Assembly: GCA_024693135.1 (NCBI GenBank)
Contig: JAILLN010000010.1
Span: 1 to 64,000, forward strand
Origin: Lachnospiraceae bacterium
Lineage (GTDB): Bacteria; Bacillota; Clostridia; Lachnospirales; Lachnospiraceae
Direction of reading: 5' to 3'
DNA: 64,000 bases
Position numbers and translations under genes: made by a program. Positions 1 to 64,000 of this stretch are shown in pieces. The stretch's first letter is position 1, and each line of letters starts with the position of its first letter. Below the pieces are notes generated by a model, which did no database searches, was not told the DNA's origin, and saw only the letters and a program-made list of their open reading frames with translations.

Positions 1-2
1 GT

Positions 3-137
3 ATCAATCAAAAGATCAAAACCTTACGCCGGCATGGGTATGGCTACCCTGACGATGAATACTTTTTCCTGAAGATCATGGATATGAGCAGGAAACCGTA
101 TATCAGGAATCAGCCATCACATAAAATTTGTGATTGA
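3..137 (+). pseudogene. C-terminal fragment of a DDE transposase (ISL3-like), truncated by the window edge
   Basis: Frame-3 reading without a start Met gives INQKIKTLRRHGYGYPDDEYFFLKIMDMSRKPYIRNQPSHKICD*, resembling ISL3-type transposase C-termini from Clostridia. May be an intact gene continuing left of the window. Confidence 0.5.
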
Positions 138-403
138 ACCATATAAAACATACCAAAGAGAGTGTCCTGCATGATATCTAATCTTTCTCGAAAGTATATT
201 TCATCATCTTTTTCGACATATTTCATTATATTTTCTGTAACGCAAATGTAATACTGTATATTGTCTATCAGCAGATTTTCGGTTTGATATTTAATATAAT
301 CATCAAGTATTCTTTTTATAAGAGTATCATTATTCATGTTTACGATAGGCAGTCTCTTGAGACCAAACGGGGGGGGTGCGAAAAATCTTAGGATCTTTAG
401 CAT
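110..403 (-). CDS. small hypothetical protein (likely real start at internal MNNDTLIKRIL...)
   Basis: 97-aa ORF in AT-rich accessory DNA; plausible soluble protein composition from MNNDT onward; no family recognised. Confidence 0.35.
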   Translation of the reverse strand: MLKILRFFAPPPFGLKRLPIVNMNNDTLIKRILDDYIKYQTENLLIDNIQYYICVTENIMKYVEKDDEIYFRERLDIMQDTLFGMFYMVQSQILCDG

Positions 404-851
404 ACGGCCCGTTGTTCATTGGGTCAAAAAATTCATTTTTTATTATACAATACCGTGGTTGCTCAGTCACATTACTTCAAACTGACTTTATTAACCTTGC
501 ATACCGCAGTATTGCCTAAAACAGTAATACTTCCCTTTTTGTAATTTCGCAAATGTGGTCATTGACTCCATTTTTTTCATTATTTATCCATAATTTCCAT
601 AATTCAATTCTATTAGGTTTCAAGTACGATAAAAAGGACAATACAAGTCCCAAATCTGAACCTAAACATGTTTTCCTCTCTGTAAACTTTTTTCCCCCCA
701 TCTTCCGTTAATGCCTCCGCCGGCTCATTTTTGTCTACTTCTTGCCTCAAATCACGTTGCAACGTTTTTGATACAATGGAACCTCCAAATGTGAAAAGCC
801 CTTAAAATATAGCGCATATTATAGGTAGAAAGATGGGTTTGTATCAGCGAT

Positions 852-1916
852 TCACGTTCGAAGGTTCATCGCCGCGCACAGAAGAAAATCCGCCGGAAAG
901 ACATAGCTGCCATGCGCCCTGGCGATATGGATCCTCCGGTCCTCCAGAGGCTGCCGCAGAATCTCCAGGGACTGCTTGGAAAATTCCGGCAGCTCGTCCA
1001 GGAAAAGCACTCCCCGGTGGGCCAGAGAGCAGAGTCCCGGCCTGGGAATGCTTCCCCCGCCGGAAAGAGCCTGGGGAGTCACGGTATGGTGCGGGCTGAT
1101 AAAAGGCCTGGTCTTGATGAGGCCGGTATTGCCCCCGGTAAGCCCCGCTATGCTGTGCACCTTCGTGATCTCGATGCATTCAGACGGATCCGGCTCAGGC
1201 AGGATCCCGGCCAGGCGCCTGGCCAGCATGGTTTTCCCGGAGCCCGGAGGGCCGATCATCAGGATATTGTGCCTTCCCGCGGCAGCGATCTGAAGAGCCC
1301 GTTTTACGGTTTCCTGCCCCTGTACATCACAGAGATCCTCCTCCCGCTCCGAAAGGGCCTCCCTTCCCGGATTTTGAGATACCTGCTTCTCATTCAGGAA
1401 ATCCGCCTCTCCATGGAAATAATCCCTGGCTTCCTTCAGATCCTGTACCCCGACGATCCGGACCCCCTCTACCGCCCTGCCCTCCATCACATTGTCCCAA
1501 GGTACCATACAGCTTGAAAAGCCGAGCCTCTTCGCCTCGATCACCATGGGAAGAATGCCGGAGACAGCGCGGACGGCACCCGAAAGCCCCAGCTCCCCGA
1601 AGATCATCCAACCCCCGGTGGAGCCCTCCGGGATCTCACCCAAAAGCTGCATCAAAGAAAGAGAAACAGCCAGGTCAAAGGTGGTGCCGTTTTTACGGAT
1701 ATCTGCCGGCGACAGGTTTACGGTGATCCGCTTGGGGGGAAGGAAGATCCCGCTGTTTTTCAGGGCAGTCCGGACCCGCTCCCTGGCCTCCTTCACCTCG
1801 CTTCCCAGGTAACCCACCATATCAAAGACCGGCATCCCTTCAGAAATGTCTGCCTCTACCGAGATGGGCCTTGCCTCCATGCCAAGCAATGTTATGGACT
1901 TCACGTTGCAATACAT
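852..1916 (-). pseudogene. YifB/ComM-like Mg-chelatase-related AAA+ ATPase, 3'-truncated
   Basis: Starts [36 protein letters not shown] and has Walker [20 protein letters not shown] and [24 protein letters not shown]. Ends ...[15 protein letters not shown] where the family continues AAMNPCPCG plus ~150 aa. Confidence 0.85.
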
Positions 1917-2161
1917 ATCCCGCTCCTTTCTGCGTAAATCCTAAAGGATCTGGTCCTGCACGCATCCAGGCACATAAAGAAGCACGTTTCCGATACGGCA
2001 GAACATAAAAAATGGGTAAATGCTGCACGGCCGGATCCCGGATGGGATGAAGTTTAAGCCATGCATCGGGCGACTGCCCGAAAAGGTTCTTTGATTATAA
2101 TCAAATCAGCAAAAAAATGCAAGAAGAATTTATCGACTCCGAAGCCGATCAAAGGGATTTT

Positions 2162-3916
2162 TTATTCCGGGAAGGCCTGGCTGGTATAGAGGTCATGGTA
2201 ATATCCCCCGAGCTCCATCAGCTCGTCGTGGGTGCCTCTCTCGATGATCTTCCCGTCCCGGATCACGAGGATCACGTCTGCCTGGATGATCGTAGAGAGC
2301 CGGTGGGCAATGATGAAGGACGTCCTCCCCCGGATTACCGTGCGGATGGCATCCCGGATCTTTGCTTCCGTCACGGTGTCGATCGAGGAGGTGGCTTCGT
2401 CCAGGATCAGTATCCTGGGATCCGCCAGGATCGCCCGGGCAAAGGACAGGAGCTGCTTCTCCCCGGTGGAGAGCATGTCCCCTCCCTCTCCCACCTGGGC
2501 ATCAAGCCCCCCGAGCCTCTCTATGACCTCACCGGCCGCCACAAGCCCTACGGCCCAAGCGATCTCCTCCTCAGATGCCTCCGGATTGCCGTAAAGAAGA
2601 TTTTCCCTCACGGTTCCCGAAAAGAGATGGGGCGTCTGGAGCACATAGCCGATATTGCTGTGAAGCCAAAGCTGGGACCGCTCCCTGGCATCCCTTCCGT
2701 CGATCAGCACCCGCCCTTGCGTCGGTTCAAAGAAGCGGCATACCAGGTTCACCAGCGTGGTCTTTCCCGCGCCGGTCTCCCCCACGATGGCCACATTGGT
2801 TCCCTGCGGCACCTTCAGATTGAAATGCTCCAGCACCAGCTCTTCCCCGTCGGGATAATGGAAGGACACATCCTGAAACTCCACCTCTCCCTTAAGCTCT
2901 TCCCAATTTTCCCTTTTGGGATGGAGCATGTCGCCGTAGCGCTCCACCACCTCCGGAGGATCCGCCACATCCGGAGCCGTCTCCAAAAGCTTTGTCACCC
3001 TCTCGATATTGACCTTCACCTCGATGGCCGCAGAGACGGTGTGGACAAGATACTGGATCGGCTCGATCATCCCCAGGGCATAAGACATAAAGACAGAAAG
3101 AGTGCCGATCTGCATCCATCCCTTCTCCGTAAGAGACCCTCCCTGCCAGAGCACCAGGGCAAGAGCCGCCGCAGAAGCAAAGGTGAGGCCTGAGGTAAAA
3201 AGCGCCGAATAATGCCCTGCCTTCACCGCCATTCTCTGATAATTCCCGGTCTCCTCTTCAAAATCCCTGCTGATCCTGTCCTCGATCACCAATGTCTTGA
3301 TGCTCCGGACTCCGGTAACCCCTTCATTGATATTTCCCACGATCCGGGAATTGCTCTCCCGCACCTGCCGGTTCACCGCCACCAGCTTCCTCTGGAAATA
3401 AAAGCCGGCCAGGATCGCGGCAGGCAGAAGGAGCAGGATCCATAGAGCCAGGCGTGCATTGATGCGAAACATCACCACCAGGATAAAGATCAGATAGGAT
3501 GCATTCCAGACCACATCCATCATCCTCCAGGAAAGAAGCGAACCGATCTTTCCCGTGTCGCTCATGACCCTGGCGTGGATATAGCCCACGCTGTTCTGGT
3601 TGAAGTAGGAAAAGGAAAGGGACTGCAGATGCCGGAAGAGCATATTGCGGAGATCCCGGTTTACCGTCACCTCGATCTGTCCGACATAGCTCATGCTGAT
3701 ATAATTCGCCGCCACCTGCATGAGCAGCACTCCCACATACAGGGCCGCAAACAGCCCGATCCCCTTCAGCGTGCCCCCTGCGACAAAATGGTCGAGGGCA
3801 TACCGGTTAAAGAGCGGAAAGGCCGAATCCGCAAGGCTGCTGAAAAGACCCATGAGCACCATGATAAAGACCATGGCCCTGTATGGCTTCAATACCGGAA
3901 GGACCCGCCGGATCAT
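2162..3916 (-). CDS. ABC transporter, fused permease/ATP-binding protein (exporter type)
   Basis: 584 aa; N-terminal TM domain, Walker A GETGAGKTTLVNL, D-loop ILDEATSSIDT, H-loop IIAHRLST. Overlaps the next gene by 4 nt. Confidence 0.93.
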   Translation of the reverse strand: MIRRVLPVLKPYRAMVFIMVLMGLFSSLADSAFPLFNRYALDHFVAGGTLKGIGLFAALYVGVLLMQVAANYISMSYVGQIEVTVNRDLRNMLFRHLQSLSFSYFNQNSVGYIHARVMSDTGKIGSLLSWRMMDVVWNASYLIFILVVMFRINARLALWILLLLPAAILAGFYFQRKLVAVNRQVRESNSRIVGNINEGVTGVRSIKTLVIEDRISRDFEEETGNYQRMAVKAGHYSALFTSGLTFASAAALALVLWQGGSLTEKGWMQIGTLSVFMSYALGMIEPIQYLVHTVSAAIEVKVNIERVTKLLETAPDVADPPEVVERYGDMLHPKRENWEELKGEVEFQDVSFHYPDGEELVLEHFNLKVPQGTNVAIVGETGAGKTTLVNLVCRFFEPTQGRVLIDGRDARERSQLWLHSNIGYVLQTPHLFSGTVRENLLYGNPEASEEEIAWAVGLVAAGEVIERLGGLDAQVGEGGDMLSTGEKQLLSFARAILADPRILILDEATSSIDTVTEAKIRDAIRTVIRGRTSFIIAHRLSTIIQADVILVIRDGKIIERGTHDELMELGGYYHDLYTSQAFPE

Positions 3917-5691
3917 GCTCCTGCCTCCTTTGGCTCAAGCCCGTTCTGCATCTCATAGGTCACCCTGTAGATCCCGTCCCTTTCCATCAGCTCCCGGTGG
4001 GTTCCCTTTTCCAGGATCCTTCCCCTGTCCATCACGATGATCTGGTCTGCATGCATCAAGGTCTGCACCCGGTGGGCGATCAGAAAGACCGTGGATCCGC
4101 CGATGTTTTCGGAAAGAGCCTTCCGGATGGCGGCATCCGTGGCCGCATCTACCGCCGAAAGGGAATCGTCAAAGATCATCACCGGCGGCCTCCTGATGAG
4201 CATCTGGGCGATGGCGGTCCGCTGCTTCTGGCCTCCCGAAAGGGTAACCCCCCTTTCTCCCACAAAGGTATCATAGCCCTGATAAAAGCGGTCCACCGAC
4301 TCCTCCAGGCTGGCGATCCTTGCCGCCCTTTTCACCTCGCCCATATCCAATGTCTCCTGGGTGATCCCGATATTCTCCGAGAGGGTCCTGGAAAAGAGAT
4401 AGGGCTCCTGAAGCACCATCCCGATATTCCGCCTGAGATATCCCGTATCGATGTCCTTCAGGTCCACGCCCCCTATGGTGATCCGGCCCTTTACGGACAT
4501 CCCCTCCCTTCCGGAAAGGCCGTAGAGCTTGTCCAAAAGCATCATGAGGGTGGATTTCCCGGAGCCTGTGCCGCCCAGGATCCCCACGGTAGAGCCCTCA
4601 GGCACCCTAAGGCAGATATCGTGGAGCACCTCCTCTGCCGCATCCTCATAAGAAAAGGAGACATGGTCAAAGCAGATCTCCCGGTCCATGGGCGGACAAA
4701 GAGGGGTTTCGGGCTTATCCTCCTCCTCTGCATTCATGATCGCGCAGATCCTCCCGACGGAGACCCCCGCCTTGCTCATTTCGGAAATGATCCTTCCCAG
4801 CATCCTGACCGGCCAGTCCAGCATGGCATTGTAGGCGACAAAGGCCAGGAAGCTGCCCGCACTCAGCTCTCCCCTCACGCACAGTACCGCCCCCAGGATG
4901 CTGACCACCATTGTCCGTCCCGCAGCCAGGAAATCATTGGAGGTCCAGAAGGCCGCCCCCAGCCGCAGCACCCGGATCCACATCCGGGTATAGAGATAGT
5001 TCTTTTTTTCAAACCGCTCATTTTCATCGATCTCCCGGCCAAAGGCACGGACTACCCTCACCCCGGTCAGGTTTTCCTGTACCACGGCAGAAAACCTCGC
5101 CTCTTCCTCCTCCGCCTTCATAAAGGCCTTCCCGATCTTTCCATGGAAATACATGGAAAAAAGAACGATCAAAGGGATAAAGCCTATGGCGATAAGGGTA
5201 AGCCCCGCATGGATCTTCGACATAAAAAAGATGGAAAGGGACATCATCACGATGATCCGGAACAGGGAGGTCAGCTGCTCGGAAAGAAAGACCTTCACGG
5301 TCTCCACATCAGAGGTGCAGCGCTGAATGATGTCTCCGGTATGGCTGCTCCTGTGCCAGGCATAGGGCAGACGGATAAGATGGGAAAAAAGCAGGTCCCG
5401 CAACCTCTTCACGAACCTCTCGGTCCCGACGGCATTCGTCAGCTGAAAGAGGTAGCGGAAAAGAGCGGCAAAGAGTGCGACGAAGAGGACCAGGAGCGCC
5501 ACCCTGCCCGTTCCTCTTCCGAGGGCTGTATCCACGGTATATCCGATGAGCCTCGGATTGACCAGATCCAAAAGGGAGGATAAGAGGATGAAGATCATGC
5601 TCAATACATAATATCTCCTGCTCCCCAATAGGAAGAGGTTCATCATCTTAAGCCTTCCAAAATGTCCTTTTATCCCAGGACCTTCCTTCAC
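3913..5691 (-). CDS. ABC transporter, fused permease/ATP-binding protein (exporter type)
   Basis: 592 aa; Walker A GGTGSGKSTLMML, signature LSGGQKQR, IFDDSLSAVD. Probable heterodimer partner of the downstream ABC gene. Confidence 0.93.
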   Translation of the reverse strand: MKEGPGIKGHFGRLKMMNLFLLGSRRYYVLSMIFILLSSLLDLVNPRLIGYTVDTALGRGTGRVALLVLFVALFAALFRYLFQLTNAVGTERFVKRLRDLLFSHLIRLPYAWHRSSHTGDIIQRCTSDVETVKVFLSEQLTSLFRIIVMMSLSIFFMSKIHAGLTLIAIGFIPLIVLFSMYFHGKIGKAFMKAEEEEARFSAVVQENLTGVRVVRAFGREIDENERFEKKNYLYTRMWIRVLRLGAAFWTSNDFLAAGRTMVVSILGAVLCVRGELSAGSFLAFVAYNAMLDWPVRMLGRIISEMSKAGVSVGRICAIMNAEEEDKPETPLCPPMDREICFDHVSFSYEDAAEEVLHDICLRVPEGSTVGILGGTGSGKSTLMMLLDKLYGLSGREGMSVKGRITIGGVDLKDIDTGYLRRNIGMVLQEPYLFSRTLSENIGITQETLDMGEVKRAARIASLEESVDRFYQGYDTFVGERGVTLSGGQKQRTAIAQMLIRRPPVMIFDDSLSAVDAATDAAIRKALSENIGGSTVFLIAHRVQTLMHADQIIVMDRGRILEKGTHRELMERDGIYRVTYEMQNGLEPKEAGA

Positions 5692-6743
5692 GGCATGAAC
5701 TCCTTTTCCAGGGCTTCCGGATCATTGGCCGAAAGAAGGGCCTCCTCTGCCTCTGTCCTCCCCTCCTGTACCAGCCTGAGAAGGGAATCCTCCATGAGGC
5801 ACATGCCCTCCTCCGCGCTATCCTTTATGATGGAGGGAAGGCGCTCCGGCTCTCCGCAGGATATGGCATCCCGGACTTCCTTATTCATGAGCAGGATCTC
5901 ATGGGCCGGGATCCTTCCCCCGTCCGTCCCGTTCAAAAGCTTCCTGGAGACCACAGCCAGGAGTGCCCGGGAAAGCCTCATCTGCACGGACTGCCTGGCA
6001 TTCCCCTCAAAAAGCTCCAGGATCCTGCGGATGGTATCCTCGGCCGAGGAAGTATACATGGAAGAGAAAACCAGCCTGCCCGTTTCCACGGTCCGAAGCA
6101 CGGCCATCACATCCTCTGCCCTTGAAAGATCGGACACATAGATCACATCCGGATCCTCCTTCAGGCAGGAAGAAAGCCCGGCCTCATAGGAGCTTACGTC
6201 CAGGCCGATCTCTCTTTGGTTGATCACGGATAGCCTGCTTTCATGAAGATATTCGATGGGATCCTCCAGGGTGATGATATTGCAGGCCCTGGCGGCATTG
6301 ATGCGGTCGATGAGGGCCGCGATGACGGTAGACCTCCCGGAGCCGGACGGCCCTGTGACAAAGACCAGCCCCCTGCGTCTTTCCGTAAGGGACAAAACCT
6401 GCGGCGGGAGGCCCAGCTCCATGGGATCCGGCAGGGTCGGGCTTACGACCCGGAAGGCCAGGGTGATGGCCCCCCGCTGCTTATAGGCATTGATCCGAAA
6501 CCTCCCCACATCCTCCACGGAGACAGACATGTCGATCTCGCCTTCCCTTTCGAAGCGCTCCCGCTGCTCCTGGCTGATGAGGCCGAGGAGGAGACCCAGG
6601 GTATCTGAAGGGCTAAGCCTCGGGAAATACGTATCGATAAGCTCCCCATGGATGCGAAGCTTCGGCACAGCCCCCGCGCTCACATGGATGTCGGATGCTT
6701 CCTTGGATACGGCATAGCCCAGCAGGTCACGGACACTGATCAT
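5688..6743 (-). CDS. PilT-like type IV pilus/type II secretion-family ATPase
   Basis: SDIHVSAGAVPKLRIHGEL, Walker A TGPSGSGRSTVIAALID, NIITLEDPIEYLHESRLSVINQREIGLDVSSYEAGL (PilT family pattern). Confidence 0.88.
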   Translation of the reverse strand: MISVRDLLGYAVSKEASDIHVSAGAVPKLRIHGELIDTYFPRLSPSDTLGLLLGLISQEQRERFEREGEIDMSVSVEDVGRFRINAYKQRGAITLAFRVVSPTLPDPMELGLPPQVLSLTERRRGLVFVTGPSGSGRSTVIAALIDRINAARACNIITLEDPIEYLHESRLSVINQREIGLDVSSYEAGLSSCLKEDPDVIYVSDLSRAEDVMAVLRTVETGRLVFSSMYTSSAEDTIRRILELFEGNARQSVQMRLSRALLAVVSRKLLNGTDGGRIPAHEILLMNKEVRDAISCGEPERLPSIIKDSAEEGMCLMEDSLLRLVQEGRTEAEEALLSANDPEALEKEFMP

Positions 6744-7840
6744 TGATTGATGCCGGCACCTTTAAGTGCGCTGGTGTCCATGACGCACCGGTTGTCCAGG
6801 GTCTTCATCATGTCCTTGATCTTGAGGTCGCCGTAGATCAGCTCCTGTCCCAGATCGATGATCCGGTTATCCGAGAAGCATAAGATCATGGGCTCTAAGA
6901 TATTATAGCTGTTTTCAGCCAATACCAGGCCTTTTTCCCCGTTGGTCAGCTCCACGCAGCTGCCCGGAGCCAGGAAATTAATGCTCTTGATCAGGGCATC
7001 CACGATCCTTTCGTCATAGATCTCCGGCCGCTCCATGAGATACCTTAAGGCCGTGATCTCTGATTTCGGCTCCTCCACGTCATTCATGGCCGTCATATTG
7101 TCATAGGCATTCGCGGCCATCAGCACCCTGGCTGCCATGACTACCTTGTCCTTGGTGATGTCCTCTCCGTGGCTTGCCTTCTGCTCGAGGCTTGTGGCCT
7201 GGGATACGATCCTCTTGATGGCGGGCGTCGAAAGGAAGGCCGCCTCAATGAAGCCCTCGCCCCTTTTCCTGCAGGCAAGCTCCACCTTTTCATCCTCCGG
7301 GGAATGGATCCCCTTTTCCTTTAATTCCTCTGGCAGGTCCATCTTGCCGATGTCATGGAGGATGGCTGCCATCACGCAGTCATTCTGCTCGGAAAGCTTG
7401 ATATTGAGCTTATGGGTGATCATGGCGCAGAGCATGGCCACATTTAGGGAATGCTTCGCCAGCTGATCCTCCTTGCTCCTAAGGTTCTGTACGAAATTGA
7501 TCTTGCGGTCCAGCCGGCCATAGCTCTTGATGATCGAAGCCGTGATGGTCTGCATCTGGGCCTGCCTGCCGTTGTCCCGGATCATCTTATGCTCATCCTG
7601 GATCAGGAAGGAGGTCACCATCTGGAACCGCTCGAATTCCACGTCATCCGCCGACATCGGGGGCAGGGGCTCCGCCGGCTCCAGGATATACAGCCCGATG
7701 ATGCCGAAATTCTTCACGCTCTCGATACCCTGCTGGGTCAGCTTGGAATCCCGCTCATACAGAAGCACGCCCTTTTTATTATAGATGGGCTTTGCCAGCC
7801 TCATGCCGATCTTCAGATTCTCCTGCCGGATAAATAGCAT
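6740..7840 (-). CDS. HD-GYP-like domain protein (degenerate GYP loop)
   Basis: HDIGKMDLPEEL HD motif in an HD-GYP-like layout; the canonical HHE..DGSGYP segment is not recognisable. Overlaps pilT-like gene by 4 nt. Confidence 0.75.
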   Translation of the reverse strand: MLFIRQENLKIGMRLAKPIYNKKGVLLYERDSKLTQQGIESVKNFGIIGLYILEPAEPLPPMSADDVEFERFQMVTSFLIQDEHKMIRDNGRQAQMQTITASIIKSYGRLDRKINFVQNLRSKEDQLAKHSLNVAMLCAMITHKLNIKLSEQNDCVMAAILHDIGKMDLPEELKEKGIHSPEDEKVELACRKRGEGFIEAAFLSTPAIKRIVSQATSLEQKASHGEDITKDKVVMAARVLMAANAYDNMTAMNDVEEPKSEITALRYLMERPEIYDERIVDALIKSINFLAPGSCVELTNGEKGLVLAENSYNILEPMILCFSDNRIIDLGQELIYGDLKIKDMMKTLDNRCVMDTSALKGAGINQ

Positions 7841-7842
7841 CT

Positions 7843-10800
7843 CTACCCCCTGTCCTGCTTTGCCAAAAGCTTCTCAAACTCCTCCTGCGGAAGCGGCTTC
7901 GCGTAATAATAGCCCTGCGCGATATCGCATCCAATGGATTTCAGGAAGTTCACCTGATCGATGGTCTCCACGCCCTCCGCCACCACCTTCATCCCCAGCT
8001 GCTGGGACATGGAGATGGAATTGGAGACGATGATCCTCCCCCTCTTCGTATCCATAACCTCGTCAATGAAAAACCGGTCGATCTTGATCACGTCCACCGG
8101 CGCGTCCTTCAGCATGTTCAATGAGGAGTAGCCGGAGCCGAAGTCGTCCATCTCGATGAGGAAGCCGGCCTCCCTCAGGCTGCTCATCATGGCATACAGG
8201 CCTTCCATGTCCTCGGTAAACATGGTCTCCGTGATCTCAAGCTCCAGATTCCTGGGCTCGATATGATAGCGCCGCACCAGGCTCATCAGCTCCGATACCA
8301 GGTCGGTGGAGCTGACATGCATCCGGGATATGTTCACGGATACCGGAAGATCCCTGCCCTGCTCCTTCAGCTTGGCTAAAAAGATCGCCGCGCTCTCCCA
8401 GATGTATTCATCGATCTGTTTGATAAACCCGTTGCTCTCAAATAAAGGCAGGAATTCTCCCGGCATGCACAGCCCTTTGACCGGATGCCTCCAGCGGACC
8501 AGGGCCTCCGCCCCGCAGATCTTGTCTGTCTTCAGATCCACCTTCGGCTGCAGGAACATCATGAATTCATGCCGTTCGAGGGCGATCTTCATCTCACTTT
8601 CCATCTCGGCGATGCGCAGCTGCTGGATCCGGATCTTATCATCATATACCGCATAATTCGTGAGGGTATTGCCCTTGATGTCCTTCTTCGCGAGCCTCGC
8701 CCTGTCGCACATGAGCCGCACCGGGATATCCCGGTCGGTGATCTTATAGATGCCGAAGCTTAAGGTGGAGCCGCAGCGGCTGGCCTCCGGGAAATGGAAG
8801 GACATGCCAAGCTTCTGGATATATTCCAGGATATCCTGCTCCTTTTCATATTCCAGCAGAACGGAAAAGGCATCGGCCTGATAGCGCCCGGCGATGCCGT
8901 CCCAGGAAAGGCTGTCCCGGATCTGCCTGCCCAGCTCCTTCAGGCAGTTATTTCCGATCTCCACCCCGAAGCGGTCGTTGATGATGCGGAACCGGTCTAT
9001 GTCCACGGCCACCAGGGCAAAGTTGGTGGTGCTCCGCATAAAGATCCGCTCTACGGCCTTGCGGTAAAATGCCTCCGGATTGTAGAGTCCCGTGATGGAA
9101 TCATAATCCGCGCGGAATTCCAGCTCCGTCTTTACCTCCATCTCCGTATTCACATCCTGGATGCAGCCCGTGACCCGCTCCAGACGGTTATTCAACCCCC
9201 GGAGGGTCTGGATGATGATGGTAAAGTAAAGAGAAACGTCATAGCGGTTGATGAGCCGCAGCGTCACCTCATGGGTATCCGGCTCTTCCTTGACCCTTCG
9301 GACGAAATCCAGGAATTTTCCCCGGTCGTCCTTATGGGGCGTCAGGCTTTCCAGAAGGGACCATTCATTCACCAGCATGGCATCATTCAGATGGAACATA
9401 TGCTCATAGGTGGTGCAGACATAATACTCCTGCTCCGAAACCTTATATTCAAAGACAAAGATGCCGGTCAGCTCATTGATGTGCTCGCTCCGCTCAAAAT
9501 TCTGGGCCAGCTCCGTCTGGATCTCACTGTAGCCCCTGACCTGCTCGTACTTCTTGCTGATCACATAATCCTTCACGATATTCTGGGACAGCTCGTTGAT
9601 GTCCCTGGCCGTAAGGAAGACCCGGTCATTCTCAAATACCGCATTGATGGAATACCAATGGTAGGTCCCGTCCTGATAATAAAGCCGGACCTTATTTTCC
9701 ACGCTCTCCCTGCCGATCTTGGCCGCTTCCCTTAAATGGGTGGGCTCCGATGCCGCGAGAAAATCCTCCCGGTCGTCGGGATGCACGATCCGGGTCAGGT
9801 AATAGCTGCGGAGATTCTCATAATTTTCCACCCGCCGCTCCGTCATGACCAGCACGTTGACCTCACGGATCCGGGTGCAGAGATTCTTCTGCAGATCGAT
9901 GTCCCAGATGATGTCCATGGTCTTCAGCATGGCCTTATTGAACTGCTCCATGCTCTCATTGACCTGGGTCATCTGGCGGGAGATGTCCTCCCTGCTGTCT
10001 GCGATGATATAAACCCGGATATTGTTGCGCATCACAAGCTTCGTGGTGCGGCAATGCACGATCCGGCGAAGGCCCGGCGAATATACATCCGAATCCAGGG
10101 ATGCCTGGTCATCCGCAAATTTCTTTAAGGGGCAGTCCACGCACTGCTGGCTGGTGCCCTTCAGGAGCTCATAGCAGTAGCCGATGCACTCCCCGGGGAT
10201 CCGCTCGTTTAAGGCCTCGTTTTTATAGATCAGATGCAGCCTCTCGTCCACGGCATAGGCCCAGGTCTGGATCGGATCCAGGATATTCTTTACCAGGTCA
10301 ATATCGTGGAGGGATACGTTGCGTCCCACAAACTGCTCCTCTTCCCGGAGACGGTTCGTGTAGAACATATAGGTATTTTTATTCTTCGCCTGGGCGGCCT
10401 CCAGGGCCTGGCAGGCCTTTTCATAGAGCTCGCTGATATTCAGGCTGGCGTCATGCGGCACGGTGCTCATGCCGATGGAGATGGTCTTAAGCGCCCGGTC
10501 CGTATATATGCCCCAGGTAATGGTCAGGGAGGAGATCATGAGGGAGGCCTTGTCGCAGAGGATCTTGCCGTCCTTGATCCCATTGAGGGAAGCAAGGATC
10601 ATGCCGTCCTCATCCAGGGCGATGAGATCCGTATTCCGGAGGGTGGCGCAGATGATCTCCATGGATTCATCCAGTGCCGCCTTGGCTTTCTCCTTATTAT
10701 TCAAAGAAAGCGCAGGATAATCCAAAAGCCGGATCAGCATCAGGTTGGCTACGTCCATGGCCGGCTGCTCATCCAGCCTGCGGGCCAGCTCTCCGAAAAA

Positions 10801-11199
10801 GGCGGTACGGTCCGTCACCCGCTCTCCTTCCTCTGGCACGCCCCCTTCGAGGCGGGTCAGCGTGCCCGTCAGGACTGTGCTGCCGCTTTTCGGTTTTCTC
10901 ATAAAAAATTGAAACCAGGGATAATTTCCCGACACGTCCATGACGCGAAGATAGACGTACTCATCCTTCCTCATGTTTTCGAATTCGGAGAAAAACGCCA
11001 CGGCCTTCTTGCAGTCCTCCGGATGGACCTTAAAGCCGATCTCCAGGTTTACCAGAAAGGGTACGATGGTGGGGGCACAGGGCAGCACCGAGCCGATATC
11101 CGACAGGAAATGCATGCTGTCTGCCTCATAATCATATTGGAATTGTAAAACCTCCGCCATCTGTCCTCCCAGGCCAAAGGCCTTTTTCTGAAAAGCCAT
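7843..11199 (-). CDS. large PAS/GGDEF-like/EAL signalling protein
   Basis: 1118 aa; degenerate GGDEF (RYQADAFSVLL); EAL motifs GAEALVRWRHP, ITETMF, MDDFGSGYSSLNML, VVAEGVET, QGYYYAKPLP. Confidence 0.9.
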   Translation of the reverse strand: MAFQKKAFGLGGQMAEVLQFQYDYEADSMHFLSDIGSVLPCAPTIVPFLVNLEIGFKVHPEDCKKAVAFFSEFENMRKDEYVYLRVMDVSGNYPWFQFFMRKPKSGSTVLTGTLTRLEGGVPEEGERVTDRTAFFGELARRLDEQPAMDVANLMLIRLLDYPALSLNNKEKAKAALDESMEIICATLRNTDLIALDEDGMILASLNGIKDGKILCDKASLMISSLTITWGIYTDRALKTISIGMSTVPHDASLNISELYEKACQALEAAQAKNKNTYMFYTNRLREEEQFVGRNVSLHDIDLVKNILDPIQTWAYAVDERLHLIYKNEALNERIPGECIGYCYELLKGTSQQCVDCPLKKFADDQASLDSDVYSPGLRRIVHCRTTKLVMRNNIRVYIIADSREDISRQMTQVNESMEQFNKAMLKTMDIIWDIDLQKNLCTRIREVNVLVMTERRVENYENLRSYYLTRIVHPDDREDFLAASEPTHLREAAKIGRESVENKVRLYYQDGTYHWYSINAVFENDRVFLTARDINELSQNIVKDYVISKKYEQVRGYSEIQTELAQNFERSEHINELTGIFVFEYKVSEQEYYVCTTYEHMFHLNDAMLVNEWSLLESLTPHKDDRGKFLDFVRRVKEEPDTHEVTLRLINRYDVSLYFTIIIQTLRGLNNRLERVTGCIQDVNTEMEVKTELEFRADYDSITGLYNPEAFYRKAVERIFMRSTTNFALVAVDIDRFRIINDRFGVEIGNNCLKELGRQIRDSLSWDGIAGRYQADAFSVLLEYEKEQDILEYIQKLGMSFHFPEASRCGSTLSFGIYKITDRDIPVRLMCDRARLAKKDIKGNTLTNYAVYDDKIRIQQLRIAEMESEMKIALERHEFMMFLQPKVDLKTDKICGAEALVRWRHPVKGLCMPGEFLPLFESNGFIKQIDEYIWESAAIFLAKLKEQGRDLPVSVNISRMHVSSTDLVSELMSLVRRYHIEPRNLELEITETMFTEDMEGLYAMMSSLREAGFLIEMDDFGSGYSSLNMLKDAPVDVIKIDRFFIDEVMDTKRGRIIVSNSISMSQQLGMKVVAEGVETIDQVNFLKSIGCDIAQGYYYAKPLPQEEFEKLLAKQDRG

Positions 11200-11343
11200 T
11201 AATACACGCTAATCATATCAAACAATTTACATAAAATCAACGGTGCAATGACCTCAAATCCCTGAGTTCCGAAGTCTGATATAGCACAACCGATTTTCAA
11301 ACGGCAGTGAAATACCTTCGCGGGTATAAGCAGGGGAAGGGCT

Positions 11344-12477
11344 TTACAGCAGGAAATCCGCCAGGATCGGATTGGACACCGCAAGACCCCGCTCCGTAAG
11401 AAAGAGCCGGTCTTCCCCAAACACCAGGAGTCCTTCCCGGCAATGACGCCTCACGGATTCCCCATATACCCCAAGGAGGTCCCTCCCGAAGCGCTCCTTA
11501 AAGTCCGAAAGGCTCACCCCCCGCGTCATCCGAAGGCCTAGAAACATGAATTCCTCCATCTTTTCTTTCTCAGTGAGGAGATGATCCTCTGCCAGGGAAT
11601 GCTCCGGATCTTTGATGTAGGCGCGGATATCCGCCGTATTCCGCATGCGGTGCCCGTCCAATAGGGATGCGGCTCCGGCTCCCAGTCCCAGATAATCCCG
11701 GCATTCCCAGTTGCGTACATTATGCCGGCATTCCCTGCCCGGCTTTGCATAATTCGAGATCTCAACCCGGCGGTATCCCTTTTGGTCCAGATATGCTGAC
11801 GTCATCTCATCGATGGCAATGCACTCCTCCTCGGCGGGAAGCCGGAGGAGCCCGGCCTCAGCCTTTGCATAAAGCGGAGTCCCCGGCTCCAGGATCAGGG
11901 AATAGACCGAGATATGCTCCGGATCAAGCCCGGCCACGGCTTTCAGCGTCTGCTTTGCTGTCTTTACCGTCTCTTCCGGGATGCCCGTCATCAGATCCAC
12001 ATTCAGGTTGTCAAAGCCCGCCCTTCTCAGGCCTTCATAGGTACGTAAGAAATCTGCATGATCGTGGATTCTTCCCAGAGCCTCAAGCTCAGCGGCATGG
12101 ATGGACTGGCAGCCGATGCTCACCCGGCTGATCCCTGCTTCCCGGTAATCTTCCGTGGCCTCTTCCCGGAAAGTCCCGGGGTTCATCTCCATGGAGATCT
12201 CCGCATCCGTTTCAAAGGGAGCCATTTCTTTTAATTTACATAATATATTCTTTATGTAAACCGATGGGACCAGGGAGGGAGTTCCTCCGCCGATATATAC
12301 CGTCTGGATCGTCTTTTGGGAAAGCACTTTCGAATAAAGCCCCGCTTCCTTAAGCAGGGCTTCGAAATAAGGCCGGTACGCCTCCTCCTCTCCCGATACG
12401 GAAAGGAAATCGCAATACTGGCATTTGCGTGCACAGAAAGGCACGTGGATATAGATGGAGCAGTCCTTATTCATCAT
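11344..12477 (-). CDS. hemW: radical SAM heme chaperone HemW (oxygen-independent coproporphyrinogen III oxidase-like)
   Basis: [18 protein letters not shown] radical SAM motif; [39 protein letters not shown]. Confidence 0.92.
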
Positions 12478-14278
12478 CCAGCTTCAGGACGGAAAGGAAG
12501 GCCTTTTGCGGGATCTCCACATTGCCGATCTCCCTCATTTTCTTCTTCCCCTCCTTCTGCTTCTCTAAAAGCTTCCGCTTTCTGGTAATGTCTCCGCCAT
12601 AGCACTTGGCCAGCACATCCTTACGGACGGCCTTCACGGTCTCCCTGGCGATGATCTTGCCTCCCACGGCCGCCTGGATGGGGATCTCGAAGAGATGCCT
12701 GGGGATCTCTCCCTTCAGCTTCTCGCACATCCGGCTCCCCCTCTCATAGGCATTGTCCTTAAATACGATGAAGGAAAGGGCATCCACGTATTCATGGTTG
12801 ATCAGGATATCCAGCTTCACCAGCTCGGACCGCCTGTATTCCTTCATCTCATAATCAAAGCTGGCATAGCCCCTTGACCTGCTTTTCAGCGCATCGAAGA
12901 AATCATAGATGATCTCATTGAGCGGCAGGTCATATTTCAGGAGCACGCGGGTCTCCTCCATGTATTCCATGCCGGTCTGTACTCCGCGCCGCTCCTGGCA
13001 GAGCCGGATGATGGCGCCCAGGTACTCCGTGGATACCATGATCTCCGCCGCCACGATGGGTTCCTCCATATAGTCCGTTTCCGACGGATCCGGAAGGTTC
13101 GCGGGATTGGTCAGCTCGATCATGGTCCCGTCCGTCTTATGCACCCGGTATACCACGCCGGGAGCCGTCGTCACCAGATCAAGCCCGTATTCCCTCTCCA
13201 GCCTCTCCTGGATGATGTCCAGATGAAGCAGCCCAAGGAATCCGCACCGGAAGCCAAACCCCAGAGCCACGGAGGTTTCCGGCTCGTAGCTTAAGGAGGC
13301 GTCGTTGAGCTGGAGCTTTTCTAAAGCATCCCGCAGATCCGGGTATTTCTGGGTATCGGCCGGATAGATCCCGCAGTAGACCATGGGATTTACCTTCTTG
13401 TACCCGGGAAGGGCTTCCTTGCAGGGCTTCTTGGCATTCGTCACCGTATCCCCCACCCTGGTCTCCCGTACATCCTTGATGGATGCCGTGATATAGCCCA
13501 CCATTCCGGCAGAGAGCTCTTCGCAGGGGATGAACTGGCCGGCTCCGAAATAACCCACCTCCACCACCTCATCCTGGTGCCCGGTAGCCATAAACCGGAC
13601 CGGATCCCCGGGATGAATGCTCCCGTCAAAGACCCGGATGAATACGATGACCCCCTTATAGGAATCATAGACCGAATCAAAGATCAGGCATTTTAGCGGC
13701 TCCTCCGCAGAGCCCTTGGGCGAAGGCACCTTTGATACGATCTCCTCCAGCACCTCATCGATGCCGGTGCCGTTTTTGGCGGAGATCCGCGGAGCGTCCA
13801 TGGCCTCGATGCCGATCACGTCCTCGATCTCCGCAGCCACCCGGTCCGGGTCCGCACTGGGAAGGTCGATCTTATTGAGCACCGGAAATACCTCCAGGTC
13901 ATGGTCCAGCGCCAGATAAACGGTGGCCAGGGTCTGTGCCTCGATGCCCTGGGCCGAATCCACCACGAGCACCGCTCCGTCGCATGCCGCAAGAGACCGG
14001 CTGACCTCATAGTTGAAGTCCACATGCCCCGGGGTGTCGATCAGATTAAAGATATATTCCTCCCCGTTTTTGGCATGATAGATGGTACGGACCGCCTGAG
14101 ACTTGATGGTGATCCCCCGCTCCCGCTCCAGCTCCATATTGTCCAGCACCTGGTCCTGCATCTCCCGCTCGGTCAGGAGGCCTGTCCTCTCCAGGATCCG
14201 GTCTGCCAGGGTGGATTTTCCATGATCTATATGTGCGATGATGCTGAAATTGCGGATATGATCCTGTGATATGCCCAT
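12467..14278 (-). CDS. lepA: elongation factor 4 (LepA)
   Basis: [33 protein letters not shown]...; start re-assigned to 14278 because the upstream extension to 14326 runs through the rpsT terminator. Confidence 0.97.
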
Positions 14279-14302
14279 ATCTACCTCATTGGTCAAGCAA
14301 TA

Positions 14303-14332
14303 CAAAACGCCCGATGCATAGCGCACCGGGCG
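14303..14332 (-). terminator. rho-independent terminator downstream of rpsT
   Basis: Minus strand CGCCCGGTGC-GCTAT-GCATCGGGCG followed by TTTTGT. Confidence 0.75.
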
Positions 14333-14360
14333 GCTACCTTTGCGAAGCGTAAATCAAAAA

Positions 14361-14624
14361 TTATGCCATCTTATTCACCGCTTTCGTCAAGCGGGAAACT
14401 TTCCTGGAGACATTGCTCTTATGATAAACGCCCTTGGAGCCGGCTTTTTCAATATCTGAAATAGCGGCCTTCAATGCGTTGTCTGCTGCGCTCTTATCCG
14501 AAGACTCGATCGCTGCGTAGACCTTCTTGATCGCGGTCTTGACGCTGCTTCTCACAGATTTGTTCGCCTCGGCTCTCTTGCGGCTCGTAAGGATCCGTTT
14601 CTTTGCCGATTTTATATTTGCCAT
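14361..14624 (-). CDS. rpsT: 30S ribosomal protein S20
   Basis: MANIKSAKKRILTSRKRAEANKSVRSSVKTAIKKVYAAIES...; start at 14624 rather than the upstream Met. Confidence 0.97.
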   Translation of the reverse strand: MANIKSAKKRILTSRKRAEANKSVRSSVKTAIKKVYAAIESSDKSAADNALKAAISDIEKAGSKGVYHKSNVSRKVSRLTKAVNKMA

Positions 14625-14703
14625 GATCACACCTCCCATCCTTTCAAAATCGGTGCAGGTTGGCATTGAATCTCAATGGTTGAACCCGAACACACTCAAA
14701 CAT

Positions 14704-14731
14704 TCTATAACAGAATCGACCCTGATGTCAA
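14704..14731 (-). promoter_or_regulatory. putative sigma-A promoter of rpsT
   Basis: Minus strand TTGACA (14731-14726), 16-nt spacer, TATAGA (14709-14704). Confidence 0.6.
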
Positions 14732-14769
14732 CACATATTTTGCTTTTATTCCTTTCCGGATGGAGAAAG

Positions 14770-17700
14770 CTACAGGAGCAGGAGCTTGATCTTTCCTGCC
14801 TTCTCCCCGGCCTCGTCATAATCAAAGGCATCCAGGGCGCTGCGCATCTGGCCGATGAGCTCATTGATCCTGGGATCTGCGGCGCGCATCCCGTTCAAGA
14901 CCTCCGCCACCTGCTCTGCTTCCGAAAACTCCATGTTCTCCAGCTTGGAAAGCAGGTCTCCCACAATGGCCAGAAGCGTCTCCGGGGCGATCTCCTCCAT
15001 CGGCTCCGCCGGCTCGTCCTTCTTTTCATCCCCGATCACCTGGGCAATGGAGCCTGCCACCTCCCTGTACAGGGGCAGAAGCTTCGGATGCTCCTCCCGG
15101 ATCTCCTCGATCCGCTTATCCTTAGCCAGATCCTCCAGCTTCTTTGCCTGGGCCGAAAGCTCCCCGGCACCGATATAATTGGCCGAGCTCTTCAGGCCAT
15201 GGACCGAGATCTGGTAATTATCCCAGTCCTCTGCTTCATAGTATTGGATGATGGCATCCAATGCCCTGTCCTTTAAGAACGTGCCGAGAAGATCCCGGTA
15301 TACCCCCTTGTCTCCCACGCAGTTGGACAATCCCACAGACAGGTCTATCCCCTGAAGGCCCTCAAATTCATTCTTGAAAAATACCGCCGGAGAAAGGCCC
15401 GCCCCGGATGCCTCCTGTGCCGGCCCCCGGTTCACTTCCTCCCGGACAGCCTCCTGCTTTTCCTCCGGAATGAAGCGCATCATGACCTCCGAAAGCTTCT
15501 TCTGGTTGATGGGCTTCGAGAGGTAATCATTCATTCCCGCATCCAGGAACATCTTATCCATGCCCTTTATGGCATTGGCCGTAAGCGCCACTACCGGCAT
15601 GGTTCCTTCTTTCTTTTCCATATGCCGGATATGGGTCGTGGTCTCGATGCCGTCCATCTTGGGCATCATATGATCCATGAAGATGATATCGTAATCCTGC
15701 CTCTCATGGAACCGCTCCAGGGCTTCCTCTCCGGAGCCCGCCAGCACGACCTCCACGCCATACTGCCCGATAAGCCCCTTGGCCACCTCCAGGTTCACCC
15801 GGTTGTCGTCCACGATCATGACCCTGGCGGAAGGCGCCTTAAAGGGTACCCGGAAGATCTCGCTCTCCGGCTTGGAATAATTCTCCTGATCAAAGCTGCA
15901 GGGCGTATCGTCCGTGATCCCCTGCGGTACATGGAAGAAGAACTCCGAACCTACCCCGTATTCGGACTCCACGCCCACATCTCCTCCCATGAGGCGGAGG
16001 AGGTTGCGGGTAATGACGAGCCCCAGGCCCGTGCCCTTGATGGATTTGTTCCTCGCGGTATCCACCTGGCTGAAGGATTCAAAGAGCCTGCCCATGTCTT
16101 CCTTTCGGATGCCTATGCCGGTATCCTTCACGGCCGCGTGGAGAATGCCGGAGTCCCTTCCCTTCTTCTCCCAGGCAAGCCTCAGGACGATGCTGCCCTT
16201 ATTGGTAAATTTCGTGGCATTGGTCAGGAGGTTCAGCAGCACCTGCTTCACCCTGTCCGCATCCCCATACAGGCCGTCCGGGATCTCTCCCTCAAATTCC
16301 ACGCGGAATGCCACCTCCCGCTCGGAAAGCCTTACCTGTACGATGGCACAGATATCATGCAGCAGGGAAGACAGCCGGTATTCTCCGGGTATGATCTCGA
16401 ACTTCCCGGATTCGATCTTGGAGAAGTCCAGAATGTCATTGACTATGGCCAGAAGGCTGTCCGCGGCATTCTTGATGTCCGAAGTATACTTCCTGGCATT
16501 GCCCGTAAGCCCCGGCTCGGTCAGGATCAGCTCGGAGAAGCCCACGATGGCATTCATGGGGGTCCTGATCTCATGGGACATGGAGGAAAGGAAATCCGAC
16601 TTGGCCCGGCTGGCGCTCTCCGACTTGTGCTTCATGATATAGGAGGAGATCACCCTGGTCACGGCCACCAGCGTAGCCACCGTGCCCTCCGGCCATTTAT
16701 ACTCCGGATTCAGATGCTCATAATCAATGACACCGATGATCTGGCTTGCAGAAATGATGGCCACCAGCATATGGGAGGTATGATTCGCGCCCATGAGCCT
16801 CCTGGTCTCTTCCCTGAACTTCACCATCACGTCGCTGTCGCAGACAAGAAAGTCATTTTCATAGACCAGGCTATACATCAGATCCACTTCAGCGGGCTCG
16901 CTCCTCCGCCTCTGCCCCCTGTGGAAGCCCGTCTGCATCGGACCCGAAGTCCAGTCATAGAGGCACTGCTCCATCCCCGGTGCATCCAGCCGCTCATTGA
17001 TGTGGATGGTCAGGAGATTAAACTGGGTGCCCACGTATTCCAGCAGCATCCCCATAGCGCTTGAAAGGTCCTGGGTATGCTCCAGGATATTGAAGGCAAA
17101 GCTTACCGTATCAAACCGGGCTCCCTGCGTGGACTGGACCACATTATCGCTTTCGGTGGAGGTTTCCTGGCTCACGACCTTCATCAGGTCTTCCTTCGTG
17201 GAGAAGTACCGGACGATATAATCCAGGCCGCCGATGTCTGCCGCCCCGGTATACATATGCTCGATGGAGCGCTCCATGCCGGTCTGCATCATCAGCATTC
17301 CCTCTTCGCTGATCTCCGGCAGGATGCCCACGAAGGAACCCCTGTTCAGCCGGATCAGCATATCCCCCGAACGGGTGCAGCTCTTGAGCACCTCCGCCAC
17401 GTGCACGATGATGGCATTGGCAAAGATCGCGCCATAGGTATCGTCGATCTGCTTCATATTGAGGATCTTGAAGAACATCAATGTGATCTTTTCATTCGGG
17501 TCAGCGATCCGGCTGTCTATGACCTTATTTCCCACTTCCCAGGTATAAAAATCCGTCACGCCGTCCTTCTTGGAATTTTCCAGAAGGTCGCGCTCATGCC
17601 GCTTCTCTTCCTCGATATCCCGGAATTTCCCCACCAGCTTCGCGGGCTTCCCGTGGTCATAGACAATGGTGCCTTCCACCTTGATCCAGCGGAAGGGCTC

Positions 17701-18234
17701 TGTCGTCTTCCAGCGGAAACGCATGTCGAAGGGCTCCGTGATCTTCCCATTCTTAAAGTCGATCACCTTCTGGATATCGTCATGATAGAAGATCCCCCCG
17801 CCCACGGCCACATCCAGGAAGTTCTCCAGGCGGATGTCCCCATGGGTCTCCTCTTCGCCCCGGCCCTCCAGCGTGCCGAAGGCCTGCATCACATCCATTT
17901 CATAATCGTACTCGAAGATCACGTCCCTGGAGCTTTCAAAAGCCAGACGGTACCGCTCCTCCTCCGTGCTCAGCACCAGGAAAAGCTTTTCCTCCCGTCT
18001 CTGCTGGTTCTTCATGAAAAGATAGAAGATCACGGCAGAAGGCAGCACGGCCAAAAACACGCCCAGAAGCGATGGCAGCAGCATATCCCGTATCCCCAGC
18101 TTTTCCGGCCCGAAATACCCGATCAGCAATAAAACGGCCAGGCTCAAAGCCACGCCTGGAAGCAGCACGGCCAGGAGCCGCTTTGCCGACACATGCATTC
18201 CATTCTGTTTGATCTGTTCCCTCACGTCCTTCAT
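14770..18234 (-). CDS. hybrid sensor histidine kinase with PAS, GGDEF-like, GAF-like, HisKA/HATPase, REC and Hpt-like domains
   Basis: SRAKSDFLSSMSHEIRTPMNAIVGFSELIL H-box; GTGLGLVITRNLLRLMGG; REC VMIVDDNRVNLEVAKGL...IIFMDHMMPKMDGIETT; C-terminal VHGLKSSANYIGAGELSAQAKKLE Hpt. Confidence 0.92.
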   Translation of the reverse strand: MKDVREQIKQNGMHVSAKRLLAVLLPGVALSLAVLLLIGYFGPEKLGIRDMLLPSLLGVFLAVLPSAVIFYLFMKNQQRREEKLFLVLSTEEERYRLAFESSRDVIFEYDYEMDVMQAFGTLEGRGEEETHGDIRLENFLDVAVGGGIFYHDDIQKVIDFKNGKITEPFDMRFRWKTTEPFRWIKVEGTIVYDHGKPAKLVGKFRDIEEEKRHERDLLENSKKDGVTDFYTWEVGNKVIDSRIADPNEKITLMFFKILNMKQIDDTYGAIFANAIIVHVAEVLKSCTRSGDMLIRLNRGSFVGILPEISEEGMLMMQTGMERSIEHMYTGAADIGGLDYIVRYFSTKEDLMKVVSQETSTESDNVVQSTQGARFDTVSFAFNILEHTQDLSSAMGMLLEYVGTQFNLLTIHINERLDAPGMEQCLYDWTSGPMQTGFHRGQRRRSEPAEVDLMYSLVYENDFLVCDSDVMVKFREETRRLMGANHTSHMLVAIISASQIIGVIDYEHLNPEYKWPEGTVATLVAVTRVISSYIMKHKSESASRAKSDFLSSMSHEIRTPMNAIVGFSELILTEPGLTGNARKYTSDIKNAADSLLAIVNDILDFSKIESGKFEIIPGEYRLSSLLHDICAIVQVRLSEREVAFRVEFEGEIPDGLYGDADRVKQVLLNLLTNATKFTNKGSIVLRLAWEKKGRDSGILHAAVKDTGIGIRKEDMGRLFESFSQVDTARNKSIKGTGLGLVITRNLLRLMGGDVGVESEYGVGSEFFFHVPQGITDDTPCSFDQENYSKPESEIFRVPFKAPSARVMIVDDNRVNLEVAKGLIGQYGVEVVLAGSGEEALERFHERQDYDIIFMDHMMPKMDGIETTTHIRHMEKKEGTMPVVALTANAIKGMDKMFLDAGMNDYLSKPINQKKLSEVMMRFIPEEKQEAVREEVNRGPAQEASGAGLSPAVFFKNEFEGLQGIDLSVGLSNCVGDKGVYRDLLGTFLKDRALDAIIQYYEAEDWDNYQISVHGLKSSANYIGAGELSAQAKKLEDLAKDKRIEEIREEHPKLLPLYREVAGSIAQVIGDEKKDEPAEPMEEIAPETLLAIVGDLLSKLENMEFSEAEQVAEVLNGMRAADPRINELIGQMRSALDAFDYDEAGEKAGKIKLLLL

Positions 18235-18241
18235 AAGAATC

Positions 18242-19402
18242 CTATCGGATGACCGTCCTGCAAGTCAGCCCGTTGACCTCCACCCTGTCGTCCACTTTTA
18301 TCACCAGGCACTGCCTGCCGTCTATGATCCGGCTTTCGATCAGGTCTGTCCTCTCCGGATTGACCCTGATCACGATGTCCGGCGTCTTGACGTCGAATTT
18401 CTGCCGGCCCGGGATATTGCTGGCGCGGATCAATGCCTCCTCCGGATCCGCCTCCTCATCATCCAGAGCCTCCTTTACGGCCTTGTCGAACTTCCAGTCA
18501 AAGTCCTCCATCCTCTCGCTTTTCACGCCCGATCTCTCAAAGAGTTTCCTTACCTCTCTCTTATCCATCATCAGCGGCTCCGGATCCTCTTCGCTGTCCT
18601 TGATCAGCTCCTCTAAGTTTTCATGGATGCTCTGCACCGTCTCAAAGGCACATTCCTCCCCCAGGGTAGTGTCAAGGATATGATTGAAGACCTCGGCCTG
18701 GTATCCCGCAGACATGGGCACCTCCATACCAAACATCCCGTCGATGAAGTCCTCCATCAGCTCCTCACTCTTCCTGCTGTAATACAGGAGGCCGTGGATA
18801 TTGGCCGTGCGGTCGTCAAAGGCGGGATAGAGAAATCCCTTTTCGGGCTCTGCCACCACCCAGTCCCGGATCCTCTCTGCGATCCGGTGCTCCCCGGCAT
18901 TGTAGCTTAAGGCAGCCTTGGACAGCTTCACGGGGCAGATGGCCGCCGCCAGGAAATCATATACATCCTCCGAAGCATCCTCCATCGTAAGCCCGTCTGA
19001 GGTCTTGCCCGGGATGTCATAGCCTCCGTGAACCAGGATGATATAATACCTCTCCACGGTATCATAGCTTTCGATGATCCTGTCGTAGAAATCATCGATC
19101 AGGTCGTCATCTGTCAGGGCACTGTTCCTCAGGGTCAGCATGAAGTCCTGCTTGCCGCCCTCCACCTCCTCGGCCAGGGGAAATTCCAGGTCAAGGAGAT
19201 TCTTTCCGGGCCTTCCGGAAAGGACCTTTTTCAGGATCTCCAGGTATTTATGCACCTCTTCTTCCGGCAGGGAAAGAAAAGCCTCCTTCATCACGCTCAT
19301 CTTTTCCTTTTCATTTCCCACATAGCAGGCCGCGATCCGGTCGATGGTACAGCCCTCGATGGTAAAGAGCTTCTTGATCTCTGCAATTTCGTTTTTTGTC
19401 AT
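18242..19402 (-). CDS. DUF4317-like conserved hypothetical protein
   Basis: 386 aa; MTKNEIAEIKKLFTIEGCTIDRIAACYVGNEKEK... resembles DUF4317 proteins of Clostridia. Confidence 0.7.
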   Translation of the reverse strand: MTKNEIAEIKKLFTIEGCTIDRIAACYVGNEKEKMSVMKEAFLSLPEEEVHKYLEILKKVLSGRPGKNLLDLEFPLAEEVEGGKQDFMLTLRNSALTDDDLIDDFYDRIIESYDTVERYYIILVHGGYDIPGKTSDGLTMEDASEDVYDFLAAAICPVKLSKAALSYNAGEHRIAERIRDWVVAEPEKGFLYPAFDDRTANIHGLLYYSRKSEELMEDFIDGMFGMEVPMSAGYQAEVFNHILDTTLGEECAFETVQSIHENLEELIKDSEEDPEPLMMDKREVRKLFERSGVKSERMEDFDWKFDKAVKEALDDEEADPEEALIRASNIPGRQKFDVKTPDIVIRVNPERTDLIESRIIDGRQCLVIKVDDRVEVNGLTCRTVIR

Positions 19403-19498
19403 CGCTTCAGCGCACCTTTCCGCCTCTGATCTGCCATTCCCTACAGTATACCATATTTCCCCGCCGGTTACTATGCACCGGGGATCAGGCTCTTCCCG

Positions 19499-20767
19499 TC
19501 ACTTTTCCGTAGAGAAGGTCTTTTCGGTCATGCTCTCCAGGAGGCATGAGCGCAGCATGGTCAGTGCCGCCACCGTGGCGCTTTCCCGGATCTTCGCCCG
19601 CTCCCCCTCAAAAAGATATTCCCGGACCTTTACCTTGCCGTCGATGCAGACTGCAATATAGGTAAGCCCCACCGGCTTGTCCTCGCTGCCCCCGCCAGGC
19701 CCTGCGATCCCGGTAAGGGAAACGCAGACATCGGTCTTGCCCTGGGCCGCCCCGCCCTTGGCCATCTCCTTGGCGGTCTGCTCGCTGACGGCGCCATGCT
19801 TGTCCAGGGTTCCGCGCTTTACCCCCAGATATTTCCTCTTGGATTTATTGGAATACGTGACGAGGCCCTGCTTCAGCACATTGGATGCCCCCGGCACGTT
19901 CACGAGCCTGGAGCAGAGCATTCCCCCGGTCAGGGATTCTGCCGTGGTCAGGGTCATCTTGTTTTCCATCATGAGCTGGATCACGGACATTTCCAGGGTC
20001 ACGTTCTCATCCGTGGTAAAGATCTTTGCGCCGAACCTCTGCTTGATCTCCTTTACCACAGGCTTGATCAGCTTCCGGCATTCCTTCTCGTCGCTGCCCT
20101 TGGCCGTCACCCGCACATGAACCTCTCCTACCTTGGCATAGGTGGCAATGGTGGGATTGGCCTGTCCGTCGATCAGATCCTTTAAATCCGTCTCCACCAT
20201 GCTCTCGCCTGCGCCGCAGATCTTCACGGTCTCGCTGAGAAGAAACTCCGCAGACTGTTTCATGAGATATTCGTCCACATAGGTCTCCCACATGGGGATC
20301 AGTTCTCCGGGAGGACCCGGAAGAAGGATCGCCTTTGTGGAATCCGACTCGATGATGATCCCCGGCGCCGTGCCGTTTTTATTGTAAAGCACGACAGAGC
20401 CCTCAGGCACCAGGGCCTGCTTGCGGTTATTCTCCGTAAGCTTCAGCTTTCTCTTTTCGAAGAATTTAACGATCTGCTTCCAGGCCTTCTCATCCTCTAT
20501 GAGCTTCCGGCCGAAGGCTTCCGACACCGTCTCCTTGGTCAGATCATCCTCCGTGGGGCCTAAGCCGCCGGAAAAGATCACGATATCCGAGCGCTTGATC
20601 GCCGCCAGGGCAATCTCCTTAAGCCTTCCTTCATTATCCCCCACCACGCTCTGGTAATAGCAGGATATGCCGAGCCTCGCCAGCTTCTCCGCCATAAAGG
20701 CGGCGTTTGTGTTCACGATGTTGCCAAGCAGGATCTCCGTTCCTACGCAGATTATCTCAGCCGTCAT
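19499..20767 (-). CDS. cinA: competence/damage-inducible protein CinA
   Basis: MTAEIICVGTEILLGNIVNTNAAFMAEKLARLGISCYYQSVVGDN; C-terminal TTAESLTGGMLCSRLVNVPGAS...SLTGIAGPGGGS. Confidence 0.95.
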   Translation of the reverse strand: MTAEIICVGTEILLGNIVNTNAAFMAEKLARLGISCYYQSVVGDNEGRLKEIALAAIKRSDIVIFSGGLGPTEDDLTKETVSEAFGRKLIEDEKAWKQIVKFFEKRKLKLTENNRKQALVPEGSVVLYNKNGTAPGIIIESDSTKAILLPGPPGELIPMWETYVDEYLMKQSAEFLLSETVKICGAGESMVETDLKDLIDGQANPTIATYAKVGEVHVRVTAKGSDEKECRKLIKPVVKEIKQRFGAKIFTTDENVTLEMSVIQLMMENKMTLTTAESLTGGMLCSRLVNVPGASNVLKQGLVTYSNKSKRKYLGVKRGTLDKHGAVSEQTAKEMAKGGAAQGKTDVCVSLTGIAGPGGGSEDKPVGLTYIAVCIDGKVKVREYLFEGERAKIRESATVAALTMLRSCLLESMTEKTFSTEK

Positions 20768-20771
20768 TTTT

Positions 20772-21314
20772 TCATCCTTTCAATACATCTTTATTTTTCC
20801 ACACATAGTCGATAAGGGATATCACGGTCAAAAACAATGCGGTCCAAGTCACCAGCGCCACGATCCCCTTCATGACGGGATGGTTGATGTCCGCGATGAT
20901 CAGGATCACCATCACCATCTGGAAGGTGGTCTTGAATTTCCCCCAATAGCTGGCGGCGATCACGATGCCCCGGTCGGAAGCCACCAGCCGGAAACCGCTG
21001 ATGACAAATTCCCTGGATACGATGATGATCACGATCCAGGAGGCAAGCTTATCCAGGCCCACAAGGCAGATCAGGGCGGCGCAGACGAGAAGCTTATCTG
21101 CCAGCGGATCCATAAATTTCCCAAAGTTCGTTACCAGATTGTATTTCCTGGCGATCTTCCCGTCCGCCAGATCGGTCAGGCTCGCTATGACAAATATCCC
21201 CAGGGCCACCCACTTGGATGCCCCCCCGAAGCAATTCGTCAGGAGCACTGCCACAAAAAAGGGGATCAGAATCACCCGGAATATCGTCAGCTTATTCGGC
21301 AGATTCATCTTCAT
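20772..21314 (-). CDS. pgsA: CDP-diacylglycerol--glycerol-3-phosphate 3-phosphatidyltransferase
   Basis: MNLPNKLTIFRVILIPFFV...SLTDLADGKIARKYNLVTNFGKFMDPLADKLLV (CDP-alcohol phosphotransferase motif). Confidence 0.92.
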   Translation of the reverse strand: MKMNLPNKLTIFRVILIPFFVAVLLTNCFGGASKWVALGIFVIASLTDLADGKIARKYNLVTNFGKFMDPLADKLLVCAALICLVGLDKLASWIVIIIVSREFVISGFRLVASDRGIVIAASYWGKFKTTFQMVMVILIIADINHPVMKGIVALVTWTALFLTVISLIDYVWKNKDVLKG

Positions 21315-22725
21315 CGATCACGTCTCCAATCAAGTCATATCCGTTGTTTTCCCGGATCCGGACCTCAAGCATCTCCCCGCTTAGATAAGACCTTCCCCGG
21401 TCCGGAAAAAACACATAGGCGTCCACCTCCGGCGCATCCTTATAGGTCCGGCCCACATAGGTTTTCTCCTCAGGCAGGCGGCCCTCCACCAAGACCTTCA
21501 CGGTCTTTCCTGCCATCTCTCCGGCCTTTTCAAAGGCGATGCGCTGCTGCAGCTCCATCAGCTGCTTCCTGCGCCTTAATTTCACCCTCTTCGGCACCTG
21601 GCCCGGCATGTCATAGGCCCTGGTGCCCTCCTCCCTGGAATAGGGAAAGACCCCCAGCCGGTCGAAGCGCATCTCTTCCACGAAGCCCATCAGCTCCTCA
21701 TGCTCCTCCTCCGTCTCTCCCGGAAATCCGGTGATCAGGGTCGTCCTAAGGGCGATATCCGGGATCCGTTCCCTGAGCCTTTGGATCATGCCGCAAAGCC
21801 CCGCCCTGGTGGTTTTTCTTCCCATATCCCTTAAGATGCGGCCGCTTGCATGCTGTATCGGAAGATCCAGGTAATGGCATACCTTTTCATTTCCGGCGAT
21901 GGCATCCACAAGCTCCTCCGTGATCTCCTCCGGATAGCAGTACATGAGCCGGATCCACTTGATCTCCGGGATCGCAGACAGCCTTTCCAGCAGGCGGGGA
22001 AGCTTCTTTTCCCCATAAAGGTCCGTACCGTAGAGGGTAGTTTCCTGGGCAATGAGGATCAGCTCCACGGCCCCGAGCCCGGCAAGGGCTTCCGCATCCT
22101 TGATAAGCGTCTCCTCCGGCACGCTCCGGTATCTCCCCCTCACGGACGGGATCACGCAGTAGCTGCACTGCTTGGAGCAGCCCTCCGCGATCTTCAGGTA
22201 GGCATAGTGGCTGGCATGGGTCAGTATCCTTTTTCCCGGTACATAAGGCAGGGTCTTGAGCGGATCCAGGATGGTCCGGCTCCTGCCCGAAAGCGCCTCA
22301 TCCACGGCTTCCACGATCCGCGGAAAGGATGCCGTCCCCACCACGGCGTCTACCTCCGGAAGGCTCTCCCGGATCTCCCCGCTGTAGCGCTGGGCAAGAC
22401 AGCCCGTCACGATGATGGCCTTAAGCTTCCCGGTCTTTTTCAGCTCCCCCAGCTCCAGGATCTCCCGGATGCTCTCCTCCTTGGCATCCCCGATGAAGCA
22501 GCAGGAGTTCACCACCGCCGCGTCCGCTTCTCCGGCCTCCTCGGCAAAGCCATATCCCGCTTCAGACAGGAGAGCCATCATCTGCTGGGTATCCACCTGG
22601 TTTTTATCGCAGCCCAGGGAAACGATCCAGAGCTTTGCGCCTGCGGCCCGGTTTGCATCTTTAGAAACGGATGGACGGGCTTTTTCGTTCCCGTCCTTCC
22701 GTTTCTTTGTATCAGTCTTCGTCAT
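21292..22725 (-). CDS. rimO: ribosomal protein S12 methylthiotransferase RimO
   Basis: MTTase N-domain LWIVSLGCDKNQVDTQQM; radical SAM KIAEGCSKQCSYCVIPSVRGRYRS; C-terminal TRAM-like domain. Confidence 0.93.
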   Translation of the reverse strand: MTKTDTKKRKDGNEKARPSVSKDANRAAGAKLWIVSLGCDKNQVDTQQMMALLSEAGYGFAEEAGEADAAVVNSCCFIGDAKEESIREILELGELKKTGKLKAIIVTGCLAQRYSGEIRESLPEVDAVVGTASFPRIVEAVDEALSGRSRTILDPLKTLPYVPGKRILTHASHYAYLKIAEGCSKQCSYCVIPSVRGRYRSVPEETLIKDAEALAGLGAVELILIAQETTLYGTDLYGEKKLPRLLERLSAIPEIKWIRLMYCYPEEITEELVDAIAGNEKVCHYLDLPIQHASGRILRDMGRKTTRAGLCGMIQRLRERIPDIALRTTLITGFPGETEEEHEELMGFVEEMRFDRLGVFPYSREEGTRAYDMPGQVPKRVKLRRRKQLMELQQRIAFEKAGEMAGKTVKVLVEGRLPEEKTYVGRTYKDAPEVDAYVFFPDRGRSYLSGEMLEVRIRENNGYDLIGDVIDEDESAE

Positions 22726-22951
22726 CCTGATTCAGGATTTTCAGCTCCCCGCTGTTCAGCTCCTCTACCGCAATGGAGAGCGGCTTCTTGTCCCCGATAT
22801 GGACCAGAGGCTCGGCTCCATCCGTGATCTGCCTGGCCCGCTTGGCCGTGGCAAATACGATGGAATACCGGCTGTTGACGATGGGGGTTTCTCCCTCTTC
22901 CACGTCAGCGTTGACCACTTTCATTAGATCCGAATACGATGGGTGCAGCAT
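22712..22951 (-). CDS. rpoZ: RNA polymerase omega subunit
   Basis: MLHPSYSDLMKVVNADVEEGETPIVNSRYSIVFATAKRARQI; between gmk and rimO. Confidence 0.9.
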   Translation of the reverse strand: MLHPSYSDLMKVVNADVEEGETPIVNSRYSIVFATAKRARQITDGAEPLVHIGDKKPLSIAVEELNSGELKILNQDDED

Positions 22952-22954
22952 TTT

Positions 22955-23587
22955 TTAATCCTCCTGTTTTAATTCCTTCCGGATTTGATCCAGAAATTCT
23001 CTCTGATGCTCCGGCCTGTAATGCGATGCCTGTATGATCCCATGCAGCAGCCTGGTGCATTCCTCAAGGTCATCATTTACCACGATATAATCATAGCCCG
23101 CCATGCCATAGGACTCCATTTCTGCCCTGCGCATGCGCTTTTCGATATTTTCCTTATCCTCCGTGCCCCGGCTTTCGATCCTGCGGCGAAGCTCCTTCGC
23201 GTCGGGCGGCGTCACAAAGACCAGCAGCGCATCCGGATATTTATCCCGGATCTGCATGGCGCCGTCGATCTCGATCTCTAAGATCACGTCCTTGCCCTCA
23301 GCCAGCTTCTCATCTACGAATTTCTTCGGGGTTCCGTAATAATTGCCCACATATTCCGCATGCTCCAGAAGCTCTCCCTTCCGGATCATCTCCTCGAACT
23401 CCTCCCGGGTCTTGAAGAAGTAGCTCTCCCCTTCCTTTTCTCCCGGCCTCGGCTTTCTGGAGGTGGCAGATATGGAGAGCACATAGCAGTCATAATGCTT
23501 AAGCAGCTCCCGCATGAGGGTGCCCTTCCCGGATCCCGAAAAGCCCGAAACGACTGTCAATATGCCTCGTTCGCTTAAATTACGCAT
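22955..23587 (-). CDS. gmk: guanylate kinase
   Basis: GILTVVSGFSGSGKGTLMRELL...SATSRKPRPGEKEGESYFF. Confidence 0.95.
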   Translation of the reverse strand: MRNLSERGILTVVSGFSGSGKGTLMRELLKHYDCYVLSISATSRKPRPGEKEGESYFFKTREEFEEMIRKGELLEHAEYVGNYYGTPKKFVDEKLAEGKDVILEIEIDGAMQIRDKYPDALLVFVTPPDAKELRRRIESRGTEDKENIEKRMRRAEMESYGMAGYDYIVVNDDLEECTRLLHGIIQASHYRPEHQREFLDQIRKELKQED

Positions 23588-23837
23588 CTGATTCTCCCGC
23601 TATCCCAGCTTTAACCCTCTGCAGCAGCGTGTCCGGCGTCAGGGCCGAAAGCACGACCTGGCTGTTTTCCATGATGATCACGGATTTTGCCTTCCTTCCG
23701 TGGGTACCGTCGATAGAGACGCCCTCATCCTTGGCCTTTCTCACCATTCTCTTGGCCGGGGCGGAATCCGGATTCACGATGGCGATCATCCGGTCCAGAT
23801 TGACGATATTGCCGTATCCTATATTGATCAAGTTCAT
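23580..23837 (-). CDS. remA: extracellular matrix regulator RemA-like (DUF370)
   Basis: MNLINIGYGNIVNLDRMIAIVNPDSAPAKRMVRKAKDEGVSIDGTHGRKAKSVIIMENSQVVLSAL; yicC-remA-gmk-rpoZ order; start trimmed to 23837. Confidence 0.92.
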   Translation of the reverse strand: MNLINIGYGNIVNLDRMIAIVNPDSAPAKRMVRKAKDEGVSIDGTHGRKAKSVIIMENSQVVLSALTPDTLLQRVKAGIAGESDA

Positions 23838-24727
23838 TATTCTATGTTCTGCACCTGCTCCCGTATCTTTTCGATCACGGTCTTCAGCTCGATGGCCCGG
23901 TCCGAAAGCTCCAGGTCGCTCGATTTGGACAATGTGGTATTGGCTTCCCGGTTCATCTCCTGTGCGATGAAATCCAGCTTCCTCCCGCAGCCGCCCCCGG
24001 CCTTCAGGCACTGGATCATGCTGTCGATATGGCTCTTCAGCCGGACGATCTCCTCATCCACGCAGACCTTGTCCGCAAAGATGGCTACCTCCGTCAGAAG
24101 CCGGGATTCCTCTGCCTGGACTCCGCTTGATGCAAGGATCTCATTCACCCTCTCCGTGATCTTCCTGCGGTATTCCTCTACGATCTGCGGGGAGCGGCGC
24201 TCGATGAAATCCACATCCTCCTTCATGGATTCCAGCTTTTCCAGGAGATCCTTCTTCAGGTTCTCCCCTTCCTCCTCCCTGGCTTCCACGAAGCGCTCCA
24301 GGGCGCCCTTCACGCATTCTTCCAGGTCTTCCCAGATCTCGTCCTCATTTTCCTCGGCTTCCTCCATGGTAAACACATCCTGGTACCGGGAAAGCGTCGA
24401 AAGGCGGATGTCATTTTCCAGGCCGAATTCCTTCGCCATCTGCGTCAGGTAGCCGTAATACTCCTTCGCGATGGCGCTGTTGTAATGCACCGTTTCCTGG
24501 CTTTCGTTGAAATCCTCCAGCTGTACATATACGTCCACCTTGCCCCGCTCGATGTAGCGCTTCATGAGGCTGCGGATCTTGGATTCAAACACTCCCAGCT
24601 TCCTGGGGAGCTTGATGTTCGTCTCCAGATAGCGGTGGTTCACCGCCTTAAACTCCACCGAGAATTTCCGGTTATGCCCGCCTGCCTCGCATCTTCCGAA
24701 GCCGGTCATGCTCCTTATCTTTTCCAT
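23837..24727 (-). CDS. yicC: YicC/YloC family endoribonuclease
   Basis: MEKIRSMTGFGRCEAGGHNRKFSVEFKAVNHRYLETNIKLPR. Confidence 0.93.
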   Translation of the reverse strand: MEKIRSMTGFGRCEAGGHNRKFSVEFKAVNHRYLETNIKLPRKLGVFESKIRSLMKRYIERGKVDVYVQLEDFNESQETVHYNSAIAKEYYGYLTQMAKEFGLENDIRLSTLSRYQDVFTMEEAEENEDEIWEDLEECVKGALERFVEAREEEGENLKKDLLEKLESMKEDVDFIERRSPQIVEEYRRKITERVNEILASSGVQAEESRLLTEVAIFADKVCVDEEIVRLKSHIDSMIQCLKAGGGCGRKLDFIAQEMNREANTTLSKSSDLELSDRAIELKTVIEKIREQVQNIE

Positions 24728-24811
24728 GAGATCCTTCTGTCCCTTTTTCGAAGTAATATAATTGATTATACTATAACATAAGCAAAGTTGCCACGGAATG
24801 TTGCGTAAATC

Positions 24812-25669
24812 TTATGTCAGGATCCGGCAGGCTTCGCGGTACTTTTCCGCCGTCTTTTCGATCACGTCCTCCGGCAGGTAGTCCTCCTGCTCGGGATGGG
24901 AGCGGATCCAGTCCCTTACATACTGCTTGTCAAAGGAAGGCTGGGATTTTCCGGGCGCATAGCCCTCAGCCGGCCAGAACCGGGAGCTGTCCGGGGTCAG
25001 CATTTCGTCCCCAAGGATCACATTCCCCTCCTCATCCAGTCCGAATTCAAACTTGGTATCCGCAATGATGATGCCCTTCGTCCTGGCATACTCCGCACAT
25101 TTCCCGTAAAGGGCAAGGGTCTTGTCCCTGAGCTTCTGTGCATATTCCGCACCCTTTCCGGGATATTCCTTTTCCAATACCTCGATGCTTCTTTCGAAGG
25201 AGATATTTTCATCATGGTCTCCCAGCTCCGCCTTGGTGCTGGGGGTATAGATGGGCTGCGGCAGCTGCTGGGATTCCTTAAGCCCCTCCGGCAGGGCGAT
25301 GCCGCAGACCTCTCCGCTCTTTTGGTAGGAAGCCCAGCCCGAGCCCGTGATATAGCCCCTTACGATGCACTCTATGGGAAGCATATGCAGCTTCCGGCAG
25401 AGCATCACGTTTCCCCGGAATTCTTCCTTCCGGAAATACTCCGGCATGTCCATGGGATCCGTGGAGATCATATGGTTCGGCACGATATCCTCTGTGAGCC
25501 GGAACCAGAATTCCGAAAGCCTGGTCAGTATCTCTCCCTTCCCCGGAACCGGATTTTTCAGGATGCGGTCAAAGGCCGAGATCCGGTCTGTGGCGCGGAT
25601 GATGAGCCGCTCCCCGATATCGTAGATCTCCCTTACCTTTCCTTCCTTGATCGGTGTGTAATCCTTCAT
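24812..25669 (-). CDS. purC: phosphoribosylaminoimidazole-succinocarboxamide synthase
   Basis: MKDYTPIKEGKVREIYDIGERLIIRATDRISAFDRIL...VRGYITGSGWASYQKSGEVCG; start trimmed to 25669. Confidence 0.94.
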   Translation of the reverse strand: MKDYTPIKEGKVREIYDIGERLIIRATDRISAFDRILKNPVPGKGEILTRLSEFWFRLTEDIVPNHMISTDPMDMPEYFRKEEFRGNVMLCRKLHMLPIECIVRGYITGSGWASYQKSGEVCGIALPEGLKESQQLPQPIYTPSTKAELGDHDENISFERSIEVLEKEYPGKGAEYAQKLRDKTLALYGKCAEYARTKGIIIADTKFEFGLDEEGNVILGDEMLTPDSSRFWPAEGYAPGKSQPSFDKQYVRDWIRSHPEQEDYLPEDVIEKTAEKYREACRILT

Positions 25670-25682
25670 TTTTTTCTCCCCT

Positions 25683-26168
25683 TTAACTTGCGATCGCCCC
25701 GTAGGCCCCAAAGCCCAGACGGCTCAGCACATACATGATGACGCCGGCAAGCACCACGCCGGCGATGACTGCGGCCACGCTCTTTTTGAATTCCATATCC
25801 AGGATGGAAGCGGCCAGCGTCCCGGTCCAGGCTCCCGTGCCAGGAAGCGGGATCCCCACAAAGAGCAGGAGGGCGATATACAGTCCGTGGCCTGCCTTTG
25901 CCTCAAGCTTCCTTCCTCCCTTCTCCCCCTTTTCCAGGCAGAAGGTAAAGAACCCCCCGATCACCGGTTTGTCCTTGCCCCAGAGAAGCACCTTCCTGGC
26001 AAAGAAATAGATCACCGGCACCGGAAGCATATTTCCGATCACGCATACCACAAAAGCCGGCAGGATCGGAAGCCCGAAGCCCACGGCCACCGGGATGGCT
26101 CCCCTAAGCTCGATCAGGGGCACCATGGAAATAAAATAGATGATCAGATACTGAACTATAGTTGACAT
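25683..26168 (-). CDS. small multidrug-export-like membrane protein (COG2426 type)
   Basis: YFISMVPLIELRGAIPVAVGFGLPILPAFVVCVIGNMLPVPVIYFFARK; multiple TM segments. Confidence 0.75.
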   Translation of the reverse strand: MSTIVQYLIIYFISMVPLIELRGAIPVAVGFGLPILPAFVVCVIGNMLPVPVIYFFARKVLLWGKDKPVIGGFFTFCLEKGEKGGRKLEAKAGHGLYIALLLFVGIPLPGTGAWTGTLAASILDMEFKKSVAAVIAGVVLAGVIMYVLSRLGFGAYGAIAS

Positions 26169-26180
26169 AATGTCTCTCCT

Positions 26181-27254
26181 CTATGCTTCTTCCCGCAACG
26201 CCGGAAGGATCTCCCTAAGCGCCGCAAAGAGGGCATCCATTTCCTCCTCTGTGCCGACGGTGATCCTTAAATAGTCCGCGATCCGCTCCGGCTTCTTAAA
26301 ATGCCTCACGTAGATCCTCCTCTCCTTTAAGGCCTCAAACACCCTTGCGGCCCCGATCCCCTCCGGCGGCTTCGCAAACAGGAAATTCGTGGATGAACGG
26401 CCGCAGGAAAACCCAAGCCCGCACAGCACATCGCGGGATCTCTCCCTGGTCTTGATGATCTTTTCCGTGATCTCCCGGAAGTAGGACTCGTCCTTTATGG
26501 CGGCTGCTCCTGCCAGGATGGAGGGTGTATTCATGGTATAGGAATTGACGGAATACTTTACAGCCTGAAGCACCTCCATCAGCTCCCTGGAGGCAAAAGC
26601 ATAGCCGATCCGCATACCGGCCATTGCCCTGGATTTTGACATGGTCCGGACCACCGCCAGATTCGGATAGCGGTCTATGAGAGGCAGGGCCGTCTCCCCG
26701 CCGAAATCCACATAAGCCTCATCGATGATCACGACGCTGTCCTGGTTCTTTTCGATGATCTCCTGCAGTACCGAAAGCTCTTCTGCCCGCCCGGTGGGGG
26801 CATTGGGATTGGCGATGACGATCCCGCCGTTTTCAGCAAGATAGTCCTCCGGCCGGATCCGGAAATCCGGATCTAAAGGCACGGTGCGGTAGGGGATCCG
26901 GTATACCTCGGCCCAGACGTCATAAAAGGAATAGGTAACATCCGGGAATAATACCGGCTTCTTTCCCTCAAAGAAGGCCAGGAAGCACATGGAAAGCACA
27001 TCATCCGAGCCCACTCCGGCAAAGATCTGCTCCTTCTTTACCCCATAATATGCCGAAAGGGCTTCCGTGAGGGTCTCGATCCCCACCTCCGGATACAATC
27101 TCAGCCTTTCCGGATCCATGTTCCTTAAAGCCTCTGCCACCTTCGGGGAAGGGGGATAGGGGCATTCGTTTGTATTCAGCTTGATGACACTGCCCCGCGG
27201 CTGTTCCCCCGGCACATAGGGCGTCACCTTTCTTAAATTATCCCGGAAGCTCAT
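26181..27254 (-). CDS. hisC: histidinol-phosphate aminotransferase
   Basis: VTPYVPGEQPRGSVIKLNTNECPYPPSPKV...TMSKSRAMAGMRIGYAFAS (class I/II aminotransferase, HisC type). Confidence 0.9.
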   Translation of the reverse strand: MSFRDNLRKVTPYVPGEQPRGSVIKLNTNECPYPPSPKVAEALRNMDPERLRLYPEVGIETLTEALSAYYGVKKEQIFAGVGSDDVLSMCFLAFFEGKKPVLFPDVTYSFYDVWAEVYRIPYRTVPLDPDFRIRPEDYLAENGGIVIANPNAPTGRAEELSVLQEIIEKNQDSVVIIDEAYVDFGGETALPLIDRYPNLAVVRTMSKSRAMAGMRIGYAFASRELMEVLQAVKYSVNSYTMNTPSILAGAAAIKDESYFREITEKIIKTRERSRDVLCGLGFSCGRSSTNFLFAKPPEGIGAARVFEALKERRIYVRHFKKPERIADYLRITVGTEEEMDALFAALREILPALREEA

Positions 27255-28441
27255 TTCAGATCCATCTCCCCTGCAAGCTTTTCAAACTCCCTGAGGGAAT
27301 TCCGGCAGGTCTCGTAAGAAACACAGTAAGCAAGCCTCACATAGCCCGGGCACAGGAAGGAAGACCCGGGCACCAGAAGGATCCGGTGCTTTCTTGCCGC
27401 CTCCACGAATTTCTTCTCATCCTCTGTCGGGGACTTGATGAACATATAAAACGCTCCGTCCGGCTTCACCACCTCAAAGCCGTACTTTGTCAGAGCCTCA
27501 TGCAGCAGGTCGCGGTTTCTCTTGTAATAGGCGATGTCTGCTTTTTCCTCCAGGCACTCTGCCACCACCTTCTGGAAGAGCGACGGCGCATTCACAAAGC
27601 CAAGCACCCGGTTTGCGATGGTAAGGGCCTGGATCAGCCTCTCTGCATCCGCCGCCTCATCCGGCACTACGAGATAGCCGATCCGCTCCCCGGGAAGGCT
27701 CAGGGTCTTGCTGAAGGAATAACCTACGATGGTATTGTTATAATACTTTGTAAGATACGGCACCTCTGCGCCGGTATAGACCAGCTCCCTGTAGGGCTCG
27801 TCTGAGATCAGAAAGATCTCCGTATCATATTCTTTCCCCTTCTCCTCCAGGATGGAGGAAATCTTCCGTATGGTCTCCTCGGAGTAGATGACCCCGGTGG
27901 GATTGTTGGGATTATTGATGATCACCGCCCTGGTCTCCGGCGTGATCTTGGCTTCAAAGTCCGCCAGGTCCGGCTGGAAGGTGCTGGTGTCCGGAGATAC
28001 GACCACCAGGGAGCCGTCCACATTCGCCACATAATTTTTATATTCCAGGAAGAATGGCGCAAAGGCCACCACCTCGTCCCCTGGATTGATCAGGGCCTTC
28101 AGGGCTACGTTCAGCCCCCCTGCGGCTCCCACGGTCATGATGATGTTGCGTCCATGAAAGGAGGTCTCAAAGCGCCGGTTCAGGGACTCGGCCACCTTTT
28201 CCCTCACGTCCTCAAAGCCCGCGTTGTTCATGTAGCCGTGAAGGGCAAGGGGATCCTCTTCACGAAGGAGGCGCTCCACCGTTTCCTTTACCTTTTCCGG
28301 AGCAGGCACGTTCGGATTGCCCAGGGAAAAATCATAGACATTCTCTGCCCCGTACTCGGCAGCCATCCTCCTGCCTTCCTCAAACATCACACGCACCACG
28401 GAATTATTGTCCACCAATGCCTGCATCTTCTTTGAAATCAT
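27251..28441 (-). CDS. pyridoxal-phosphate-dependent aminotransferase (aspartate aminotransferase family)
   Basis: YDFSLGNPNVPAPEKVKETV...NNPNNPTGVIYSEETI...YSFSKTLSLPGERIGYLVVP. Confidence 0.9.
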   Translation of the reverse strand: MISKKMQALVDNNSVVRVMFEEGRRMAAEYGAENVYDFSLGNPNVPAPEKVKETVERLLREEDPLALHGYMNNAGFEDVREKVAESLNRRFETSFHGRNIIMTVGAAGGLNVALKALINPGDEVVAFAPFFLEYKNYVANVDGSLVVVSPDTSTFQPDLADFEAKITPETRAVIINNPNNPTGVIYSEETIRKISSILEEKGKEYDTEIFLISDEPYRELVYTGAEVPYLTKYYNNTIVGYSFSKTLSLPGERIGYLVVPDEAADAERLIQALTIANRVLGFVNAPSLFQKVVAECLEEKADIAYYKRNRDLLHEALTKYGFEVVKPDGAFYMFIKSPTEDEKKFVEAARKHRILLVPGSSFLCPGYVRLAYCVSYETCRNSLREFEKLAGEMDLK

Positions 28442-28471
28442 ATCCTTCTCCTTTGCAAACGAAGCCGTCCC

Positions 28472-28993
28472 CTACTTTAACATCTTGACCGAGGGCCAAT
28501 AGCGGAAGATCGCCTTCCCGATCATGCCCTCACGGTGCAGATAGGTATTGTCCCAGTATCTGGAATCCGCTGAATCATTGCGGTTGTCCCCCATCATGAA
28601 ATAGCAGCCCTCCGGGATCTTGTAGGGGCCGAACTCCCCTATGGTCTCCACGGTGAGGTACGGCTCATCCAGCTCCTCCCCGTTGATATATACCTTGCCT
28701 CCCGATACCAGAAGCTCCTCCCCCGGCAGGCCGATCAGCCTCTTGATGTACAGCACGCTTTCATTATCCGGGTATTTGAAGATGATGATATCGCCACGCT
28801 GGGGATCCTTCTTCAGATAAGACAGGCGGCTCCCGATGATCCGATCCCTGGCCATGATGGTCGTCTCCATGGAGGATGTAGGTACCGTGGCATTGACGAT
28901 CAGCAAATGGTTGATCAAAAATGACATGCCCGCCGCTACGATAATGACCGCCACCCATTCCAGGATTTCTCTCACTCTTTCCGCTCTCGTCAT
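28472..28993 (-). CDS. lepB: signal peptidase I
   Basis: INHLLIVNATVPTSSMETTIMARDRIIGSRLSYLKKDPQRGDIIIFKYPDN...LYIKRLIGLPGE...GDNRNDSADSRYW. Confidence 0.93.
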   Translation of the reverse strand: MTRAERVREILEWVAVIIVAAGMSFLINHLLIVNATVPTSSMETTIMARDRIIGSRLSYLKKDPQRGDIIIFKYPDNESVLYIKRLIGLPGEELLVSGGKVYINGEELDEPYLTVETIGEFGPYKIPEGCYFMMGDNRNDSADSRYWDNTYLHREGMIGKAIFRYWPSVKMLK

Positions 28994-29080
28994 GGCTTCA
29001 GTATCTGTTCTTCCTTTCCCGGATTTCTCTCACGCCTTCCTCTCTCGTCATGGCTAACGTATCCGCCCTTTCTTTCCCGG
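28965..29080. repeat. 58-bp imperfect tandem duplication covering the lepB translation-initiation region
   Basis: Copy A 28965-29022 and copy B 29023-29080 align end to end, 48/58 identical by eye; both contain an ATGACGAGAG start region. Confidence 0.85.
28998..29051 (-). CDS. 17-aa leader ORF upstream of lepB, homologous in DNA to the lepB start
   Basis: ATG ACG AGA GAG GAA GGC GTG AGA GAA ATC CGG ... TGA = MTREEGVREIRERKNRY*; stops 4 nt before the lepB ATG. Confidence 0.4.
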   Translation of the reverse strand: MTREEGVREIRERKNRY

Positions 29081-29312
29081 CGCCGTTTTTACGATGTCTT
29101 CCTTACAGGCATCAGACACCAAAACACTATTTTACACTATCCCTCCCCCAAAAATCAATCTTTTAAGAATCTTTGGGCGCTTTCGGTGTCATAAAAAATA
29201 ACATATTACATAACATATCTTTTACACAGCAATTTCACATAAAATATGATGGTAAACACACGGGCCGTGTTTTGGCAACCTGTTGTTTTTTTTGATTATC
29301 GAGAGGAGAAGA

Positions 29313-29513
29313 ATGAAAGACGAAAAACTCAGGATTATCCCAAAACAGTTGAAAGGCGAAGACGGACACAGGATCTTTTCCATCCGGGTCGCGGAAACCG
29401 TCTTTTGCGAGATTGAAGCCATCTCCGCCAGAACCGGCCGGAGCAGGAATGAACTGATCTCCATGCTTCTGTGCTATGCCCTGGATCGCTGCGTCGTAGA
29501 AGATCTGCATTAA
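29313..29513 (+). CDS. small ribbon-helix-helix/Arc-like putative DNA-binding protein
   Basis: MKDEKLRIIPKQLKGEDGHRIFSIRVAETVFCEIEAISARTGRSRNELISMLLCYALDRCVVEDLH; RHH-like pattern; AGGAGAAGA RBS upstream. Confidence 0.6.
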   Translation: MKDEKLRIIPKQLKGEDGHRIFSIRVAETVFCEIEAISARTGRSRNELISMLLCYALDRCVVEDLH

Positions 29514-29527
29514 GCACGCCGTTTCAA

Positions 29528-29575
29528 GAAGGCCGGCTTTCGGGTCATGGTAATAGACCCATACGGCCGGCCTTC
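29528..29575. repeat. long inverted repeat (possible terminator between convergent genes)
   Basis: gaaggccggc ... gccggccttc (10-bp perfect arms) with inner gggtc/gaccc; lies between convergent RHH and SOD genes. Confidence 0.65.
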
Positions 29576-29671
29576 CATATTTCCGGATGAAGCAAGACTC
29601 CTTGCCGCCCCTTCATCCGCATTCAGCAAGTGATGCAGCCGCTTCCTTAAGGAAATCCGGCTCTTTACCGG

Positions 29672-30289
29672 CTACGGATTCAGCACGGCATCAAAACGCT
29701 CCTCCACCTTCTTCCAGTCGATGACATTCCAAAGTGCCTTCACATAATCAGCGCGGAGATTTCTGTATTTCAGATAATAAGCATGCTCCCAGACATCGAT
29801 GGCAAGAAGGGGGATCCTTTCTTCTCCCAGGCTTATGGGATTGTCCTGGTTTGCGCTCTTGGATACGAAAAGATTTCCGGCCCAGTCCGCCGAAAGCCAG
29901 GCCCAGCCGGACCCGAACTGCCCCAGGCTAAGCTCCGTGAGCTCTGCCTTCAGCGCCTCCAGGCTCCCGTAGATCGCATTGATCTTTTCTAAAAGCTTTC
30001 CTTCCGGGGCATGCGCCGCATTGGGGGAAAGCGCCTCGAAATAAAGGTTGTGATTGTAGAAGCCGCCGCCGTTATTCCGGATGGCGGTCCGGTACCCTTC
30101 CTCCACCTGATCCAGTCCGCCCAGGAGCTTTTCGATCTCCATGTCCTCCAGGCCCGCCTTCGCCACGGCATCATTCAAGTTTTTGGTATAAGCCGCATGG
30201 TGCTTCCCGTAATGAGTCTCCATGGTAGCCGTGTCGATATACGGCTCCAGCGCATCAAATCCATACGGCAGCTCGATCTGCTGAAACAT
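29672..30289 (-). CDS. Fe/Mn superoxide dismutase
   Basis: FQQIELPYGFDALEPYIDTATMETHYGKHHAAYTKNLN...GSGWAWL...IDVWEHAYYLKYRN. Confidence 0.93.
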   Translation of the reverse strand: MFQQIELPYGFDALEPYIDTATMETHYGKHHAAYTKNLNDAVAKAGLEDMEIEKLLGGLDQVEEGYRTAIRNNGGGFYNHNLYFEALSPNAAHAPEGKLLEKINAIYGSLEALKAELTELSLGQFGSGWAWLSADWAGNLFVSKSANQDNPISLGEERIPLLAIDVWEHAYYLKYRNLRADYVKALWNVIDWKKVEERFDAVLNP

Positions 30290-30298
30290 CTCTTCCTC

Positions 30299-31102
30299 CT
30301 ACTGCTCGATATATTCCGACACCAGCTTATCAAATGTGCCGTCATCCTTCAGTTCCTTCAAGGCGGCATTGACGGCATCCGCAAGAGCCGCATCGCCCTT
30401 AGGCAGCGCGATGGCATATTTCTCTGCTTCAAAGCCGAACTGTGCTCCGTCTATGGCCTTGATATCGTCTGCAAATTTCTCCTGGAATACCTTCGCCGGG
30501 TTCTGATCCACGATCACGGCATCCAGCCTGCCGTTTACCAGGTCATTGACCGCATCCACCGGCTTATTGTACTGCCTGTTTTCCGCATTCTCGATATCCT
30601 CCACCAGAAAGTCCCCGGTTGTTCCCAGCTGGTTGCCGATCACCTTGCCCACCAGGTCGTCTGCCTCATCGATATCCGAATCCTTCTTCACCAGCACATA
30701 CTGTACGGCATCATAGTAGGAATCCGAGAAATCCACGCTCTTCTGCCTCTCCTCCGTGACGGTCATGCCCGCAATGGCACAGTCTGTCTTGGAACCGATG
30801 GAGGCAACCAGTGAATCAAATTCCATGTTCTCGATCTCGACCTCTGTGCCCATCTTCTCTCCGATGGCCTTGATCAGGGCGATGTCAAAGCCGTCCGGCT
30901 GGCCGGAATCACCGATGTATTCGAAGGGCGGAAATTCCGCATTGGTTCCCACCGTCAGCACCCCATCCCCCAGCGCAGGACTTTGGGCCGCAGCTCCGTC
31001 TCCCCCCGATGCCGGTGCTGTGGATGCCTGGGTTCCGCAGCCGGTGATCAGGCCCGCACAGAGAGCCGCCGCCAGAATTGCTGAAATCATTTTCTTTCTC
31101 AT
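30299..31102 (-). CDS. amino-acid ABC transporter substrate-binding lipoprotein
   Basis: MRKKMISAILAAALCAGLITGCGTQAS lipobox; LTVGTNAEFPPFEYIGDSGQPDGFDIALIKAIGEKMG; start trimmed to 31102. Confidence 0.9.
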   Translation of the reverse strand: MRKKMISAILAAALCAGLITGCGTQASTAPASGGDGAAAQSPALGDGVLTVGTNAEFPPFEYIGDSGQPDGFDIALIKAIGEKMGTEVEIENMEFDSLVASIGSKTDCAIAGMTVTEERQKSVDFSDSYYDAVQYVLVKKDSDIDEADDLVGKVIGNQLGTTGDFLVEDIENAENRQYNKPVDAVNDLVNGRLDAVIVDQNPAKVFQEKFADDIKAIDGAQFGFEAEKYAIALPKGDAALADAVNAALKELKDDGTFDKLVSEYIEQ

Positions 31103-31177
31103 AAGTCTCACCTCTTTCTTCAAAGTATGATTGCTTTCGTATTTTAGCACAATAAAGTGATTCTGTCACCTGATCCC

Positions 31178-31258
31178 GTGCGCTCAAGGGAACCGCCCGG
31201 CTCTGTGTGCTCATAAGAACCGCTTAGCTCTGTGTGCCCAAGGGACCGCCCTAGCTGC
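31178..31258. repeat. three degenerate 27-bp tandem units
   Basis: gtgcgctcaagggaaccgcccggctct / gtgtgctcataagaaccgcttagctct / gtgtgcccaagggaccgccctagctgc. Confidence 0.6.
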
Positions 31259-31275
31259 CGTTTTAGGGCAGGCTT

Positions 31276-32322
31276 CTAAAAAAAGGGTATCATCTCCAAA
31301 GTATATTTTTTCGCACCGCTGCGGTTCAGGTGGTTGCTGTCGCCAAAGTACCGGTTGCTGTAGACCGGCACATCCTTTTCGAAGTGCACGGTGGGATGCT
31401 TCTGTTCCTGTCCGGTAAGATATTGCCGGTATCCCTCCATGAACGCCTCGTGCATGGCTTCATTTGAGGCTTCGTTGATGGGAGCCTGCAGTACCGTGAC
31501 CTCCACCCCGTTTTCCGTAAGCAGGGACAGGAGCCGGTCGTAATAAGCAAGCACCAGGGCAGAGCTGTCAAAATCCGGATGATGGGTCTCATAATCCAGG
31601 CTGTCGTTTCCGGGCTCCGAGCCGAATTCACAATAGCCCAGATCCCCGCGCACGGCTTCGTATTTCGCCATGTTTTCTGCCTTCCGTCCGATGAAGCGGG
31701 CATCATATTCCTGCGCCAGATACTTGGAGGGAAGCCTCAGGCGGAAGGATACCGCATCCGAAAGCCAGCCCTTGTAATGCACCACCTCATTCTTTAAGCT
31801 TATGGCCTCTCCCATCACCTCTGCCTGCTCCGGCACCGAAAGGTAGTTGTTGTACTGGGTCTGATTCCAGTTATCGATATCGCACAGATGGTAGGGGGCG
31901 AAGATCACCACCGCGGCCTTCGGCGCCCCGTGGCAGCGGATATAGTTTTTTGCGGCATAATACATCTCGATGGGAGTCGCCCCGCCGATGGCGATATTGT
32001 AGATCCCGTCCCCGATCATGCCCGGGATCAGGGAAGACTTTGCCCGGGAATCTCCGATGATCACAGTTTCATCCGGCGCCGCTTTTTGGTTTACATAATC
32101 CTTCTCCTCCGCCCAGAGCACATATTCCGTGGTCATATAGCTTAAGGGCAGGGCATAGGTGAAGACGCTGAGCAGCCATAAGGGCACCGATGCCAATATG
32201 AAATTCCGTATTATCCTCCCCATTCCGGATCTCATCCAAGCCTCCCATCTGCATCTCCCCGGCTCCATCCCGCGGACGCCGGAGATTTCTGATTTTCTTT
32301 TCCACGCAAAAAACCATTCCAT
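31276..32322 (-). CDS. SGNH-hydrolase-like membrane-anchored protein, partner of the MBOAT
   Basis: N-terminal TM, ETVIIGDSRAKSSLIP and NIAIGGATPIEMYY (GDS block), C-terminal FGDSNHLNRSGAKKYT (DxxH-like). Confidence 0.6.
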   Translation of the reverse strand: MEWFFAWKRKSEISGVRGMEPGRCRWEAWMRSGMGRIIRNFILASVPLWLLSVFTYALPLSYMTTEYVLWAEEKDYVNQKAAPDETVIIGDSRAKSSLIPGMIGDGIYNIAIGGATPIEMYYAAKNYIRCHGAPKAAVVIFAPYHLCDIDNWNQTQYNNYLSVPEQAEVMGEAISLKNEVVHYKGWLSDAVSFRLRLPSKYLAQEYDARFIGRKAENMAKYEAVRGDLGYCEFGSEPGNDSLDYETHHPDFDSSALVLAYYDRLLSLLTENGVEVTVLQAPINEASNEAMHEAFMEGYRQYLTGQEQKHPTVHFEKDVPVYSNRYFGDSNHLNRSGAKKYTLEMIPFF

Positions 32323-32369
32323 CCCGCGGGCGCCGGGGGTTTTCAGACTTTCTTTCGGTTTTCGTTCTT

Positions 32370-33821
32370 TTAAAACGCGAAGTAGATGAACTGCTGGGAG
32401 CCCAGGGAAGCCGAACCCAGCATCATCAGCACCATCAGGTAATAAACAGCCCAGCGTACCGCTTTTTTCTGGGAAAGAAGAAGGGCTATGGCATCCCTTT
32501 TTTCATTCACCAGATCGAATAATATCATCATGCCAAGCCCAGCCGCGAGAAAAAGCAGATGAAAGCTCCCCAGGCCCAGCGCAAAGGGCGACGTGGAAAG
32601 CACGCTCTTCACCTCAAAACGGGTCCAGATCCTTCCCGTGATCTGCACCGCCTCAGCCACGGAGCCTGCCCGGAAGAATACCAGCGATACCGTAAAGAAA
32701 AAGAAAGTCAGCAGGATCCGGCATACATCTCCCGGCTTTCCCTCCAGGGCTTTTTTCAGCCGGAGGACATCGCAGGCCCTCTTCCTCACAGGCTTCAGCA
32801 TATCTCCCAGCACCTGCAGCAGCCCGGAAAGAGCGCCCCAAAGGATGTAATGAAGCTCCGCGCCGTGCCACGCTCCGGACAGGGTGAATACGATCATGAC
32901 ATTCAGGTATTTACGAAGCCTCCCCCTCCGGCTCCCGCCCAGGGGGATATAGAGGTAATCCCGAAACCAGCTGTTCAGGGAAATATGCCATCTGCGCCAG
33001 AATTCCCCCAGGGACCTGGACAGGAAGGGCTGGCGGAAGTTTTCCATCAGACGGAAGCCCATGACCTCCCCGGCGCCCACGGCTATGGCAGAATAGCTGG
33101 CAAAATCGCAGTAGATCTGGAAGGCATAGAGGACGGTGGCAAGAAAAAGCTGATATCCCGTGCAGTCCTCGTAATGGCCGTAGATCAGATCCACGGAGAT
33201 CGCCAGCCTCTGGGCGATCACCAGCTTCATGAAATACCCGCAGGCCATGCGGAACAGCCCATGGCGTACCCGTTCATAGTCAAAGCGGTGCCGCTCATCA
33301 AACTGCGGAAGCAGGTCGGATGCACGCTCGATGGGCCCGGCAAGGAGCACCGGAAAGAAGGACACAAAGAGGGCATACTTCAGGAAGTCCTTCTGGATCC
33401 TGCACTTTCCGCCGTAGGTATCAAAAAGATAGGTCAGGGATTGGAAGATATAAAAAGAAATGCCCACGGGGAGAAGGATCTTCAACGCCGGATCCTTCTG
33501 AAAGAACCCTGCAAGCAGGTTAAAATACTTGAAGAAAAAAAGGATCGAAAGATTGGCCGCCACACCGGCAATGAGTGCCGCCCTGCGCTTCCCTGCAGGC
33601 AGGGTACCGTCTCCCGTGGCAAGGCCTGCCGCATAGGTGATCCCGGTGACGGATAAAAGCAGCAATGCGTAGCGCGGATCCGCACAGGCATAATAAAAAT
33701 AGCTCGCCGCAAGGAGCCAGGCGTTCCCTTTGCCTCCCCATCCCGGCTTCCCGTCAAGCCAGAAATATATCAAAACCACCGTAGGAAAAAACACGGCGAA
33801 TCCAATCGAATTAAACAGCAT
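32370..33821 (-). CDS. MBOAT-family O-acyltransferase (AlgI/DltB-like)
   Basis: SLTYLFDTYGGKC...FREYLYIPLGGSRRG-type motif (WFRDYLYIPLGGSRRGRLRKYLNVMIVFTLSGAWHGAELHYILWG). Confidence 0.92.
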   Translation of the reverse strand: MLFNSIGFAVFFPTVVLIYFWLDGKPGWGGKGNAWLLAASYFYYACADPRYALLLLSVTGITYAAGLATGDGTLPAGKRRAALIAGVAANLSILFFFKYFNLLAGFFQKDPALKILLPVGISFYIFQSLTYLFDTYGGKCRIQKDFLKYALFVSFFPVLLAGPIERASDLLPQFDERHRFDYERVRHGLFRMACGYFMKLVIAQRLAISVDLIYGHYEDCTGYQLFLATVLYAFQIYCDFASYSAIAVGAGEVMGFRLMENFRQPFLSRSLGEFWRRWHISLNSWFRDYLYIPLGGSRRGRLRKYLNVMIVFTLSGAWHGAELHYILWGALSGLLQVLGDMLKPVRKRACDVLRLKKALEGKPGDVCRILLTFFFFTVSLVFFRAGSVAEAVQITGRIWTRFEVKSVLSTSPFALGLGSFHLLFLAAGLGMMILFDLVNEKRDAIALLLSQKKAVRWAVYYLMVLMMLGSASLGSQQFIYFAF

Positions 33822-33918
33822 GGCACAATCTTACAATAACCTCACCCAAATATCAAACACACTCCATAAAGCCGGTTTATTTACGGAGCGGTTGTGCAGG
33901 TTTTTAAGGAAGCCAACC

Positions 33919-33943
33919 AGACAAAAGAACCATCCCCCTGTCT
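33919..33943. repeat. REP-like sequence agacaaaagaaccatccccctgtct
   Basis: AGACA...TGTCT ends flanking AAAGAACCATCCCCC; resembles a GGGGAYGGTTCTTTTGTC element I recall from many Firmicutes. Confidence 0.4.
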
Positions 33944-33950
33944 TTTGCGG

Positions 33951-33979
33951 TTGCAGAATCAGGCTTCGGATTGTATTAT
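33951..33979 (+). promoter_or_regulatory. putative promoter of the ABC permease gene
   Basis: TTGCAG (33951-33956), 17-nt spacer, TATTAT (33974-33979). Confidence 0.5.
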
Positions 33980-34009
33980 AGTACACAGGTTTTTGAAAGG
34001 AGCCGGACT

Positions 34010-34699
34010 ATGGACAGCATTTCCGAAAAATTCGTCACTGCATTCATTACAAAGGACCGCTGGAAGCTGTATCTGGCAGGGCTCGGCGTGACCATGGAGA
34101 TCGCCTTTTTTGCGGCCATCATCGGCGTCATCATCGGTACGATCCTGGCCCTGATGAAGCTTTCGCAAAAAAAAGACGGTAAGCCTACCGTCCTGTCTGT
34201 GCTTGCGACTGCCTATATCGACGTCATCCGCGGAACTCCCAGCGTGCTGCAGCTCCTGATCATGTGGTTCATCATCATGGCCAATAATAAAAACGGCGTC
34301 CTGGTAGCCTGCCTGTCCTTCGGCTTTAATTCCGGCGCCTATGTGGCGGAGATCGTCCGGGCCGGCATCCTGGCTGTAGACCCCGGGCAGACCGAGGCCG
34401 GCCGTTCCCTTGGCTTAAGCGGCTCCCAGACCATGCGGCTCATCGTGCTGCCCCAGGCTTTCAAAAATATCCTGCCGCCCCTTGGCAATGAATTCATCAC
34501 CCTTCTGAAGGAAACTGCCATCGTAGGCTATGTGAGCCTCACCGACCTGACCCGTACCGCGAATCAGATCTCCTCCCGTACCTACGAACCCTTCATGCCG
34601 CTGATCGGCGCCGCCGTGATCTATTTCGTCGTGATCAAGATCCTGACCCTTCTGCTCGGCCGTCTGGAAAAGAGGCTCCGCAGGGCCGACTCCCATTAG
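34010..34699 (+). CDS. amino-acid ABC transporter permease (HisM/GlnP type)
   Basis: LYLAGLGVTMEIAFFAAIIGVIIGTILALMKLS...YIDVIRGTPSVLQLLIMWF...SLGLSGSQTMRLIVLPQAFKNILPPLGNEFITLLKETAIVGY. Confidence 0.93.
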   Translation: MDSISEKFVTAFITKDRWKLYLAGLGVTMEIAFFAAIIGVIIGTILALMKLSQKKDGKPTVLSVLATAYIDVIRGTPSVLQLLIMWFIIMANNKNGVLVACLSFGFNSGAYVAEIVRAGILAVDPGQTEAGRSLGLSGSQTMRLIVLPQAFKNILPPLGNEFITLLKETAIVGYVSLTDLTRTANQISSRTYEPFMPLIGAAVIYFVVIKILTLLLGRLEKRLRRADSH

Positions 34700-35319
34700 T
34701 CCGTCTTTCCCAGCAGTTCGGGAAGATCCTCTTTGCAAAGCTCCTTCAGCTCCTTGAAGGTACGCCCCAGGGGAAGCCCTACGATATTCGTATAGCTGCC
34801 CCGGATCTCTGCGATGTATCTGGCCAGCATCCCCTGGATCCCATAAGAACCTGCCTTGTCCATGGGCTCTCCCGTGGCGATGTATTCCCGGATCTCCTCA
34901 TCCGTCATCTCATAAAAGCGCACATCCGACGCTTCATGGAAGATCCGCTTTTCCCTCCTTCGTTCTCCCTCTGCCCCATCCCATACCCGGATCAGGCTCA
35001 CTCCCGTATATACGGTATGGGTATTCCCCTGCAGGAGCTTCAGCATCCGGAAGGCGTCTTCTTCATCCACCGGCTTCCCCAGGATGTGCCCGGAAACAGC
35101 CACCAGGGTATCCGCCCCAAGGACGACCATGTCTCCCTTTTCCCTTAAGCTCACGGCTTCTGCCTTCCTTAAGGACAGCTCCTCTACAAGCTCTGCCGTG
35201 GTCACTCCGAAGGGGGCAGTCTCTTCACAATTTGCCGGCAGCACCTCATAGGGGATCTCTGCCTGAGCCAGCAGCTCCTTCCTTCTGGGCGACGCAGAGG
35301 CCAATATTAATCTCAGCAT
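34696..35319 (-). CDS. maf: Maf-family nucleotide pyrophosphatase
   Basis: LRLILASASPRRKELLAQAEIPYEVLP...VVLGADTLVAVSGHILGKPVDEEDAFRML...GSYGIQGMLARYIAEIRGSYTNIVGLPL. Confidence 0.93.
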   Translation of the reverse strand: MLRLILASASPRRKELLAQAEIPYEVLPANCEETAPFGVTTAELVEELSLRKAEAVSLREKGDMVVLGADTLVAVSGHILGKPVDEEDAFRMLKLLQGNTHTVYTGVSLIRVWDGAEGERRREKRIFHEASDVRFYEMTDEEIREYIATGEPMDKAGSYGIQGMLARYIAEIRGSYTNIVGLPLGRTFKELKELCKEDLPELLGKTD

Positions 35320-37241
35320 GATATCTCCTCCAATTCCTTAAGCCAGACCGCAGAGCTTGCATCGCTCGGCATCCTCCAGTCTCCCCTGGGAGACAGTGCC
35401 GCGGTACCCACCTTGGGTCCGTCCGGAAGGCAGGACCGCTTAAACTGCTGGGTAAAGAAACGCTTTACAAAGACCTTGAGCCATTTCAGGATGGTTTCCC
35501 TGTCATAGGCTCCCTCAAAGGAAAGGCAGGCCATCCGGAAGATCTTCTTCGGCGGGAACTGGAACCGCAGGAAATAGTAGAGGAAGTAATCATGCAGCTC
35601 ATAAGGCCCCACCAGCTCCTCCGTCTTTTGTGAGATGATCCCGTCCTCCGGGGGAAGCAGCTCGGGACTGACCGGGGTATCCACGATATCTGCCAATACC
35701 TTTGACAGGCTCTCATCCCCGGCCTTTGCAGCTTCATCAGCGCGGTAGCTTACCAGATGCCGCACCAGGGTCTTGGGCACTCCCGCATTCACGCCATACA
35801 TGGACATGTGATCCCCGTTATAGGTAGCCCAGCCCAGGGCCAGCTCCGACAGGTCTCCGGTACCTACCACCAGCCCGTTCAGCTTATTCGCCAGATCCAT
35901 CAGCACCTGGGTTCTCTCCCTGGCCTGGCAGTTTTCATAGGTCACATCCCGGTCTGCCTCATCGTGGCCGATGTCCTTCATGTGAAGCCTTACGGATTCC
36001 CGGATGTCGATCTCCCTCAGGCCGACCCCAAGTGTCCTTGCCAGCTCACAGGCGTTGTCATAGGTCCTGTCCGTGGTGCCGAAGCAGGGCATGGTCACGG
36101 CATGGATCCCGTCTCTGGGAAGCCCCAATAGGTCAAAGGAGCGCACCGTCACCAGCAGGGCCAGTGTAGAATCAAGCCCTCCGGACAGTCCCAGGACCGC
36201 ATTCTTGATCCCCGCTGCCTCAAGCCTCTTCTTCAGCCCCATGGCCTGGATCGTAAAGATCTGTTCGCAGCGCTCCCTCCGGTCCGTCTTATCCTTTGGC
36301 ACAAAGGGCGCCGGATCGAAGCGTCTGGTGAGCTCTGTCTCTGCCGTATCCAGGAAAAAAGGAATTCGGACATAGCCTTCCCCAAGGGATTCCCGGAAGG
36401 TATTCATCCTCCGCCTTTCCGCAATGAGCCTTGCCACATCGATCTCTGATACGATAGATCCATTCCGGAAAAGCTCTGATTCGGAAAGGATTGATCCGTT
36501 TTCCGCGATCAGGTCATGACCGCCGAAGACCAGATCCTGGGTGGATTCCCCCTCCCCGGCTGAAGCATAGAGATAGGCTGAGGCCTGAGCCGCACTTAAT
36601 ACAGACACCAGCTTCCTGCGGTAGGAATCCTTGCCGATCACCTCATCGCTTGCAGAAAGGTTGACGATCAGCGTAGCCCCGGCCTTTGCATGGCGGCCGG
36701 AAGGCGCCTCCGAAACCCAGGCATCCTCACAGATCTCACAGGCGACCTTAAGCCCCGGCAGGGTCTCTCCATTTTCAAAGAGAAGATCCGTGCCAAAGGG
36801 TACCTGTTTCCCGCCAAGTTCCATCATGACAGCCTTCCGGAAGCCCGGAGCAAAATGCCTTGCCTCATAAAATTCAGAATAATTCGGGAGGTTTTCCTTC
36901 GGGATGATGCCGAGCACCTCCCCCCTGTGAAGGGCCGCAGCCGCGTTGTAAAGCTTCCCGCCAAAAGCCATGGGCAGCCCGATGAAGATCAGCGCATCAT
37001 AGCCTGCGCTTTCCTCTGCGATCCGGATGAGCCTCTGCCGGCAGGATGTGATGAGCACATCGGATAAAAAGAGATCCCCGCAGGTATACCCGGAAAGAGC
37101 CAGCTCCGGGAAGACCATGACCTTTACGTCCTCCTCCCCGAGTTTCCTGATGACGGAGAGGATCTCTGCCGCATTATATTCCGGATCTGCCACCCGGAGC
37201 TTTGGCGTGCATGCCGCCACTTTCACAAAACCATCCCTCAT
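35313..37241 (-). CDS. nadE: glutamine-dependent NAD+ synthase
   Basis: N-terminal nitrilase-like amidase domain; LGLSGGLDSTLALLVTVRSFDLLGLPRDGIHAVTMPCFGTTDRTYDNA; VGTGDLSELALGWATYNGDHMSMYGVNAGVPKTLV. Confidence 0.94.
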   Translation of the reverse strand: MRDGFVKVAACTPKLRVADPEYNAAEILSVIRKLGEEDVKVMVFPELALSGYTCGDLFLSDVLITSCRQRLIRIAEESAGYDALIFIGLPMAFGGKLYNAAAALHRGEVLGIIPKENLPNYSEFYEARHFAPGFRKAVMMELGGKQVPFGTDLLFENGETLPGLKVACEICEDAWVSEAPSGRHAKAGATLIVNLSASDEVIGKDSYRRKLVSVLSAAQASAYLYASAGEGESTQDLVFGGHDLIAENGSILSESELFRNGSIVSEIDVARLIAERRRMNTFRESLGEGYVRIPFFLDTAETELTRRFDPAPFVPKDKTDRRERCEQIFTIQAMGLKKRLEAAGIKNAVLGLSGGLDSTLALLVTVRSFDLLGLPRDGIHAVTMPCFGTTDRTYDNACELARTLGVGLREIDIRESVRLHMKDIGHDEADRDVTYENCQARERTQVLMDLANKLNGLVVGTGDLSELALGWATYNGDHMSMYGVNAGVPKTLVRHLVSYRADEAAKAGDESLSKVLADIVDTPVSPELLPPEDGIISQKTEELVGPYELHDYFLYYFLRFQFPPKKIFRMACLSFEGAYDRETILKWLKVFVKRFFTQQFKRSCLPDGPKVGTAALSPRGDWRMPSDASSAVWLKELEEISC

Positions 37242-37333
37242 AAATATGTCCCTTTCTATTCTTGCAGGCTTCCCCCACAGACTTCACGGCTCCTGGTCCC
37301 ACATACAGCAGGAGAAGCATCCGTCCCCTGGGC

Positions 37334-38206
37334 TTACAGCGCCGCGAGCTGATTTAATTTCTCCGGGGATATGATATACTTCCTCCCGCAGAAGCTGCAG
37401 CACATCTCAATCTCCTTCCCCTCCTGTGCCATCTCTGTCAGGTCCTTCCTGCCCACGCTGATCAGAGCCTTTTCAATCTTCGCCGGGCTGCAGTCACAGG
37501 CAAAGGCCGTCTCCTTTTTCTCCAGGATCTCCAGTTCAAGTCCCTCAAGCAGCATCCCCAGCAGATCCTCCGGAGTCCCGCCCCCGGCATAGATATCCGT
37601 CACGGAAGAAATCCCGGACAGATTCTGCTCCAGGCGCGACACCGCTTCCTCTGTGGCATCCGGCATGAGCTGTACGATGAAGCCTCCGGCCTGCGATACG
37701 GTATTTTCCTTTGCCACCAGCACGCCAAGCCCGACGGCCGAAGGAGTCTGCTCGCTCTGTGCATAATAATACGTAATATCCTCCGCGATCTCCCCGGAAA
37801 CCAGCTTCGTTTCCCCGATATAGGGCTCCTTCAGCCCCAGATCCCGGATGACCCGCAGATAACCCTCCCCCACGGCTCCCGCCACATCCAGCTTATGATC
37901 CGTCTCCCGGATCGGAAGCATCACCCGGGGATTCACCGCATAGCCCTTCACGTGCCCCTCGGAATCCGATGTGACCGTAAGACCTCCGATGGGACCCTCT
38001 GCCAGGATCTGCAGCGTCAGAAGCCCGCCGCCCTTCATCATCTGCCCCATCATGGCACCCGCAGTCAGAAGCCTTCCCAGGGCGGCCGTCGCCACCGGGG
38101 AAGTATTGTGGTTCTTCCTTGCTGTCTCCGCCATATCCCGGGCCGTCGCCGCAAATGCCCTGATCTGTCCTTTTCCTGCAGTCGCTCTTACAATATAATC
38201 ACCCAA
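37334..38206 (-). CDS. hslO: Hsp33 redox-regulated chaperone
   Basis: MGDYIVRATAGKGQIRAFAATARDMAETARKNHNTSPVATAALGRLLTAGAMMG; CDCSPAKIEKAL...CSFCGRKYI zinc cysteines. Confidence 0.94.
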   Translation of the reverse strand: MGDYIVRATAGKGQIRAFAATARDMAETARKNHNTSPVATAALGRLLTAGAMMGQMMKGGGLLTLQILAEGPIGGLTVTSDSEGHVKGYAVNPRVMLPIRETDHKLDVAGAVGEGYLRVIRDLGLKEPYIGETKLVSGEIAEDITYYYAQSEQTPSAVGLGVLVAKENTVSQAGGFIVQLMPDATEEAVSRLEQNLSGISSVTDIYAGGGTPEDLLGMLLEGLELEILEKKETAFACDCSPAKIEKALISVGRKDLTEMAQEGKEIEMCCSFCGRKYIISPEKLNQLAAL

Positions 38207-38241
38207 TGCCTGCTCCTTTTCTCATCGCACCAACACTCTGT

Positions 38242-38430
38242 TTCCCCGCCGGCCTCGCTCTCCCCGGTCTCGCTATTTCCCCGCCGGCCTCGCTCTCCCC
38301 GGTCTCGCTCTCCCCGGTCTCGCTCTCCAGCCTCTCTGTTCCCCGCCGGCCTCGTCTCCCGGGTCTCTTTCTCTCCGGTCTCTTTCTCCGGCCTCTCTGT
38401 TCCCCGCCGGCCTCTCCCCCTCCCCGGCGT
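38242..38430. repeat. C/T-rich degenerate repeat tract
   Basis: Anchor CCCCGCCGGCCTC at 38244, 38279, 38341 and 38402, separated by repeated CTCCCCGGTCTCG-like segments; last two units ~61 bp apart. Confidence 0.7.
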
Positions 38431-38450
38431 TTTTTAAGCATATGTCTTCC

Positions 38451-39284
38451 TCAGTCTGCTGTCTGTTTTTCGGTATCCACGGGTAGGACTGCCTCATACA
38501 CAAGCCTTGTGCTTTTGCGTCCAGGCTTTCGTGCAGAATAATCGCTGGTCACGCGGATCAGCTTCAATCCTGCCTTCTCCAGCTCCTTCTCCACCAGCTT
38601 CCTGGGAAAAGCCGTTTCAACATGCCGCTCCTTCTGCTTTATGTAAACCATAGACCCCATTTCATTTTCTTGATTTATGTCAACTCCGCAGTCTCCCTCA
38701 GCCATCTGATTTATGTCAACTCTATCAAACAAAGTCAGATCATAGGCATTTCTTCTCTTCCGCTTGTCATAATGATTCTCCCAGATATAGGAATGCTCTT
38801 CCCCCTCCTCTGCAAAAGTGCGGTTTCCCAGCACCTTCTCGTAATAATAAGGAGTATGCAGGTCAAAAAGAAAAACCCCTCCCGGATCCAGGTAATTATT
38901 CACCAGCCGGAATACCTTTGCCAGGTCCTTCCTTCGGGGCAGATAATTGAGGGTGTCGCAGGCCGCAAGGATGGCCCGCATGGTACCGTAAAGCTCAAAT
39001 TCCCGGATATCCTGATTCAGATAGAGGATATTTCGCCCTTCCCGTTTTTCCATGGCCCGGTCCAGCATTTCTATGGAGGAATCGATCCCCGTCATGTCAT
39101 AACCCCGGTCTGCGAGCATGTCCGTCAGTGTTCCCGTGCCGCAGCCCAGATCGCAGACGAGGCCGTCCCGGATCTGGTGCCTGCGCAGAACCTTCACGAT
39201 ATATCCTGCCCATGCCTCGTAAGGCACATCCTTCATGAAGCTGTCATATGATCCGGCCAGTGCCGTATAAATCTGCTCATCCAT
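38451..39284 (-). CDS. class I SAM-dependent methyltransferase
   Basis: MDEQIYTALAGSYDSFMKDVPYEAWAGYIVKVLRRHQIRDGLVCDLGCGTGTLTDMLADRGYDMTGIDSS; start trimmed to 39284. Confidence 0.88.
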   Translation of the reverse strand: MDEQIYTALAGSYDSFMKDVPYEAWAGYIVKVLRRHQIRDGLVCDLGCGTGTLTDMLADRGYDMTGIDSSIEMLDRAMEKREGRNILYLNQDIREFELYGTMRAILAACDTLNYLPRRKDLAKVFRLVNNYLDPGGVFLFDLHTPYYYEKVLGNRTFAEEGEEHSYIWENHYDKRKRRNAYDLTLFDRVDINQMAEGDCGVDINQENEMGSMVYIKQKERHVETAFPRKLVEKELEKAGLKLIRVTSDYSARKPGRKSTRLVYEAVLPVDTEKQTAD

Positions 39285-39440
39285 GGCACAAGTGTAGCAC
39301 AGTTGCCAAAAGAGCGCAAAAAGAGCCCCATTCCGGTATCTTCGGCACAGACTGTGTGTTGAAGGGAAAGCCCTTGCACTGACAGGAGGATCAGGAATTA
39401 TCCGTTGACTTTTTTCTTCATTCAAAATAAAATACTTGCA

Positions 39441-39466
39441 AGTATACTACTCACGAGTAGTATACT
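39441..39466. promoter_or_regulatory. perfect 12-bp-arm palindrome, candidate operator
   Basis: agtatactactc-ac-gagtagtatact; adjacent second short palindrome acttgcaagt (39434-39443). Confidence 0.6.
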
Positions 39467-39596
39467 CGCGCATAACAAATAGGTTGAGGAAAAGAAAAGT
39501 CAGTGGTCAGACATGCGGCGGAGGATGGGGCTGTATTACTGGAACTTGATGATCTATTTGCGTGATCATGTAATCCGCTTACTTTTTTTACTCCAA

Positions 39597-39645
39597 TAAA
39601 AAGCTAAGGCGGAAGCTCCGATATTACTGGACTTCCGCCTTAGCT
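39597..39645 (-). terminator. strong rho-independent terminator of the putative ncRNA
   Basis: Minus strand AGCTAAGGCGGAAG-(16 nt)-CTTCCGCCTTAGCT (perfect 14-bp stem) followed by TTTTATT. Confidence 0.9.
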
Positions 39646-40039
39646 CCTCGATAGTGCTTCTTCAGTTCCCATTGGACTGTACCTCCAACTCTGTCTCCGC
39701 AACGCTGCTCTTTACAAGATTCTATGGCCTCTTCGTCCCCATCCTCTGCTGATCGGACATCTCTCTACGGAATTTTCGCCATATTCCTGCACTGCGGAAC
39801 GCTTCTCTGCTAAGCCTTTTGCTAAACTCTGATGTTTTTTCCTGTTGACGAGTTCATCTATGATAAACTTTCGTTTTTTTCAGGATCCTATTGTTCATTC
39901 TGCTCATCTGGCGCCTAACCGGTTAAAGGCATCTGAGCTAAGCTTATGCTTTCGGTGGTCCGTACCTCCTTTCATCAGATTGGCTTTCTTGTCTTCAAAG
40001 CCTTGTTTTATCTTTCGAATCTCTCATTTCGTTGTTTCT
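39597..40039 (-). ncRNA. putative ~440-nt structured non-coding RNA
   Basis: Perfect-consensus promoter upstream, multiple internal hairpins, intrinsic terminator, no credible minus-strand ORF in the track; not recognised as tmRNA, RNase P RNA, 6S or SRP RNA by eye. Confidence 0.75.
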
Positions 40040-40045
40040 GATTGA

Positions 40046-40074
40046 ATTATATCCCCGGCCGGTCTATTTGTCAA
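40046..40074 (-). promoter_or_regulatory. perfect sigma-70/sigma-A consensus promoter
   Basis: Minus strand TTGACA (40074-40069), exact 17-nt spacer AATAGACCGGCCGGGGA, TATAAT (40051-40046). Confidence 0.9.
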
Positions 40075-40150
40075 CACATTTTATCTGAATAATTTGTTTT
40101 TGTTTAAATACAACCAAAATTGTCTGAATATTCAGACATAACGCACTGCC

Positions 40151-43100
40151 CTATTTCACCTCGACGCGGATCTTGTAGGTCCTGGAGTTGATCTTCGTCG
40201 TAAGGACAGCCTTTCCTTTGTTTCGGGCATATACTATGCCGGCTCCGTCCATGAAGGCTGTGGTGCAGCTGCTGCTGGTAAACAGCACATCCTGGTAGAT
40301 GCCCTTCGATGTGAGGCGGAGAGCCTGCCCCTGCTCGAGGGTCAGAGCATAGGTCCTTCCCTTTGCATCGGTCTTTACCAGCTTTTCTCCTCCCGTCCAT
40401 GAAGGATCCTCCACAAATACATTATAGCCATACTTCAGCGGGGAGCCCTCGGCATAGGGAGCATAGCTTCCCGTCAGTACCGTGACGCCGGGACGGGTGC
40501 CGGACAGGAGCTTCCCCTTCTCCTCATGGGCAATAGACGCATTCTGTACCTTCCACTCCGCTTTTTTTGCTTTGACCTTATAGGGAGACAGGGTTTTCTT
40601 TGATCCGGCGTTCATGTATATGCTGCCCTTGACGGCCTGCTCCACAGCCAGGGAGAACGTGATCCTGCGTCCTTTGCCATCGGTACCGGTAAGGGTCGTG
40701 ACGCCTGTGCCCATTGCCGTCAGCTTCCCGTCCTTCGATATCCTTGCCACGCCGTCCTGCCAGCCGATGACCTTCCCCTTTTCATTCTTGATCTCATTCA
40801 TGGAAAGGCTGGAGGTCCAGACCGCATTTTTAGGCGAGAACTTTTCCCTTGTCCGGATGGATGCCTGCTGAAGGGGCGCCATGACCACGATGTCCTCCAT
40901 GAACCCCTGCCGGAAGGAGTCGCTTACCGTGACCTTGCAGGAAAGCTTCTTTCCATTGGCATAGGCATAGATCACGGCCTTTCCGGCGCCTTCCGCATAG
41001 ACCCTGCCGTCCTTTACGGTGGCCACCGCCGGATTGGAGGATATCCAGACGGTCCGAAGCAGCGAGGGATCTGCGGCTTCATTTCCCTTCAGCCGGATGC
41101 TGAGTTTTTTCGAATTTCCCGTATGAAGAGCCAGTTTTTTTCTGTCCAGCTCAGCCGTACAGATATTGACGCTGACCGTGACTGCCTCGCCCCCGGTAAG
41201 AGACACCGTGCCTGTCTTTTTCGGGTTCAGGATATATCCCTTCTTCACGGAGAGCACGGAAGTCTTGCTGCTGGCCCATTCCTTTGAAGGATCCAGATAA
41301 ACCTTCTGTCCCTTGATCAGAAGGAGCCCCGACCGGTTTTTCGGGCTCAGGTAATTATCCGCTCCCGACCGGTATTCATCCGTTTCCTCATTCATAAACC
41401 TGGCCTTCAGCACCAGGCTGCGGGTCACAGGCAGGCTGCTGTTCCAGCGCTCAGACCCTGCATACCACCCCACAAAATCCGGATCTCCGGAAAAATCAGG
41501 TATCTCTGCCTTTGAAATGACCTCCCCGGAGCTGACGGTGAGGGTTTTTAGGATATCCGAGCCCCTTACGAAATCCACGCTCAGGCTGTAGCAATCGCGC
41601 CAGTCCACAAAGCCGGCACGATACTCCACCGGATCTTTATAAGAACTCTTGTATGCAATGAGGATGAAATAAGTACGGTTTCCCTTTGACGAGATCTCAT
41701 AGATCTGGCCAAAGTCATATTCCTCATCGGTCAGCCTGTAGGTAGCTTCGGTGCGTTTTTGGTCTATGTCATAAAGCGCCAGGCCAGGCATCTCATGGGA
41801 AGGCACCACCAGCATCCCGTCATAAAAAGCCACCGGATTTCCGTAACTCCACGACCTTTTATATTCATGGCTCCATCCCGCATAGGGATATGCCAGCGCA
41901 TCGCTGCCATTCCCATAATCATGGATATAATATCCCTCATATCCTTCGTAGACCCACCGGTTTCCATCCGGGATCGGCGGGCTGTTCAGATTGCTCCAGA
42001 AATATACATCATGATCCTTGGAGCTCTTATCATTATTGTATACGTCCTCCCAGTTATCCCAATATGCAAGCTCGTAATTTTCGATATGATGGCAGACAAC
42101 CCAGTCCGTGGAGGTATGGCTTTCATGCAGGGAATCACGGCTGACCATGAAGTCATGATAGTAGCAGTTCTTTCCCGTTCCGTCATCCCAGGTGCAGTCC
42201 ACAAAGTAGTACTTTCCTCCTACTTTGATCCTGTTCCAGCCATGATTCATCCTTCTGCTCAGCACAAAGTCGCAGGGGATCCCAAGCCGGTCAAGCAGGC
42301 ATTTATATGCCATGGCATAGCCGTTGCACACGCAGCTGCCGTCAACGATGGCATTGTATGCGGTATATTTTTTAAAGGTATAGTCGTACTCCACATTCAT
42401 AACCAGCCAGTTATGGATATAGAGCGCCTTCTCCTCCGAGCTCCAGCAGCTTTCCATGCCGTCCATGATCTGGCTGATCCGCTGCTCAAAAACAGAGCTT
42501 GCCTGTACTGCCACATCTTCTCCATCGCCAAATTGCTTCTTTGTAAACAATTTGATGGAGAGAAGCCGGCCTTCCTTATCTGATCCATACGCATAATATC
42601 CGTCGAGGAAAAACCATTCCGGGCGGTCGTTTATGAGCAGGGCCAGGAGGATATCGGCAGTCTGTCTGTCAAGGCCGTATTCCGATATATCCGTGCCGCT
42701 TTCCGAAAATATCTCCCCGCATTCTATGGCGGAGACAGTGCTCTTAAAAAATGCCGCCGCTTCCTTTGCCTTCTCCTCCGGAACCTGCATCTCATCCGGC
42801 GAAGGGAATCCTCCCTCCTGATAAAGGAGATGTGAGATATCGCTTATCCCTGTATTTCCCGGAAGCTTCTCTCCCGCATGCTCTTCTAAAATGGAATCCC
42901 CTGAGATGAAATCTAAAGAAACCGCCTGCTCCGGCATGATCTCTTCCAGCTCCGGGCCGGATACGGTTTCTTCTGATCCTGCGCCCGATACGGCATCCTC
43001 GGATATGTTCCGGGCCGGGATATCGGATGCCGCATCCTCGGATACGGTCTGTGCCGGAACCGGTACGGCATGAAAAGGTACATTACAGAAGAGGACTGCG

Positions 43101-43159
43101 GCTATCAACATTTTGATCAAGAAATGATTTGCTGATCTCATTCTTTTCATCTGTCCCAC
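40151..43159 (-). CDS. secreted transglutaminase-like protein with Ig-like (Big_2-type) repeats
   Basis: N-terminal signal sequence; GSCVCNGYAMAYKCLLDRLGIPCDFVLSRRMNHGWNRIKVGGKYYFVDCTWDD Cys-His-Asp triad; C-terminal repeats such as VWISSNPAVATVKDGRVYAEGAGKAVIYAYANGKKLSCKVTV. Confidence 0.85.
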   Translation of the reverse strand: MGQMKRMRSANHFLIKMLIAAVLFCNVPFHAVPVPAQTVSEDAASDIPARNISEDAVSGAGSEETVSGPELEEIMPEQAVSLDFISGDSILEEHAGEKLPGNTGISDISHLLYQEGGFPSPDEMQVPEEKAKEAAAFFKSTVSAIECGEIFSESGTDISEYGLDRQTADILLALLINDRPEWFFLDGYYAYGSDKEGRLLSIKLFTKKQFGDGEDVAVQASSVFEQRISQIMDGMESCWSSEEKALYIHNWLVMNVEYDYTFKKYTAYNAIVDGSCVCNGYAMAYKCLLDRLGIPCDFVLSRRMNHGWNRIKVGGKYYFVDCTWDDGTGKNCYYHDFMVSRDSLHESHTSTDWVVCHHIENYELAYWDNWEDVYNNDKSSKDHDVYFWSNLNSPPIPDGNRWVYEGYEGYYIHDYGNGSDALAYPYAGWSHEYKRSWSYGNPVAFYDGMLVVPSHEMPGLALYDIDQKRTEATYRLTDEEYDFGQIYEISSKGNRTYFILIAYKSSYKDPVEYRAGFVDWRDCYSLSVDFVRGSDILKTLTVSSGEVISKAEIPDFSGDPDFVGWYAGSERWNSSLPVTRSLVLKARFMNEETDEYRSGADNYLSPKNRSGLLLIKGQKVYLDPSKEWASSKTSVLSVKKGYILNPKKTGTVSLTGGEAVTVSVNICTAELDRKKLALHTGNSKKLSIRLKGNEAADPSLLRTVWISSNPAVATVKDGRVYAEGAGKAVIYAYANGKKLSCKVTVSDSFRQGFMEDIVVMAPLQQASIRTREKFSPKNAVWTSSLSMNEIKNEKGKVIGWQDGVARISKDGKLTAMGTGVTTLTGTDGKGRRITFSLAVEQAVKGSIYMNAGSKKTLSPYKVKAKKAEWKVQNASIAHEEKGKLLSGTRPGVTVLTGSYAPYAEGSPLKYGYNVFVEDPSWTGGEKLVKTDAKGRTYALTLEQGQALRLTSKGIYQDVLFTSSSCTTAFMDGAGIVYARNKGKAVLTTKINSRTYKIRVEVK

Positions 43160-43271
43160 CCCCCTGTTCTTACTCTAAAAAAGCCAGGATGATAAAAAAG
43201 CAGCCAGACCGAAATCTGACTGTTCTTTACTTAGCCGGATCGCCGGTCTGCACCATTTACAAGGCAAGACC

Positions 43272-44174
43272 CTATATCCGGATCTTATCGTAGGTCATGC
43301 CGTCCGGAAGCACCCTCGTGGTGGTCACGGCCAGGGATCCGGGCCCGATATGGCAGGCGACGCTTAAGGAGAGGGGATCCATGAAGATGTGGTATCCCGG
43401 AAACTCCTTCTTCACCTCTTCCATGAATTCCAGGCCGGCTTCCTTATCATGGGTATAAGCCATCCCGATCCAGGCATTGGGATGGTCAGGGTTTATCCCT
43501 CCGTAGTTCTTTTCCAGGTCGTCCCGGATCGCCTTGATCATCACCTGCTTCGCCGCTTTCATCCCCCTGGACTTGCCGAAGGCATCCAGCTTTTCTCCCG
43601 AGATCCGAAGCACCGGCTTGATATTGAGCACCCCGGCTATGGCAGCCGCCGCAGGGGTGACCCGTCCGCCCTTCTTCAGGTAGGTCATGGTATCCACGGT
43701 GATGTATATATTGGAGTCTGCCTTGGTCTCAAGGAGCCTTTCCCGGATCCTTGCGGCATCCATCCCATCCTCCGCCATCTGCAGCGCATCCATGCAGGAA
43801 AGCTTCTGGGTCACGGAGATCCTCTGGTTATCCACCACCTGCACCTTTCCATCATAGTCCTTGGAAAAAAGCTCCGCGCTCTCCAAGGATCCGGAAAGTC
43901 CGGAGGACATGGGGATATGTACGATCTCATCATATTCCATGAGAAGCTTATCCCAGAGCCCCATTACCTCGCCGGGCAGCGGCTGGGATGTATGTACCTG
44001 TGTCTCCGGATCGGCCAGCATCTCATAGAACTGATCCTGGGTCAGGTCGATGTCCTCATAATAAGTCTTTCCATTTATCTCAAAGGGCATGGGAAGCACA
44101 TAGATCCCATACTTCTTTGCATCCTCCTGTGTGATCCCGCTGTTGCTGTCGGTCACGATCGCGATCTTCGGCAT
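43272..44174 (-). CDS. DegV family fatty-acid-binding protein
   Basis: PKIAIVTDSNSGITQEDAKKYGIYVLPMPFEINGKTYYEDIDLTQDQFYEML...VHTSQPLPGE. Confidence 0.94.
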   Translation of the reverse strand: MPKIAIVTDSNSGITQEDAKKYGIYVLPMPFEINGKTYYEDIDLTQDQFYEMLADPETQVHTSQPLPGEVMGLWDKLLMEYDEIVHIPMSSGLSGSLESAELFSKDYDGKVQVVDNQRISVTQKLSCMDALQMAEDGMDAARIRERLLETKADSNIYITVDTMTYLKKGGRVTPAAAAIAGVLNIKPVLRISGEKLDAFGKSRGMKAAKQVMIKAIRDDLEKNYGGINPDHPNAWIGMAYTHDKEAGLEFMEEVKKEFPGYHIFMDPLSLSVACHIGPGSLAVTTTRVLPDGMTYDKIRI

Positions 44175-44336
44175 TTCTTCACTCCTGTAATCTCATAAAT
44201 AAGACACTCCCCATAGTGTATCACAAAATCCGAAGGCATAGCAATGTAGTACTGAAAGCCGTATCATGCGGTGCATCACTGCCTGCGCCGGGCATTTCTC
44301 CTCGTAAGCCCTCTTTTTTGATGTGTTCTGACCAGC

Positions 44337-45449
44337 TTACTCCTTCGGGAGGATCGCATGGGTCAGGAGATAATCCTTCCACACGGACATGTATTTCGCA
44401 GAAAGGTGGATCCCGTCAGAAGCGTATCCGGCGGGCAGGCAGTTATTCTCGTCAGAGAAGACCTCATTGAGCTCCAGATAGTATACATGCTCATTTGCCG
44501 CCATCTCCCGTATGGCCTCATTGCGGGCATCGATCCGGGCGTTGGTAAATACGCTGGAATCCCGGTCCTTCGCCGCAGATACATGGATGATCTGCTGCAC
44601 ATAGATCACCGCATCCGGCTGCACGGCCTTGATCACATCGATCAGGTCATAATATTCATCGCAGAACATGTCATTATCGCCCCAGCCGATCTCATTCAGC
44701 CCAAACATCAGGTAGATCTTCTGGAACTGCACGCCGGAGGAGAGCGCCTCCGGGATCGTGAGCTTGCCCACGGGAGAAGGCACCACCTTGTCCTTAAAGA
44801 CCCGGTAGAGCTGCAGTCCCTGCTTGGCATATACTGTGGTCTCCACCCCGGAGTAAAGCCCGAAGCCCTGGGTCCTCGAATCCCCGATGAAGCAGGCATC
44901 CAGGAAATAGTCCTCTCCCACGGTCTGGAAATCCGGTTCCGCAGGATTTCCCCAGCGTCCATAGTCCTTTTCTTCGGCTTCGGTGCCGCCTTCTTCCTCT
45001 TCTTCGGATTCTTCCGGAGACTCCTCCGAGGGCTCCTCCGGGGATTCTTCTGAAGGCTCTTCCGAAGGCTTTTCCGGGGATTCTTCTTCCGATCCCGCCT
45101 GCTCCCCGGAGTCCGTATCATATACCCTGGGCGGCTCTTCCTCCGAAGCCTCAGGCGTCTTCGGCGGTTCTGTTTCGGTCTTCTCCTCTCTGGGAGCAGG
45201 AGCTGCCTTTTCCTGCTTCTGTCTTGCCATCTGAAGCATCTCTTCCTTGGCATCGTCCCCCTCGTCCTTCTCCGCATACCGGGAAGCAAGGAGCTTTACC
45301 TCATAGACCGTATCCACGGCCGCGGGCACCTTGATGTTGACGTCGGATGCCTTTCCGGTAAGCAGCTTTCCTGCCCTGCCGGCAAGCCCGAGCGCCGTCA
45401 TCACCGCCACAGAGATCAATATCAAGATCAATAAGGGATATTTCTTCAC
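44337..45449 (-). CDS. GDSL/SGNH-family lipase/acetylhydrolase-like protein with Glu/Pro/Ser-rich linker
   Basis: DACFIGDSRTQGFGLYSGVE; FGLNEIGW; GYASDGIHLSAKY; low-complexity EESPEKPSEEPSEESPEEPSEESPEESEEEEEG. Confidence 0.82.
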   Translation of the reverse strand: MKKYPLLILILISVAVMTALGLAGRAGKLLTGKASDVNIKVPAAVDTVYEVKLLASRYAEKDEGDDAKEEMLQMARQKQEKAAPAPREEKTETEPPKTPEASEEEPPRVYDTDSGEQAGSEEESPEKPSEEPSEESPEEPSEESPEESEEEEEGGTEAEEKDYGRWGNPAEPDFQTVGEDYFLDACFIGDSRTQGFGLYSGVETTVYAKQGLQLYRVFKDKVVPSPVGKLTIPEALSSGVQFQKIYLMFGLNEIGWGDNDMFCDEYYDLIDVIKAVQPDAVIYVQQIIHVSAAKDRDSSVFTNARIDARNEAIREMAANEHVYYLELNEVFSDENNCLPAGYASDGIHLSAKYMSVWKDYLLTHAILPKE

Positions 45450-45485
45450 TCTTTCTCCTTAATGTGTTTCCATCCTCCGGCCCGA

Positions 45486-46856
45486 TCAGAACCGGAAATA
45501 CAGGAAGGGATTATACGCCGAATCTACCAGGCTTACAAGGGAGGCCCAGAATACCCCGAAAAGGAGCACCAGACCCAGGAGCCTGTCCTTCTGCTTCTCA
45601 TACCACCGCTTAAAGACGGGAGTGGACAGCAGCACCCCGGCGAAGAACAAAAGCCCCATCTCCACCGGCGCATCATAGAGCAGCACTCCCTCCCGGAAGG
45701 AAAACATCCTCCCCAGGTATACCAGGGCCGAGCTTAAGTCCGGGGAAGCAAAGAGCACCCAGCCGCAGACTACCGCCACCATGGTATATGCCCTGGAAAG
45801 CACGAAAAACCGGTTCAGGATCTTCTGCAGGAATAGCCTTTCGATGGAGGTCAGCACAAAATAATAAAGCCCCCAAAGGATGAAGTTCCAGCCGGCTCCG
45901 TGCCAGAAGCCGGTAATGAACCAGACGATCAGTAGGTTGACATAAGTCCTAAACGCTCCCTTCCGGTTTCCTCCCAGGGGGATATACACATACTCCCGGA
46001 ACCAGGACGTCAATGTGATATGCCAGCGTTTCCAGAAGTCGCTGACGGTCTTTGCGATATAGGGCTGGTTGAAATTCACCGGAAACCGGAAGCCCAGCAT
46101 TTCCCCGAGACCGATGGCCATCAGGGAATAGCCGTTAAAGTCAAAGTAGATCTGGAGGGTATAGGCCGCGATCCCGATCCAGGCATCTGCGGTAGTCAGG
46201 GAATCAAAGCCCACGGTCTGGGTGGCGCTCCAGAGTACCCCGAAGCGGTTGGCTAAGAGGACCTTGCTGCCAAGCCCCAGGATAAAGGTCTTAAGCCCCC
46301 TCTCCAGATTGCCCAGGCTGATCCTCCTGGCCTTCAGGGAAAGAGCCACCTTGTCGTACACGACGATCGGACCCGCGATCAGCTGGGGAAACATCATGAT
46401 ATAAGCCCCCAGGTCTACGATGGAGCGGTCCGGGTTGCATTTGCCCCGGTAGACGTCGATGATATAGGACATGATCTGGAAGGTATAGAAGCTGATCCCC
46501 AGGGGAAGCGCCAGCTGCAGCACCGGAAACCGCAAATGCAGGAGGTCATTCGCCGTCCCCGCAAGAAATGCCTCATACTTAAAAAAGATCAGGACGCTCA
46601 CATCCAGGATGATCCCAAGCGCCAGCTTCAGCCCTCTCCGGCCTCCACGGCTCACGGGTCCGATCCATTTTGCGATGCCGAAATTTACGGCCACGGATAG
46701 CAGCACCAGAAGCACATATTTCGGCTCTCCCAGGGCATAGAAAATGATGCTTCCCAGGAAAAGGACGAAATTGCGCCATCGGGCCGGGGTCAGGTAATAT
46801 AGGATAAAAAATGCCGGCATGAACCGGAGCACAAACGATAGGCTGCTGAAAACCAC
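45486..46856 (-). CDS. MBOAT-family O-acyltransferase (AlgI/DltB-like)
   Basis: SYIIDVYRGKCNPDRS...FWKRWHITLTSWFREYVYIPLGGNRKGAFRTYVNLLIVWFITGFWHGAGWNFILWG. Confidence 0.94.
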   Translation of the reverse strand: MVFSSLSFVLRFMPAFFILYYLTPARWRNFVLFLGSIIFYALGEPKYVLLVLLSVAVNFGIAKWIGPVSRGGRRGLKLALGIILDVSVLIFFKYEAFLAGTANDLLHLRFPVLQLALPLGISFYTFQIMSYIIDVYRGKCNPDRSIVDLGAYIMMFPQLIAGPIVVYDKVALSLKARRISLGNLERGLKTFILGLGSKVLLANRFGVLWSATQTVGFDSLTTADAWIGIAAYTLQIYFDFNGYSLMAIGLGEMLGFRFPVNFNQPYIAKTVSDFWKRWHITLTSWFREYVYIPLGGNRKGAFRTYVNLLIVWFITGFWHGAGWNFILWGLYYFVLTSIERLFLQKILNRFFVLSRAYTMVAVVCGWVLFASPDLSSALVYLGRMFSFREGVLLYDAPVEMGLLFFAGVLLSTPVFKRWYEKQKDRLLGLVLLFGVFWASLVSLVDSAYNPFLYFRF

Positions 46857-46873
46857 AATAATCTCCTACAAAA

Positions 46874-47085
46874 ATGCCAAAGGGCTTCTATATTGCCGGG
46901 CGGGAATAAACATGCCAAAGGGCTTCTACGCTGCCGGGCGGGAATAAACATGCCAAAGGGCTTCCACGCTGCCGGGCGGGAATAAACATGCCAAAGGGCT
47001 TCCACGCTGCCGGGCGGGAATAAACATGCCAAAGGGCTTCTACGCTGCCGGGCGGGAATAAACATGCCAAAGGGCATGTTTATTC
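46874..47085. repeat. 38-bp tandem repeat array (5 copies plus a terminal partial copy ending in a palindrome)
   Basis: Unit ATGCCAAAGGGCTTCTACGCTGCCGGGCGGGAATAAAC starting at 46874, 46912, 46950, 46988, 47026; partial at 47064 merges into gaataaacatgcc-aaag-ggcatgtttattc. Confidence 0.95.
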
Positions 47086-48459
47086 ATTTCGGATGGCGGC
47101 CAGGGGGCTCAGGGCCATGGCTCTCTTTGAGGGCATGAAGCCTGCCGCCATCCCCACAAATACTGCAAAGGCCAGGGCTGCCGGATCCAGCCAGAGCGGG
47201 ATGATGGCCGTCTGCGCCTTGGATATGGCGTTGATGATGGCACATACGCCATAGCTCATGCCGATCCCCAGCACTCCCCCCACGAAGCCGATAAAGGCCG
47301 CCTCGATCAGGAAGAGGTCGCGGATGTCCTTCAAGTCACAGCCCAGTACCTTCATGACGCCGATCTCTTTCGTCCTCTCATAGATGGACATCATCATGGT
47401 ATTGGCGATCCCTATGGCCGCCACCAGAAGCGCCACGGCTCCGATGCCTCCCAGCATGGCCTGCTGTGCCCTGGACTGCTCCTGCATCTGGCTGATCCAC
47501 TCCGCATCGCTGTCTGCCTGGTATCCCATGTCCGACAGCATCTGCTGCAGGGGCTGCACATTGTCGATCTCATCCACTTTGACATAGATGGAATTATAAT
47601 AGAGCTTCTTATAGGGCGAGCCATTTGTTTTCACGGGCTGTCCCGGGATCGGCTTGTTTTTGTATACCTTTTTCAGCTGGTTTTTCAGGGCTTCTATGTC
47701 GCAGTACACGGACCAGCTGTATTCATAATAATCGTCTTCTCCCCCCTGGAGCACCCCCGCCGTGGGAATGATATATTTCTTCGGCTGGGCTGCCGGCGCC
47801 TCTCCCTCCCCGATCTCTTCCGGAAGCTGGGCTCCGCTGGAATTTTTGCTCTGATAATACGCATCTGTGTCAAATATGGTAAATAGGGTCGAATTCATCA
47901 GGTCGATATCCGGCATGACTCCCGTATCGTAGTATCCCTGGTTGGTCTTGGAATTGCGGAAATCCATGAGCACCTGATTGCCGTAGATAAACTTCAGGGG
48001 CTCCCCCTCCTTCGGAAAGTCTCCGTCCTTAAATTTCCAGTTTTTATCCCGGAGGGCGCTAAGCTCCATGCCCTGGCCTCCCCAGACGCTGGCCTCATAC
48101 TGTCCGCTCTTGATCACGGCCTGGAATTCCAGCACCGGAGACGCCAGCTCCACGTGTTCCATTCCCCGGATCATTTCCACGGTCTCATCGGAAAGCTTCA
48201 GCGCCAGGGGGTCTCCCCCTTTCTTGCCGCCATCCGTGCCGGTCTGGGCATTGTTGTTGCCCTCTCTCACGGTCACCGTGCGGATCCCGCCGTACTGCTC
48301 GATCATGTCCATGCTGGCCCGGTTCATGCCTTCCCCCAGGGCCATCATGATGACGATGGCGGCGATTCCGATCACCACGCCCAGGATGGTAAGCACTGTC
48401 CTGAGCCTGCGCTTCAGGAGGGACTGTACCGACATCCGCATCTTATCGACTGCCCTCAA
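47080..48459 (-). CDS. MacB/FtsX-like ABC transporter permease
   Basis: LLKRRLRTVLTILGVVIGIAAIVIMMALGEGMN...ANTMMMSIYERTKEIGVMKVLGCDLKDIRDLFLIEAAFIGFVGGVLGI. Confidence 0.92.
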   Translation of the reverse strand: MRAVDKMRMSVQSLLKRRLRTVLTILGVVIGIAAIVIMMALGEGMNRASMDMIEQYGGIRTVTVREGNNNAQTGTDGGKKGGDPLALKLSDETVEMIRGMEHVELASPVLEFQAVIKSGQYEASVWGGQGMELSALRDKNWKFKDGDFPKEGEPLKFIYGNQVLMDFRNSKTNQGYYDTGVMPDIDLMNSTLFTIFDTDAYYQSKNSSGAQLPEEIGEGEAPAAQPKKYIIPTAGVLQGGEDDYYEYSWSVYCDIEALKNQLKKVYKNKPIPGQPVKTNGSPYKKLYYNSIYVKVDEIDNVQPLQQMLSDMGYQADSDAEWISQMQEQSRAQQAMLGGIGAVALLVAAIGIANTMMMSIYERTKEIGVMKVLGCDLKDIRDLFLIEAAFIGFVGGVLGIGMSYGVCAIINAISKAQTAIIPLWLDPAALAFAVFVGMAAGFMPSKRAMALSPLAAIRNE

Positions 48460-50243
48460 GGATTCTCCTCCCGGGGATCAAAGCCATCATCTCCCCGGCC
48501 TTGGCTGTCTTCCGTGGAATCATCCCCACCAAAGTCCGCTTCCTCCGGAGCAGATTCCCCAAAGTCCGGTTCCGCTTCCTCCGGAGCCTCCTCCCCAGGA
48601 TCCGGTTCCGCTTCCTCCGGAGCAGGCTCCTCCCGGCCCCGGCTGTCTTCCCCGGGATTTTTATTCCCATGCGGGGTCTCTTCTTCCGGATCGGTGAGGG
48701 CGCCCCTTACGCTCTGGATCAGCTCCTCCTCATCCTCTTCGATCCGGGCGAGCTCGGCTTCCTCTTTCTTTCTCTTATGTCTTTTTACAAGCTTTACGAT
48801 GATGATGATAAGGATCAGCAGAAGCAGCGCGGCTCCCGCGATGATCCAGATCTTTTTTTTCTTGCCCGTATCCTCCTCCGGCATTTCCGCATATTCCTCC
48901 GGCACCGTCTCTTCCATGGCTTCCGTCACGGTAAGGTCGATCTGTTTTTCCGTTTTTGTCACATTCCCCGCCTCATCCTCATAAGAGATGATGATGGGGA
49001 TCTTGCCTTCGGATTCCTCCGGGCTTGCCTCCTGTCCGGTGACCATCATGTCCACATTGCCCGTGGCTCCTGCCGACAGGTTTCCCACATAGGAAAGCTC
49101 CTGCTTCACCGAAGGATCCTCCACGGTCACCTGTACGTTATAGAGGGTAGTCTTGCCGGTATTGTAAATGCTGAACATCACATTGGCCTGCTCCCCGATG
49201 CTGATCTGGGAGGGCTCCACCGTAGGGGTCCCCATGTCAAATTTGGAGACCTGCTTCACGGGGATGGAGACGCTTCCCGTACCCTCATAGGGATTGGCCT
49301 TTTCATCCTCATAGACCATCTTGATGTCCATCACATAGGGCTTCTGCTCCAGGCCGGACTTTGCCTGAAATTCCATGTCCAGCTGGGTCTGTCCCCCCGG
49401 GGGGATCTTTTCCACATAGAAGCTGTTGGAGCCGGAGGTAGGCAGGAAAGCCGCATAGCTTGCCACCGAGGAGGTTCCCTCCACCGTGGCCGTCAGATCC
49501 AGCTGCAGGTTTCTTACCGCCGTGGCATCCGAGGTATTCTCGATCACCAGATGCAGCATGAAATCGCTGCCGGAATATACCTCTGCCGGCTCCGTAGTAA
49601 AGCCTTTCACGATAAGCCTGGGGGTAGAGGTCTTTTTATTCGCATCATCCCCGTCCGTGGTGCCGTTTTCCGGCAGGCCGATGGTATGCACGTAGGTAGA
49701 GATCGTAACGGTCTCAATCACGCAGGCCGGGTTGGTGTAGACGATATTGAAGTCCAGCTTGTAGTAGCCGGTCTTAACATTTTCCCGGGTACGGAAGAGC
49801 CAGACACAGTTCCTCACCCGTTCTGCGGGGTTGGGCTGTGCTTCCTCCCCCACCAGCAGGTCGATCTTTTCCGTATAGCCGGTGATGTCGATCTCAAAGG
49901 GCCAGTCGTCCGTCTTGCTGGCAAGCACCGGAGTCACGATCACGTCCTGCAGGTTGTACTTAAACATATTTACGATGGGAAGCACCACGATCACGTCCTG
50001 CCCGTGGGTCGCCACCGGAGCCACCCAGGTATTGCCTGGCAGGATGAAGGGGTTGGTGGAGGTAGCCGAGCTGTACCGGTCATGGCTTTCACTGGAATCA
50101 GAGTAATCCCCCGTGGTATCCCCGGATACTCCATAGACCGGTCCTGCCGCGCCGCAGAATAGCAGCATCAGCAGCACTGCGGCCAAAGCCCTCATTTTCA
50201 GTTTGCATAGTTTCTTTTTCATGAATTTCTTTATATCTCTCAC
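48456..50243 (-). CDS. secreted/membrane CARDB/COG1361-like protein with acidic C-terminal tail
   Basis: Signal sequence, repeated CARDB-like segments (VLASKTDDWPFEID..., TEPAEVYSGSDFMLHLVIENTSDATAVRNL, VEPSQISIGEQANVMFSIYNTGKTTLYNV), TM helix near residue 470-490, Glu/Pro-rich C-terminus. Confidence 0.7.
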   Translation of the reverse strand: MRDIKKFMKKKLCKLKMRALAAVLLMLLFCGAAGPVYGVSGDTTGDYSDSSESHDRYSSATSTNPFILPGNTWVAPVATHGQDVIVVLPIVNMFKYNLQDVIVTPVLASKTDDWPFEIDITGYTEKIDLLVGEEAQPNPAERVRNCVWLFRTRENVKTGYYKLDFNIVYTNPACVIETVTISTYVHTIGLPENGTTDGDDANKKTSTPRLIVKGFTTEPAEVYSGSDFMLHLVIENTSDATAVRNLQLDLTATVEGTSSVASYAAFLPTSGSNSFYVEKIPPGGQTQLDMEFQAKSGLEQKPYVMDIKMVYEDEKANPYEGTGSVSIPVKQVSKFDMGTPTVEPSQISIGEQANVMFSIYNTGKTTLYNVQVTVEDPSVKQELSYVGNLSAGATGNVDMMVTGQEASPEESEGKIPIIISYEDEAGNVTKTEKQIDLTVTEAMEETVPEEYAEMPEEDTGKKKKIWIIAGAALLLLILIIIIVKLVKRHKRKKEEAELARIEEDEEELIQSVRGALTDPEEETPHGNKNPGEDSRGREEPAPEEAEPDPGEEAPEEAEPDFGESAPEEADFGGDDSTEDSQGRGDDGFDPREENP

Positions 50244-50938
50244 TTATAATGATCCGCCACGATCTTCCCGTCCAGGATCCGGATCTGCCGGTCTGCATAT
50301 CCCGCGATCTTATTGTCGTGGGTGACCATGACAAGGGTCTGCTTCTCTTCCCAGACCAGCCTCCACATCAGCTTCAGGATATCCTTCGTGGTCTTGGAAT
50401 CCAGGTTTCCCGTGGGCTCATCGGCAAATATGATCTCCGGCTTCAGCACCAGCGCCCGGGCGATGCCCACTCTCTGCTGCTGTCCTCCGGACATCTCCAT
50501 GGGATGGTGCTTCAAATATTTCTCCAGCCCCACCAGCTTCAATGCCTCCACGGCCTGGGCATTGCGCACCTCCCTGCTTACTCCGCGGAAGGATAGCGGC
50601 AGGGCCACGTTTTCCACGGCATCAAACTGGGGAAGCAGGTTGTAGGACTGGAAAATGAAACCAACGTGTTCGCGGCGGAACTTCACCAGTCCCGCCTCGT
50701 TCATCTTTTCGATATGTCTTCCGGCTATGACGATCTCGCCTCTTGTGGGCTTGTCCAGCCCGGCCAGCATATTGAGCAGGGTGGACTTCCCGGAGCCCGA
50801 CGTGCCTACGATGGCCACAAACTCCCCCACGCCGATCTGAAGCGAGACCCCGTTCAGGGCCCGGACTTTTTCCTGCCCCAGCCGGAAGATTTTATATACA
50901 TCCTTTGCCCGGATGACCGTATGGTTTCCTTCGGCCAT
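50240..50938 (-). CDS. ABC transporter ATP-binding protein (MacB/LolD type)
   Basis: FVAIVGTSGSGKSTLLNMLAGLDKPTRGEIVIAG...MSGGQQQRVGIARALVLKPEIIFADEPTGNLDSKT. Confidence 0.95.
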   Translation of the reverse strand: MAEGNHTVIRAKDVYKIFRLGQEKVRALNGVSLQIGVGEFVAIVGTSGSGKSTLLNMLAGLDKPTRGEIVIAGRHIEKMNEAGLVKFRREHVGFIFQSYNLLPQFDAVENVALPLSFRGVSREVRNAQAVEALKLVGLEKYLKHHPMEMSGGQQQRVGIARALVLKPEIIFADEPTGNLDSKTTKDILKLMWRLVWEEKQTLVMVTHDNKIAGYADRQIRILDGKIVADHYK

Positions 50939-50950
50939 GCTGCTTTCGCT

Positions 50951-52189
50951 TTAGTCCAGGGGATACCGGTCGGTCAGGGTCTTTACGATATCCCTCGCCT
51001 CCCCGATGCCGTCCTTTCCGCTCTTCACCACAAGGCTGATGGCCTCGGCCACACGATCGCAGTCCTCCTCCTTGAAGCCCCTTGTCGTCACGGCCGGGGT
51101 TCCCAGGCGGATGCCGCTGGTCACGAAAGGCTTCTGCGGGTCGTTGGGGATCGTGTTCTTATTTGCCGTGATATGCGCCTCGTCCAGAAGTGCCTCCACT
51201 TCCTTACCGGTAAGCCCCTGCGGCACCAGGTTCAGCAGCATCAGGTGGTTGTCCGTGCCGCCGGATACGATGGAAAGCCCCCGGGAAAGCAGCCCCTTGC
51301 ACAAAGCCTGGGCGTTGTCCACGATGCCCTTCGCATATTCCTTAAAGGAAGGCTCCAGCGCCTCCTTGAAGCAGACCGCCTTGGCCGCGATCACATGCTC
51401 CAGAGGGCCGCCCTGGATCCCCGGGAATACCGCCTTATTGAACTTGAACTTATCTGCCGCCTCTGCAGAAGCAAGGATAAGCCCGCCCCTGGGTCCCCTC
51501 AGGGTCTTGTGGGTCGTAGTGGTCACCACGTCTGCGATGCCGATGGGGGTCGGATGCATGCCGCCGGCCACAAGCCCTGCGATATGGGCCATGTCCACCA
51601 TAAGGTAAGCGCCCACCTCATCCGCGATCTCCCGGAATTTCTTGAAATCAATGGTCCTGGCATAGGCCGATGCACCGGCCACGATCATCTTCGGACGGCA
51701 CTCCTTTGCGATCCGGAGCACCTCGTCATAATCAATGAACCCATCCGCATTGACGCCGTAGGGCACGCATTTGAAATAGGAGCCGGAGAAATTCACCGGC
51801 GATCCGTGGGAGAGATGTCCCCCCTGATCCAGGTTCATGCCCATGAAGGTATCTCCCGGCTGCAGCATAGCAAAGAATACCGCCATATTTGCCTGGGCTC
51901 CGGAGTGGGGCTGTACGTTGGCATATTCACAGCCGAAGAGCTTCTTTGCCCGCTCCCTGGCCAGATCCTCCACCACGTCCACGCATTGGCATCCGCCATA
52001 ATACCGGTGTCCGGGATAGCCTTCCGCATATTTATTGGTGAGCGGGCTCCCCATGGCCGCCATGACCGCCTTGCTTGTCCAGTTTTCCGAAGCGATCAGC
52101 TCGATATGGCTGTTCTGCCTCTCCTGCTCAGCCCGAATCGCATCGGCGATCTCCGGATCCACGCTCCGTAATTCTTCCATTGAGTACAT
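50951..52189 (-). CDS. glyA: serine hydroxymethyltransferase
   Basis: [49 protein letters not shown]...[18 protein letters not shown]. Confidence 0.96.
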
Positions 52190-52202
52190 GTCTTTTCTCC
52201 TT

Positions 52203-52817
52203 TCAGTGATTCCTTTCCCTCAAGTGCTTTCCATCATATTTCATCTGCAGGAGCAGGTAATTCCTTATCTCCCCCAGCTTATCCTCCACGCTTCCCTCAT
52301 TCAGGGCCAGATCCAGGGATGCGGCCATGGCCGAGGCCATCCCGTCGTCTACGGATGCCTTGATCTCATCCAGGATCAGGAGCTTTTCCTCAAAGTCGTC
52401 CTCATCCAGGAAGCGGATCAGATCCCTCGATACCCCCTCCGGGATCTCTTCCGGCGCAGGCTCCGCCTTCGCTGATTCGCCTCCGGGCACCGGTCCCCCT
52501 TCCCGAAGGCCGCTTCCGGGCACCGACCCTCCTTCACGAAGACCGCTTCCGGGCGCCGACCCTCCTTCATGAAGGATCCTTCCCGTCTCATCCGTCCGTT
52601 CGAAACGGTATTCCCCCGGCGCATCCGGATACTTTTCCCGGTCGATGGTGCTCATGAACATGGTCATGGGCCTGGCATATACTGCCCCGGGCTTTCCCGT
52701 ATTGCGGTAGATCACCAGCTCCTCCATGGTCTCGGTATGCCTCGCGATGGCCACCACCTCGTAGAGCGTCCCCTTGAAATGCCTGTACATCTCCCCAGGC
52801 CTTGGCAATTCTCTCAT
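52203..52817 (-). CDS. DUF1653-domain protein with internal 11-aa repeats
   Basis: [60 protein letters not shown] (DUF1653-like); repeats [30 protein letters not shown]. Confidence 0.82.
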
Positions 52818-52839
52818 ATTCTGTCCCTTTCCAGCCTGC

Positions 52840-53826
52840 TTATCCTTCTTTTTCAGAATACTTGCTGATGATCATCTCCAAAGCCAGGGATGCGTCCAGC
52901 CTTCCCTGTTTGGAGTCCTGCTCCAGCCTCACGCAATCCTCCAGAGCCCCCGCGATCTGCTTCTTGGTAAACCTTGCGGCCTGGGACTGAAACAGCCGGA
53001 ACTTGCTCTTAAAGATCCCCGACGCCTTCAGGATCTCCCCGTAGGAAGCATTCGCCGCCATCATCTCCTTCATGGCATAGAGCTGCCGGAAATGCTTTTC
53101 CATGAGGGACATGACGCCGAAGGGATTCTCCCCCAGCATGATCATGTCATAGTAGATGGATACGGCATCGCTCCTCTTATTGGCGGCCATGGCGTCGATC
53201 ATGTCATAAACCCTGTGCTGCGGGGTCTTGAGGCACATCTGGTCCACATCCTGCTCCAGCACCGTTCCCCTCGTGCCTGCATGGGAGATGACCTTGTCCA
53301 TTTCCAGGGAGAGCTTATTCAGGTCATTGCCCACCCTTGCCACAAGCATCTCTACCGCATTATCCTCGATCTTCTTCCCCTGTCTCTGGCAATAAGCTGC
53401 GATCCACCTTCTCAGCCGGTCCTCCTTCATGGGGGCTTCCTCGATGGCGCAGGACATCTTCACCGCCGCCTTGAAGGTCTGTACCCTCTTGTCCACCTTG
53501 GCCTCGTCAAAGATCAGCACCGTGCTGTCCGAGGGAGACGAAAGATACTCCAGGAGCTCCGGACAGGCGCCGTTAAACCACTCCGAGTCCTTCACGAAGA
53601 TCACGCGCCTCTCGGCCATGAAGGGACAGGTCCTGGCCAGGGAGATGACCTCTCCCGCCGATGTCCCCGACCCGGAAAAGGAAGAAAAGTTCAGATTATC
53701 CCCGGGCTTTACCAGGGCAGATAAGAGCTGCTTCCGGTCATCCTCCCTCAGGTAGGCTTCTTCTCCATAAAGAAGATAGACCGGAAGATATTCATTATTC
53801 TTAATATCGTCCTTCACCCTGCTCAT
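52840..53826 (-). CDS. holA: DNA polymerase III delta subunit
   Basis: MSRVKDDIKNNEYLPVYLLYGEEAYLREDDRKQLLSAL...; start trimmed to 53826. Confidence 0.9.
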   Translation of the reverse strand: MSRVKDDIKNNEYLPVYLLYGEEAYLREDDRKQLLSALVKPGDNLNFSSFSGSGTSAGEVISLARTCPFMAERRVIFVKDSEWFNGACPELLEYLSSPSDSTVLIFDEAKVDKRVQTFKAAVKMSCAIEEAPMKEDRLRRWIAAYCQRQGKKIEDNAVEMLVARVGNDLNKLSLEMDKVISHAGTRGTVLEQDVDQMCLKTPQHRVYDMIDAMAANKRSDAVSIYYDMIMLGENPFGVMSLMEKHFRQLYAMKEMMAANASYGEILKASGIFKSKFRLFQSQAARFTKKQIAGALEDCVRLEQDSKQGRLDASLALEMIISKYSEKEG

Positions 53827-53849
53827 ACGGCCATGCTCCTGTATCCGGC

Positions 53850-55190
53850 TTAAGCCCCATCCTCCTGGGCGGCGGCGGCATTTTCGGAAGGATTCTCCCC
53901 GCCGGTGCTTTCTGCATCGAAATACTTGCTGTAGAGCGCCACATGGTCGCGGATCGCCTGCCATGCCCCATGGGCGGATCCGGTGACGCAGATATAAGCC
54001 CTTCCGCCTTCATCCTCCCCATAGCTTACCGCGCAGTTAAGCGACTGGTTTACAAAGCCGGTCTTCGCCCCCAGCACGATGCCTGTGGGCTGGTGGTCCT
54101 CGATCCGCCTGAGGAAGAGGTTGGATACGGTGATGCCGTCCGGATGGAAGGAGGTATGGGTCGTGGTATAGATATGCCTGCTCAGAACCTCCCGGCAGAT
54201 GGGATTGTCCATGGCCGCATTCATGATCACCGCCATGTCCGCCGCAGTGCTGTAGTGGTTATCGTCGTAAAGCCCCACGCAGTTTACGAAATGGGTGCTG
54301 CCTCCGATCCCCAGCTCCTCTGCCTTTTGATTCATCAGCTCCGCAAAAGCCTCCTGGGAGCCTGCCGTATATTCCGCAAGGGCTATGGCGGCATCCGCCC
54401 CGGAAGGAAGGATCGTCCCATAAAAGAGGTCTGCGATGGTGACCCTTTCCCCTACGGAGAAGCCCACATTGCTGCAGCCGTTCACATAGCTGTAGGATTC
54501 GATGTCCCGGGTCATCTCAAAGATCTCCCCCAGGGCGTCCATGCTCCTCAGATGCTCCGCCGCCACGAGCACGGTCATGACCTTCGTCATGGAGGCCGGA
54601 TACATCCTGGCGTCGGACTGCCTGGCGCAGAGCACCCGGTTATCCTCCAGGGATACCAGGATGACGTAGGCGCTGTCCACCTCTTCCCCCACTGCCTGGG
54701 TCTTTTCATCCGGCGTGGTATTGAGCAGGGCCACCCCCGTAAGGGCACCCGCCTCCAGCAGGGCCGTGTCGTCGGAGCCCTGCTTCGGCATCTCCACCAG
54801 CGTCATGGCGGAGCCTTCCGGCAGCTTAGCCTCCTCCAGCCCGTCCATGAGCTCACGGTCGGATTCTGCTTCGTTGGAATATATGGATCCCGCAAGGAGC
54901 GGGTCTGCCTCTGAGAGCACGATCTCCCGGATCTCCTGGCTCTCCTCCTCGGCCGCCTTTTCCCCGGCCTTCCTGCCGTCCTTCTTTCCATCCATGAGAA
55001 ATACGGCCAGAAGAGCAAAAAGGGTGCAAAGAAGGAGCATGCCTGCTATGGATGCAAAGAGGATCCTTGTCCTCTTTTTCTGCCTCAGCTCATGCTCCCG
55101 CCGGTGCTCGGCCCGGATCCTCCGGCGCTCCTCGAAATTTTTATCTTCCCAATAAGGGTCGTAATACTGCATATCCCTAAATCCCATCAA
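53850..55190 (-). CDS. D-alanyl-D-alanine carboxypeptidase (penicillin-binding protein 5/DacF-like)
   Basis: SDARMYPASMTKVMTVLVAAEHL (SxxK), SVGERVTIADLFYGTILPSGADAAIALAEY (SxN region), GIVLGAKTGFVNQSLNC (KTG). Confidence 0.92.
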   Translation of the reverse strand: MMGFRDMQYYDPYWEDKNFEERRRIRAEHRREHELRQKKRTRILFASIAGMLLLCTLFALLAVFLMDGKKDGRKAGEKAAEEESQEIREIVLSEADPLLAGSIYSNEAESDRELMDGLEEAKLPEGSAMTLVEMPKQGSDDTALLEAGALTGVALLNTTPDEKTQAVGEEVDSAYVILVSLEDNRVLCARQSDARMYPASMTKVMTVLVAAEHLRSMDALGEIFEMTRDIESYSYVNGCSNVGFSVGERVTIADLFYGTILPSGADAAIALAEYTAGSQEAFAELMNQKAEELGIGGSTHFVNCVGLYDDNHYSTAADMAVIMNAAMDNPICREVLSRHIYTTTHTSFHPDGITVSNLFLRRIEDHQPTGIVLGAKTGFVNQSLNCAVSYGEDEGGRAYICVTGSAHGAWQAIRDHVALYSKYFDAESTGGENPSENAAAAQEDGA

Positions 55191-55353
55191 AACCCATTAT
55201 CTTGCCCGTCAGCCGTGAAAGCCCGATAAAGCACACAGCCTTTTTCATGATACACAAATTACGGCCAATTTACAATTATTTTTTTATGTAAATCTATCTT
55301 GGTGAGTCCATCTCAGTAAATCTGCCCTGGTGAATCCATCCCGTTAAATCTGT

Positions 55354-55411
55354 CCCGATAATTCTCTCCCCGTAATTCTCTCCCCGTAATTCTCTCCCCG
55401 CTATTCTCTCC
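55354..55411. repeat. short degenerate 14-bp tandem repeats
   Basis: (c)ccgtaattctctcc-like units repeated about four times (..cgataattctctccccgtaattctctccccgtaattctctccccgctattctctccc). Confidence 0.6.
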
Positions 55412-55482
55412 CGGGCCGGTCTGTCCTGCGGGATGCTCTGCCTCATCCCCAAAAGTCCGCTCCCCGGATGACCCTGCAGCCT

Positions 55483-57105
55483 TCAGATCCCCAGCGCCCT
55501 CCTCAGGCCGGAAAGCCCCTCGTCCTCATAGATCTTCTTATAATAGGACACCTCGCCCCTTATCAGCCCGTCGATCTCCCTCATGCCCAAAAGCTCCACC
55601 GGTGCCTTATCGTCGGTAAAGATCCGGTCTCCGCCTTCATAGGGATTCAGCCCCTCCTCCACCACGGCCATGAGCTTTGCAAACTCCGGATCCCCATACT
55701 CTCCGGAAGCCATGTTTTGGGCCAGCCTTTCGATGCACTCCCCTTCCTTTGCCGCAAAGAGCTCCCGGTTGGTGCAGTAGGGCACGTCGATGGTAGCCAC
55801 GGAGGGAAAGACCGATGCGATGGTATCGCACAGATATTCGTTGATATTCCCCTCCTCATCCGAGCGCATGTTCATATTCACCACCATGACCCCGTTATCC
55901 TTCAGATGGTCACGCACCTCCCGGAAAAACTCCAGGGAGGACATCTGGAAGGGGATGGAGATATCCTGGTAGGCATCCACCATGATCACGTCATACTTCC
56001 TGTCGTCCGCCATGAGAAACGCCCTGCCGTCATAGGTATATACCGGCACCTCCTCCGGCGCGTCGAAGTAAAGCCCAGCCAGGTCCGTGATCCTGCCGTC
56101 GATCTCCACCCCCTCCACCTTCAGATCCTTGAAATACCGGAGGCACTGCCTGCCGTAGGTGCCTGTGCCCATGCCCAGGACCAGCATATCCTCCGGGCTT
56201 CCCGACATCACCGGGGCCGCCATGGCATAGTCGTAATACATCCCCGTGAGCCGGTCATCCTTCATGGTAATGGACTGCACCCCGAAGAGCACATTGGTGG
56301 AAAGGATCACGCTCCTTTCATCCTCCCTCACCTGGAGGTAATTGTAGATGGACTCTCCCTCATAGGTCAGGCCCTGCTCCCAGAAGGCGAAGCTGTCGCT
56401 GTTGCCGAATATGGAGCAGAGAATGAAGATCACGAGGGTCACCGCCAGGGCCGCCCGCTTCCTCCCCCTGCTGATAAAATATACGCCGGCAATGAGGATC
56501 AGCACCCCGGAGAAGATCAGGAAGGTCACCGCCGTGCCCACCGCCGGGATCGTCACGAAGGTAGGCAGGAAGGTGCCCAGGATGCTTCCGATGGTATTGA
56601 AGGCACCCAGCATGCCCACGGTCTTGCCGGAATCATCCAGGCTTCCCACCGTAAATTTCACCAGGGAGGGGGTCACCGTGCCCAGAAGAAACAAAGGAAA
56701 CACGAAGATCACCATGCAGGCGATAAAGGCCGCTGCCACCAGGAAGTTGGTATTGATGGTAAGCACCAGCACCCCCGCGATGGCCATGATGATATACTTC
56801 CCCAGCACCGGGATGGCCGCGATCCAGGCTCCCGCAATGAGAAGCCGGACATACAACCTGTCCGGATCCGGATTCCGGTCTGCGCTCCGCCCCCCGTAGA
56901 TATTCCCCAGGGCCATGGCGATCATGATGGTGCCGATGATGATGGTCCAGACGATCTGCGAGGAAGAAAAATAAGGAGCCAGAAGACGGCTCGCACCCAG
57001 CTCCACGGCCATCACCGCCATCCCCGCGAAAAATTCCGTCACATACAGATACGCCTTGTTCTTTAAGATGTCATGCTTCATGTCAGTCTCCATAAACCTC
57101 CGCAT
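55483..57105 (-). CDS. membrane-fused spermidine synthase-like protein
   Basis: N-terminal multi-TM region then LVLGMGTGTYGRQCLRYFKDLKVEGVEIDGRITDLAGLYF...YDVIMVDAYQDISIPFQMSSLEFFREV. Confidence 0.85.
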   Translation of the reverse strand: MRRFMETDMKHDILKNKAYLYVTEFFAGMAVMAVELGASRLLAPYFSSSQIVWTIIIGTIMIAMALGNIYGGRSADRNPDPDRLYVRLLIAGAWIAAIPVLGKYIIMAIAGVLVLTINTNFLVAAAFIACMVIFVFPLFLLGTVTPSLVKFTVGSLDDSGKTVGMLGAFNTIGSILGTFLPTFVTIPAVGTAVTFLIFSGVLILIAGVYFISRGRKRAALAVTLVIFILCSIFGNSDSFAFWEQGLTYEGESIYNYLQVREDERSVILSTNVLFGVQSITMKDDRLTGMYYDYAMAAPVMSGSPEDMLVLGMGTGTYGRQCLRYFKDLKVEGVEIDGRITDLAGLYFDAPEEVPVYTYDGRAFLMADDRKYDVIMVDAYQDISIPFQMSSLEFFREVRDHLKDNGVMVVNMNMRSDEEGNINEYLCDTIASVFPSVATIDVPYCTNRELFAAKEGECIERLAQNMASGEYGDPEFAKLMAVVEEGLNPYEGGDRIFTDDKAPVELLGMREIDGLIRGEVSYYKKIYEDEGLSGLRRALGI

Positions 57106-59050
57106 ACCGGTACTTCTCCGGATGCTCTGCCTGATCCTTCATCCAGCGAAGGAAATGCTTCTCATCCATGGGCTTGGAAAAATAAAAGCCCTGGATATAG
57201 TCGCATCCCAGCTCCAGGATCCTCTCTGCCTGATCCCTGGTCTCGACCCCCTCCGTCACGATCCGGCAGCCGATCTTGCGGATCATGTCCACATAGCACT
57301 GGAGCAGGGTTTCCGCATCCTGCCTCTTCGGATCCGGAAGCCTTACGTCGAAGGCCGGCTGCAGGATGGACTTGTCGATCTTTATGATGGACAGGGGCAG
57401 ATCCACGATCCGGCTCATGGAGGAATACCCCGTGCCGAAATCATCCAGGGAAAAACTCAAGCCCCGCTTATTCAGCTCCCTCACATTTTCATCCACTACC
57501 TGGGTCAGGGCATCCGATGCCGTTTCCGTGATCTCCAGATTCAGCCTTTCCGGGCTGACCCCGTATTCCTTCAAGGTACTGTCCACGAAATCCGCCAGGT
57601 CCTCCTGGATGCAGTCCGCCGGGGAAAGGTTCAGCTCGATATAGTGGAGTCCCAGGCTGTCGAGGTCATTGCCCGAGATAAGCCGGCATACCTCCTTCAT
57701 CACGAACCGGTCGATCTCCACCACAGAGCCGTTTGCTTCTGCCACGGGAATAAAGACCGCGGGAGAGATGAATCCGTGATCGTCGTCATGCATACGGAGC
57801 AGAGCCTCTGCCGCCACGAAGCTCCTCTCCGCCATAGAGTAGATGGGCTGGTAATATACCTCCAGCTTCCCGTCCCGTATGGCATTTCGTACCTTCTCGT
57901 CGATCTCCCTTAAATATACCTGGTGCCTCAGGTCCAGGTCTGCCAGGTCTACGATGTCCATGCCCTTCTGCCTTCCGGTCTCCACGGCCATGCGGATCAG
58001 GCTTCGTACCTCGTCCGCATTGCGGGCATCCCTCGGGATCTCAAAATGGCAGCAGGAAGAAGCCAGCTCGATCTCATAGAAATCCTTCAGGAAGGGCATG
58101 CGGAACCGCACCACGATCTCCTGCATGATCTCCTCCGCCCGGGCATAGTCGTCCCTGTCCGGGATGATGGCAAAGACGCCCTGCCCCAGCCGGAAGATCA
58201 AGGCCTCCTTCTGGTAGCGGCGCATGGTGCCGAGGATCTCCTTCTTCAGCTCCCCGATCCCCTCCTGCCCGACAAAATCCTTGATCATGCCAAGGCCCCG
58301 GACCGCCACCACCACGATCTGGCAGGCATCTCCGGAATACAGCTTGCGCTCCACATGGGACATCATGGCGGTCTGGTTCATGAGCCCGCTCTCTCTGTCG
58401 TAATGCTCCTCCGGATTCTGCAGCCCCATGTACAGGGAGATCGAGAGCAGGGACAGCTGAAAATGCTGCAGCCGCATGGCGGGAAGGAAATGCTCGATGA
58501 TGCCTCCCAAGATCACCGTGATCATGAAGGGGAACATTAAAAGGAGCTTCTCCCTTGCGATCTGCATCCTCAGGCGGTAGATCAATGCCATCCCGCACAG
58601 CAGGTAGCATACCTCAATGATAAAGATCACCGCATAGACCTCGCCCCGGTGGTAGCAGCCATATTCGTCCACATAAAAGATGGCTCCGGTAAAGAGGTTC
58701 ACCACCAGGAGAAGCACAGCTCCGGCCGCAGGCGCAAGAAGGCTCTGCAGGATCCTGGCCCGCCTCACGCGGTAATTGATGAAGGCCGAGACATATACGG
58801 CAAAGATCAGCGTGGAAGCAATATCCAGGACATAGACCGCCGTATAGGCGCCGAGCACCAGCTCCCTCCCCTGGCCGTCCATGGATGCCGCCACGATATT
58901 CATGAAGGTGGCTCCCGTCATGCACAGGAGCATCACAAAAAATACATTATTCTGAAAGATCCTCACGGAACGCCGAGAGATATAGACCAGGATCATGGCC
59001 GCAAAGATCATGAAGGCGCAGGTATCAAACCAGGTATTAAAATACTGCAT
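57083..59050 (-). CDS. membrane GGDEF-like/EAL protein (candidate c-di-GMP phosphodiesterase)
   Basis: N-terminal TM segments; degenerate GGDEF (RLGQGVFAII); EAL motifs VAAEALLRMHD, ITETAS, LDDFGTGYSSMSRI, IVTEGVET, QGFYFSKPMD. Confidence 0.9.
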   Translation of the reverse strand: MQYFNTWFDTCAFMIFAAMILVYISRRSVRIFQNNVFFVMLLCMTGATFMNIVAASMDGQGRELVLGAYTAVYVLDIASTLIFAVYVSAFINYRVRRARILQSLLAPAAGAVLLLVVNLFTGAIFYVDEYGCYHRGEVYAVIFIIEVCYLLCGMALIYRLRMQIAREKLLLMFPFMITVILGGIIEHFLPAMRLQHFQLSLLSISLYMGLQNPEEHYDRESGLMNQTAMMSHVERKLYSGDACQIVVVAVRGLGMIKDFVGQEGIGELKKEILGTMRRYQKEALIFRLGQGVFAIIPDRDDYARAEEIMQEIVVRFRMPFLKDFYEIELASSCCHFEIPRDARNADEVRSLIRMAVETGRQKGMDIVDLADLDLRHQVYLREIDEKVRNAIRDGKLEVYYQPIYSMAERSFVAAEALLRMHDDDHGFISPAVFIPVAEANGSVVEIDRFVMKEVCRLISGNDLDSLGLHYIELNLSPADCIQEDLADFVDSTLKEYGVSPERLNLEITETASDALTQVVDENVRELNKRGLSFSLDDFGTGYSSMSRIVDLPLSIIKIDKSILQPAFDVRLPDPKRQDAETLLQCYVDMIRKIGCRIVTEGVETRDQAERILELGCDYIQGFYFSKPMDEKHFLRWMKDQAEHPEKYRYAEVYGD

Positions 59051-60977
59051 GGCCGCCTCCCTTCAGGTATTCCAGGAAGGTTCCCGCGCTCATGGCACGG
59101 CAGAGCACATCCCCCCGCAAAAGGTCGCAGCCCAAGGACAGGGCGTATTCCTTAAGCTCCTCATTCTCAAGCTCATCCGCCCGGATCCTGAGCCGGAACC
59201 TCCGGAGCATGTCCACCGTGCAGTGCAATATGACCGACGCCTGCCGTTTCGAAAGCGCAGCTCCGGTCAGGGCAGGATCCAGCGATACCTCGGAAAGCGG
59301 CATCCTGAGCACCGTCCCCGCATCCGTATAGCCGTTCCCGTAATTCACAAGGGTGAAGCCAAACCCCGCCTCCTTCAGCAGCAGGATATTGGTCTCCACG
59401 GTCCCGTCATAGGCCATGAGCACCCTCTGGTTTAATTCAAAGGCGATCATGTCGAAGGGAACGCCGTGGCTCTGGGCCGTCTCCACGATCCAGTCCGGAC
59501 CCTCCCTGGCCATCAGCACCGTCACCGGGATCTCCGTGAGGAAGCAGGAATACCCCCTCTCCTCCGCCCCGCTTTCCGCGATGCAGCCGCAGAGCCGGTC
59601 AAAGACATAGCGGTAGATCTCCGTCGCCGTGCCGTTCTTTTCCGCCACCGGCATGGCCTCCTCCCCATACACCACGTCCTGCCCGCCCATGCGGAGCTCA
59701 ACATAGACCTTCACCTGGGTAAAAGCAGACTCCGCCACGCTGTATACCGGCTGGAAGAGAAGCGAGATCCGCTTTTCCATCACCGCCGTCCGGAGCATGA
59801 GCCCGATCTCCCGCCTCCGCTCATTGGAGTTCACGTCCTCCTCGCTGATCTCAAAGAAATGCCTGGACTTGTGGTAGGCCGGGTTGGAAGCAAGGCGGAT
59901 CAGCCTGTTGAGCCGGTCTATGTCCCCCGCATCCTCCGGACAAGAGATCCGGGTACAGCATTCAAACATGTTGATATTGTAATTCTCTGCCTCGAAGGTC
60001 TGGCTGAACCTCTCCCGGATCAGGTCAATGACCTCGGAAGACTCCCCCTGCCTGCCTTCCCTGAACCATAACGCAAAACAGTTGCGTTCCAGCCGGTAGG
60101 GCAGGGCGATCCCGGAGAAGATCTCCAGGTACCTGGCCGCCTCCGCGATGAGCAGGTCCACGTTGCGGGCACCGTAATGCTTGTCCAGCTCCTCCACATT
60201 GTCGATGGTCACGAGCAGCAGGGTAAAGCCCATCCCCCTCCGGAAGGCCACCCCGGACCGGATCTGAAAGGCATAGGCATTCTGCAGGTCTGTCTGCGGA
60301 TCCACATAGTCCGCCGGCCGCTCGATGGCGATATAGAGCATGAGGAGCACCAGGGAATTAAAGAAATTTTCCACCCGGAAAACCGGCGATAAATACTGGA
60401 CCGCAGCCCCCGCCACGGAAAGCCAGGTAAAGGAGTAGAGCGCCAGCCGGAAGTCCCTTCGGATGTCCTCCTGGTAGCGCAGGAGAAGCCGGATGCTATA
60501 GCCCAGATAATACACAGCTCCCAGGTAAAACAGCACGAGCAGCGGCCCGCGGACATAATTCTTCTCCGCGTCATAATAAAAAATCGCCTTGGTAAAGGGC
60601 GTGGAAAGGAGAGCCAGATAGCAGATGCCCACAGGAAGGAACAGCTTCAAAAACCCCTGCCTCTTCATGGAATTGACCCCCAGGATGGCATAGATATAAA
60701 TCACAAACAAGACCGGGGTCAGGATGTGGGCTCCCATGTAGAGGAAGCTGAAAAAATTCAAAGAAAAGCCGAGGGTGAAGAAGCTCTCCACCCCGGCCTT
60801 TACCTGATTCTGCGCGATCGCTGAGATCAACCCGGCAAGAGCCGTCACAAACACGCAGATGCACTGGCCTGAAAATATGATATTCTGATGCTGCCATACG
60901 CCGCGGCGGATGATCATGGCATAAGCCAGGGATACCAGCACGCAGATGGCGCAGACGTCAAACCAGATGATGTTCAT
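59037..60977 (-). CDS. membrane protein with degenerate GGDEF and degenerate EAL domains
   Basis: Same architecture as the downstream gene but EAL catalytic motifs replaced (VKVYVELRMGG; LVNYGNGYTDAGT; IRADELENEE); GGDEF position YRLERNCFALWF. Overlaps next CDS by 14 nt. Confidence 0.85.
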   Translation of the reverse strand: MNIIWFDVCAICVLVSLAYAMIIRRGVWQHQNIIFSGQCICVFVTALAGLISAIAQNQVKAGVESFFTLGFSLNFFSFLYMGAHILTPVLFVIYIYAILGVNSMKRQGFLKLFLPVGICYLALLSTPFTKAIFYYDAEKNYVRGPLLVLFYLGAVYYLGYSIRLLLRYQEDIRRDFRLALYSFTWLSVAGAAVQYLSPVFRVENFFNSLVLLMLYIAIERPADYVDPQTDLQNAYAFQIRSGVAFRRGMGFTLLLVTIDNVEELDKHYGARNVDLLIAEAARYLEIFSGIALPYRLERNCFALWFREGRQGESSEVIDLIRERFSQTFEAENYNINMFECCTRISCPEDAGDIDRLNRLIRLASNPAYHKSRHFFEISEEDVNSNERRREIGLMLRTAVMEKRISLLFQPVYSVAESAFTQVKVYVELRMGGQDVVYGEEAMPVAEKNGTATEIYRYVFDRLCGCIAESGAEERGYSCFLTEIPVTVLMAREGPDWIVETAQSHGVPFDMIAFELNQRVLMAYDGTVETNILLLKEAGFGFTLVNYGNGYTDAGTVLRMPLSEVSLDPALTGAALSKRQASVILHCTVDMLRRFRLRIRADELENEELKEYALSLGCDLLRGDVLCRAMSAGTFLEYLKGGGHAVF

Positions 60978-60985
60978 GCATTAGA

Positions 60986-61732
60986 TTATTTTGCAGAGCC
61001 CTGCTTTGCCACCGCATCCATCTTGGCCTTGATGGCATCCTGGTCTCCCAGGTAGAATTTCTCCACTACCTTGTCGTCGTCGTCAAATTTGTATACCAGC
61101 GGGATGCCGGTGGGAATATTCACGCCGATGATCTCTTCATCCGACATGCCGTCGAAATACTTCACCAATGCGCGGAGGCTGTTGCCGTGGGCCGCGATGA
61201 TGACGCGCTTGCCTTCCTTGAGCTTCGGCAGGATCTCCTCCTGGTAATAAGGCACCGCCCTGGCGATGGTATCCTTCAGGCTCTCCGTCAGCGGCAGGTC
61301 GGCCTTGTCCACCCCGCGGTACTGCTCCTGCATGGCCGGATTGCGGTCATCCTTCTCGTCAAGAGCCGGGGGCTGGATATCAAAGGACCTCCTCCAGACC
61401 TTCACCTGGTCCTCGCCGTACTTGGCGGCCGTCTCGGATTTATTGAGCCCCTGCAGCGCACCGTAATGGCGCTCGTTGAGCCTCCAGGTCTTGATCACCG
61501 GCAGCCACTCCCGGTCCATGGCATCCAGCGCCAGATTCAGGGTATGGATGGCGCGCCGAAGGTATGAGGTATAGCAGAGGTCAAAATCATAGCCGTTCTC
61601 CTTCATAAGCTTCCCGGCGGCCTTCGCCTCCTCGCGCCCCTTGTCGGACAGGTCCACGTCCGTCCATCCCGTAAACTTATTGGCCAGATTCCATTCGCTC
61701 TCACCGTGGCGGATCAATACAAGTGTATACAT
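60986..61732 (-). CDS. gpmA: 2,3-bisphosphoglycerate-dependent phosphoglycerate mutase
   Basis: [45 protein letters not shown]...[15 protein letters not shown]; start trimmed to 61732. Confidence 0.96.
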
Positions 61733-61841
61733 TCTCTTCCTCTCTTTCACATTAGAATACTTCAGGTTCCATCTAATCAGTATAGGCTATCCACGGCATT
61801 ATTTCAACCTGCTTCTCCACCGGGAATAGAGAGATATCCAT

Positions 61842-62903
61842 TTATCCGTGGTATAAAGCGTACCATTCGGCAAAGGCTTTCAGGCCTTCCCGAATGCCGG
61901 TCCCGGGCGTAAAACCGTAGTCCCGCTCCAGCGCCTCCGTATCCGCGTAGGTCACAGGCACATCTCCGGGCTGCATCCCCACCAGCTCCCTGTGCCCCTC
62001 GAAATCGTAGCCGGCAGGCAGGACTCCCGCGCTGACCAGCTCCTCCTGGAGGATGCGGATGAAATCCAGCAGATTCTCCGGCCGGCCGCCGCCAATGTTA
62101 TATACCGCATAAGGCGGGATGGGCAGGCCGTCTGCGCCGTTCTTCTTTTCCGGCGCCCCCTGCATGACCCGGTATACGCCCTCCACGATATCCTCGATGA
62201 AGGTGAAGTCCCGGCGCATGTCACCGTAGTTAAAAATCTGGATATTCTTCCCTGCGGCCAGCTTCTGCGCGGCAGAATAATAAAACATATCCGGACGGCC
62301 GGCCGGGCCGTAAACCGTGAAGAAGCGCAGGCCGGTGGATGGGATATTGTAGAGCTTGGAATAAGCATGGGCGAGCAGCTCATCGCTCTTCTTTGTGGCG
62401 GCATAGAGGCTCACCGGGTTATCCACCTTGTCGTCCGTGCTGAAGGGCACCTTCTTATTTCCCCCGTATACCGAGGAGCTGGATGCATAGACCAGATGCT
62501 CCACCGGATTGTGGCGGCAGGCCTCCAGGATATTGTAGAAACCGATGATATTGCTCTCGACATACACATCCGGATGATCGATGGAATAACGGACTCCCGC
62601 CTGTGCCGCAAGGTTCACCACAATGCCGAAGCGGTAATTCCGGAAAAGCTCATCCACCAGATCCCTATCCCCGATGGAGCCCCGGACAAACACATGCCGT
62701 ACCGGAGACTCCTCCGCCGCCTTCTCCACCATGCTCAGGCGGTACTCCTTGAGCTTCGGGTCATAGTAGTCATTCATATTATCGAGGCTGACCACTGTGC
62801 CGCCGCTCATCTCCTTCAGCAGCCGGATCACAAGGCCCGCCCCGATGAATCCCGGCGAGCCGGTCACCAGGATGGCCTTATTATTCAGATCGATCTTCTG
62901 CAT
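61842..62903 (-). CDS. NAD-dependent epimerase (UDP-glucuronate 4-epimerase-like)
   Basis: ILVTGSPGFIGAGLVIRLL...LAAQAGVRYSIDHPDVYVESNIIGFYNILEACR...SSSSVYGGNKKVPFSTDDKVDNPVSLYAATKKSDELLAHAYSKLY. Confidence 0.9.
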   Translation of the reverse strand: MQKIDLNNKAILVTGSPGFIGAGLVIRLLKEMSGGTVVSLDNMNDYYDPKLKEYRLSMVEKAAEESPVRHVFVRGSIGDRDLVDELFRNYRFGIVVNLAAQAGVRYSIDHPDVYVESNIIGFYNILEACRHNPVEHLVYASSSSVYGGNKKVPFSTDDKVDNPVSLYAATKKSDELLAHAYSKLYNIPSTGLRFFTVYGPAGRPDMFYYSAAQKLAAGKNIQIFNYGDMRRDFTFIEDIVEGVYRVMQGAPEKKNGADGLPIPPYAVYNIGGGRPENLLDFIRILQEELVSAGVLPAGYDFEGHRELVGMQPGDVPVTYADTEALERDYGFTPGTGIREGLKAFAEWYALYHG

Positions 62904-63998
62904 TCAATCCCTCCGAAACAGGTCACGGGTATAAACCTTCTGCTGTACATCGTCCAGGGACGGATCGTAGCGGTTTGCAATGATGCATCCGCTCATCTTC
63001 TTGAATTTCTTCAGATCGTTGACCACGAGAGAGCCGAAGAAGGTGCTTCCGTCCTCCAGGGCCGGCTCATAGATCACTACCGTTGCGCCCTTGGCCTTGC
63101 TCCGCTTCATCACGCCCTGGATGGAGGACTGGCGGAACTTGTCGGAATTAGACTTCATGGTCAGGCGGTATACTCCCACCACCACTTCCTTCTGGCGGCT
63201 CTCTTTGTCCGCTGAGTAGGATTCGCTGCTGCTGTAGGTCCCGGCGATCTCCAGCACACGTTCGGCAATAAAGTCCTTTCTCGTCCGGTTGCTCTCCACG
63301 ATGGCTTCGATCAGGTTCTCCGGCACCTCCTGATAATTTGCCAGAAGCTGCTTCGTATCCTTCGGCAGGCAGTATCCGCCGTATCCAAAGGATGGATTGT
63401 TGTAATAATCTCCCACCCGCGGATCCAGGCATACGCCCCGGATGATGGGGGCAGTATTTAAATGCTTGACCTCGGCATAGGTATCCAGCTCATTGAAGTA
63501 GCTGATGCGGAGTGCCAGGTAGGTATTCACAAAGAGCTTTGTGGCTTCCGCCTCCGTGGTCTCCATGAAGAGTACCGGGATGGAGATCTTGATGGCGCCC
63601 TGCTGGAGGAGTGCCGCAAAGACCCTGGCCTTCTCCATGTTCGCCTCGTCACTCCCCACAATGATCCGGCTCGGATAGAGATTGTCGTAGAGTGCCTTGG
63701 ATTCCCGCAGAAACTCCGGGCTGAAGATGATATTGTCCATGCCCATCTTCTCCCGGACCTGGACGGTATATCCCACCGGGATCGTAGACTTGATCACGAC
63801 GGCCGGCCCGTCCTCTCTGCCTGCCGTGGCTTCCTTCACCAGCCCCAGGACGGCTTCCACTGCCGAGCAGTCAAAGAAATTCGTCTTCGGATCGTAGTTG
63901 GTCGGTGCCGCCACGATGATGAAATCCGCATCGGCATAGGCTCCAGCTCCATCTGTGGTAGCGGTAAGGGAAAGCTTCCGCTCCTCATGCTCCGCCAT
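62904..63998 (-). CDS. UDP-glucose/nucleotide-sugar dehydrogenase, N-terminus beyond window
   Basis: [20 protein letters not shown]...[48 protein letters not shown]...[18 protein letters not shown]; lacks the N-terminal Rossmann start. Confidence 0.92.
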
Positions 63999-64000
63999 GT

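Follow-up and report, generated by a model that had tools for sequence, protein, structure and literature searches.

The window, that is, the whole stretch of 64,000 nucleotides of Lachnospiraceae DNA that was analysed, carries on its minus strand, beside a methyltransferase gene, a unit of about 440 nt that the original prediction had described as a structured non-coding RNA with a perfect consensus promoter and a strong terminator. By scanning positions 38300-40400, we found that the promoter lies exactly where it had been placed (40074-40046, minus strand) and is the sole site with 12/12 consensus bases. The GC-rich terminator hairpin is also there, with 14/14 pairs and a U tract (39645-39598, minus strand), as are the local helices and the 14-nt repeat, whose two minus-strand copies read GGAGGTACGGACCA (39969-39956) and GGAGGTACAGTCCA (39686-39673). 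When the ~440-nt strand was folded, it proved more stable than 100/100 dinucleotide-preserving shuffles (z = -4.08), and the strength of the promoter makes an abundant RNA plausible. The features of the unit are the following:

40118-40132, minus strand: CodY-like box AATATTCAGACAATT, 2 mismatches to AATTTTCWGAAAATT, supported by enrichment over dinucleotide shuffles and over other promoters
40046-40074, minus strand: promoter TTGACA-N17-TATAAT, 12/12 consensus, kept in homologues
39598-40039, minus strand: predicted ~440-nt transcript, its start inferred from the -10 box and its extent from promoter and terminator positions and from homologues
39954-39973, minus strand: element copy 1 (CC type), GAAAGGAGGUACGGACCACC, which folds as a small hairpin and contains a full Shine-Dalgarno sequence, followed by UAA at 39946-39944
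39789-39799, minus strand: 5' arm of the core lower stem, UUCCGCAGUGC (predicted fold; helices 1 and 2 of the alignment)
39722-39782, minus strand: core, a middle stem enclosing an inner hairpin (arm search, alignment and predicted fold)
39782-39778 and 39728-39724, minus strand: core middle stem, AUGGC/GCCAU
39758-39755 and 39738-39735, minus strand: core inner hairpin, GUCC/GGAC
39696-39705, minus strand: 3' arm of the core lower stem, GCGUUGCGGA (predicted fold; helices 1 and 2 of the alignment)
39667-39686, minus strand: element copy 2, start type, GGAGGUACAGUCCAAUGGGA, with Shine-Dalgarno sequence, conserved spacer and AUG
39640-39672, minus strand: mini-ORF of 10 codons, MGTEEALSRS*, whose stop codon lies within the base of the terminator stem
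39598-39645, minus strand: intrinsic terminator, a perfect 14-bp stem AGCTAAGGCGGAAG...CTTCCGCCTTAGCT followed by TTTTT (U tract; predicted fold)

By searching the window with the covariance models of Rfam 15, including those of raiA, ROOL, GOLLD, OLE and HEARO, we found no match at gathering scores; at relaxed scores the unit gave chance-level matches only, and the homologous units of 12 loci gave no meaningful match. The claim that the unit lacks the hallmarks of tmRNA, RNase P, SRP and T-box RNAs agrees with this, as none of these families has an Rfam 15 match in the window. First, the tmRNA model (RF00023) does not match the unit, and a separate tmRNA was found in 16/16 genomes searched, that of the window's genome being on contig C54. 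Second, the 6S RNA model (RF00013) does not match it either, and separate 6S-like loci are present in 17/23 genomes of the genus, the one of the window's genome being on contig C50 and below the gathering score. Since both loci exist separately, the unit is neither of the two. Third, raiA (RF03072) has no match in the unit, nor was it detected in 16 carrier genomes in a search run without positive control. The Clostridiales-1 RNA (RF01699) matches weakly in three loci, at unrelated positions, and is not the same RNA. One of its matches, in a member of the genus (L020, 2576-2685), lies about 1 kb downstream of the RNA and reaches 31 bits for a gathering score of 48; its 3' hairpin aligns well.

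Like the unit, the raiA RNA (ModT), ROOL, GOLLD and OLE are large, structured and free-standing RNAs of Bacillota, but none of them has an Rfam match in the window or in the homologous units and, to our knowledge, repeated ribosome-binding elements are not among their features. We know of no described RNA class in which repeated ribosome-binding sites with immediate stops stand beside a covarying fold. A literature search and a keyword check of the main texts of RNA-survey papers returned no description of the RNA. Free-standing structured RNAs are a known kind, while the architecture of this one appears to be new.

To what extent the RNA is distributed was determined at three levels. Within the genus, a DNA search returned a full-length homologue with 75% identity and shorter matches in more genomes, and these related free-standing units conserve the promoter and the terminator. 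The 19-mer GAGGTANRGTCCAATGGGA occurs once per genome in 28/48 genomes of the genus, the reversed control giving 0 matches, and the unit as such is present in at least 28 of the 48 species. At these loci a terminator hairpin lies downstream, and an automatic scan placed a consensus promoter ~280-490 nt upstream in 26/28; at one of the remaining two the contig ends at the promoter position, and at the other no promoter was called. Within the order, 31/392 genomes were matched at E <=0.1 by R1, a core covariance model with 126 positions. Of these, 29 belong to the same family and represent many genera, several of the weaker matches resting mainly on the repeated element described below. Finally, a GTDB scan for GAGGTAYRGTCCAWTGGGA returned at least 119 stretches and, among the 80 named matches listed, nearly all are from Lachnospiraceae, Heliobacterium and Ruegeria being the clear exceptions. 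Carrier genera beyond that of the window include Roseburia, Pseudobutyrivibrio, Agathobacter and Mediterraneibacter. A search of 250 genomes of the family with the bare 13-mer was noisy, its reversed control also matching often, whereas the 19-mer search was clean.

The genes next to the RNA vary by clade, with the top flanking cluster common to at most 20/119 loci, and a single viral contig carries the 19-mer, which argues against an RNA of a phage or mobile element. Changing neighbours together with this single viral contig point to an independent chromosomal RNA gene. A previously uncatalogued RNA family across Lachnospiraceae, predicted to be transcribed from its own strong promoter and to end at its own terminator, is therefore well supported.

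The structural part of the original prediction depended on covariation among homologues, and the core fold is indeed backed by compensatory changes on both sides in 14/20 pairs. Across 44 matches, 41 of them distinct, standard pairs fill 95.1% of the alignment cells. When the partner columns were shifted by 1-3 positions, pairing fell to 55% or less, and 0/500 shuffles reached any of five measures. The alignment had been fitted to the model, which qualifies these figures, but an alignment-free search for the arms recovered both helices in most members. The middle stem reads, for instance, AUGGC/GCCAU, CGGGC/GCCCG, GGGCAU/AUGCCC or GGACAU/AUGUCC, and the inner stem GUCCU/AGGAC, GUCUU/AAGAC or GUCUC/GAGAC. 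Coding by the stretch beginning with AUGAUGGC inside the core was considered and rejected: several homologues interrupt the reading frame, while the helix covaries from AUGGC/GCCAU to GGGC/GCCC.

Beside the core, the RNA contains the element GGAGGUAYRGUCCA in 1-6 copies, with up to six in other genera and a spacing of ~55 nt between copies in genome G542. This element is the 14-nt repeat of the original prediction and the central feature of the family. It begins with GGAGGU, a full Shine-Dalgarno sequence, and falls into two main classes. CC-type copies fold as a small hairpin, with U or A after YRG and a UAA usually nine nt further on, and start-type copies have a start codon at canonical spacing. 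Most non-terminal copies carry CCA, CCG or another non-start triplet at that position, and within one RNA copies with a start codon can take the place of copies that lack it, and vice versa. The spacer UAYRGUCCA is more conserved than initiation alone would demand. We computed its pairing with the 16S 3' tail and obtained -17.9 kcal/mol for CC-type copies compared to -15.4 for shuffled spacers, and -14.5 compared to -13.2 kcal/mol for start-type copies, where 47% of the elements beat the shuffled mean; extended pairing with the 16S tail is thus a weakly favoured idea that we keep. As the spacer is over-conserved and non-terminal copies are mostly of the non-start kind, a contact of the RNA with a protein or with another RNA is also possible. 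Regulated mRNAs do not seem to carry the element, since further near-matches that we inspected were ordinary gene start sites or chance. Two contigs of genome G061 (L240 and L251) carry near-identical genes for a leader peptide of the Gly-Gly type (MKQVDDLKKQADIDN...DMVSGGG), and their start region GGAGGTACAGTCCTATG is close to the element.

According to the original prediction, no minus-strand ORF of the track supplied to it lies inside the unit. This holds for ORFs of at least 40 aa, but an ORF of 10 codons with a perfect Shine-Dalgarno sequence is found at 39672-39640. The structure, the promoter and terminator of its own and the lack of an Rfam family stand, from homologues and covariation, and the word "non-coding" has to be qualified: in the members inspected, a start codon and an in-frame stop follow the terminal element, itself a canonical ribosome-binding site, and elements of this kind recur along the RNA. 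With Shine-Dalgarno sequence and start codon strongly conserved, translation of the ORF is predicted.

We analyzed 97 dereplicated elements that had not been chosen for a start codon. First, NUG stands at start spacing in 26 of them, with A in 19, U in 5, G in 2 and C in 0. Second, each of the 26 NUG elements meets an in-frame stop no more than 33 nt on, a count that falls to 17 and 11 when the two other frames are read. Terminal copies show AUG or UUG at the same spacing, followed by ORFs of 2 (MG*) to 23 codons that end ahead of the terminator; since this set was mostly fetched by a pattern demanding [AT]TG, the frequency of start codons in it is no evidence. Third, the pN/pS values of the mini-ORFs were 0.33/0.24 (9 codons), 0.18/0.13 (10 codons) and 0.14/0.21 (11 codons). 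A conserved peptide was rejected, because pN is about equal to pS and the lengths range from 2 to 23 codons. These patterns suggest that starting and stopping appear to be under selection and that the peptide is free to change. Six loci (L010, L011, L012, L014, L021 and L025) have, after an element copy, an additional mini-ORF on the 5' side that is 10 codons long (e.g. MYRLVNLIIN*), and its UGA overlaps UGAAAGGAGG of the next element, as in translational coupling.

Upstream of the promoter, the RNA is linked to CodY, the global nutrient sensor. The consensus of the CodY box is AATTTTCWGAAAATT (PMC5314169). A box with at most 3 mismatches lies upstream of the -35 hexamer in 38/74 dereplicated RNA promoters, compared to 4.7 expected from dinucleotide shuffles and to 18/110 other promoters of the fetched loci (Fisher p = 6e-7, a value that overstates independence as the RNA promoters are related by descent). 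At 4 mismatches the box is found in 63/74 RNA promoters and also in 41/110 controls, so it cannot be claimed for every member. The codY gene is present in 25/25 RNA-bearing genomes searched; hence a box near the promoter, enriched in the family and with 2 mismatches in the window, goes together with codY in the genome, as in a CodY regulon. In the window, the box overlaps a palindrome, TGTCTGAATATTCAGACA, which is also terminator-like and might serve the upstream gene as a weak terminator. By its position alone, the box would fit repression as well as activation by CodY. Together, CodY sites in the promoters and ribosome-docking elements in the transcript suggest that the RNA may engage ribosomes according to nutrient supply.

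The explanation that we prefer, tentatively and at somewhat less than even confidence, is a CodY-linked RNA that would engage ribosomes in trans through start-stop cassettes. 30S or 70S ribosomes would initiate on the cassettes and terminate a few codons later; the RNA might in this way engage, hold or recycle ribosomes with no useful peptide made, its dose depending on nutrient status by way of CodY. Action in trans is favoured by the lack of a conserved neighbour gene, and could affect translation, e.g. as an initiation decoy or a ribosome tether; start-less copies might bind the anti-Shine-Dalgarno sequence or serve as hairpin spacers. In its full form, where CodY sets the level, the cassettes load and idle ribosomes and the RNA is the counterpart of hibernation proteins across Lachnospiraceae, the proposal is bolder and rather doubtful. 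The gene of the hibernation factor hpf is under CodY control in Staphylococcus aureus (PMC6256015), likewise with a CodY box upstream of a product acting on ribosomes, but here the product is an RNA and its action on ribosomes is only proposed.

The main rival, because the spacer is over-conserved and start and non-start copies interchange inside a single RNA, is a sponge in which GGAGGUAYRGUCCA binds an RNA-binding protein, the number of copies setting how much of it is sequestered, like CsrB or RsmZ for CsrA, the start codons being incidental or serving RNA stability. We consider it possible, if on the unlikely side. The variable copy number and the hairpin of CC-type copies with its U or A after YRG also fit this idea. 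On the other hand, a sponge needs neither a choice of A/U/GUG starts that leaves out CUG nor an excess of in-frame stops. Moreover, csrA, the known partner of such RNAs, is present in 39/48 genomes of the genus, but the search did not find it in 14 out of 25 carriers from other genera, almost all more than 95% complete, which rejects a CsrA sponge as a general explanation. GGA was not found in hairpin loops as in CsrA sponges: it lies in the stem of CC-type copies and is missing from the many start-type copies that read AGAGGU. CsrB, RsmY and RsmZ are also free-standing, with several short GGA-containing elements in species-variable copy number, but their element and spacing differ, and the unit has selected start codons and in-frame stops.

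It is improbable that the RNA is of the dual-function or antisense type, its G-rich elements pairing with C/U-rich mRNA sites or with a C-rich sRNA and the mini-ORF being minor. The unit is free-standing and structured, as such an RNA would be, and PMC8216469 describes RoxS, one of the C-rich sRNAs of Firmicutes, as sponged by another RNA. Against it, the 19-mer occurs once per genus genome on either strand, so that these genomes contain no long perfect complement at another site. RNAIII, SR1 and other dual-function sRNAs are likewise regulatory RNAs containing a small ORF, but here the peptide is not conserved and the ribosome-binding elements are repeated. A cis-acting leader, in which translation of the mini-ORF would control the terminator and hence the downstream gene, is very improbable: the mini-ORF does abut the terminator as in leader-peptide attenuators, but downstream genes differ by locus and at several loci converge with the RNA gene, the peptide shows neither conservation nor codon bias, and no alternative antiterminator was seen.

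The engagement of ribosomes by start-stop cassettes, as we propose it, has a likeness in the lambda bar-type minigenes. These are very short ORFs with a Shine-Dalgarno sequence, and share with the unit a strong ribosome-binding site, few codons and a stop; here, by contrast, several copies lie inside a conserved, covarying and free-standing RNA. Lachnospiraceae count among the most common bacteria of gut and rumen, and the RNA is widespread in the family. Should it act on ribosomes, this would be a new means of tuning translation to nutrition, and if it is a sponge, it would point to an RNA-binding protein not yet known.

Outside the unit, a 14-bp inverted repeat, GCGAGTATACTACTCGTGAGTAGTATACTTGC, lies between the RNA and the methyltransferase gene (39438-39469, minus strand) and could be operator-like or a weak hairpin. 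Imperfect tandem repeats with periods of 13-61 and a unit like CCGGTCTCGCTCTCC occupy 38241-38414, between the methyltransferase and Hsp33 genes.
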